Positions 1 to 64,000 of a DNA stretch of 64,000 nucleotides are shown piece by piece. The notes below the pieces were generated by a model, which saw nothing but the letters and a program-made list of their open reading frames with translations, was not told the origin of the DNA and did no database searches. The stretch is taken from NCBI GenBank assembly GCA_024760905.1, contig CM045733.1, forward strand, positions 22,603,501 to 22,667,500, written 5' to 3'. The position numbers were made by a program, and so were the translations under genes. The stretch is from Plotosus lineatus (taxonomy: Eukaryota; Chordata; Actinopteri; Siluriformes; Plotosidae). Every line of letters begins with the position of its first letter. Position 1 is the first letter of the stretch.

Positions 1-46
1 GTTTTTGCATAGAATTTGCATGTGCTTGCGTGGATTTTCCCTAGGT
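1..46 (+). mobile_element. V-SINE-like repeat, left part (split by hAT)
   Basis: The bases read as the conserved middle of the abundant fish tRNA-SINE (TTTGCATGTGCTTGCGTGG). The same SINE resumes at 3697 with CTCAGGATTCCTTCCACCGT, so the intervening hAT split it. Confidence 0.7.
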
Positions 47-400
47 CAGGGGTCGGCAACCCAAAATGTTCAAAGAGCCATATTGGACCAAAAAATTAAA
101 AACAAATCTGTCTGGAACCGAAAAAAATTAAAACCCTCATATAAGCTTTATATGAAGGCAACACAGGTTGTAAGTGTATATTAGCCTGCTATCAAAATGA
201 CTAAGTAGGCTACAAATACATAATGAGCATTCATGATTAAATGTTTATTTTCCCTGCAGCGCATTCTGGAGAGAATGATACCACCTGACTACTCTGTTTT
301 ACAATATTTTGTGCTTGAACTTTAACTTCCATTACTATATTGATGTATTAGGTTTTGTTGCATTGATGAAATTATAGAAATTCAATAAAGAAATCAGCGG

Positions 401-3246
401 ATGGGCATCCGGCGTAAAACAAATGCCAAATAAAATATGCGAGTCACTACAAAGAATGTCATACCGGATCGGTCGAGGCCCGGGTTAACAACGACCGCCA
501 TCAGTGCTGTCAACCAACAGGGTGCTGGTGGAAATCGGACAACTGTTGGTTGAAGACGTCGAAGAAGGAGAAGCGGGAGGCGTGTCCGTAGGCAGAGAGA
601 GAAGAGGAAAGGCATGAGTCTAGGACTGAAAGTAGGGACTTTGAATGTTGGAACTATGGCAGGAAAAGGTAGAGAGCTGGCTGACATGATGCAGAGGAGG
701 AAGGTGGACATACTGTGTGTTCAGGAGACCAGGTGGAAAGGTAGCAAGGCTAGAAGCTTAGGAGCAGGGTTTAAACTGGTTTATCATGGTGTGGATGGGA
801 AGAGAAATGGAGTAGGAGTCATCTTGAAGGAAGGGTTTGTCAGGAATGTTCTTGAAGTAAAAAGAGTGTCAGACAGAGTGATAAGTCTCAAGTTAGAAAT
901 TGAAGGCGTGATGTTCAATGTTGTTAGTGCTTATGCCCCACAGACAGGATGTGAGCTAGAAGAGAAGGAGAGATTCTGGAGTGAGTTAGAAGAAGTGATG
1001 CAGAGTACCTCAGAGGTGAAAGAGTGGTCATTGGTGCAGACTTCAATAGACATGTTGGCGCAGGAAACAGAGGGGATGAGGAAGTGATGGGGAGGTTTGG
1101 TATCCAGGACAGGAACACAGAAGGACAGATGTTGATCGATTTTGCAAAAAGGATGGAAATAGCTCTGGTGAATACTTTCTTCCAGAAGAGACAGGAGCAT
1201 AGGGTGACTTATAAAAGCGGAGGTAGGAGCACACAAGTAGACTACATCTTGTGCAGGCGATATAATTTGAAGGAAGTCAGTGACTGCAAAATAGTAGTGG
1301 GTGAGAGTGTTACCAAACAGCATAGGATGGTGGTGTGCAGGATGAGGCCGATGGTGAGGAAGGTGAAGAAGGCAAAGGCAGAGCAGAAGACAAAGTGGTG
1401 GAAGCTGAAAAAGGAAGAGTGTCGTGTTGCCTTCGAGGAGTTGAAACAGGCTTTGGGTGGCCAGGAAGTGCTTCCAGATGACTGGACAATGCCAAACAGA
1501 GGGTGTATGATGACTTGATGCTCAGTTGGAAAGTAAAGAGGGAGAAAATGATTTATACAGTTGTCACAGCAGAGAAATAGAGATGGGAAGGACATGCAGC
1601 AAGTTAGAGTGATTAAGGACAGAGAGGGAAATGTATTGACTGATGACAGAAGTGTGCTGGGAAGATGGAAAGAATACTTTGAAGAGTTGACGAATAAGGA
1701 AAATGAGAGAGAAAAAAAGAGTAGAAGAGGTGACCGTTGAGGACCAGGAAGTAGCAAAGATTAGTAAGGGTGAAGTGAGGAGGGCATTGAAGAGGATGAA
1801 GAATGGAAAGACAGTTGGTCCTGATGACATACCGGTGGAGGTATGGAAGTGTCTAGGAAAGGTAGCAGTAAATTTCCTGACAAGAACATTCAACAAGGTC
1901 TTAGAGAGTGAGAGGATGCCAGAGGAATGATGAAGAAGTGTGATGGTGCCCATTTTTAAGAACAAGGGGGATGTACAGAGTTGTGGCAACTACAGAGGGA
2001 TAAAGTTGATGAGCCATACAATAAAGTTATGGGAAAGAATAGTGGAAGCTAGACTAAGGGCAGAGGTCAGCATTTGTGAACAACAGTTTGATTTCATGCC
2101 AAGAAAGAGCACCACAGATGCAGTGTTTGCCTTAAGGATGTTAATAGAGAAGTACAGAGAAGGTCAGACGGAGCTGCATTGTGCCTTTGTGGATCTGGAG
2201 AAAGCATATGACAGGGTGCCGAGAGAGAGGAACTGTGGTATTGTATGAGGAAGTCTGGAGAGGCAGAGAAGTCTGTTAGAGTGGTGCAGGACATGTATGA
2301 GAGATGTAAGACAGTGGTGAGGTGTGCTGTCGGTGTGACAGAAGCGTTCAAAGTGGAGGTGGGACTGCATCAAGGGTCAGCTCTGAGCCCCTTCTTGTTT
2401 GCTATGGTGATGGACAGGCTGACAGACAAGGTTAGGCAAGAATCTCCATGGACTATGATGTTTGCAGATGACATTGTGATCTGTAGTGAGAGCAGAGAAC
2501 AAGTGCAGGAAAATCTAGAGAGGTGGAGGTATGCCCTGGAAAGCAGGGTTAGCCTCAGTAAAACAGAATACATGTGTGTGAATGCCAAGGACCCAAGAGG
2601 AACGGTGAGGTTACAGGGAGCAGAGATAAGGAAGGTGAAGGATTTTAAGTACTTAGGCTCAACAATCCAGAGAAGTGGAGAGTGTGGAAAAGAGGTGAAG
2701 AAGCGTGTGCAGGCAGGTTGGAATGGTTGGAGAAACGTGTCCGGAGTGACGTGTGATAGGAGGGTATCGGCAAAAATGAAAGGAAAAGTGTACAAGACGG
2801 TGGTGAGGCCAGTGATGTTGTATGGTTTACAAACAGTGGCCCTGGGGAAAAGACAGGAGGCAGAGCTGGAGGTAGCAGAAATGAAAATGTTGAGGTTCTC
2901 TTTGGGAGTAACGAGGATGGATAGGATCAGGAATGAGCACATCAGAGGGACAGCACATGTAAGACGTTTTGGAGACAAGGTCAGAGAGGCTAGATTGAGA
3001 TGGTTTGGACATGTACAGAGGAGGGATAGTGAGTATCTTGGTAGTAGGATGCTGAGGTTGGAACTACCAGGCAGAAGGCCTAGAGGAAGACCAACGAGAC
3101 GATTCATGGATGTGGTGAAGCAGGACATGAAGCTAGCTGGTATAAGAGAAGAAGATGCAAAGGATAGGGTGAGATGGAGGCAGATGATTCGCTGTGGCGA
3201 CCCCTGAAGGGAAAAGCCGAAAGGAAAAGAAGAAAGAAGAAGAATG
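401..3246 (+). mobile_element. RTE-clade LINE copy 1, 5'-truncated
   Basis: Flanked by the perfect 13-bp duplication AAGAAATCAGCGG at 388-400 and 3247-3259. It starts inside the leader (GGGCATCCGGCGT) of the full copy at 21925 and ends with the shared tail GCTGTGGCGACCCCTGAAGG plus A/G-rich repeats. About 215 bp between endonuclease and reverse transcriptase regions are missing near 1490 relative to that copy. Confidence 0.9.
614..3207 (+). pseudogene. Broken RTE endonuclease/reverse transcriptase frame
   Basis: Frames in order: 614-1087 and 1024-1518 (apurinic-type endonuclease: VGTLNVGTM, ILCVQETRWKG, IGADFN, STQVDYILCRR, KQHRMVVC), 1703-1930, 1940-2248 and 2245-3207 (reverse transcriptase: [44 protein letters not shown]). 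The protein ends CGDP-stop only about 40 bp before the element's end. At least four frame breaks and the internal deletion make it inactive. Such frames are often misannotated as 'craniofacial development protein 2-like'. Confidence 0.9.
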
Positions 3247-3696
3247 AAGAAATCAGCGGCCCATCAGAATTTTATATACTTGCACGACAAGCGCTGTTTG
3301 TTCAATGTCAATCACATCACATGACTCATCACAGGATATTGAGTACAAAATTTGTTTCTGCCCCCTGTAGATTGGTTGCAGATGATGTGTACACCTCTTT
3401 TTTTCTCCTTCGCATACAAGTTATCAACATGATTGCTTGAATTGCGAAGTAATTTTTTTAGTGTTTTTAATGGTTATTTAAGCCCTGTGATGCCATTCAA
3501 ACTCCCTGCATCTATACAAATATTTAAAACCTTGGAAAATCTTAAGAATGTTTTTCAGGCTTGTCCTCCTACAGAAACCATATTTTAAAAAACATATTTT
3601 CCATTGTCATACATTTTATGAAAAAGCTCCAGGGAGCCACTAGGGTGGCGCTAAAGAGCCACATGCAGTTCACGCGCCGCGGGTTGCCAACCCCTG

Positions 3697-3812
3697 CCCA
3701 AGGTGCTCAGGATTCCTTCCACCGTCCAAAAACATGCACAGTTAGTTGAGATGAGCGTTGACCTCCCTGCAACCCTATTTAGGAATAAGCGGCTTAGAGA
3801 ATGAATGAATAT
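3697..3812 (+). mobile_element. V-SINE-like repeat, right part
   Basis: Continues the SINE begun at 1-46: CCGTCCAAAAACATGCACAG, then the tail GGAATAAGCGGCTTAGAG and AATGAATGAAT. Its first 8 bases (CCCAAGGT) are the hAT target duplicate of 39-46 (CCCTAGGT). Confidence 0.7.
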
Positions 3813-4440
3813 TTTTTCAAGTTTTATTTTATTTTATTTCCTTTTATGATTTTTGTAAATAAAAGCTCACATGCAGCAATTGGAATGACTGCACCTCCTC
3901 AGATGAATACATTCTAACTAGCCACACCTCTTCAGATGACTATACTCTAAATTGCTTCTCCTGTGAACTACATGTAGCACTTTCATTAAACTGACCAATC
4001 CTGCGTTGCCTTACCGCAAGGCCTTTTTAATGTTTAAAAGTCCAAAAATTAGCTAAATTACCTGGAGACATGCTGAGCAACGCTCATGTGTTACCTTGAT
4101 GTTTCGGCCCACGCCTGGCGGTAAGGTCATTTCTGAGCGAGGAAGAGGGAGGGGAGTCTAAAACCGAGCATGGTAGAGTTCTTTGTTTATCTCTTCTCTT
4201 AATATTCAATGTACACAAAAAAACAAAAAGGTAAAAGCAAACACTTATATTCTAAGAGATGATGAGTGAAAGATCCTATGCTAAGTGTTAGGTTATGTGA
4301 CGAGGCATCGCACAAGATGAAAAGCCCACAGCAGGCTGTTCACTTTGGCTCTATTCCATATGTAATTAGCACAACGGCGAAATATCAAAGAAGACATTCC
4401 TAACGTAAAAAGATAAAGTGTGTTGGGCTTTTTACACCCG
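3813..4440. other. Unassigned intergenic DNA
   Basis: AT-rich unique-looking sequence. No convincing coding frame, RNA gene or recognisable repeat seen. Confidence 0.5.
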
Positions 4441-4444
4441 AGTC

Positions 4445-4703
4445 TAGTGGCTCATCAGGCCGGTGTTTATCCCCAGTTTCTGTAGTATAGTTCAACTCTT
4501 CCTGGATGGGATGTTAATCCATCGCAGTTTACCTTCCCAGTATATTTTTACTGGTACCTATTTATACTGCTGGGTGAACAGAGGCACACTTGTGGTTAAG
4601 ACCTTGCCCAGAAGTCTTGGCACAGTGGGGGTCTAACTGGGATTTGAACACTCAACCTCCTGATCATGAGCCCAGCACCCTAACCACTACTCCACCGGCC
4701 CCA
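4445..4703 (-). mobile_element. tRNA-headed SINE, degenerate
   Basis: On the minus strand it opens GGGGCCGGTGGAGTAGTGG (A-box-like), followed by a B-box-like GTTCAAATCCC within 70 bp, then a conserved-looking body. The order matches a tRNA-derived SINE head. The family is not one of the four others described here. Confidence 0.5.
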
Positions 4704-4857
4704 CCATCCCGAATGTAAAAAAAACTTTAATTCAAATCACAGTTTCATGATTTTTTTCATTGTTGTAGCCACAATATATTCAGTTTGCAAAGTATGTGAA
4801 GAGATGAAAGTGTTTTAATAAAATACTTTTGCGAAATCATAGTATTGCAGTTTAAAT

Positions 4858-5128
4858 GGGCAGCACAGTGTGTGGTGGTTACAACATTCATCTTGCACCA
4901 AAAGGTTAGCATGCTGGGCGTGGGAGTTTCCATGTTGCTTGCCTGGGTTTCCTCCAAGTATTCTGGTTTTATCCCAAAGTCCACATACTGTATTTGCTTA
5001 TTAGGTTGTTCGAAATTGCCTCTGGGTGTACTCACAAGTAAGTGGTTGTGTTAGCACTGGGATGGTCTGGCGAGCTTTTTAGGTGTGCTTGCATTCACCC
5101 TGTGTTGGCTGAGATGGTCTACAAACTC
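4858..5128 (+). mobile_element. V-SINE-like repeat, complete but diverged
   Basis: Head GGGCAGCACAGTGTGTGGTG, central TGGGTTTCCTCCAAGTATTC and CCAAAGTCCACATAC, tail GGATGGTCTGGCGAGC and TTGGCTGAGATGG, ending in the GATA microsatellite. Confidence 0.65.
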
Positions 5129-5130
5129 CA

Positions 5131-5156
5131 GATAGATAGATAGATAGATAGATAGA
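5131..5156 (+). repeat. (GATA)n microsatellite
   Basis: About six perfect GATA units following the SINE tail. Confidence 0.9.
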
Positions 5157-5364
5157 ACTTGAGGCAGACATTGTTGAACGTACAACAAAATAAGAGAATT
5201 GAATATTATACTGTAATAGTACAAATTGGCAGTCTGGTGCAGAGATTAACATTAGTCTGGTTTAAACGTTCATGTGCAAATTAAGGTACCTGGTGTGCTT
5301 GAGAGGTGATAGTGCAGTGCAGAGTCTTTTGTTAACCTGATAATTGGCTGTCCAGAGTAACTTC

Positions 5365-6083
5365 ACTCACTATCCGAGTTACAATGTACGCGAGTTACGA
5401 CCACCCGTACTTACAACAACGTCTAGCAGATGTCTATTATGAGTTTACTGTATGTCTGGCAGCGCAGCACATAAGATAGTTGTGGCAGCATAGCATCCCA
5501 GCATCTCACACTCACAGCATTTTACCACTACACTCAGTGACCAGATACCGTCGCAGTACCATCTCTTTTACATTTCTCAATTTTACATTTTTCAATTTTA
5601 CATTCATTTATTGTACACCGTTACCATGGCCCCCAAGAGGAAGTTCGATTCATCAGATGGCAATTCTACCAAGAAAGCAAGGAAGGCACTGTCGTTGGAG
5701 ACAAAGATGAAAGTGAGATCTCCATCTCTCCCACTCCAAGGTGTCTACAATTTTGAGGGACAAGGACCGCATTAAGGAAGCAGTGAAAGCAGCAGCCCCG
5801 ATTAAGTCAACTATCATCACAAAACAGCATGAAGGATCGATTGCAGAGATGGGAAAGTTGCTATACATGTGGTTAGAAGATAACATGCAAAGAAATGTGA
5901 AAGTGATTTTGCGAGCAGTGCAAAGCACGGCTACAAGTTTATTTCGCATGTTGAAAGAACGTACAAGTGAAGAATTCTCTTCTCATGAATTCATAGCGAG
6001 TGCCGGGTGGTTTCGGTTTTGTTGTGTTAAATAATCGACTGGTTGGTTGGAACTGATCGAGGTCATAACTCGGATAGTGACTG
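5365..6083 (+). mobile_element. Tigger/pogo-like DNA transposon, deletion derivative
   Basis: The inverted ends share CACTATCCGAGTTA; the right end is flanked by TA. The interior (5626-6034) encodes MAPKRKFDSSDG and KKARKALSLETKMKV, then in another frame STILRDKDRIKEAVKAAAP and FRMLKERTSEEF. These are the N-terminal and CENP-B-type DNA-binding parts of Tigger transposases. The linker is deleted and the catalytic DDE domain is absent. Confidence 0.8.
5626..6034 (+). pseudogene. Tigger-type transposase N-terminal remnant
   Basis: Two frames (5626-5775 and 5741-6034). The first reads MAPKRKFDSSDGNSTKKARK; the second reads DKDRIKEAVKAAAPIKSTII and a CENP-B-like HTH region ending FIASAGWF. A deletion after LETKMKV shifts frame. 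Only a DNA-binding fragment could ever be made. Confidence 0.75.
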
Positions 6084-6129
6084 TAATTTTAAAATTCCAG
6101 AGTAGACATGTTTTATCAGGTTAAAGTGT

Positions 6130-6870
6130 AAGGTGTGCAGTGAGTGGTACAGTGCAAAATCCAGGTGTGTGGGAGGGGATAGTTGTTGTGCTAGCATCTT
6201 CTCCACATGCTCTATTTAAAAGTCTGATGGCATGGGGGAGGAACGATCTCCTCAGTATGTCAGTGGAGCATTGCAATGACAGCAGCCTGTCACTGATGAT
6301 CTTCCTCTCTCCGGTGCCGGTGATGACGGTGTGCAGTGGATTCAGCCAATTGTCTATAATTGACAGGAGCCTACTCAGCACCCGTCGCTCTGCCAAAAAT
6401 GTTACACTGTCCAGTTCCATCCCAGCTACAGACCACCACATAAAAGGAGGACACTTGCCACCACAGACTGGCTGAACGTTTGCTGCTGTTTTTGCAGATG
6501 TTAAAGGATGCTAGCATTCTGAGGAAGTTCAGACGGCTGTGTGTGTGTTCTTGCACAGAGTATAGGTGTTGGTTGTCCGGTCCAAGTTGTCATTCACAGA
6601 GGTATCTGTACGTCTGCACAATCTCTAGTGGTTCCCCTCTGATTGTCACTGGCTCTGGGTGTGGTGCGGGTCTTTTGAAATCCACCACTATTTCCTCCAT
6701 TTTGGTGGTGTTGAGGTGCAGGTGGTTGGAGTCACATAATGAAACAAAGTTCTTATCACTTTCCTGTACTGCACTTCCTGTCTTGATATAGCCTGCCATA
6801 GTAGTGTTTTCTGCACATAGCAATACTTGTACTGGAGGTCCAAGGTGTTCACCTACTCAGTTGTGTAGGC
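6130..6870 (-). mobile_element. Non-LTR retrotransposon 3' fragment (reverse transcriptase C-terminus)
   Basis: Minus-strand frames 6823-6590, 6556-6371 and 6441-6121 read LCDSNHLHLNTTKMEEIVVD, then IVQTYRYL, then RRVLSRLLSIIDNWLNPLHT. This order (NHLxLNxxKTxExVVDF ... YKYLG ... AERRxLxxLLSIxDNxxHPL) is typical of the end of jockey/CR1-group LINE polyproteins in fish. The 5' part is absent and the frame broken. Confidence 0.7.
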
Positions 6871-7109
6871 GGTCCTTCAATGTGATCAGGCCACATTATT
6901 GTACACACAGCTAAAAGAGTTCGACATTATGTGGCACTGGTTGACTCAAAAGGGGGGGCGGTCCTCTCAGAATCCACTTAAGATTCATATTGATTATGCC
7001 TTCAGGTTAACAAGGTCAGCCCCAAACCTAAATCAATGGGAAGAGAACCATAACTACCACACTACAAGACCAATGAAGCATAAAACAGCAAATACAGAAT
7101 CATTATTTA

Positions 7110-7441
7110 TTCATTCATTAATTTCCTGAACCAATTAATCCTAATTAGGGTCATGGAGAGGCTAATGCCCATTTCAGCCAACTCGGTGTAAAGGCAGACT
7201 GCTCAGCCCGCCAGGCCATTGCATGGCAGAAACATGCTGACGGCTATGCAGCTACTCAGGTCGAAAGTCAGCAATTGTTCTTTTACATGCCTCACACCAT
7301 GGACAGTAAGAGACATTGCCGGCCTTTGATAACCCAGTTTGCTGCACTGAGGGGACAGCAGTGACAACCGTTGACAGTGGGGCTTGTACCCCCAACCTTA
7401 GGATCGGTAATCCAGCACCTTACCACCGGGACACTACTGCC
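7110..7441 (-). mobile_element. Chimeric SINE B (head A + V-SINE tail), copy 1
   Basis: The plus strand starts with the V-SINE tail (TTCATTCATTAATTTCCTGA ... CTAATTAGGGTCATGG), switches at GGCAGAAACATGCTGACGG to the head-A body (GTCAGCAATTGTTCTTTTAC, ACAGTAAGAGACATTG) and ends with the head-A tRNA region. The same switch point recurs in three other copies. Confidence 0.75.
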
Positions 7442-7481
7442 GAATCATTATATACATTTTCTAAAAGATTTTTTAACTATA

Positions 7482-7972
7482 CAGGGATCCCTCGCTACTT
7501 CGCGCTTGAATTCATGCGGCTTTTAGTGCATTGCGTATATATATATATATTTTTTTTTAATATGCATTGAATTAAAAAATAAGGAAATTAAGGAAGAATA
7601 GGGGGAAGTTAAGGAAAATGCTGCAAAACAAGGCCAATTATGCAAAAAAAAAAAAAAACCCCCACAAACAAACAAAAACACAAAACAAAACAAAACCCCA
7701 TCAAAGCTACTTACATTTTTATGTGAGGTGCACATCTGTGTGTGCGCACCTGTGTGTGTGTATTTACGTTTTATTTACATCTTATGCATTATTTTTGAAT
7801 GTTTAATTGTTATTATAAGCATTTATAGCATTGAATATGTATTTATTGATATTATTTACACATATACATGTACGTATATGTCAGTCAGTGTGGGTTAATC
7901 CAACTTCGCGGAATTCAGCGGTCGCGGGTGGGATCACGGTCCAAATTAACCATGGAAAGTGAGGGATCCTTG
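7482..7972 (+). mobile_element. Mariner/Tigger-type MITE family F, copy 1
   Basis: The ends CAGGGATCCCTCGCTACTTC and GTGAGGGATCCTTG are flanked by TA on both sides. The interior repeats elsewhere (27465, 33627, 54281-55656), including AAGGAAATTAAGGAAGAATA and a purine/poly-A block. No coding capacity. Confidence 0.8.
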
Positions 7973-8012
7973 TAATAATACAAAAAAAATACTCATAAAC
8001 GTTAAAAACGTT

Positions 8013-8224
8013 GGACAGTGGTAGTCCAGTGATAGGGTGTGGGATTACTGATTCATAACTCGGGGGGGTTAAGCCTCGCTATCACAGAGTTGTCATTACA
8101 GTACTGTCCCCCAGTGCGACTAACTGGTTTAGCGAAGGATGGCCATGTTTCTCACTGTCTATGGTGAGAGGCATGTAAAAGAACCAATGCTGAGTTTCGT
8201 CAAGAGTAGCCGTTAGCGTGCATA
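8013..8224 (+). mobile_element. SINE head A fragment
   Basis: GGACAGTGGTAGTCCAGTGA begins the tRNA-like head and ATGGTGAGAGGCATGTAAAA marks the body. It breaks off before any tail. Confidence 0.65.
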
Positions 8225-8900
8225 AAAAATAGGCATTGAAATGTGGTCATTTTGCACAGTGTCCCTGCTTTGTGTAGATAAAATTGGCATTTGTAGTCAA
8301 GAGCAGAAGAAAAATGTGAGAGCCCAAGAGTAATTTAATGATGTAAATAAAAAACTCTCTTCTGATGATTAGAATGTAATTAACACGTGTTTAGAGCATG
8401 TTTTAGTCAATGTCCACCTACTTTAATTCAGTGTCCATACACCAAATAAAGACAACTGCATTCAGGGCTCTGTTACTGGTATTTCATGGACACAGTGCAA
8501 GAGCTGTCAGTGGACACTGAGGCACAAAACTTGGGAAGCTTGCTGTCCTCGTCCAGCTCAGTGTCTGTATCACATATAACACTAGCAACACCAGCGTACT
8601 CGCCAAAATGTAGTTCAAATTCATCTTTTGCCAGGACACAAAATTGGCCTTATGTTTGATTTTGAACTGTGACAGTATATTATCTCTATACGGAACCCAG
8701 TTTTGACTGATAACAGCATGCAAAGACAAATTTGCAACAGGCACAAGTTTACAGTGATACTGCGAGCCAATGTTGTATGTTTCCTGAATGAACATGTTTA
8801 CCCGAGAACGTTCCAGAATGTAACATGAGTTAGAATACCGGCGAGAGTAACATCGACAAGCCTGCTAGGCCAGACCAATTAGAGTTTACAATCCCTCTCT
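8225..8900. other. Unassigned DNA
   Basis: A 103-codon minus frame at 8795-8484 has no recognisable motif beyond one hydrophobic stretch, no splice or neighbour support, and is not called. Nothing else identified. Confidence 0.4.
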
Positions 8901-8906
8901 CTAATT

Positions 8907-9236
8907 CAGGGATCATCAACGTTGTGCCCGTGGGCACCAGGTAGCCCGCAAGGACAATATAAGTTGCCCGCGGACCTGTTCACTGCTCTTTTTAGGACAG
9001 GCCCATGGCTCCATAGCGTCACTCTCCATTGAGCTGCATCTAATTTTTTTAATATATTTTTAAATCAAATCAATATCTTCACATAGATGAATATCATTAA
9101 TTATTAATAATAAGATATAATTAAAGGTAAATTGAGCAAATTTGTAATTTCAGAGGTGTGTATCGACCTGGTATCCCTTCACATTAATTGGTACCCAAGA
9201 AGTAGCTCTCGGTGTCAAAAAGATTGGTGACCCCTG
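8907..9236 (-). mobile_element. hAT MITE (family h1), copy 1
   Basis: Ends CAGGGATCATCAACG and TTGGTGACCCCTG. Perfect 8-bp target duplication CTCTAATT at 8899-8906 and 9237-9244. Inverted relative to the copy at 40335-40666, with near-identical body (GCAGCTCAATGGAGAGTG, GTGAAGATATTGATTTGATT on the other strand). Confidence 0.9.
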
Positions 9237-9243
9237 CTCTAAT

Positions 9244-9340
9244 TATTCATCTATTTTCTAAGCCGCTTAATCTTATTTAGGGTGCAACGGGACAAGGGCT
9301 GGGTACTTCCTGGACAGCTTGCCAGGCTATTGCAGGGCCC
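9244..9340 (-). mobile_element. V-SINE-like tail fragment
   Basis: TTCATCTATTTTCTAAGCCG, TTAGGGTGCAACGGG and CCTGGACAGCTTGCCAGGC match the tail of the V-SINE-like family on the minus strand. Confidence 0.6.
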
Positions 9341-9383
9341 TCTCTCTATATGAATCCCAGATTTTATATTTAGTTGTTTAATA

Positions 9384-9901
9384 CAGGGCTCCCCAACCCC
9401 TGGGCTATGGACCGGTACTGGTCCGTGGATCAATTGGTACTGGGCTGCACAAGAAATAATTATTTATTTATTGTCTGAGTCTGAACGATCTTTTACTTTT
9501 GAAAAACTTTTATGTTGAAAATGACCAGATTCTTTCGATTCCATGTCGGTCATTTGAGTGTTAAAATGTAACCCACAAAGGGACAGCACATTAACAGAGG
9601 TGAGTTGGACATGTTTCAAACAATAGCGGGGATTTCAGGTGAGACTGAGTCTGAGCCTTCATTCTCCCAGCTGGTGCACCATCACCTGTGGGTTTTTTTG
9701 GTTTTTTTTTTAAAGAAGAGTTTGAGCTCAATTAAAAATGTAACGCTTAATCCTGATTAGGGAGGCTGGTGCACATCTCAGCCGACTCTGGGTAAGGGCA
9801 GGGTATTATATTTACAATATAAACAAGCTAACCCCCCTGGGCCGTGGTAAAATTGTCAAGCGTTGACCGGTCCGCGGAGATAAAAAGGTTGGGGACCACT
9901 G
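9384..9901. mobile_element. hAT-type MITE (CCCCAACC family)
   Basis: Ends CAGGGCTCCCCAACCCCTGG and AAGGTTGGGGACCACTG. Target duplication GTTTAATA / GTTTAGTA (7 of 8). The ends carry the known 'GACCGGTACTGGTCCGTGG' motif of vertebrate hAT elements. A V-SINE tail fragment (about 9745-9808) lies inside. No transposase. Confidence 0.85.
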
Positions 9902-9952
9902 GTTTAGTATACAATATAATCAGTTAGTAATTAATATAACTGATAATATATA

Positions 9953-10370
9953 GCGTAGGCCTCCGTCAGTCCCGAAGGACTATGGCTGCGCTCTGGCCAG
10001 TATCCTGACTGGTGATACTCCCCAGTGCGCAGAGCCTGGGTAGGGAGTAATGAGGGACAGGCTGTTACCCAAGCAGCAAGTCCCCCCCCCCGTCTCAGCG
10101 CCACCGGAAGGATCCAATGGAAGGGCAAGTGCCGATACGACTGGGTTCCAGTGCCGCTGCAGGAGAGAAACTACGGTCAATTTAGAACGGCCAATTAACC
10201 TACAGTGCACGTCTTTGGATTGCGGGGGAAACCGGAGCACCCGGAGGAAACCCGCACAAGCACGAGGAGAACATGCAAACTCCACACAGAAACGCCCAGG
10301 CCGGGAATCGAACCCGGGCCTTCTTGCTGTGAGGCGGACGTGCTAACCACTACGCCACCGTGCCGCCATG
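9953..10370 (-). mobile_element. SINE: V-type head with tail K
   Basis: A perfect 14-bp duplication ACTGATAATATATA flanks it (9939-9952 and 10371-10384), so it moved as one unit. On the minus strand: head GGCGGCACGGTGGCGTAGTG, B box GGTTCGATTCC, V-type centre GGGTTTCCTCCGGGTGCTCC, then a different tail (CCAGTCGTATCGGCACTTGC, GGGTAACAGCCTGTCC, CAGTCAGGATACTGGCC). The same tail occurs at 35521-35697 behind another head. Confidence 0.85.
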
Positions 10371-10398
10371 ACTGATAATATATAATTAATCAGTAATT

Positions 10399-10715
10399 AG
10401 TTCATTCATTTTCTGAACCGCTTAATCCTAATTAGGGTCACAGTGAGGTTGGCAACCATTCTTGGCAAGAACAGAGTACACCCTGGACAACTTGCCAGGC
10501 CATCGCAGGGCAGAAACACGCTGAGAACAATGCAGCAAAAGTCAGCAATGGCTCTTTTACACGCCTCTTACCACAGACAGTGAGAGACATTGCTGACCTT
10601 TGATAACCTCTTTAACGCACGAGGGGACAGCATTGACAACCATTGATAGCATGGCTTGAACCCGAGCCTTGGAATCGGTAATCCAGCACCTTACGACCAG
10701 GCAACCTTCACTAAT
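10399..10715 (-). mobile_element. Chimeric SINE B, copy 2
   Basis: Tail TTCATTCATTTTCTGAACCG through CTTGCCAGGCCATCGCAGGG, switch GCAGAAACACGCTGAG, then the head-A body and tRNA part ending near TACGACCAGGCAACC. Confidence 0.75.
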
Positions 10716-10751
10716 ATTGTTTATATTCATATGGACATTAAAGAAACATAT

Positions 10752-11089
10752 GCAGGGTGCCATAGTGGTTAGCACATTTCCCTCACAGCAAAAAAGTCCT
10801 GGATTCAGGTACCAAGCCGAGTGAGAGCATTTCTGTGTGGATTTTGCATTGGTTTCTTCCGGTTACTCCGGTTCCCTTCCACAGTCCAAAGACATGCACA
10901 TTATGCTAACTGACTGTTCCTAATTGCCCCTAGATGTGAGTGGGTATGGTCACGTGTGTGTGTTGCCCTGTGATGTTCTGAAAAGCTTTTCAGGGTGTAC
11001 CACATCGATGACCAGAGTTGGCTGAAATAGGCTTCATTCTCCCTGTGACAATAGTAGGAAGTAGTTCGGCAAATGAATGAATAAATAAA
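10752..11089 (+). mobile_element. V-SINE-like repeat, complete
   Basis: GGGTGCCATAGTGGTTAGCA head, CCACAGTCCAAAGACATGCA centre, tail AGAGTTGGCTGAAATAGGC and AAATGAATGAATAAATAAAG. Confidence 0.75.
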
Positions 11090-12370
11090 GATTACACAAC
11101 ATTGCGGATGCCTTCCGTGTTGTGGTATTGTTTTTTTGGGTAACACATTTTTTATTTTATTCGACAACTCCCGTCCACCAGCCATTTCATCCCATCATAC
11201 AGCAGTTATTAATAGGGGAGGATAAAGGCTAACACTTGTGTCCTCTGAAGTACATGAAGCAGCTTTTCAAACCCGTTTTCACCGTCTTCTGCATACTTGA
11301 CTTCACAGATGCCCATGATTGCCTTGCGTCAATGTGAGTGATGGAACAAAAAGTATAACATCACTCAAACCCAGAGAGCATGGCCAGTTTCACTTTCTAG
11401 ACTCCCACAGATGCCTGGAGCATTTATAGTACTAAGTCAGATTCACACAGGAATTGAGGTACAAAAAAAACAACCTGCTAATAATCGTGAGAAAAATGAG
11501 CATTGAGAAATGAAAATTTCTCAAATAATGAGAAGTAGACGGGAGTTCAACCATACTGAACTTTCAAGTGAGCATTTTGAGCGAAAATCAATCAATGCTT
11601 AAAGATACAGTACTGTTGATTGACAGATGTCACCAAACACTGGACACCAAACACGGAGTCCACCAAAACCTTTTCTTATTCACCTCCACAGAATATGTAA
11701 AACGGGCAATTTCACGTGCAGTCGAGTGCAAGTTTCGTGTCGATCACTGCTTTCTGTGTGAATGCAGTTTTAAAATTTCCATTCTCCTGAGAACAGAGGG
11801 TCTGTTTAGTGGTGTAAATCAGGACCTCACAATAACTTTGTCATCAAGCTGTCACTATTTTCAGCTGAAAATATCCATTGACCTGAGTATTATAAGCTGA
11901 TTAGACAGACAGGACTGGACTGGACAAAAATCAGGCAGGGAGTCTCAAATCCACCCAGGCCTCCCTGTCTACCCATAACAAATTTTGAACCCGATGAACA
12001 CCTATGATATACACTCACCAATCCATTTATTTGTCACTCCTGTATAGCTGCTCATTCAATTAAAATATACTGATGGTCATTAAAAGCTTTGAGATAGAAA
12101 TTTTTGTATGTCTGTTGTGGAGGTTGGGGGTTGTACCCTGCGGCTTTTTTTGATGACAGTACTCAGGCACGTGAGAAAATGATGAGTTGTTATTTTGTCA
12201 CGCTTCATTGCACATGTGTAGGTCACTTTGTAAAAGTGAACCAAATGCAGTTTGAGCAAAACACAAAGTGTATCTGCAGATTTTAAGGCGTGGTTTGGAA
12301 AGCCTATATATATATATATATAACGGATCAAAAATGTTCACTATTGTTAGTCTAGTACATGTCATAATGC
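11090..12370. other. Unassigned DNA
   Basis: No conserved coding frame, RNA gene or named repeat recognised. It ends in a short TA run (about 12305-12322). Confidence 0.4.
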
Positions 12371-12375
12371 CATGT

Positions 12376-12530
12376 CTATCTCATCAACATGTCTCTGGAC
12401 AATGGGTATGGTGGAGGCCGGGTTGTGCTACACTGAAGTAGCGAGGCATATGGGCTGTGCACAACCGATCATCAGAAAATTGGTCGACTGCCACAACATG
12501 ACAGGGTCAGTTGACGACAGGCCACGTGTT
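12376..12530 (+). pseudogene. Tc1-type transposase HTH fragment
   Basis: The frame reads MVEAGLCYTEVARHMGCAQP then IIRKLVDCHNMTGSVDDRPR. This is the paired-like helix-turn-helix of Tc1 transposases (EAG..Q.EVARH.G.SQ ... TGSV.DRPR). The catalytic domain is absent. Confidence 0.75.
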
Positions 12531-12589
12531 TTACCCCTATTCAAAAGACAGAACTAGTCTCATTAATTTAATCAAAATCATCAACCTGC

Positions 12590-13420
12590 GTTCTTGATCC
12601 ACTGCCTACATGTTTCCTTAAATAAATATTATCAGAAGTGATCAACCCTTTATTAAATGTAATAACTTCTTCACTTAGCACTGGTAATTTACCTAAAGCC
12701 TTTAAACTGGTAGTTTATCAAACCTCTGATTAAAAAAACTTGATCTCGACCCATATCAGCTGACCGATTATAGACCAATATCAAGCCTCGTTAATCTCTA
12801 TGATCTTAGAAAAAGCTGTGGCGCAGCAGTTATGTTCATATCTTTGCAGGAATAACATTCATAAAATGTATCAATCAGGATTTAAGCCTCATCAGAGCAC
12901 AGAGACAGCACTCATTAAGGTGGTAAATGCGCTACTGGTGGCCTCTGACTACGGCTGTGTATCCCTGTTTGTTTCTTCATCTGAGTGCAGCCTTTGACAC
13001 TATTGATCACACAATTCCCCTTGACAGATGAGAAAATGTTGGAGTTAAGGGAACGGCTCTCTCCTGGATTCAGTCTTATTTAACTGATGGTTATCAGTTT
13101 GTAGATGCAAATGGTGATTTCTCTGTACGTTCTAATGTTAGGTCTGGTGTTTGACAAGGTTCTGTGCTAGGCCCGTTGCTTTTCTCTAAACATGCTCCCC
13201 TTGGGTAACATCATTCGTGATCATGGTAACAACTCTCATTGTTATTCTGATGACAGTTATACTTTGTATGTGTGTATCTCAGCAAAACCAGATGAAAGAA
13301 ATCAGTCTATTAATGTTAAAAATTGTGTAAAGTACATTAGTACAAGAGTCTACGGAGACATCACAGCAACTTTGACCCTGATACAGTTATTATATACAGG
13401 ACGGATGATTTAAATATTTC
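12590..13420 (+). pseudogene. L2/CR1-type LINE reverse transcriptase relic
   Basis: Read across several frames: [36 protein letters not shown], then [32 protein letters not shown], and YSDDSYTLYV in place of the catalytic YADD box. The order and spacing are those of L2-clade polymerases. Multiple stops and shifts; endonuclease and 3' end not seen. Confidence 0.8.
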
Positions 13421-14327
13421 AGAATGAACTCTGGGGATTTTCACAAGAATGAGTCTCTAGAATTTATTGCTTCAAAAGTGGTTTATTTTCCTCAGGTGTT
13501 TTCCACTGACAGAAATCAAAACTAATCTGTATGTGTCATACTGTGCATCATTCATTCACAACAATCATGTGATTGTAAAATATTTGTGTTTTTAATCTTC
13601 TCAGGCTTTGATCCATCTCTTCATACTGTATCTTCTGAAATCTAATTTATTGTAATTTATTATAATTTATAATCACCTTTTGCATTGTTTTTACGATGTT
13701 TTAAGTGTTTTCTGATGTTTTGAGTGTGAGATTTTAAAAATAAAAAATGAAATGTAGCACCAATTTTTCAGGTGCAAGCACTGATGAGAAACTATGATTT
13801 TTTTTTAAAGAACCTTTTGGCTTTCCATATATTAAACAACACATCCTCTCTGCAGAGCTTCTTTACAATATATGAAATATCTGACATAAATTTTAAATAC
13901 ATGCTGACTTTAGAGAATTACATTTTTGCTGGACAAATTATTCTTATATATTGTATTTTCAGAACAATATACAGTGTATTATAGAATGTGGGGTAAACTG
14001 CTTGGTGCTATATACCACAGCACATCGCTCGAAGCAGCTCGCACAACATCCTTTAATTTACGTAAGTTGCAAGATGAGATGTCCATGGTTTGGACTTGTT
14101 TGTTCATTAGATTGGGAGATTGGAAGGCAATTTTCCTTAATCCATTCTTTGACAGGAATGAAGAGCACATTATCCTGTTGAAAGAGGCTAGTGCCTTATT
14201 ATGTAACACTGCTGCCATTAAGGGGTGTAGTTGGTCTGAAACGGTTTTTGGGTGGATATTACATAGCAGGATCTCATTCACATGAATTCTAGCATCCAAA
14301 CTTTCAGAGGAACGTTACAGGACACTA
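13421..14327. other. Unassigned DNA
   Basis: Minus frame 14299-13979 (106 codons) and overlapping plus frames look like a decayed repeat. I do not recognise the protein and do not call a gene. Confidence 0.35.
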
Positions 14328-14407
14328 CCGCCGGCCAAATCAAATGTGCGAATCAAAGATTTGCTGTGACGACCCCTGAGAAAAAGGGAACAGCCAAAAG
14401 AAGAAGT
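14328..14407 (+). mobile_element. SINE A / RTE 3' tail fragment
   Basis: GGCCAAATCAAATGTGCGAA followed by GCTGTGACGACCCCTGAG and GGGAACAGCCAAAAGAAG, the shared SINE A/RTE terminus. Confidence 0.7.
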
Positions 14408-14472
14408 TTACAGTGAAATGAAAGAAAATGAAAATACAGGCATTGTAATTTTTATTTATTTGATTAAAATCA

Positions 14473-14473
<1 letters not shown>

Positions 14474-14507
<34 letters not shown>

Positions 14508-14508
14508 T
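14474..14508 (+). repeat. (AAT)n microsatellite
   Basis: Eleven or so uninterrupted AAT units. Confidence 0.9.
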
Positions 14509-15394
14509 AATGCTGTGACAGTGCAAAACATGGTGAACGCTTGCTTGTCATAAGTATTAATGTCTAAAGCGGTGCAGAATGCATGGCCTGTCACACAAAA
14601 TATTTTAGCCAATAATAGTGCAGACAACACTTGGATTGTTGCCGGCTTATGACAAAAGAGCCCATCTGTCTGTCAAAGTGCTCAGCCAGATAAAAGAGGA
14701 CAGTACAACAGGGGCTTATTACAGATAGTATGCTCCAGGACCGTTTCTTTTCCTCTTTCCTCAATTCTTCCCAATAAACCATGTCTAATCTGATAAATCA
14801 GAATTAATAATACACCCTTATATCAGGACAGATATAAAATGTTTGGTGGATGTTTACAGTTCAGTGAGCAGTAGAGATGATTTCCTTGACAGATACTGAG
14901 TAAAGAAATGTCAATATCTGAATCAAAACTGATGAAAGATTTGAACTGATTTCCAAGCCATTACCTGCAAGATGATTTTGGTAAAATAAGTAAATAAAAT
15001 TAAAACCGATTTACCACTGTTGTTGAACTACACTAAAAAAAACCCATAAACTTAAGATTTCCTTGGATAGGAAAGTGTTCCTCTATGGAAAAAGTGTGTT
15101 TTTCATTTACTACACAAGTGAGAACATTTGCATCTACCTATGTAGCGTAGGTAAAGATTAACATAAGTGGGTACATTTTATTTTTAAGCACATTTTAAAT
15201 AATTACTTTTAAATTCTGACCTGGTATTTTCCATATGAACTTGGGAACTCAACATCAGCGAATAGTCCTTACTTACATGTGGTTGAGAGTGGTAACTCTG
15301 CACGCCTGATTTACAGTGGTGTGAATCGGGACCATGGCATGTGTAATCTCATTGCATCATTGAGATTTCTTTTCATATTGATTGTAGTGAAATA
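14509..15394. other. Unassigned DNA
   Basis: AT-rich sequence with no supported feature. Confidence 0.4.
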
Positions 15395-15966
15395 CAGTGG
15401 TACCTCACCTTACGAAAGTCTCACCAAACGAAAAATTCAGGTTACGAAAAGCATTTTCCTAAAATTTTTGTCTCAGGATACGAAACAAGTTGACGTTACG
15501 AAAGCGCCATCTTAAAAATTCAACGCGCCAGTCAAACATTAAAACGCGCCATTCAAACATTCAAACAATGCACGAGCTGCTCTCCCATAAATGACGTTCA
15601 AACATCCCGCCTCACTCGCCTTCCATTGGCTAACAACTGAGCTGTCGTTCATGACGCCCTCACTCAAGCGCCATCTTGGACAGGTCCACCTGATGCCATC
15701 TTGGACAGATACGCCATCTTGGACAGGGACGACATCTTAACCTGACGCCATCTTGGACACCATCTTGGACATCATTGCCTAGGAGAAATAACGCATCTAC
15801 CTCCCATTGCCTATTATAGAGCTGAATCCACCATGATGCTTTTCGTGTAAAGGACAGAGTTATGGTTGTTTTACGCTTTATTTCTTGACTCAGGCTTTTA
15901 ACCTTCCATAAACATTTGTAAGATTATAACTCTGCTCAGAAGACATGGTGAACACACTCGCGCACG

Positions 15967-16031
<65 letters not shown>

Positions 16032-16280
16032 AGAAAAAGAAGAGGGCTCAAGTGATATCACAAAGGAATATGGCCAAACCCGTCTACCATTGTACGATAT
16101 TGAAGCAGAAGGAGGTCTTAAAAGTTATGCTTTTATAAATTTTAAAGGGTTTAGGGGTAGTATTGGGAGCCTTGGAACAAATCATGCGTTTTCCATGCAA
16201 AATGCGGTTCAACTTATGAAAAATGCAGGTTACAAAAAAAGCTCTGGAACGGATTAATTTTGTAAGGTGACGTACCACTG
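15395..16280 (+). mobile_element. Mariner/Tigger-type MITE family M1, copy 1
   Basis: The ends CAGTGGTACCTCACCTTACG and TAAGGTGACGTACCACTG are inverted copies flanked by TA. The interior holds an array of GCCATCTTGGAC motifs (about 15664-15775) and a (CA)n run at 15969-16028. A second copy is at 56674-57561 in a cct2 intron. No transposase. Confidence 0.85.
15969..16028 (+). repeat. (CA)n microsatellite inside MITE M1
   Basis: About 30 perfect CA units, at the same internal position as the CA run of the other M1 copy. Confidence 0.95.
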
Positions 16281-17115
16281 TATTTCAGGATTCTTATTTC
16301 AGAATCTCCCACACACACAAAATAACAACAACAGGAACAATGACTGCTTAGAGAAACAACTTACAGTATGAAAACTTTGTTGACCGTCCTAGTCCGTACC
16401 ATCTCATCATGACATCATCAGTCTGATTGTCCCATTCAGCAAGGTCACAAACACCAGTCTGCTTGTGGAGCTTTGTGCTTTGCTGTCAGCATCAACCCAG
16501 AATATATTACTACACTTTCCACTGAAAACAGACTCTGAACAAATCATTAGTTATCAGAAAAAAGATTCTCATATCGTTGATATGAAACTACTGTCAAAGT
16601 GAAATAAAACAGTGAAATAAAAAAAAATCATATGAGATGCATTTTCACTGAGCTGTAGTGCATCACAATGAAAGCATGTGTGGGCTGAGCATGAGATGGA
16701 AATCAGAGGTCAGCTATAATTACATATTTCTACTACATTGATAGCCATGCTAATGACCGGCTCACTCAACAAATGCTAATGAAGTTCAAGTGCAGATGTT
16801 CAAGTGTATCGACTATAAACTGCCAGGCTGTTACAGACACTAATACAGTTCACAAAGGTTTAATATTCGAGCAGAAAACAATGGAGATAGATGGATTTTA
16901 CTGAAGAAGACAGTGTGGATCATGAAGACAACAGAGTTTACAAATAATACCAACCAAATGTACAGCTGTTCCAGTGAAAGCTGTTTTAATCCTGCAAAAC
17001 AACTGAGTAAATAATTTAATCACAGAGTTTGGGGAGATGTGTGGGAGAGGATCTTTATAGGCGTGAATTATTTCTCAAGGAACCAGCTGGTCTCTCCAAA
17101 TATTGCTGTAATCCA
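16281..17115. other. Unassigned DNA
   Basis: No coding frame or repeat recognised. Confidence 0.4.
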
Positions 17116-17136
17116 GAAACACACACACACACACAC

Positions 17137-17308
17137 AAGTCTAATGGTTAGAAAAGCAGCTTTGGAATGGAAAGGTTGCTAGTTCGATTCCTGAGTGTGG
17201 TGGTGGGGCAGCACCTTCCTTTCCCACACATTAGTGCAAGGCACCCCAACTGCTCTCCGGGTGCCCCCAAATGCACATGGCAGCCCACTGCTTTAAGTGT
17301 GTGTGTGT

Positions 17309-17384
<76 letters not shown>

Positions 17385-17470
17385 ATGCTCACGTTGGATG
17401 GGTTAAATGAAAAGGAAATAATTTCCCTTACGGGATTAAAAAGGTATGTTGAAATAAAAAAAAAAAAAGA
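17137..17470 (+). mobile_element. SINE E, copy 1, with internal (GT)n
   Basis: AAGTCTAATGGTTAGAAAAG with B-box-like AGTTCGATTCC starts the head. The tail TGGATGGGTTAAATGAAAAG then GGAAATAATTTCCCTTACGG matches copies at 33421 and 61757. The GT run expanded where those copies read AAGTGTGTGTG or similar. Confidence 0.65.
17297..17382 (+). repeat. (GT)n microsatellite
   Basis: About 40 GT units with one GA interruption, within SINE E. The open frames through it are low-complexity artefacts. Confidence 0.95.
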
Positions 17471-18117
17471 GATGATTGGTTTGGTGGCAAGTGACAATTC
17501 TAAGCAGGATTTTTAAAGTTTTTCTGAACCCTCTGCTCATTTCAGTGTGTAATTGTAACACACACACACACACACACACAAAATGGCGTTACATGTAATA
17601 GAAGCATATCCAGTGTCAGGCTCAGAATGATCTTGTGCTGTACAACTACAGTGGTACCTCGACTTACGAGTGTCTTTTATAATGAGTTTTTCATGATACG
17701 AGCTTTAATCCCACCAAAAATGTGCCCCATCCAAAGAGAAAAATTTTGATTTACGAGCTCTGCTGGGGAAATGGCTGATTAGCCTTGTATTTCTTGTAGT
17801 GCTTCTCAATTATTTTCTGTGATTCCCCCTATAGGAAGAAAAAAAGACATTTCATGCACACACACACACACCCAGCACCCTGCGCATGACTATAAATAGT
17901 GTTCACTGCACTTCATATTGTTTGCTCGGTGCTTTTTCCCTACACCATAGGGAAGACGGTGAGAGCACCACTGCCACCTACTGTAGAGGATGTGCAATTA
18001 CACTTAATTCTAGTACAGTATGGGGAAAAAAGCATGTTTCCCAGTGTCACCTCCCCTCCCCCCGGCATCACACCCCCACTATTTGAGAAGCACTTTCCTC
18101 GCTGGCATTCGTAGAGT

Positions 18118-18306
18118 GCTTCTTCTTTTCCTTTTGGCTGTTCCCTTCAGGGGTCGCCACAGCGAATCATCTGCCTCCATCTCACCCTATCCTCTGCATC
18201 TTCTCTTAAACCAACTACCTTCATGTCCTCGTTCACCACATCCACAAATCTCTTTGGTCTTTCTCTAGGCCTTCTGCCTCGTAGTTCCAACCTCAGCATC
18301 CTACCA
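18118..18306 (-). mobile_element. RTE LINE 3' fragment
   Basis: The minus strand gives the last 50 or so codons (AGGATGCTGAGGTTGGAAC ... CGCTGTGGCGACCCCTGAAG) and the A/G-rich end. It is a severely 5'-truncated insertion inside element G. Confidence 0.85.
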
Positions 18307-18532
18307 GTGAAGAAAATTCTCCTCCTCCTATTTCTCTGTTATGCCTTCCCATGGGGCATCTTCATGCCCACCTGACATCTTTGCAGCAGTTGATGATCGG
18401 AAGGGTTAATTGACTTATCGTTTATTCTTGTTTTATTATTATTTATTATTAATTATTTTTAATGTTAATGTACATGGATTATTATAATTATTATGAAATA
18501 TTTTTTGCTTTTATATGTTTATCTTTAATATA

Positions 18533-19487
18533 CAGTAGGCCCTCGATATTTGTGGGGGTTCGGTTCCGGCCCCTCCCGTGAAGTAAAACCCCATGTATCA
18601 TATTACACGCGCGAATGATCAACCGGAGGTAAAATACTGTGTATCTATTACATTAAAAAAAAGCACTAAAATATGCTTCTTAAACACATTCTATAAACAG
18701 GCATACTCATTAATACAGTATTAATGTAGTAAAATGTAGTAATGATAAAATATAAACATTATACAGCATATACTGTTGTAAAGCACTAGTATTAAAGTCT
18801 TTTTCAATTATTATTTCTGTACAGTACCAAAGTTAATGTTTAGAATGTTTGTGCGTGAGATTTTATGTTCTGTAGCATGTTTAACAAATGATACCAAAAG
18901 GATAAACTTTATTACGCTTCATGTCCTTTTACATTGAATGAACAAAGAAACAATTTGACTCTGAGAACTCCTTGACGTCACCCTCTAGGCAGCGCCATCT
19001 TGGAGACATCACTCCAAGTTCACTGTAAAAGGACATGAAGCGTAATAAAGTTTATCCTTTTGGTATTGTTTGTTAAACATGTTACAGAACATAAAATCTC
19101 ACACAAACATTCTAAACATTAACTTAGATACTGTACTGGAATAATAATTGAAAAAGACTTTAATACAACAGTTCAGAGGAAACTGTTGTTTCTTCAGGAG
19201 AAAGTCATTTATTCAGAAGAGACATCCAGCGTTTTCTATGGCTTAGCCACAGAAGACGCACAGCGTTTGAGTGGCATCATAGAGTTTAACTGGTAATTAA
19301 AACACACAAAAAAGAGGCTCATTGACAACTTGTGCATGAATGAGGGAAAAGGGGCGTTACATCATCTCAACCAATCAGCAGGAAGGAGGACAGCCATTAG
19401 CTGAATTTGAGTGATGTGTCAGTTGCTTGACAGTCCGCGAATACTCAAACCGTGAGTGCAAAACCGCGAATAGTCAAGGGCCTACTG
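18533..19487. mobile_element. Mariner/Tigger-type MITE M2 with long internal foldback
   Basis: Ends CAGTAGGCCCTCGATATTTG and ATAGTCAAGGGCCTACTG with TA flanks. Inside, 18789-18943 and 19017-19166 are inverted copies of each other (arms about 150 bp, roughly 70 bp loop). A related element is at 46131-47288. Confidence 0.85.
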
Positions 19488-19660
19488 TATTAGGTGAAAT
19501 GTACATGTTTGTGCCAGGTTATATGAGTTTGGGAGGGGGTTGGAACGGATTATTTGGTTTTCTATTATTTCCTATGGGAATTTTTGTTTTATCTAATGAA
19601 CATGTTAACTTACGAGCATGCCCTTGGAATGGATTAATTTTGTAAGTCAAGGTACCACTG

Positions 19661-20192
19661 TATATAAAACAAATATTTATGCACAGAATGTAAAAAAGCT
19701 TCCTTATATGGATGCCATTTCCATTGCACTAATATTATATTTACAGCTAACTGTGTTATCCTGCTCAGAGTGGATCTGAAACCTTTTGGAGAGGTTGATC
19801 CACCTGTGTGCATGTGTTTAAAGAATGAGAAAACCAGAGAGCAATCCACACAAAGTGTGGATTGTAATGCGCAAATAATACTCTGAGCTGTAAACTGTTT
19901 CCCTGGACATGCACAATCTACTCCTGGGGCTGAGAGTGAGACCACCCAGCTGATACCCCTGCTGGCTGCAAAAACAGCTTCATGTCGGAGGTGACAGGCT
20001 GCATAGTCTCAGGGCGAGACTCTGATGCCTTCCTGTGATGTACTTCCTGTTTTTGAAATGTTTGCCAGATGGTTTTTACCTATGTCAGCATTTGCATTTT
20101 AACCTTCTTTAGATGATATGGTGTCTAAAAGATATCATTATTACTCATTGCATGACAAAATAAAATAAATAGCTTCAACATGACTTCTGCCC

Positions 20193-20237
<45 letters not shown>

Positions 20238-20640
20238 AGGTTCTATCTGACAGTCATCTGACAGAAATATGTAAATGGTGAACCAATAAAATTTCAATAG
20301 TACTACAACATCTAAAATAAAAGAAAAAATATTGAAATCAGGCCTGTCCATAACACACTAAAATTTAAACTTGATTAATACCGGATTCAAGTTCTGCACA
20401 CACACGTGCATTTCTTTTCCCCAGTTTTGTGAGCACTTGCAAAATTATATTAAGTTTATTCTGGCAAAATATACAAAATTTAAATAGAATATACAGTTTG
20501 TTTAATACACAGTATACACTAGCCACAGATTTAAATGAATTAGTTTAATACAGGACTAAAAGAAAAGAAGTCATTAATGTTCCTGTGTGGTCAAAAAAAA
20601 AAAAATCACAAATTTATTTTTGTCATATTTATTGATCAAG
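19661..20640. other. Unassigned DNA with a (CA)n run
   Basis: A CA microsatellite lies at about 20193-20235. No gene or transposon recognised otherwise. Confidence 0.45.
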
Positions 20641-20905
20641 CAGAATGAGGGTTTAATGGTTTGTACATCCACCTCACAGCAAGAATGTCCTAGCTTTAAG
20701 TCCCGTGCTCTGTGAGGGGGTTTGTACGTGGAGATTTCATGGCCTCCCAGCAGGTTTCCTGCAGGTGCTCGGTTTTCATCCCACAGTCCAAAGACATGCA
20801 TATTGAGCTAATTAACTGCTCCAAATTGCCCTAGGTGTTAATGAGGGTGTTGACCTTGAACACCTGTAAACCTATAAACCTGGTTATACCCAACCTTCAT
20901 CCAGA
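20641..20905 (+). mobile_element. V-SINE-like repeat, diverged
   Basis: CACCTCACAGCAAGAATGTC in the head and CCCACAGTCCAAAGACATGC in the centre identify the family. The tail is mutated. Confidence 0.65.
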
Positions 20906-20965
20906 GTCGTGTGAACACCCACCCACCCAGTACTATTATATCTACTCTGATAATGAACATACTGT

Positions 20966-21320
20966 CTTGTCTGTCTTCTTTTCGGCTTTTTCCCTTTTAC
21001 TCGGGAGTCGCCACAGCGAATCATCTGATTCGCAGTTTGATTTGGCAGAGGTTTTTTACGTCGGATGCCCTTCCTGTCACAACCCTTTTTAGCAAGGGAC
21101 AGGAACACGCTGACGACTTTGCAGCCTACTCTTTACGAAGGTCAGCAATGGTTATTTTACATGCCTCTCACCAGAGACAGTGAGAGACATGGCCCGCCTT
21201 TGATAACCCAGTTAGCCGCACTGGGGGGACAGTGACAACCTTGTGGAGAGTGGGACTCGAACCCCCAACCTTTGGATCAGCGATCCAGCGCCCTATACCA
21301 CTAGACCACCACTGCCCCAG
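20966..21320 (-). mobile_element. SINE A, full length (tRNA head + RTE-derived tail)
   Basis: A 17-bp target duplication (one mismatch) flanks it at 20949-20965 and 21321-21337. On the minus strand: tRNA-like head with A box TGGTCTAGTGG (21308-21298) and B box GGTTCGAGTCC (21263-21253). A unique body follows (TCTCTGGTGAGAGGCATGTA), then GGGTTGTGACAGGAAGGGCA as at the 5' end of the RTE LINE, then GCTGTGGCGACTCCCG and AAGCCGAAAAGAAG as at its 3' end. Best copy of the family in the window. Confidence 0.9.
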
Positions 21321-21337
21321 GATAACGAACATACTGT

Positions 21338-21815
21338 ATATATTTGTCTAAATGGAAAAAGCTCAAATGCAAAGGGAATCTCAATGCAACCACAACAGTC
21401 GAATGAGCAATAAAAATCTGTCAGGTGAATCATAAAATGACAGACACATTCCATATCTGTTGTGAACCTATAGATTTCTATATTACACCATATTTTACTT
21501 TGAAAAAAAATGATGAAATGACAAAAGTCACTCTAACATTATCAAAATTCAGAGTGCAGCAGCTAGCAACAAGGCCTGTGGCGGAAGAACGGCGGATTCT
21601 TGTTAAATAAACCTGGTGCACTGACTGTAGATTATCTCAAAATCTTGCTCTGAGACTGCGGAACATCTAACTTTGAAGTTGCAGTCATTTTGTTTACCCA
21701 GAGAACTGTTCATTTTTTCCCAAACAAAACAATGGTCATAGTGCAATATAAATATAATACTATATAATATATAGTGCAATTTCATTTATTGCTGTTATCT
21801 ACAGATTTATTTATT

Positions 21816-21853
<38 letters not shown>

Positions 21854-21907
21854 TTTTATTATATTATTTATAATATTACTTTTAAATATTAATTATATTG
21901 CTCACTG
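21338..21907. other. Unassigned AT-rich DNA with (TTA)n
   Basis: An imperfect TTA/ATT microsatellite lies at about 21816-21850. Nothing else is supported. Confidence 0.5.
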
Positions 21908-21924
21908 GGGCTGTGTAGGGGGCA

Positions 21925-24900
21925 ATGCAGCCATGAGGTGGGGGGGCACTAACCAGTGTCTCTCCCCCTCATGCCGGTCCCAAGCCCGGAGAAATGCAGA
22001 GGGTTGTGTCAGGAAGGGCATCCGACGTAAAACCAATGCCAATTACTTAAAATGCAAATCAAAAGTATTACCTCCATACCGGATCGGTCGAGGCCCGGGT
22101 TAACAACGACCGCCATCAGTGCTGTCAATCAACAGGGTGCTGATGGAAATTGGACTACTGTTGGTCGAAGACGTCGAAGAAGGAGAGGTGGGAGGCGTGT
22201 CCGTAGGCAGAGAGAGAAGAGGAAAGGCATGAGTCTAGGACTGAGAGTGGGGACTTTGAATGTTGGAACTATGCACAGAAAAGGTAGAGAGCTGGTTGAC
22301 ATGATGCAGAGGAGGAAGGTGGACATACTGTGTGTTCAGGAGACCAGGTGGAAAGGTAGCAAAGCTAAAAGCTTAGGAGCAGGGTTTAAGCTATTTTATC
22401 ACGGTGTGGATGGGAAGAGAAATGGAGTCGGAGTCATCTTGAAGGAGGAGTTTGTCAGGAATGTTCTAAAAGTGAAAAGAGTGTCAGACAGAGTGATGAA
22501 TCTCAAGTTAGAAATTGAAGGTGTAATGCTCAATGTTGTTAGTGCTTATGCCCCACAGGCAGGATGTGAGCTAGAAGAGAAGGAGAGATTCTGGAGTGAC
22601 TTAGATGAAGTGATGCAGAGTACCCCCAGAGGTGAAAGAGTGGTCATAGGTGCAGACTTCAATGGACATGTTGGGGCAGGCAACAGAGGGGACGAGGAAG
22701 TGATGGGCAGGTTTGGTATCCAGGACAGGAACGCAGAAGGACAGATGTTGATAGATTTTGCAAAAAGGATGGAAATGGCTGTGGTGAATACTTTCTTTGA
22801 GAAGAAACAGGAGCATAGGGTGACTTATGAAAGCGGAGGTAGGCGCACACAGGTAGACTACATTTTGTGTAGGCGATGTAATTTGAAGGAAGTCAGTGAC
22901 TGCAAAGTCATCGTGGGTGAGAGTGTTGCCAAACAGCATAGGATGGTGGTGTGCAGGATGACTCTGATGGTGAGAAAGGTGAAAAAGGCAAAGGCAGAGC
23001 AGAAGACAAGGTGGTGGAAGCTGAAAAAGGAAGAGTGTCGTGTTGTCTTCAAAGAGGAGTTGAAACAGGCTTTGGGTGGCCAGGAAGGGCTTCCAAATGA
23101 CTGGACAACCACAGCAAATGTGATCAGGGACACAGGTAGGAGAGTACTTGGTGTGTCCTCTGGAAGGAAAGTAGATAAGGAGACTTGGTGGTGGAATGAG
23201 GAAGTGCAGGAGTGTGTACAAAGGAAGAGGTTAGCCAAGAAGAAGTGGGACATTGAGAGGACCGAAGAGAGTAAACAGGAGTACAGGGAGACACAGCATA
23301 AGGCGAAAGTAGCAGTGGCTAAGGCCAAACAGAGGGCATATGATGACTTGTATGATAGGTTGGATAGTAAAGAGAGAGAAAATGATCTATACAGGTTGGC
23401 ACAGCAGAGAAATAGAGATGGGAAGGACGTGCAGCAAGTTAGATTGATAAATGACAGAGAGGGAACTCTATTGACTAATGACAGAAGTGTGCTGGGAAGA
23501 TGGAAAGAGTACTTTGAAGAGCTGATGAATGAGGAAAATGAGAGAGAAAAAAAGAGTAGAAGAGGTAACCATTGAGGAGCAGGATGTAGCAAAGATCAGT
23601 AAGGGTGAAGTGAGAAGGGCATTGAAGAGGATGAAGAATGGAAAGGCAGTTGGTCCTGATGATATACCTGTGGAGGTATGGAAGTGTCTAGGAGAGGTAG
23701 CAGTAGATTTTCTGACAAGAACATTCAACACGGTACTAGAGAGTGAGCAGATGCCGGAGGAGTGGAGGAGAAGTGTGCTGGTGCCCATTTTTAAGAACAA
23801 GGGAGACGTGCAGAGTTGCAACAACTACAGAGGGATAAAGTTGATGAGCCATACGATGAAGTTATGGGAAAGAATAGTGGAAGCTAGACTAAGGGCAGAG
23901 GTCAGCATTTGTGAACAACAGTTTGGTTTCATGCCAAGAAAGAGCACCACAGATGCAATGTTTGCCTTGAGGATGTTAATAGAGAAGTACAGAGAAGGTC
24001 AGAGGGAGCTACATTGTGCCTTTGTGGATCTGGAAAAAGCATATGACAGGGTGCCAAGAGACGAACTGTGGTATTGCATGAGGAAGTCTGGAGTGGCAGA
24101 GAAGTATGTTAGAGTGGTGCAGGACATGTATGAGAGATGTAAGACAGTGGTGAGGTGTGCTGTCGGTGTGACCGACTAATTCAAGGTTGAGGTGGGACTG
24201 CATCAAGGGTCAGCTCTGAGCCCCTTCTTGTTTGCTATGGTGATGGACAGGCTGACAGACGAGGTGAGACAAGAATCTCCATGGACTATGATGTTTGCAG
24301 ATGACATCGTGATCTGTAGTGAGAGCAGAGAACAAGTGCAGGAAAATCTAGAGAGGTGGAGGTATGCCCTGGAAAGGAGAGGAATGAAGGTTAGCCTCAG
24401 AAAATCAGAATACATGTGTGTGAATGAGAAGGACCCAGGAGGAACGGTGATGTTACAGGGAGCAGAGATAACGAAGGTGGAGGATTTTAAGTACTTAGGC
24501 TCAACAATCCAGAGCAATGGAGAGTGTGGAAAAGAGGTGAAGAAGCGTGTGCAGGCAGGCTGGAATGGTTGGAGAAAAGTATCCGGTGTGATGTGCGATA
24601 GGAGAGTGTCAGCAAGAATGAAGGGAAAAGTGTACAAGATGGTGGTGAGGCCAGCGATGTTGTATGGCTTAGAAACAGTGGCGCTGAGGAAAAGGCAGGA
24701 GGCAGAGCTGGAGGTAGCGGAGATGAAAATGTGGAGGTTCTCCGGGGAGTAACGAGGATGGATAGGATCAGAAATGAGTATATCAGAGGGACAGCCCACG
24801 TAAGATGTTTTGGAGACAAAGTCAGAGAGGCTAGATTGAGATGGTTTGGACATGTACAGAGGAGGGATAGTGAGTATATTGGCAGTAGGATGCTGAGGTT

Positions 24901-25090
24901 GGAACTACCAGGCAGAAGGCCTCGAGGAAGACCGAAGAAGAGATTTATGGATGTGGTGAAGGAAGACATGAAGGTCGTTGGAGTCAGAAAAGAAGATGCG
25001 GAGGACAGGGTGAGGTGGAGGCGGATGATTTGCTGTGGCGACCCCTGAAGGGAGCAGCCGAAAGTAAAAGAAGAAGAAGAAGAAGAAGAA
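21925..25090 (+). mobile_element. RTE-clade LINE copy 2, essentially full length
   Basis: Bounded by a perfect 17-bp target duplication GGGCTGTGTAGGGGGCA (21908-21924 and 25091-25107). About 3.17 kb: leader, one long coding region, 3' UTR of only a few dozen bases ending in GAA repeats. The insertion site is the first bases of a SINE A copy that continues to the right. Confidence 0.93.
22052..25048 (+). pseudogene. RTE polyprotein, nearly intact (endonuclease + reverse transcriptase)
   Basis: Frame 22052-23575 holds a basic N-terminus (RRRRRRRGGRRVRR) and the apurinic-type endonuclease: RVGTLNVGTM, DILCVQETRWKG, VVIGADFNGHVG, RRTQVDYILCRR, AKQHRMVVCRM. Frames 23529-24179, 24192-24752 and 24731-25048 hold the reverse transcriptase: [87 protein letters not shown]. 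The C-terminal LRWFGHVQRRD and CGDP-stop follow. Only two frame shifts (near 23560 and 24750) and one stop (24177) separate it from an open frame. Insertion was by target-primed reverse transcription. Confidence 0.92.
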
Positions 25091-25101
25091 GGGCTGTGTA
25101 G

Positions 25102-25378
25102 GGGGCAGTGGTGGTCAAGTGGTATCCACAAGGTTGCCCCTCCGTGTACAGCTAACTGGGTTATCAAAGGCGGGCCATGTCTCTCACTGTCTATGGTGAG
25201 AGGCATGTAAAAGAACCATTGCTGACTTTCGTAAAGAGTAGCTGCATAACCGTCAGCGTGTTTCTGTCCTTTGCTAAAAAGGGTTGTGTCAGGAAGGGCA
25301 TCCGATGTAAAAACCTCTGCCAAATCAAACGTGATCATTCGCTGTGGTGATCCTGATAAAGGGAAAAGCCGAAAGGAA
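25102..25378 (+). mobile_element. SINE A, internally deleted; target of RTE copy 2
   Basis: GGGGCAGTGGTGGTCAAGTG begins the head; the B-box region is missing (it jumps to TATCCACAAGGTTGCCCCTC). The body GTAAAAGAACCATTGCTGAC and the RTE-like tail GGTTGTGTCAGGAAGGGCAT and GGGAAAAGCCGAAAGG remain. Confidence 0.8.
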
Positions 25379-25667
25379 ATCTCATCTGTTTACTGGGTCT
25401 GTGCAAGGTCCTTATAAATATAGAATTTTTATGTATTCATTTTATAGCAGTTTGTGTGTTGTTGATTTGAGCCTTCTTTTCCGTTTGTAACTTGACTCCT
25501 TGAACAACCACACAAGAATTCCTGTGTGTGTAAAAAACACAAACGGCGATTAAAAATCCTGAATCCTGATGTTCCCTTCAGCCTAATTTGTTCAATAGTT
25601 CAGGGTTCACTGGCTCGTGTATCCATCATGTGGACAGAAAGAGTACTACAACGGCACTTACAGGGAT

Positions 25668-26035
25668 GGTACAGGGGTGTAGTGGTTTGCATGCCCACTT
25701 TAGGCCAAAAATCCAGGTCCTGGATTCAAGTCCTGGGTGAGGGTGTTTTTCTGTGGAGTTTGAATGTTCTACCCATGCAAGAATGGGTTTCCTTGAGGTA
25801 CTCTGGTTTCATCCAAAGACTTACACATTAGGCTAATTGGCCCAGGTGTGGCCAATTGTGGTCAGGTGCTAATTGGCCTAAATTGGCCCAGGTGTGAACA
25901 TACAGTAAATTGTTTAGGTTGTGGGTGTGTTGACCCTGTGAAGGTCTGGTAAGCTGTTCAGGGTGTACCCTGCCTTCAATCCAGTGCTGACTGAGATAAG
26001 CCTTTGCCTCCCTACAACCCTAAGAGAATTAAGTG
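25668..26035 (+). mobile_element. V-SINE-like repeat with internal duplication
   Basis: Head GGTACAGGGGTGTAGTGG, B-box-like GGATTCAAGTCC, centre GGTTTCCTTGAGGTACTC. CTAATTGGCCCAGGTGTG occurs nearly three times around 25833-25898, a local tandem duplication. The tail is diverged. Confidence 0.65.
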
Positions 26036-27464
26036 ACTGAGTAGTTGTATAATGCCATTTTCACAGTTCATGAACAAAAATCTTTACATCCCATTTATTT
26101 ATGAACTCTACACCACCTACTGGAAATAAATAAAGAGAAAACCGGTGAAATAAACAATTTATTCACTCTTTCCATGAATAAATCTTAGTATCTATGAAAT
26201 ATCACAGACTGGCAGACTTGTTCATTCCTGTCCTCTGTGACTAATGTCTCCTCAGTGAGATCTCGCAACATAACCACATATAGTTCTTGTTCAACAAATC
26301 ATACTCACACTTATTAAAGTGGACTTGAAATGTGTTCAGGGTGTTCACAGTTAAGACTGGAAGAGAATATAAGGACATTGACGTCCAGAAAAGTGTACCT
26401 GTGGTGAATTTTTATTGCCAGCTCTTTAATATGATCATGTGTGACATCAGAGGCTCCATCAGGCGACGTCAGGCCGACTTGTCAAGTCTTCTCGAGTGCG
26501 GCCAAACTACTATTACTACTAGCACAGCAACACGTTGCCACCTTCACTGGCTATTCCAGCATTTTAGCCAACAGGACAAAACAATGACTTCATGTCACTA
26601 TGCTGCATGCAGCAGATACCAGTCTATGATACCGCAAATGCGGAGTTGCGTCGCCACGAAAGTGCAAAGCCAACTTCTGCACAAAAAAAACAAACAAAAA
26701 AAACAAACAAACGCAGAAATCACGAAAAACATGACACAACACAAGCACAGGTAATACTCTGAAAAAAAATTTTTTTGGATGCAATTCTCTAAAGACTACT
26801 ACAACCCGACCTGACCTGCTGCTGGTGTGGCCTCCAGTCAGAACTACTTGGCACAAAAGCCAGGATTTTTCATCAAAACCCAGACGCTGTTCCTATGGAA
26901 TGCCTTCGTAAAGTCAAAGGCTTTAGGATTCAGGGAGTTTTAGCACCTAAATGTCACTCGCTGCTTGTTTACTTGTGCTGGACAATCAGCCCCAACAAGT
27001 GCACATCACTTCTGGGAAAAAAATAGTTCTGTGTTTTTCTCTCTCAAACATCTCAATTTTATCAAATTTTATATGAATGCAGTCAGGATATTATGGGGGA
27101 ATAATGTAATGCAATGTACCAAAAAACAACAACACTAGAAGCCCTGCACCAGCTTATACCGAATTATAAAAGACTGGCGGCCATTTTGCCCTGGCCTTGA
27201 ACTAGCAGTGATCTTTTCTTGAACTCATTTCAGCCACAAGGTGTTAAATCTGACAGTGATGTGTCAAGTTTTATTTATTATTATTATTTCGCATACTCAG
27301 AAAGGCACAAACCAACAGAAACGAAAGCAATACCAGTTACACCATCACAGTTTGTAAAGATTTACAGAATCAGTATTAATGACTGGGTTCTCAACTGACC
27401 TCAGAATGTTGGGATGTACGGTATAACAGAACAAATGGTGCGGTATAAAGTCTGCATTACTATA
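26036..27464. other. Unassigned intergenic DNA
   Basis: The frames here are low complexity or unsupported; a (CAAAAAAA)-like stretch lies at about 26681-26710. No gene recognised. Confidence 0.4.
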
Positions 27465-27797
27465 CAGTGATCCTTCGCTACTTCCCGCTTCAGTTTCTGC
27501 AGCAGTGCATCGTGGGTTTTTAAAAATATTGATCGAAAATTTTAAAAATAAGGAAATTAAGGAAAAATAGGGGGAAAGTTAAGGAAAATGCTGCAAAATA
27601 AGGTTAATTATGCAAAAAAATAAAAAAACAACCCAAAACCCCCAAAACTACTTACATTTTTATGTGAGGTGCGCATCTGAGTGTGTGTGTATTTATATTT
27701 TATTTACATCTTAAGCATTATTTTTGAATGTTTAATTGTTATTATAAGCATTTTATAATATGTATTTATTGATATTATATACACATATACATGTACT

Positions 27798-28545
27798 ACA
27801 TCTATTCTGTCGCTGATGGTGTCATTTGAAAGAGGAATTTGGGATAATTTACCTTCGGCAGCTGTTCCGAGTATCAGATTCGCCATCTTTAACATAGCTG
27901 GCTTTATGAACGTGTCACCAATGGTGTGTGGCTCGCCCTGCTTTGCAATCAGGTAAGCAACCTCGTACGATGCTGTGAGGATCAGTTTGTTAATGGGTAC
28001 AAATCCAAAAGCAGGCAGAGTGGCCTTTTCTTCGAATCTGGCTCTCTTCACCTTGAATTCAGCAAGCGTTGTGTTCTTGTATTCCCCATCTCCACGCAGT
28101 TTCAAGAAGTGTTCCTTTAGTTTTGCCGGTGCAAGAGTAGAGTTGCTCAACTTGGCATTGAAAATCATGCAGATAGGACGCTGAGTCCCATCACGTTCCG
28201 TGATGCATGTGAATCCATGTTGTTCATATTCGTCCAACCACTTTCTTTTTTTGCTCGATATAGTTACTATGGATTAAAATATTCCAAAAAAAAAAAAATC
28301 ACACAACGTACTACCACGACAGTCACAAGTTGACTACTGAGGGTACTGAATTTCCCGCAGCACCGATTGGCCAAGCAATGTAAATTGATCATCTGCAGCC
28401 AGTGATGGCCAAGTGAGGCGTGTCATCACTAATTGACATGTTGAGTCGGGTGTGTCTTGAGCTCCATGGCAGAGGCTCCGCCGAACCCCTGAGACCGACT
28501 CACTGAACCCCTTGGGTTCAATCGAACCCAGGTTAAGAACCACTG
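27798..28545 (-). mobile_element. hAT (ZBED-type) 5' fragment
   Basis: The minus strand begins with the hAT terminus CAGTGGTTCTTAACCTGGGT then TTCGATTGAACCC. It runs through the transposase N-terminus and stops abruptly at about 27798 without the other terminus. Confidence 0.75.
27801..28237 (-). pseudogene. hAT transposase N-terminal fragment (ZBED5-like)
   Basis: DEYEQHGFTCITERDGTQRP then CMIFNAKLSNSTLAPAKLKE-HF resembles the degenerate BED finger of ZBED5/FAM200-like hAT proteins. ASYEVAYLIAKQGEPHTIGD and KLSQIPLSNDTISDRI follow in the usual order. The catalytic and dimerisation parts are missing; the last residues of the open frame come from the flanking MITE. Confidence 0.75.
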
Positions 28546-28649
28546 AGTACGTATAACGTTAGTCAGGGGGGGGTCACTCCTACTTCGCGGAAATTCGGCG
28601 TTCGCGGTGGGTCTCAATCCCCTTTGACCACGAAAGTGAGCGTTCACTG

Positions 28650-29160
28650 TACTGTATATTAAGTATGAATCAGACTTGTGAAAATAAAGTGTTTCCCGTA
28701 TATTATTCTTGTAGAATGTGTATTTGTTTTGTTTTTTTCATGCGCATTATCAGATATGAGAAGCACAAGTAGGTCAAACCCATGAAGCATGAGTTCTGCA
28801 TCAAATTTGTTCTTCACATCGCTTTGTTTTCCTCCAAATCCTTTTATCACCACTGATCCCTTTCAGATGCACCTTAACATCTGAAAAGGACTCGGTGTGA
28901 AAACATCCAGAGATTTCTTCATGGATTTCCTCTAATCACTGTATTCTGTATGTCTCTTCAGTAGATTTTTTTAAAAACCTGCACGTCATTTAACCGACAC
29001 TTAAAGATAACGTTCTTTAAACTTCATCTTAAAGCTGGGTCAGACCTATTACAGCACCAATCAGCACCAGTAAAGCTCCCAGAGCCATAAAGAAATTCTT
29101 CAAATTATATAATGAAACTTTAACAGAAACTCACAGATTCTCATCATGATCTTCATTTGT
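28650..29160. other. Unassigned DNA
   Basis: No supported feature. Confidence 0.4.
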
Positions 29161-29164
29161 TCCA

Positions 29165-29540
29165 GGGTCGGGTTGTGGCAGCAGCAGCCTAAGCAGTGAG
29201 GTCCAGACAACTCTCTCCCGAGAAATGTTCTCCAGCTACTCCACTGGGACACAAGGCGTTCCCAGACCAACCAAGAAACGTAGTCTCTCTGGCATGTCAT
29301 GTCCAACTTCATGGGGTCTCTACCCGGTTGGACATGCCTGAAACACCACACCAAGGAGGCGTCCAGGAGGCTTTCTAATCAAATGGCCGAGCCTCCTCAA
29401 CTGGCTCCTCTCAATGCAGAGGAGCAGCGGTTCAACTCCGAGCTCCTTCCGGATAGCTGAGCTTCTCACCCTATCTCTAAGGGAGAGCCCCACCACTTGG
29501 CGAAGGTAGCTCATTTCAGCCGCTTGTAGCCGCGATCTTG
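29165..29540 (-). mobile_element. Non-LTR retrotransposon 3' fragment, part 1
   Basis: The plus strand carries the familiar antisense text of a fish LINE (CCTAAGCAGTGAGGTCCAGA, GTCTCTCTGGCATGTC, CGTCCAGGAGGCTTTCTAAT, CACCCTATCTCTAAGGGAGA). The minus frame 29514-29320 reads LSLRDRVRSSAIRKELGVEP then LLLCIERSQLRRLGHLIRKP. It continues at 29953. Confidence 0.75.
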
Positions 29541-29952
29541 GGGGTTTCCCCCCATTTTCTCCCTAATTTAGTTGTGCCCAATTCCCACCTATCAGGTATT
29601 GCCTTCCCTATCACATGACTACCTTGAACCAGGGAGGGGTGAGAGCCCCCTCTGTGACATGCAATGCAAGCCACCAGCCTCTTTTTGAATTGCATATTTG
29701 GTTGTGGTCTAACACACTCAGAGGGAAAGTGCTTTCCGCCCCCTGTACAAATGAGCTCACAGTCACTGTGAGCTGACGAACATTGTGAGTGACAGGGAAG
29801 TGAGTGTATGCCATCAATCCCTCCCGTGACAGCTCAGCCGATTAGCTCCCATGGACTCCTGGCCACAGACGGCCATGGAATTAAACCGGATTCGAACTTG
29901 GGATCTGTGTGTTAACGGTCATTCTCCTTTTCTATGCGCCACTCAGGAGCCT
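29541..29952 (-). mobile_element. tRNA-headed SINE inserted in the LINE fragment
   Basis: The duplication GCGATCTTG / GCAATCTTG flanks it (29532-29540, 29953-29961). On the minus strand the head is GGCTCCTGAGTGGCGCA with B box GTTCGAATCC, like the SmaI/HpaI-style heads of bony-fish SINEs. The body is about 330 bp. Confidence 0.75.
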
Positions 29953-30215
29953 GCAATCTTGTTCTTTCGGTCATTCCCCAAAGCTTGTGAGGGTTGGAAC
30001 ATAGATCGACTGGTAAATTGAGAGCTTTGCCTTGAATCTCAGCTCCCTCTTCACCACAACACACCAGTACGAGCTCCGCTTTACAGCAGAAGCTGCAGCG
30101 AACCGCCTGTCAATCTCCCGCTCCATCCTTCCCTCACTAGTGAAAAAGACCCTGAGATACTTGAACTCCCCACTTGGGGCAGAACTTCATACCAGACCGA
30201 AGGCTCCCAGATTAT
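29953..30215 (-). mobile_element. Non-LTR retrotransposon 3' fragment, part 2
   Basis: Resumes TTCTTTCGGTCATTCCCCAA ... ATAGATCGACTGGTAAATTG ... AACCGCCTGTCAATCTCCCG ... GAGATACTTGAACTCCCCAC in the same orientation as 29165-29540. Confidence 0.75.
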
Positions 30216-30282
30216 AATTCACATTACAATCACTGTTCTTTTCAAAACTTTAAAAATAACAGACAACATTGAAGAACATAAT

Positions 30283-30288
30283 TTTAAT
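30283..30288 (-). terminator. Possible polyadenylation signal ATTAAA for nots
   Basis: ATTAAA on the minus strand, about 65 bp past the protease stop codon. No AATAAA was seen between the stop and the LINE fragment ending near 30215, so this common variant is the best candidate. Confidence 0.35.
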
Positions 30289-30351
30289 GATGAAATATTT
30301 TATGCTCTTGAGGACCAGGAAATGGTGGGGGTGGGACAGTATGTCAAACAA

Positions 30352-47840
<17,489 letters not shown>

Positions 47841-48184
47841 CTTTATTAGAGGGAATCTGTCTCTCAGCAGGTCTGATACCAGTTTCATTCCGGTGCAACG
47901 TGACCAAGTGGCATTTATTCAGTCTAGAGTCGCTCGAATATGCCAGCCAATCACAACAGCAGTAAGTAAATGTTGGACAAATTACAGGTTACCATGACCT
48001 TGAGAACTGTACTTTGTTTGCATTAGCATGACGTAGCTTAAATACAACTCCTGTTTAATGCAAATTAAAGAAATATGTAAAGGAAGCAAACTGTTTATAG
48101 AATTTCTGAATGCGGCTGTGAGTAGAATTAAAGCATGGGAAATAAGACGGTGAGGGAAAAGGAGACAAAACAAGGTTTGAAACT
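47841..48184 (-). promoter_or_regulatory. Probable nots promoter and 5' UTR region
   Basis: The interval between the cct2 polyadenylation signal and the protease ATG is only about 345 bp, so it should hold the promoter. A weak TATA-like GAATAAATG lies at 47912-47920, about 75 bp before the ATG, a spacing usual for pepsinogen genes. A better TATAAA match at 48094-48099 is 255 bp upstream. Position is firm; the exact elements are inferred. Confidence 0.35.
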
Positions 48185-48190
48185 TTTATT
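48185..48190 (-). terminator. cct2 polyadenylation signal AATAAA
   Basis: AATAAA on the minus strand, 155 bp past the cct2 stop. It implies a short 3' UTR ending near 48165 and leaves little room before the protease start. Confidence 0.6.
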
Positions 48191-48344
48191 AAGTAAACAA
48201 AGAAAGCCACACTGCCATGTTTGAACAGCAGCAGGACATGGACATCCTCGGTATGCAAGCTGTGCTACACATGAGCCCTAAAGAATTAGGAGGAGACCAC
48301 TGCAGGTAATAAATACTCAGTCTGCTTTCATATTCTTCTGTCTC

Positions 48345-48375
48345 CTAGCAAGGATGATGATCTGGTACTCGTTTT
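48345..48375 (-). CDS. cct2: cct2 last coding exon, residues 526-535 and stop
   Basis: Encodes KRVPDHHPC and TAG after completing Arg526. This C-terminus is identical to the one I know for human CCT2, which fixes both family and subunit. Confidence 0.95.
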
Positions 48376-51300
48376 CTGTAAAAAAAAAAATATTGCAGTT
48401 GGTGAGTCATAACATATTGAACATATTGTCTCAGACACTTTCGGTGAACTCGCAACTTTCGGCCAACTGTGCGAGTTTCACCACAAAGATAAATCTGGCA
48501 TCATGCAACTAATCAAGTGAGGACATGAGTCAGCCATAACCAGGAGCTTGTTTCCACAGTAGTAGTCAACAGTCAACAGCTCCTCCGAATTCTCAACAGA
48601 ATGTTATGTAAGCAGCTCTTACTTACCTTGGTGCGGCCCTGATGATGTCATCAACACGGAGAATCATCTCAGCTGCCTCTGCGGCACTGAGCAGCACCTG
48701 CCTCTTCACCTGGAAGCTCTCTGTGATGCCCAGCTCAGCCATGTCACCAACAGTCCCCTGCGTCATGTCTAAACACATGCAGGGTTAAAGGTCAAAAGGA
48801 GCTTTATAGAGTGTGCATAACTCGCTATTTTTTTCAAGAAAACATAAACTGATCAGACATATAAGTTGCTATAATGCTAATCACTACATGCATGTGAGAC
48901 ACTATGCCGAAAACTCACCCAGACCAAAAGTGGTCTTGCTCTCCTCGTGAGCTGCTCTCAGTTGAGCTACAAGATCTGCACTGTCGTAACCTGCATTATC
49001 TGCAATGGTGATGGGCAGCTAGGAAACAAAATGTGCATTAGACCAATCAGTAGTGGGAACAGAAAATATTTCTCATTTCAAAACCGTACAAATTAATCCA
49101 GTCTGCCACCAATGATTCCTCAATTCTGAAAATCTTAGTATGTTACAGGTCTGACCCCAAAATATCATTAAGTACATCATGCAAAAAAAAAAAAAAAAAA
49201 CCTACAAAGAACACAAAATCAGGAATCTGAATGTTTGCTTGGTTAATAAAAATAGAAAAATTATTCTGAGCTGTTCTTCAAAAAGCAGACAGCATTACAT
49301 TCACCCTGTTGCTTTACCCATCTGTACCATATCTACTCTTAATCACAACTTTCTTCTTTTAAAAATAGACTCTATATATATCTATATACACATACGCTGT
49401 ATACATTTAATGGTCTTCGAGAATGAAGAGCAAAGAAAACCCTCCAATGTGACTCTGTGATAATGAACCCACTAATTATCGAGCAGCTCTCACCACTCGC
49501 AGAGCTTTGGCGAAAGACTCCATGGCCACGGCTTCCTTGCCTGGGGTTCTGTTGGCCAAATCTGTGACTGCTTTAGCCATCAGCATCTCTGAACAACCTA
49601 TGAAAAACGGAAATTTTTCATAATTGGGTAAAATTATTGAAAAACTTTATATAAAAGAAGCTTGTCTAATCGCAGGGGTGTCAAACACATTTTCTTTTAG
49701 GGCCACATCACAAAAGTTCTAGATCACAAAGGGCTGAATAATCACTGAACATCCATTTCAAAAGGGCATGAAATTAAATCTGCAGGGCAAAATGATTACT
49801 TTAGGCATTTGTTCTCTTGTCCTTTTTACACCTTCCTTTTCTGACGACTCACAATCTTTCTTAGGTCATGAATAACTAACTAGCTGTTAACTTGAAATAT
49901 ATGATGGCCACCTAGTGGAAGGATGATGAATTACTTTTCATGGTCAATGCAAAGAATGTATAAATCATTTTTTAAAAGCCCTCACGGGCAACATAAAATT
50001 AGTTGGTGAGCCATATTTGGCCCATAGATCTCGAGTATGACTACATTTTATAGTAACGCCCAATACATGAGCATAACAGTTTGAAGGGAAATGTAAACTT
50101 GGACTTACAGTGAGAATTAATTCATAAAAAAGAAGAAACGACAACTGGTATGATCGAGCTCTCCACATACCTCCACCATAGACTGTGCGAGTCTCCTTAA
50201 TGGTCTGAGCCAACACACACAATGCATCATGAAGAGACCGCTCAGCTTCATCCAGAATCTGTTGTGTTGCTCCACGCAGAACAATTGTGCAGGCCTCGCC
50301 TAGCAAGACAATAAATACATGAATAGTTATGTGTCACCTATAAAAGCTACTCTGAGAAACTATATTTACATAGGAAGAGATGGTTTAAAATGCAATTCAT
50401 GGCAGTAAGGCTTCCAACAGATTTAAAGATGAGGAATGTAACATTCAATGCAACGTCCAACTGTTTAATTTTAAATATAACTAAAGAAAATATAACTGAT
50501 GATTGTTCATAATCGGTTCCAGTGCCAGCTATGTATGCATGTATAAAACTACTTGAGGCCACCTCATAACGGATATGTAGTTTTTACGATTCAGTTTTAT
50601 TTTCCAGACATGAAACATTACAATCTGCTCCTTTCATTTCTCAAACTAAAAAAAGCTCATAACCCTCACAGCTGCCTTTTCTGATCAACCCGTTATTCTC
50701 ACTATTTATGTGTTCAGTGACCGCAGACAACCCAGATTACAAACCCGAACTGTGACTGTACAAAACTGAAAACTCACATCTACACAATAAATGTCTCAAT
50801 TACAATACAATCATAACCCTTAGGAATAACATTCATGAGAACCAGTGCAGAGTCTGTATAGATACCTACCCATTTCCACACCAGAGAAATGGATGAGTGT
50901 GTCCTCTCCAATCATAACCTCTTCAATGAGTTTGCAGTGACCCAACTTTACCAGTTCAGGGTGGTCAAAGGTGGATGTAATCTCTCCTCCTATCAAAGAA
51001 AGCAATCAAGTGTTTAGAGGTAAAGCAGCAGACAATTCTTTGTTCAGTTTTAATTATAAAACAACAAAAAAACCCACAAGAAAATACACCGCTGATTTTT
51101 ATTTAACTACAATGGCAGTGTGCATGCAACTACAGTTGTACCATGACATACGAGTGTCTTTTATAATGAATTTTCCATGATACAACATTCGATCCCACCA
51201 AAAATCAACCCCATCCAAAGAGCAAAATTTTGATTTATGAGCTCTGCTGGCGAAATGGCTTTTCCAGGCTGATTAGCCTTGTATTCTTCCACGTGTATTC

Positions 51301-54300
51301 CTCCGCAGTCCGAGAACACCTTGTGCAGTGCTTCTCAATTATTTTCCGTGATGCCCCCTATAGGAACAAAAAAAAAAAAAATTTGACGCCCCCTCGGTGC
51401 CCCGCACATGACTGTAGTGTTTACTGCACTTCATATAGTTTGCTCGGTGTTTTTCCGCTACACCATAGGGAACACAGTGAGCACCCACTGCCACCTACTG
51501 TAGAGGACGCACAATTACACTTAATCCTATTACAGTATGGCAAAAACCATGTTCCCCAAGGTCATAAAATCCCCCCCGGCCAGGGCATCAAACCACGCCC
51601 CACTATTTAAGAAGCAGTGGCCTTGTGGGAGCGTACCACGAGCCTTTCCTCACTGGCATTCGTAATGTGCACATGCACAAAATTCTCTTCCTTCTCTGTT
51701 AAGCACCACCTCATGCCTGCCCACGTGACATCTTCACCGCAGTCAATGTTCGGAAGGGTTAGTTGACTTATTGTTAATTCTTGTTTTATTATTAATGTTA
51801 ATGTATATGTATTATTAAATATTTATTGTTTTTACATGTTTATGTTTAATACGTTAGGTCAAATATACTAGTCCTCAAAAAATTAGCTTGTGATAAAGTT
51901 CATTATTTTCTGTAATGTACTGATAAAAATTACACTTTCATATATTTTAGATTCATTACACACAACTGAAGTAGTTCAAGCCTTTTATTGTTTTAATATT
52001 GATAATTTTTGCAAAAAAGTAAAGAAGGATGCTTCGATAGCGGCCTTAAGCTCATGCACAGTGTTGGGTCTGACGTCAGGAGAGTTGGCAGGCCAATTGA
52101 GCACAGTAATACCATGGTCAGTAAACCATTTATCAGTGGTTTTGGCACTGTGTGCAGGTGCCAGGTCATGCTGAAAAATGAAATCTTCATCTCCATAAAG
52201 TTTTTCAGCAGATGGAAGCATGAAGTGCTCCAAAATCTCCTGATAGCTAGCTGCATTGATCCTGCCCTTGATAAAACACAGTGGACCAACACCAGCAGCT
52301 GACATGGCACCCCAGACATCACTGACTGTGGGTACTTGACACTGGACTTCAGGCATTTTGGCATTTCCTTCTCCCCAGTCTTCCTCCAGACTCTGGCACC
52401 TTGATTTCCGAATGACATGCAAAATTTGTTTTTATCCGAGAAAACTACTTTGGACCACTGAGCAACAGTCCATTGCTGCTTCTCTGTAGCCCAGGTCAGG
52501 CGCTTCTGCCGCAGTTTCTGGTTCAAAAGTGGCTTGACCTGGGGAATGCGGCACCTGTAGCCCATTTCTTGTACACGCCTGTGCACGGTGGCTCTGGATG
52601 TTTCTACTCCAGACTCAGTCCACCGCTTCCACAAGTCCCCCAAGGTCTGGAATCGGCCCTTTTTTCACTTTTTCCCTTCCCACAGACGTCCCACTGAGGT
52701 GGCTTGATACAGCACTCTGGGAACAGCCTATTCGCTCAGAGATTTCTTTCTGTGTCTTACCCTCTTGCTTGAGGGTGTCAATGATGGGCTTCTGGACAGC
52801 AGTCAGGTCGGCAGTCTTACCCATGATTGCGGTTTTGAGTAATGAACCAGGCTGGGAGTTTTTAAAAGCCTCAGGAATCTTATGCAGGTGTTTAGAGTTA
52901 ATTGGTTGTTTCAGATGATTAGGTTAATAGCTCGTTTAGACTACCTTTTCATGATATGCTAATTTTTTGAGATAGGAATTTTGGGTTTTCATGAGCTGTA
53001 TGTCAAAATCATCAGTATTAAAACAATAAAAGACCTGAACTATTTCAGTTGGTGTGCAATGAATCTAAAATATATGAAAGTTTAATTTTTATCAGTACAT
53101 TACAGAAAATAATGAACTTTATCACAATGTGCTAATTTTTTGAGAAGGACCAGTGTAAACCGATGCCAAGTTTCCACATTTATATGGAGAAGTTCCATGT
53201 TTTATTGTCATACAAAGAACAATGGAACACCACTATCAGCAATGAAATTCTTGGACTCCGAACCCTTCGATATTACACATTAAAAAACAAGTACTGCACA
53301 TAAAAAACAACAGTATGCAGGGTCCGAATTTATTTATTTGATGAGCATAAATGATTAATTATGGCTCTCTTCACAAGTCTGCAATCCTTCACCTACGTAC
53401 CTGTGACCAACGCCAGTCGCTCCACTCCTGCAAAGTCAGCATGCTCGATGGCCATGACACCAGCAGCAGCAAAGAGCTGCTCGGGGTAGTTATAGATCAG
53501 CTGTCTGGAGAATCAGAATACTTTATTGATTCCAGGTGAAATTGTGTTGAGAAGAAAATTTAAATCAAAATGTTCCCACTCCAAACCAAATGTCTAATTT
53601 CCCGACTTCACAGACTGAAGATTACATTTTTTGGCCAAAAATGAACAGCAGGCCCCTCTTGTGCTGAGGAGGTAAAAAAAAATAAAAGGAAAAAAGGGCG
53701 AAGTATTTTAAGCCCATTTTGATTAGTGAGATTTACTAGTTCACAGAAGTTTTCAGCCAAAACTTGCTACAAATTCCTTAACACTCAACAAACAAACAAA
53801 AATAACCTATGATGAAATCTCCTGACTTTCCATGTCTGAACTTGACTCTTTATTCCAGAAAAAACCCAATTAATATCCCCTTGCAAGTGGCATAATCTTC
53901 AAATACTAACCAACTGTTGATCATTTTACAAAGCTGATTTGAGCACTGATTAACTGGAGTTTTCAGTGGTCAGTTATCAAGAATATTATAACAGACCAAC
54001 CAGAGCTGAGTATTTAAATTACCTCTGTGAAAAAAAAATTTAAATGATATTTTTAGTGTTTCGACACATGTTATAAATGGAAGAAATAAAATCCTTTTTA
54101 GGCAGGATTTAGGCCCTGCAGTGAAGTGGTGGCTTAGAGGTGAATGTGATGTATTATTAATCCAAAGGTGCCATCCCTTTCTCGGGCCCTTGAGCAAGGC
54201 CCTTATGGCTCAATTGCACCGCTGTATCAAAATGAAAATTTTTAGGTCGCTCTGGATAAGAGTGTCAGCCAAATGCTGTACAGGGATCCCTCACTTTCCA

Positions 54301-55402
54301 CGGTTAATGGAAACCGAGACCCCCCCATTTCCATGAAGTAGAATCAACCCCCCACCCCGACTGACGTATACGTATATATGTGTATATCATCTTTTCTTTT
54401 CGGCTTTTTCCCTTTTCTCGGGAGTCGCCACAGCGAATCATCTGATTCGCACATTTGATTTGGCAGAGATTTTTACGTCAGATGCCCTTCCTGTCACAAC
54501 CCTTTTAGCAAAGGACAGAAACACGCTGATGGCTTTGCAGCTACTCTTTTCGAAAGTCAGCAATGGTTCTTTTACATGCCTCTCACCATAGACAGTGAGA
54601 GACATGGCCCGCCTTTGATAACCCGGTTAGCTACACTGGGGGGACAGTGACAGCCTTTGTGGGGACTCGAACCCCCAACCTTAGGATCAGCGATCCTAAG
54701 CCCTATCCACTAGACCACCACTGCCCCATATATATGTGTATATAATATCAATAAATGCATATTCAACACTATAAATGCTTATAATAACATTCAAACAATG
54801 TATAAAATGGAAATAAAATATAAATACAGGGATCCCTCGCTACTTTGCGCTTCAATGTGGCTCCAGTGTATCGCGGTGTTTTATTTTTTAAATATTCATC
54901 GAATTAAAAAATAAGGAAATTAAGGAAGAATAGGAGAAAAAGTTAAGGAAAATGCTGCAAAAACAAGGCCAATTATGCAAAAAAAAAAACCCCACAAACT
55001 AACAAAAAACACCCCAAAATCTCCCATCAAAACTAGTTACATTGTTGTGAGGTGTTGTGCATGTGCATCTGCATGCATGCACGCGCACGTCCGTATGTAT
55101 GTGTATTTATATTTTATTTACATCTTATGCTTTATTTTTGAATGTTTAATTGTTATTATAAGCATGTATAGCATTGAATATGTATTTATTGATAGTATAT
55201 ACACAAATACATGCACGTATACGTCAGTCAGGGGGTGTGTGGAGTTGGGGGTGATCCTACTTCGCGGATTTCAGTGGTCACGTGGGGATCTCGATGGTCA
55301 CGTGGGGACCTCGGTCCCAATTAACCGTGGAAAGAGAGGGATCTCTGTACACACACAGACGCATGCGCACACAGATATCCCCCCACGCGCGCGCACACAC
55401 GC

Positions 55403-55447
<45 letters not shown>

Positions 55448-57247
55448 TGCTCGCGCAGTTTTGTTGGGGGGTTTTGGGTTGGTTTTTTTTGTTTGTCGGG
55501 GGGGCTTGGATAATTGGCCATTGTTTTGCGGCATTTTCCTTAACTTTCCCCCTATTTTTCCTTATTTTTTTATTTTTCAATGAATATTTTTTTTTAAAAG
55601 CCACGATGCGCTGAAGCTATAAAAACTGAAGCACGAAGTAGCGAGGGATCACTGTTAATGAATTAAAATGAGTAAATGAATACATTTATTACATATTTTA
55701 TGGTGATATTTTATAATAGGCCACTGTAATGAGCAGGACAATGTACAGAGACAAAAGTGGTAACTGAAAAACAAATTCCTTATGGGTGATATAGTACCCC
55801 TCCTCTGCTTGTCAGATCCTGATCTCCTTTCAGGGTTTATCTATTAATAACTACCAACTTGATATAGGTTCTTTCTTATATAAAACCTAAAATTTGATTA
55901 AAACACTCATATAAACACTAATATACTTGAGCTGAGACTCTGCATACTCCATTTTGTTGTCCAAAAGCTAATGTGATATGTGTGTGCTTAGTGAACACAT
56001 TTTACCTGTTGATGAAGCAGTTAATGCCATGCTTCAGAATGCGGTCAACTTTTTCCTTCATCTTCTCTTTCTCTGCTAATTCAATTTCTGCCACTTTTGC
56101 TGTCGAGTCGACGCGCACCCTAGAGCCAAAGATCTACAAAATACACAGATGAGCATTACTATTAAAAAAAGTGTGCATTTCCAGATAAAAACAATGGCTA
56201 CAGATGTAAAGCTGTACCTTGATCTTGTCTGTGTCCATGCCAGTGTTAGCAATAAGGATGTTTGCATTCTCTATCCTTTTGGGCTGATTAACACCGATCT
56301 TCTTGTCAAGTAGGAATCCTGTGAAAAGAGATGTGTATTAAAACACCAACCCAAATCTAAAATTCTTATTTCATTACTTTTAAAAACAAAACAAACAAAG
56401 CAAAACAATAATTCACACCTTCATCCAGGTAAGAGTCGGTAAGGCTGCCTCCCAGCTTCTTAATCACATGGATGGCCTCCAGGTTGCCAGATCCCTTCAG
56501 CCGGAGCACTGCCTGCACAGCCAGCTTGGCAAAGTGATCCTTATGATGAGTGAGCAGTTTGGATGACAAAGTGGTGCGTGAGATATTCAACAGATCCTCC
56601 TGGAATTTTGCCTGGTCATTACTGCAAATGAGGATAAACATAATTAAGTTACAGGGTTTTGGATGTGGTTATACATTGGTACCTCACCTTACAAAAGTCT
56701 CACCAAACAAAAAATGCAGGTTACGAAAAGCATTTTCCAAAATTTTTTGTCTCAGGATACAAAACAAGTTCATGTTACGAAAGCGCCAATTTAAAAATTC
56801 AAATATGCCCTGTCCAAGATGACGTCAGGTGGACCTGTCGAATATGGCACTTGAGTGAAGGCGACATTAAAACGCACCATTCAAACAATACACGAGCTGC
56901 TCTCCCATTAATGACGTTCAAACATCCCACCCCAATGGCCTCCCATTGGCTAACAACTGAGCTATCGTTCATGTCTTCTTCACTCAAGTGCCATCTTGGA
57001 CAGGTCCATCTGAAGCTATCTTGGACAGGTACGCCATCTTGACCTGACACCATCTTGGACATCATTGCCTAGGAGGAATGACACATCTACCTCCCATTGC
57101 CTATTATAGAGCTGAATCCACCATGATGCTTTTCGTGAAAAGAGCTACAGTTGTTTTATGCTTGATTTCTTGACTCCGGCTTTAAACCTTCCACAAACAT
57201 TTGTAAGATTATAACTCTGCTAAGAAGACACGGTCAACGCGCGTGCA

Positions 57248-57309
<62 letters not shown>

Positions 57310-60300
57310 TGAGAAGAAGAAACGGGCTCGAGTGATATCACAAAGGAATATGGCAAACCAGTCTACCATCGGTATGATATTGAAGCAGAAGGAGGTCTTA
57401 AAGGTATGCTTTTATAATTTTTAAAGGGTTTAGGGGGTAATATTGGGAGCCTTGGAACGAATCACGCATTTTACATGTAAAATGCGGTTCAACTTACAAA
57501 AAATGCAGGTTACAAAAAAAGATCTGGAACGGATTAATTTCATAAGGTGAGGTACTACTTGATTTAATTTTATATAAGCAGAACAGCAACACATCATATG
57601 TTCATTTACTATTGTGCACGATATATATGGTGCAATACCAGAGAAACTTCTTTTAACACTTTCTCAGGAAATGTGTTAAATTTTTTTGTTACAAATCCTG
57701 TCACTTTCACTAAATAATTTGTGTAATATTAGATAAAGTAAAAAAGAAATATATTTAATCAATTGTTACATGAACAATGAAAATCAGTACACATACATAC
57801 ATCAGGGATCCCAGCAAGGTTTAGGAAAAAATAGAGGAAACGGGTTCAGAAATAGAGGAAATGAAATATTTCAGCTGGGGGTCAAGGAGGCAGATATTAT
57901 AAATAATTATCACGTTGGCGAGTAAAAATGGTGGAATTCCGCTAAATAGCGGAGATCTGGGATCCCTGATACATACACACGCAGACAAACACATTATGTA
58001 TGGTCAGAGACTGGAAAATTAAAGCAAACATTAGCATATTTTCAGTGAGATGGTGAGAAATTAAATGTTACCCATGGTCCACTGCAGCCCCCCTCAGGGC
58101 CTCTCGAGCAGCCTGTGTGGCCTTCCTCCAACCCGCGATAATGATTTGAGGATGGATCTTCCTGGCAATCAACAACTCTGCTTCCTAGTGCACAATAAAC
58201 AATCACCACTGAGTCACTTTGACATCAGGTAAAAAAAAAAAGGGTAGGAATCTAACCCAATTTTAAAGTGCTTTTGGAAAAGAATATAAAACTTATTATT
58301 CTATTACATGCTACTGCTAATGGTTTTCCTTATGGTTTAAAAACAAAAATATATTAATGATTACTGCAAAGTAATGGTGTAGTCTGATAAATAAATAAAA
58401 ATACAGAATCAGGCAACTATTCAACAAATGCAAAGTAAGTGGTTCAACAGTTCTTAGAGATGCTTCATGTCCATGCCTCACCCTTAGCAGTTCTGCTGCC
58501 AGCACAGTGACAGAAGTAGTCCCGTCTCCAACCTCATCGTCTTGCACTTTTGACATATCTGAAAATAAGACAATGTAGGGACTCCTATAATGTTATTATA
58601 ATACATTTTTCCATCTTCATCTGCAGTAAACTAGATAAGAAAAAAAAAGTATTTGGACCAGTCATACACATACATATACTCACAAAAGTGTGTGTGTATA
58701 TTTATGTATCACACACATCAACACACACCAATCAATAAATTAGAATACCATCCAAAATTGAAAATTAAATTATTTCAGTTCGAAAAGTGAAACTATGCAT
58801 ATTATATTGATTTATTAAATACATACCGACATATTTCAAGAGTTTGCTTTTAATTTTGATGATTGTAATAAAAAGCTGACGAAAAACCAAAATCCAATAT
58901 CTCAGACACTCAGAATATCGGAGTCTCACAGTGTCACACTGCATTCAGATAATTAACTCAAAAGATCTGTAAAGGTCTTGGACTTGACAGTCGTCCAGAA
59001 GACAATCACTGACACCTTGCATATGGAGGGTAAGCCACAACAGATCATTGCTAAAGAAACTGGCTGCTCATAGAGCGTGATCCTTAAGCACATGTATGGA
59101 AAGTTAAATGAAAGGAAATAAATATTAGAAAGAGGTGCACAAGCAGCAGAGATAACCACAGCCTTAGGAAGTTTGTAAAATGAAACCCATTCAAGAATTT
59201 GGAGGAGATTCACAAGGAGTGGACTGTTGCAGCAGTCAATGCTTCAAACCACTCCTGAACCAGAGCCAATGTCAGAGGTGTCACCCAGGCTAAGGACAAA
59301 AAACCCTGGACTGTTGCTCAGTAGTCCATAGTGCTTTCTTTCAGATGAAAATAAATTTTGCATTTCTTTCGAAAAGTAAGGTCCCAGATTCTGGAGATAG
59401 AAAGCAAGGGCACAGAATCCAAGTTGCTTGAGATCTAGTGTAAAGTTTCCCCAGTCAGTGGTGGTTTGTGGAGCCATGTCATCTGCTTGTATTGGACCAC
59501 TGTATTTTCTCAGGTTGGCCAAGAATATCTACTAAGAAGTCTGAGATCACTTCATGCTTCCCTCTGCTGACCAGCTTTGTGAAGGTGCTGATTTCATGTC
59601 CCAGCAGGACTTGGTACCTGCCCACACTGCCAAAAGTACCAATTCCTGGTCAAGAACCATGGTATCCCTGTGAGTGATTGGCCAGCAAACTCAACTGACC
59701 TAAACCCCATAAAGAACCTATGTGGTATTGTGAAGAGAAAGAAACGAGACACTACACCCAACGCTGCAGAAGATTCGATGGCCGCTATCAGAGCATCCAA
59801 AGCTTCCATCACATTCCAGCATTGCCACAGACTGATTGCCTCCATGCTATATCGCATTGCTGCAGTAATTTATGTAAAGTGCGCTCCTACCAAGTATTGA
59901 GTGCTACACATGTTCATGCTTAAGTAATCCAACATTTCTTTTTAAACCCCCCCCCCCCCCCCCCACTGGTCTTGATTGTTTTTTTTTCCATCAAGTGTTA
60001 ATTATAAAGCATAAAAATTAAAAGCAATAAACACCTGAAAGTCAGTCTTTGTTTAATATTTCTACATAATATAGCTTCACTTTTAGAACTGAAGTATTAA
60101 AACAAATCACATTTCGGATGATTCTCCAATTTACTGAGATGCACTAGGATACTGCGAGGCGCTTCACCGAATGTAGGCGCTTGTCGCAAGTGACGTATGG
60201 TGCTTGTGAGACAAAGCGCGGCTTATCTGGACTCCCGATCTTTCAAGTGAGTAAGTGCGCATTAAATACTTGTTTAGTACTCAACCTTCACTTGCTCACT

Positions 60301-60679
60301 TGAAAGATCGGAAGTCCGGATAAGCCACGCTTTGTCTCACAGACACCATACGTCACTTGCGACAAGCGCCTACATTTGGTGGAGCGCCTCACATATACAG
60401 ACACCATACTCACCAACCAGCACTTTGGCAGCAGGGTTATCCACACCAATGGCTTTCAGAATGGTTGCTCCATCATTGGTCACTGTAACGGATCCCTCGC
60501 GCCCACCACCCAATAGGATTTTGTCCTACAGAGAATATTAACGGGTGAGACCAAAAACTCTGAGATCTACTTAACCCAAATAAGTGTGCCATTATTTTTA
60601 ACCATTTGCATACCATTCCTTTTGGTCCAAGTGTACTTTTCACCAGGTCTCCAATAGCTATGGCACCGATAAAGGAAGA
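48345..60679 (-). CDS. cct2: T-complex protein 1 subunit beta (CCT2), 5' end outside window
   Basis: Fourteen exons: 60679-60614, 60525-60414, 58558-58482, 58184-58072, 56621-56419, 56318-56218, 56133-56006, 53504-53401, 50989-50870, 50299-50171, 49597-49494, 49018-48919, 48768-48627, 48375-48345. Together 1530 bp = 509 residues plus TAG, equal to residues 27-535 of the 535-residue human protein; phases agree at every junction. Role (family knowledge): one of eight subunits of the cytosolic CCT/TRiC double ring, which folds actin, tubulin and other proteins using ATP. Seen: [17 protein letters not shown] and [15 protein letters not shown] (equatorial nucleotide site), the apical segment [49 protein letters not shown]-terminus KRVPDHHPC. 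The exon for residues 1-26 was not found between 60680 and 64000. No frameshift or stop; introns are rich in transposons. Confidence 0.95.
48627..48768 (-). CDS. cct2: cct2 exon, residues 479-526
   Basis: Encodes [20 protein letters not shown] then [26 protein letters not shown]. Equatorial C-terminal helices. Donor GTAAGT. Confidence 0.94.
48919..49018 (-). CDS. cct2: cct2 exon, residues 446-479
   Basis: Encodes [20 protein letters not shown] then [13 protein letters not shown]. The [10 protein letters not shown] motif is a conserved equatorial signature of CCT subunits. Donor GTGAGT. Confidence 0.94.
49494..49597 (-). CDS. cct2: cct2 exon, residues 411-445
   Basis: Encodes [20 protein letters not shown] then [14 protein letters not shown]. 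The glycine run split across this junction (YGGG-CSE) belongs to the ATP pocket. Donor GTGAGA. Confidence 0.94.
49675..50040. mobile_element. hAT-like MITE in a cct2 intron
   Basis: It opens CAGGGGTGTCAAACACATTT then AGGGCCACAT and closes ATTTGGCCCATAG then CTCGAGTATGAC. These are degenerate forms of the common hAT termini that read 'CAGGGGTGTCAAACTC ... GGGCC'. The right end is too diverged to show a target duplication. Confidence 0.5.
50171..50299 (-). CDS. cct2: cct2 exon, residues 368-411
   Basis: Encodes [20 protein letters not shown] then [22 protein letters not shown], diagnostic for CCT beta at the return into the equatorial domain. Donor GTATGT. Confidence 0.95.
50870..50989 (-). 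CDS. cct2: cct2 exon, residues 328-368
   Basis: Encodes [20 protein letters not shown] then [25 protein letters not shown] replaces the FSGVAL I recall for mammalian CCT2. Donor GTAGGT. Confidence 0.93.
51129..51868 (+). mobile_element. Element G, copy 2 (left part)
   Basis: CAGTTGTACCATGACATACG start and body (CAGTGCTTCTCAATTATTTT, GCTACACCATAGGGAACACA, TCGGAAGGGTTAGTTGACTT) parallel 17649-18530. The right part is absent; Tc1 family T begins at the break. Confidence 0.7.
51869..53153 (-). mobile_element. Tc1-type transposon family T, two-ended defective copy
   Basis: The terminal repeats are long (about 150-200 bp, TCAAAAAATTAG ... AAATAATGAACTTTATCACA at one end and inverted at the other). 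It sits in the cct2 intron between the exons for residues 293-328 and 328-368. Confidence 0.88.
51985..52824 (-). pseudogene. Tc1-type transposase, deleted and frameshifted
   Basis: 52824-52615 reads [20 protein letters not shown] then [16 protein letters not shown] (HTH). 52643-51993 continues [20 protein letters not shown] and [20 protein letters not shown] (first catalytic Asp). 52422-51985 gives [18 protein letters not shown] (second Asp) in another frame. The Glu-containing block NPIENLW is deleted near 52075, as is the second DNA-binding part. Confidence 0.88.
53401..53504 (-). CDS. cct2: cct2 exon, residues 293-328
   Basis: Encodes [20 protein letters not shown] then [14 protein letters not shown]. 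Apical domain. Donor GTACGT. The neighbouring introns hold a palindromic MITE cluster and a Tc1 element. Confidence 0.94.
54122..54279 (+). mobile_element. SINE D, copy 2
   Basis: GTGGTGGCTTAGAGGTGAAT head, GGGCCCTTGAGCAAGGCCCT, GGTCGCTCTGGATAAGAGTG tail; the B-box region is partly deleted. Confidence 0.7.
54388..54728 (-). mobile_element. SINE A inside MITE F
   Basis: Flanked by TATATATGTGTATAT on both sides (54373-54387, 54729-54743). Tail CGGGAGTCGCCACAGCGAAT; head CCACTAGACCACCACTGCCC. Confidence 0.85.
55397..55445 (+). repeat. (CA)n microsatellite
   Basis: About 23 CA units preceded by CGCGCGCACACACGCACACG. Confidence 0.9.
55657..56005. other. cct2 intron, no feature seen
   Basis: AT-rich intronic sequence without a recognisable repeat. 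Confidence 0.5.
56006..56133 (-). CDS. cct2: cct2 exon, residues 251-293
   Basis: Encodes [20 protein letters not shown] then [22 protein letters not shown]. It includes the charged apical-domain helix characteristic of CCT beta. Donor GTAAAA. Confidence 0.94.
56218..56318 (-). CDS. cct2: cct2 exon, residues 217-250
   Basis: Encodes [20 protein letters not shown] then [13 protein letters not shown]. The apical domain starts here. Donor GTACAG; flanked by short introns (100 and 84 bp). Confidence 0.93.
56419..56621 (-). CDS. cct2: cct2 exon, residues 149-217
   Basis: The longest exon (203 bp). It encodes [20 protein letters not shown] and later [23 protein letters not shown]. The catalytic-side intermediate domain begins here. 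The 3' boundary GAAG|GTGTGA was chosen because it keeps phase with GA-TTC of the next exon. Confidence 0.93.
56674..57561 (+). mobile_element. MITE family M1, copy 2, in a cct2 intron
   Basis: The ends CATTGGTACCTCACCTTACA and CATAAGGTGAGGTACTAC correspond to 15395-16280. The GCCATCTTGGAC motif array (about 56990-57060) and an internal (CA)n run (57251-57306) are conserved in position. Confidence 0.82.
57251..57306 (+). repeat. (CA)n microsatellite inside MITE M1
   Basis: About 28 CA units. Confidence 0.95.
57802..57969. mobile_element. 168-bp hAT-like MITE in a cct2 intron
   Basis: Perfect 13-bp inverted ends TCAGGGATCCCAG / CTGGGATCCCTGA. TACATACA occurs on both sides (57794-57801, 57970-57977), consistent with an 8-bp duplication, though the flank is itself a CATA repeat. 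Confidence 0.7.
58072..58184 (-). CDS. cct2: cct2 exon, residues 112-149
   Basis: Encodes [20 protein letters not shown] then [17 protein letters not shown] and two bases of Gly149. The helical equatorial/intermediate segment matches CCT beta. Donor GTAACA. Confidence 0.93.
58482..58558 (-). CDS. cct2: cct2 exon, residues 86-111
   Basis: Encodes [18 protein letters not shown] then LAAELLR. GDGTTS is the group II chaperonin phosphate-binding loop. Donor GTGAGG. Confidence 0.94.
58731..59935 (+). mobile_element. Tc1-type transposon, decayed copy
   Basis: Subterminal AATTAGAATACCATCCAAAA and body run to AAAGTGCGCTCCTACCAAG on the plus strand. Only one end is visible. Lies in the cct2 intron between the exons for residues 49-86 and 86-111. 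Confidence 0.7.
58950..59900 (+). pseudogene. Tc1-type transposase remnant
   Basis: Recognisable from the C-terminal frame 59670-59900: [20 protein letters not shown] then [20 protein letters not shown]. Lys replaces the catalytic Glu expected in NPIENL. The upstream part is broken beyond continuous reading. Confidence 0.75.
59947..59965 (+). repeat. Poly-C tract
   Basis: About 19 C in a row next to the Tc1 copy. Confidence 0.85.
60156..60390. repeat. Long foldback (inverted repeat) beside a cct2 splice donor
   Basis: The arms 60156-60257 and 60289-60390 are inverted copies, 102 bases each with 8 mismatches by hand alignment, separated by 31 bases. No terminal target duplication was recognised. 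The right arm ends about 24 bp from exon 60414-60525. Confidence 0.85.
60414..60525 (-). CDS. cct2: cct2 exon, residues 49-86
   Basis: Starts [20 protein letters not shown], continues [17 protein letters not shown] and ends with the first base of Asp86. It carries the [11 protein letters not shown]-site motif. Donor GTGAGT lies about 24 bp from a large foldback repeat. Confidence 0.94.
60614..60679 (-). CDS. cct2: cct2 exon, residues 27-48
   Basis: 22 codons in phase 0: [20 protein letters not shown] then GM. This is the N-terminal equatorial segment with the GPKGM nucleotide-binding loop. Donor GTATGC; the following intron is 88 bp. First cct2 exon seen in the window. Confidence 0.93.
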
Positions 60680-60856
60680 CTAAGAGAACAGAGGAATATG
60701 ATTAGCAAACCTGTTTCCATGTACACAAATGATTTTCAACAACATAATCAATATATAACAGAACAATCAAAGCTTTTCGCAAACTTAAGCGATAATCACA
60801 GTGCAGTAATGTGTGCATCAGAAATAATTGGTAAATATTTGGGACAGTCACACTCG

Positions 60857-61042
60857 ACTGTTCTTGTAGCTTAGTGATGAATGCGATGAGTTACCAATCT
60901 GAAGGTCAGCAGTTCACTCCCCACTGTTACGAGTGTTGGGCCCTTGAGCAAGGTCCTTACCCCTCAATTGCAATTATATAAAAAAAGATAATTCCAAGTC
61001 GCTCTGAATAAGAGCGTCTGCCAAGTGCTGTAAATGTAAAAA
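60857..61042 (+). mobile_element. SINE D, copy 3
   Basis: CTGTTCTTGTAGCTTAGTGA head, TTGGGCCCTTGAGCAAGGTC, tail AAGTCGCTCTGAATAAGAGC and CTGTAAATGTAAA, the L2-type end. Confidence 0.75.
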
Positions 61043-61552
61043 CTGAGAAATGTGTAAGAGGCAGCCTCCTTTCAGATTTCTTGACTAGTCTGAGCCAATC
61101 AAAGTGAATCAAACAGATTTATTTAGATTCTGAGTGTACTGTACACTACTTTACTCCTACCTGCTGAGCAAGTGAAAAAAATACACACAGGAAAAAAACA
61201 AATAACATATCAGGCACAACTTTACATCTACAGGACAAACCAGCAGAGCACCAACTTAATTCATTAAATATCCTACTGCTCCTAATATCTGAACCACTAC
61301 ATGCACAAAGAGTTATGGACACCCAAACACCACTCGTACATTTGTCTTCCCACAAATGTAATGTAAATATTCAGACAATGTTTCAAAGTGGAGCTCTAAA
61401 AATGTCATGCCATTTATTTTTAGTGAAAAACAAACAAACAAAAACAGTCATAATATGCTTTTAGAAAATGCAAGTGCAGTCAGCACCAAAAATGCAGGGT
61501 TGCCTTTCTGGGCACATAATCATGAACACAACAGCTTTTAATGGCATTTGAA
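61043..61552. other. Probable cct2 intron, no feature seen
   Basis: No coding frame with cct2 residues 1-26 and no named repeat recognised. Confidence 0.45.
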
Positions 61553-61655
61553 AAACATCCTCATCAAGAGGGATTTACATTCATTTTTATACAACTAAGC
61601 AATTGTGGGACAAGGCCCTTACTCAAGGACCCAATAGTGGCAGCCTGGTGTTCCT
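61553..61655 (-). mobile_element. SINE D-like fragment
   Basis: GGACAAGGCCCTTACTCAAG and CAATAGTGGCAGCCTGG read in reverse resemble SINE D. Confidence 0.45.
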
Positions 61656-61756
61656 GGTGCTTGAAAAATAAATAAATAAAATACCGGATTGCACATAAAT
61701 GTTTCAATTTTGAAGTCAGGTGTCCGCGATCTTGGTGAAACCACTTTTCTGTTGGA

Positions 61757-62040
61757 CTGTAGGTGCAGCTGTGGCTTAGTGGTTACAGAAGTGGCTTTGG
61801 GATTGAAAGGTTGCTGGTTCAACTCCCAATCCATCAGGAAAATGTGTGACAGTTGGGGAAGTGAGCTGCAGCTTCCCTTACTCCAAATAAATGGCTGACG
61901 TGCCCTTGAGAAAGGCACCTAATCCCCAACGTGTGCAGCAGCCCATTGCTCCAAGTGTGTGTGCTCAATTTGGAGGGATTAAATGCAGGGGAAATAATTT
62001 ACCTTGCAGGATTAATACAGTATATTAAATTGAAAGAAAA
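61757..62040 (+). mobile_element. SINE E, copy 3, most complete
   Basis: GGTGCAGCTGTGGCTTAGTG head, B-box GGTTCAACTCCC, body GTGCCCTTGAGAAAGGCACC, tail AAATGCAGGGGAAATAATTT. Confidence 0.7.
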
Positions 62041-62065
62041 AAAAAATTTATATATATATATATAT

Positions 62066-64000
62066 CTCTTCTTCTTTTCCTTTCGGCTGTTCCCTTCAGG
62101 GGTCGCCACAGCAAATGATCTGCCTCCATCTCTCCCTATCCTCTGCATCTTCTACTCTTACTCCAACGACCTTCATGTCCGCCTTCACTGCATCCATAAA
62201 TCTTCTCTTTGGTCTTCCTCTGGGCCTTTTGCCTGGTAGTTCCAACCTCAGCATCCTACGACCAATATACTCACTATCCCTCCTCTGTACATGTCCAAAC
62301 CATCTCAATCTAGCCTCTCTGACTTTGTCTCCAAAACATCTAACATGTGCTGTCCCTCTGATGTACTCATTTCTGATCCTATCCATCCTCGTTACTCCCA
62401 AAGAGAACCTCAACATTTTCATCTCTGCTACCTCCAACTCTGACTCCTGTCTTTTCCCCAGGGCCATTGTCTCTAAACCATACAACATTGCTGGCCTCAT
62501 CACCGTCTTGTACACTTTTCCCTTCATTCTTGCCGATACTCTCCTATCACACATCACACCGGACACTTTTCTCCATCCATTCCAACCTGCCTGCACGCGC
62601 TTCTTCACCTCTTTTCCACACTCTCCATTGCTCTGGATTGTTGAGCCTAAGTACTTAAAATCCTCCACCTTCTTTATCTCTGCCCCCTGTAACCTCAAAG
62701 TTTCTCTTGGGTCCTTGTCGTTCACACACATGTATTCTGTCTTACTAAGACTAACCTTCAATCCCCTCCTTTCCAGGGCATACCTCCACCTCTCTAGATT
62801 TTCCTCCACTTGGTCTCTGCTCTCACTACAGATCACAATGTCATCTGCAAACATCATAGTCCATGGAGATTCTTGTCTAACCTCATCTGTTAGCCTGTCC
62901 ATCACCATAGCAAACAAGAAGGGGCTGAGAGCTGACCCTTGATGTAGTCCCACCTCCACCTTGAACTCTTCTGTCACACCGACAGCACACCTCACCACTG
63001 TCTTACATCTATCATACATGTCCTGCACCACTCTAACATACTTCTCTGTCACTCCAGACTTCCTCATACAATACCACAGTTCTTCTCTCGGCACCCTGTC
63101 ATATGCTTTCTCCAGATCCACAAAGGCACAATGCAGCTCCTTCTGACCTTCTCTGTACTTCTCTATTAACATCCTCAAAGCAAACACTGCATCTGTGGTG
63201 CTCTTTCTTGGCATGAAACCAAACTGTTGTTCACAAATGCTGACCTCTGCCCTTAGTCTTGCTTCCACTATTCTTTCCCATAGCTTCATTGTATGGCTCA
63301 TCAACTTTATCCCTCTGTAGTTGCCACAACTCTGTACATCGCCCTTGTTCTTAAAAATGGGCACAAGCACACTTCTCCTCCATTCCTCTGGCATCTGCTC
63401 ACTTTCTAAGACCTTGTTGAATATTCTTGTCAGAAAATCTACTGCTACCTCCCTAGACACTTCCATACCTCAACTGGTATGTCATCAGGGCCAACTGCCT
63501 TTCCACTCTTCATCCTCTTCAATGCCCTCCTCACTTCTCCCTTACTAATCTTTGCTACTTCCTGCTCCTCAACGGTCACCCCTTCTACTCTTTTTCTCTC
63601 TCATTTTCCTCATTCATCAGCTCTTCAAAGTACTCTTTCCATCTTCCCAGCACACTTCTGTCATCAGTCAATACATTTCCCTCTCTGTCCTTTATCACTC
63701 TAACTTGCTGCACGTCTTTCCCATCTCTATTTCTCTGCTGTGCTAACCTGTATAGATCATTTTCTCCCTCCTTACTGTTCAACCTATCATACAAGTCATC
63801 ATACGCCCTCTGTTTGGCCTTTGACACCGCTACCTTCGCCTTACGCTGTGTCTCCCTGTACTCCTGTTTACTCTCTTCGGTCCTCTCAATGTCCCACTTC
63901 TTCTTGGCTAACCTCTTCTTTTGTACACACTCCTGCACTTCCTCATTCCACCACCAAGTCTCCTTATCTACTTTCCTTCCAGAGGACACACCAAGTACTC
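62066..64000 (-). mobile_element. RTE-clade LINE copy 4, runs off the right edge
   Basis: The 3' terminus is at about 62066 (CTTCTTCTTTTCCTTTCGGC on the plus strand). It extends beyond 64000 into the endonuclease-to-polymerase linker. Adjacent TA repeats obscure any target duplication. Confidence 0.9.
62096..63989 (-). pseudogene. RTE reverse transcriptase, long open frame
   Basis: The 456-codon frame 63466-62096 carries an uninterrupted polymerase: [83 protein letters not shown], ending CGDP-stop. Upstream, 63989-63585 (RKVDKETWWWNEEVQECVQK, RVIKDREGNVLTDDRSVLGR) is shifted by small indels near 63470 and 63585. Of the copies here it has the longest intact polymerase. Confidence 0.9.

What the first reader, a model, noticed from the sequence alone, without database searches (positions are those of the whole stretch)
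20966..21320. SINE A looks like a tRNA head fused to both ends of the RTE LINE present in the same window
The minus-strand SINE has pol III A and B boxes and a unique body. It then carries a stretch matching the RTE 5' leader (compare 21042-21085 with 22001-22044, GGGTTGTGTCAGGAAGGGCA). Next comes a stretch matching the RTE 3' terminus (compare 20985-21020 with 25030-25065, GCTGTGGCGACCCCTGAAGG). A SINE built from internally deleted RTE ends plus a tRNA recalls the BovA/BovB arrangement in ruminants. The RTE machinery would be expected to recognise this tail. Several copies here have clean 12-17 bp target duplications.
Basis: partly seen in the sequence, partly recalled or inferred. Interest (0 to 1): 0.75.

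Follow-up and report, generated by a model that had tools for sequence, protein, structure and literature searches.

The report
Fish SINE wearing both RTE ends
A very abundant short jumping element in what appears to be a fish genome has a tail made from both ends of a longer, recently active jumping element, an arrangement known from cattle and other mammals and useful for asking why such hitch-hikers keep both ends.

Summary
SINE A is tRNA head + body + RTE 5' leader + RTE 3' terminus. A 26-mer across the fusion occurs 17,274 times exactly in the 1.33-Gb genome, control 0; 18 of 19 readable junction loci have the SINE body. Both RTE matches survive with a consensus (0 of 2000 shuffles each).

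Corrections. (1) The 3' piece fits an older RTE subfamily (48 of 50 bases) better than the window's RTE (43 of 48). (2) Head and body also occur with an unrelated tail (14 copies against 11 RTE-tailed in a sample): the tail was probably exchanged. (3) The RTE begins with a twister-type ribozyme core lacking stem P1; 27 of 30 young copies start exactly at its predicted cleavage site. The SINE lacks that core. (4) The fusion forms a perfect 7-bp hairpin. The same strands, 3 kb apart in the RTE, can usually pair across subfamilies, but with G-U pairs allowed this is no better than many shuffles: a hypothesis only.

Verdict: a Bov-tA-like SINE, new member of a known kind; mobilisation by RTE is inferred.

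The parts
20966..21320 (-). SINE A copy of the finding
   Evidence: 17-bp target duplication at 20949-20965 / 21321-21337
21242..21315 (-). tRNA-related head with A box 21298-21308 and B box 21253-21263
   Evidence: Rfam RF00005 33.6 bits; boxes
21089..21245 (-). SINE body, shared with copies that carry another tail
21026..21087 (-). RTE 5'-leader piece of the SINE tail
20976..21025 (-). RTE 3'-terminus piece of the SINE tail
21016..21033 (-). hairpin GCGAATC-AGAT-GATTCGC at the fusion of the two RTE pieces
21924..25090 (+). RTE-type LINE copy, interrupted frames, target duplication 21908-21924 / 25091-25107
21919..22007 (+). twister-P1-like ribozyme core at the RTE 5' end; predicted cleavage between 21923 and 21924; P1 5' strand is flanking DNA
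   Evidence: Rfam RF03160 52.3 bits, E 2.8e-11, below gathering 67.2; copy starts
22000..22061 (+). RTE leader after the ribozyme, up to the first codons (ATG at 22052); counterpart of the SINE's 5' piece
25024..25069 (+). RTE ORF end and 3' terminus; counterpart of the SINE's 3' piece
25103..25391 (+). older SINE A copy whose 5' edge received the RTE; its target duplication is 21904-21915 / 25392-25403, across the RTE
54391..54728 (-). SINE A copy, RTE tail
43570..43898 (-). SINE A copy, RTE tail, hairpin region deleted
31177..31521 (-). SINE A copy, RTE tail
34296..34624 (-). same head and body with the other, (TGAATGAA)n-type tail
7110..7441 (-). same head and body with the other tail
10401..10641 (-). 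same body with the other tail

Best explanation
SINE A is a tRNA-headed SINE. Its head and body also exist with another LINE-like tail; one lineage took on a composite tail copied from an RTE RNA, namely the leader between ribozyme and start codon joined straight to the last 50 or so bases of the RTE. Shown: the anatomy, one fixed fusion point in thousands of copies, target duplications, two tail types on one body, near-identical young copies of both the SINE and an RTE lineage. Inferred: transcription by RNA polymerase III from the tRNA-like head; copying by the RTE reverse transcriptase, which recognises the RTE-like 3' end; origin of the tail by a jump of reverse transcriptase within an RTE RNA and a second jump to an existing SINE; replacement of the other tail, in that order.
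For: Fusion 26-mer 17,274 exact copies, control 0; 18 of 19 readable junction loci have the SINE body, 0 of 19 the ribozyme; both matches beat 2000 of 2000 shuffles; 3' piece 48 of 50 identical to the older RTE type; the other-tailed copies of the same body; flanking repeats of 10 bp or more in 16 of 20 SINE copies and of 13 bp or more in 13 of 15 RTE copies with a recognised 3' end; young copies: SINE 1.7-4.4% from consensus in 21, RTE 40 of 40 scored places identical over 393 bp; A and B boxes, no TTTT.
Against: The young SINE tail ends in a GACA repeat, the RTE in a GAA repeat, and the SINE's GACTCCCGAGTAAAAGGG differs from every RTE 3' end seen, so the present-day partner is not matched exactly. 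No transcription or mobilisation was tested. Identities are measured to an RTE-tailed consensus, which favours calling the other-tailed copies older; the body tree has low support. The 20 SINE copies were the closest to the query, not a random sample.
Confidence: 0.82

Rival explanations
1. The RTE 5' piece is a passive remnant: an internally deleted, Bov-A2-like RTE existed first and was joined as a whole to the SINE body; only the 3' piece matters for copying.
For: Such elements without a tRNA head are listed for mammals (Bov-A2, MAR4, RTESINE1, RTE1-N1_LA; PMC3747384 Table 1). Some copies lack the hairpin region (window 43570-43898; L110), though these may be losses after insertion.
Against: No free deleted RTE was seen: among 19 readable junction loci 18 have the SINE body and one (L125) has the tail alone with no ribozyme; the one tail-only piece in the window (14334-14400) looks like a truncated SINE tail. 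The sample is small and only exact junctions were asked for.
Confidence: 0.4
2. The SINE is still copied by the LINE of its other tail or by a further LINE, and the RTE-like end is a hitch-hiker.
For: The tail repeat (GACA) differs from the RTE's (GAA); both tail types occur on the same body.
Against: The RTE-tailed copies end in RTE-like sequence and lack the other tail altogether; RTE-tailed copies are the closest to one another.
Confidence: 0.1
3. The shared stretches are chance or separate old fragments lying side by side.
For: The segments are short (45 and 47 alignment columns).
Against: 0 of 2000 shuffles each; 17,274 exact junctions, control 0; flanking repeats enclose the whole unit.
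Confidence: 0.01

Closest known systems
Bov-tA / Bov-A2 SINEs with the Bov-B LINE (ruminants)
   Same: tRNA head (tRNA-Glu in Bov-tA) and tail from an RTE-type LINE; Bov-A2 is listed as starting with the 5' end of Bov-B (PMC3747384 Table 1, read). That Bov-tA includes the Bov-A unit is recalled.
   Different: SINE A has a body between head and RTE pieces that also occurs with another tail; no sequence comparison with Bov elements was made.
MAR4, RTESINE1, RTE1-N1_LA (opossum, wallaby, elephant)
   Same: listed with the 5' end of an RTE plus an RTE tail (PMC3747384 Table 1)
   Different: no tRNA head is listed for them
CORE-SINEs (MIR with L2 tail, Mar-1 with RTE tail)
   Same: one SINE core listed with tails of different LINE clades, among them RTE (PMC3747384 Table 1), a precedent for tail exchange
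   Different: the SINE A body was not compared with the CORE domain; their RTE tail is not listed as holding the RTE 5' end
RTE retrotransposons with a 5' twister ribozyme
   Same: a review says truncated but active twisters are conserved at RTE 5' ends, cited there as in preparation (PMC7761336, passages); another paper cites twister variants in Schistosoma non-LTR elements (PMC11620745, passages; the cited paper itself is not held)
   Different: here the element starts are shown to fall on the predicted cleavage site in 27 of 30 copies; cleavage itself was not tested
HaSE1/HaSE3 (Helicoverpa)
   Same: SINE tail matching an RTE LINE, and one body and tail with two different heads (PMC3272025, abstract)
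   Different: there the head differs, here the tail

Membership tests
tRNA-derived SINE | tRNA-related head with pol III A and B boxes | tested here: met
   Rfam tRNA at two window copies; boxes in the consensus; ARAGORN found no tRNA gene in the window
tRNA-derived SINE | dispersed copies with target duplications | tested here: met
tRNA-derived SINE | transcribed by RNA polymerase III | not testable with these tools
   no expression data
RTE-tailed SINE holding both RTE ends (Bov-tA-like) | tail shares RTE 5' leader and 3' terminus, in this order, in a family consensus | tested here: met
RTE-tailed SINE holding both RTE ends (Bov-tA-like) | copied by the RTE protein | not testable with these tools
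   inferred from shared ends and target duplications
RTE-tailed SINE holding both RTE ends (Bov-tA-like) | sequence kinship with Bov-A units | not tested
   no Bov sequence was fetched
RTE clade LINE | AP-type endonuclease and reverse transcriptase | tested here: met
   Pfam PF03372 41.3 bits, PF00078 58.9 and 62.3 bits
RTE clade LINE | place in an RT tree | not tested
type-P1 twister ribozyme | covariance-model match with the conserved core | tested here: met
   E 2.8e-11 and 2.4e-9; 14 of 14 young loci given, of 30 held; 15 of 20 older loci
type-P1 twister ribozyme | Rfam gathering score 67.2 | tested here: not met
   best 59.9 bits; hence described as twister-like, lacking its own P1, not filed as a full member
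type-P1 twister ribozyme | stem P1 within the element | tested here: not met
   the strand upstream of the cleavage site is flanking DNA; P1 is reported dispensable for cleavage (PMC5408937, passages)
type-P1 twister ribozyme | self-cleavage | not testable with these tools
   needs transcription in vitro

The most novel reading that the evidence does not exclude
RTE RNAs close into a ring by pairing their start-codon region with the end of their ORF (8 bp, about 3 kb apart). SINEs with RTE tails keep both ends because the origin of the tail, or its recognition by the reverse transcriptase, uses this closed junction, which survives in the SINE as a local hairpin. This would explain two-ended RTE SINEs from cattle to opossum to fish. 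One G-C to A-U change on both sides between subfamilies, with a G-U intermediate, fits; one copy breaks the pair, and with G-U pairs allowed the complementarity is not beyond chance. Odds lowered from 0.25 to 0.15 because.
Probability: 0.15. Interest if true: 0.75.

Novelty: new member of a known kind. Interest (0 to 1): 0.45.

Why it matters
The SINE/LINE list in PMC3747384 (Table 1 read) has 14 rows under fish and none with an RTE partner. This pair has at least 17,274 exact fusion points and a LINE lineage with at least 40 places identical over 393 bp, so it is a practical system for asking what an RTE reverse transcriptase recognises and why its SINEs keep the LINE's 5' leader as well as its 3' end. 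The ribozyme result gives a reason for the LINE's exact 5' ends and shows that Rfam's curated cut-off passes over such P1-less twisters here.

Tried and rejected
Chance similarity and side-by-side fragments: rejected. Ribozyme inside the SINE: not found in 19 junction loci. Relatives elsewhere: a twister-core pattern in viral contigs gave 5 loci that match the RTE only over the 31-32-bp core, set aside; RTE-end patterns gave 0 in viral contigs and 0 in prokaryote genomes. DNA strings in papers: 2 papers hold one of six strings (listing only). A GATCCGC 3'-end subfamily: only 98 exact copies, not pursued. SINE heads right behind RTE 3' ends: 9 exact hits at one spacing, no proper expectation, left open. 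Genome-wide counts of the other-tail junction and of ribozyme cores: asked, never answered. My first complementarity test used a hand-typed composite for the older RTE leader; the repeat with real copies is weaker and replaces it. The older-type leader and 3' end, and the other tail, are likewise typed representatives, not computed consensus sequences.

Rows dropped or unread: L119 (mistyped, 115 bp) from 20 junction loci; L095 (overlaps L094) from the census; L047's SINE is the window copy again, so 12 RTE-tailed rows are 11 copies; of 20 young RTE 3' fetches 15 were recognised and 16; of 20 older and 10 type-M copies, 6 and 5 gave both ends.

Full report
Where it is. The window is part of a 1.33-Gb assembly of 30 contigs. 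Among the 120 best of 2587 relatives of its RTE protein, the named ones are of ray-finned fish (Hemibagrus, Pangasius, Pangasianodon, Channa, Acanthochromis; one row bears a metagenome source only). The host is taken to be a fish; the species is not known here.

Anatomy of SINE A. The copy at 20966-21320 (minus) has a tRNA-related head (33.6 bits), a body of about 157 bp and the RTE pieces, inside a 17-bp target duplication with one mismatch. A genome search with it gave 5837 first-look candidates; 40 were scored, 96-100% identical. Twenty were fetched with flanks. Consensus and members differ by 1.7-4.4%; 16 of 20 have an exact flanking repeat of 10 bp or more (L018, L019 and L026 in simple repeats); copies end in a GACA repeat. 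These are the copies closest to the query, not a random sample.

The RTE pieces. The consensus aligns to the RTE leader over 45 columns (score 64) and to the RTE 3' terminus over 47 (score 39); the best of 2000 shuffles was 31 each time. In the RTE the first piece starts at 22000, 76 nt in, just after a ribozyme core, and reaches the first codons of the ORF (ATG at 22052); the second holds the last ORF codons and the 3' end. The fusion 26-mer occurs 17,274 times, control 0. Of 20 fetched places one was mistyped; of the other 19, 18 have the SINE body, one the tail only, none the ribozyme.

Which RTE. A 27-mer of the older 3' end (GATTCGC type) occurs 14,253 times, control 0. The SINE's 3' piece matches a typed representative of that type at 48 of 50 aligned bases and the young type of the window copy at 43 of 48; for the 5' piece the types are alike (51 of 59 older, 51 of 60 type M, 52 of 59 young). 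The donor was probably of the older type. The SINE's GACTCCCGAGTAAAAGGG has no exact counterpart among the RTE 3' ends read, so the present partner is not pinned down.

Two tails. The same head and body occur with another tail ending in (TGAATGAA)n; the L2/CR1-type label used in my notes is recalled. In 253,573 bases (window plus 59 loci), bodies of 100 bp or more numbered 14 with the other tail, 12 rows (11 copies) with the RTE tail and 3 with neither; mean identity to the RTE-tailed consensus was 84% and 94%, a comparison that leans towards the RTE-tailed group. The tree has little support apart from one RTE-tailed cluster (0.917), so a single exchange is not shown.

The LINE. The copy at 21924-25090 has endonuclease and RT matches in interrupted frames. 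A 393-bp piece near its 5' end had 861 candidates; 40 were scored and all 40 are identical over 393 bp: very recent copying. Its target duplication covers the first bases of an older SINE A copy, whose own target duplication (21904-21915 and 25392-25403) lies on both sides of the RTE; the RTE landed in that SINE's 5' edge.

The LINE's 5' end. At curated cut-offs Rfam reports only two tRNA heads in the window. The permissive scan finds a type-P1 twister at 21919-22007 (E 2.8e-11) and in a second RTE copy (E 2.4e-9), in 14 of 14 young loci given of 30 held, and in 15 of 20 older ones; the best score is 59.9 against a gathering score of 67.2. Of 30 young copies, 27 begin at AATG(C/T)AGCC after unrelated flanks (base before it: T 12, C 7, A 7, G 1), which is where a twister would cut; 3 (L042, L051, L057) differ in the first ten or so bases. 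Of 20 fetched 3' ends 15 were recognised, and 13 of those have flanking repeats of 13 bp or more, two in simple repeats. The upstream strand of stem P1 would be host DNA. A review reports that twister lacking P1 cuts off a single nucleotide at almost the wild-type rate (PMC5408937, passages), and another that truncated active twisters are conserved in RTEs (PMC7761336, passages). Cleavage here is inferred. The SINE keeps only the last bases of the ribozyme match.

The hairpin. The fusion reads GCGAATC-AGAT-GATTCGC, a perfect 7-bp stem present in the minimum-energy and centroid folds; the whole tail is not unusually stable (z -1.55; 18 of 200 shuffles fold as well). Some copies lack it (43570-43898; L110). 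The same strands lie at both ends of the RTE. Read from the same copies: young type, GCAAATCA / TGATTTGC in 16 of 16 readable of 20 (one haplotype at the 5' end); type M, 5 readable of 10: three GCAAATCA / TGATTTGC, one GCAAATTA / TGATTTGC, one GCAAATCA / TGATTCGC, which breaks the pair (L182); older type, 6 readable of 20: three GCGAGTCA / TGATTCGC, one GTGAGTCA / TGATTCGC, one GCGAATCA / TGATTCGC, one GCGAATCA / TGATTTGC with a G-U pair (L148); the window copy at 399-3251, GCGAGTCA / TGATTCGC. The 20 older leaders themselves read GCGAGTCA 8, GCGAATCA 4, GCAAGTCA 2, GTGAATCA 2, GTGAGTCA 2, GCGACTCA 1, GCGGGTCA 1. So there is one two-sided change between subfamilies, with wobble pairs and one exception. 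Against it: with G-U allowed, 120 to 594 of 1000 shuffles do as well in the six copies tested; with Watson-Crick pairs alone only the young copy (35 of 1000) and L168 (28 of 1000) stand out, and the other four do not have this helix as their longest run. Both strands also code for protein, which could keep them alike: Hemibagrus P0032 starts MRIVSTNFIPDRSRPG and Channa P0100 ends RWRHMIRCGDP. The ring model is therefore a hypothesis.

How it most likely works. The SINE is read from its own tRNA-like head; its RTE-like 3' end is taken by the RTE reverse transcriptase at a nicked target. The composite tail probably arose when reverse transcriptase, copying an RTE RNA from its 3' end, jumped to the leader, and was joined to an existing SINE body. 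All of this is inferred from anatomy.

What is known. PMC3747384 Table 1 (read) lists RTE-ended SINEs in mammals and 14 fish rows, none with an RTE partner. Seven paper searches listed no paper that by title or abstract start describes this fish pair; they cover the open library only, and most listed papers were not opened. Dfam and Repbase were not available. Hence a new member of a known kind, as far as could be seen.

Noticed in passing
window 25065-25107; L088 and L104 near position 1500: RTE 3' ends followed within about 30 bp by a SINE head on the same strand (window copy plus 2 of 29 pattern loci). In the window the RTE inserted into the SINE's 5' edge; in L104 the junction is almost direct, which could also be an end-to-end template jump. 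A genome pattern at one spacing gave 9 exact hits, without a proper expectation.
   Followed up: partly
L034-L063; window 21938-22330: An RTE lineage with at least 40 places identical over 393 bp, a sign of very recent activity.
   Followed up: partly
L048 near 1487 (reverse strand of the locus): The 5' end of this RTE copy is partly repeated (ATGCAGCCATAATGGCATAATGCAGCC), perhaps a template jump at the end of reverse transcription.
   Followed up: no
L110; window 43570-43898: RTE-tailed SINE copies that lack the hairpin region at the fusion.
   Followed up: no
L001-L005: Five viral-collection contigs carry a near-identical twister core but no other RTE similarity.
   Followed up: no
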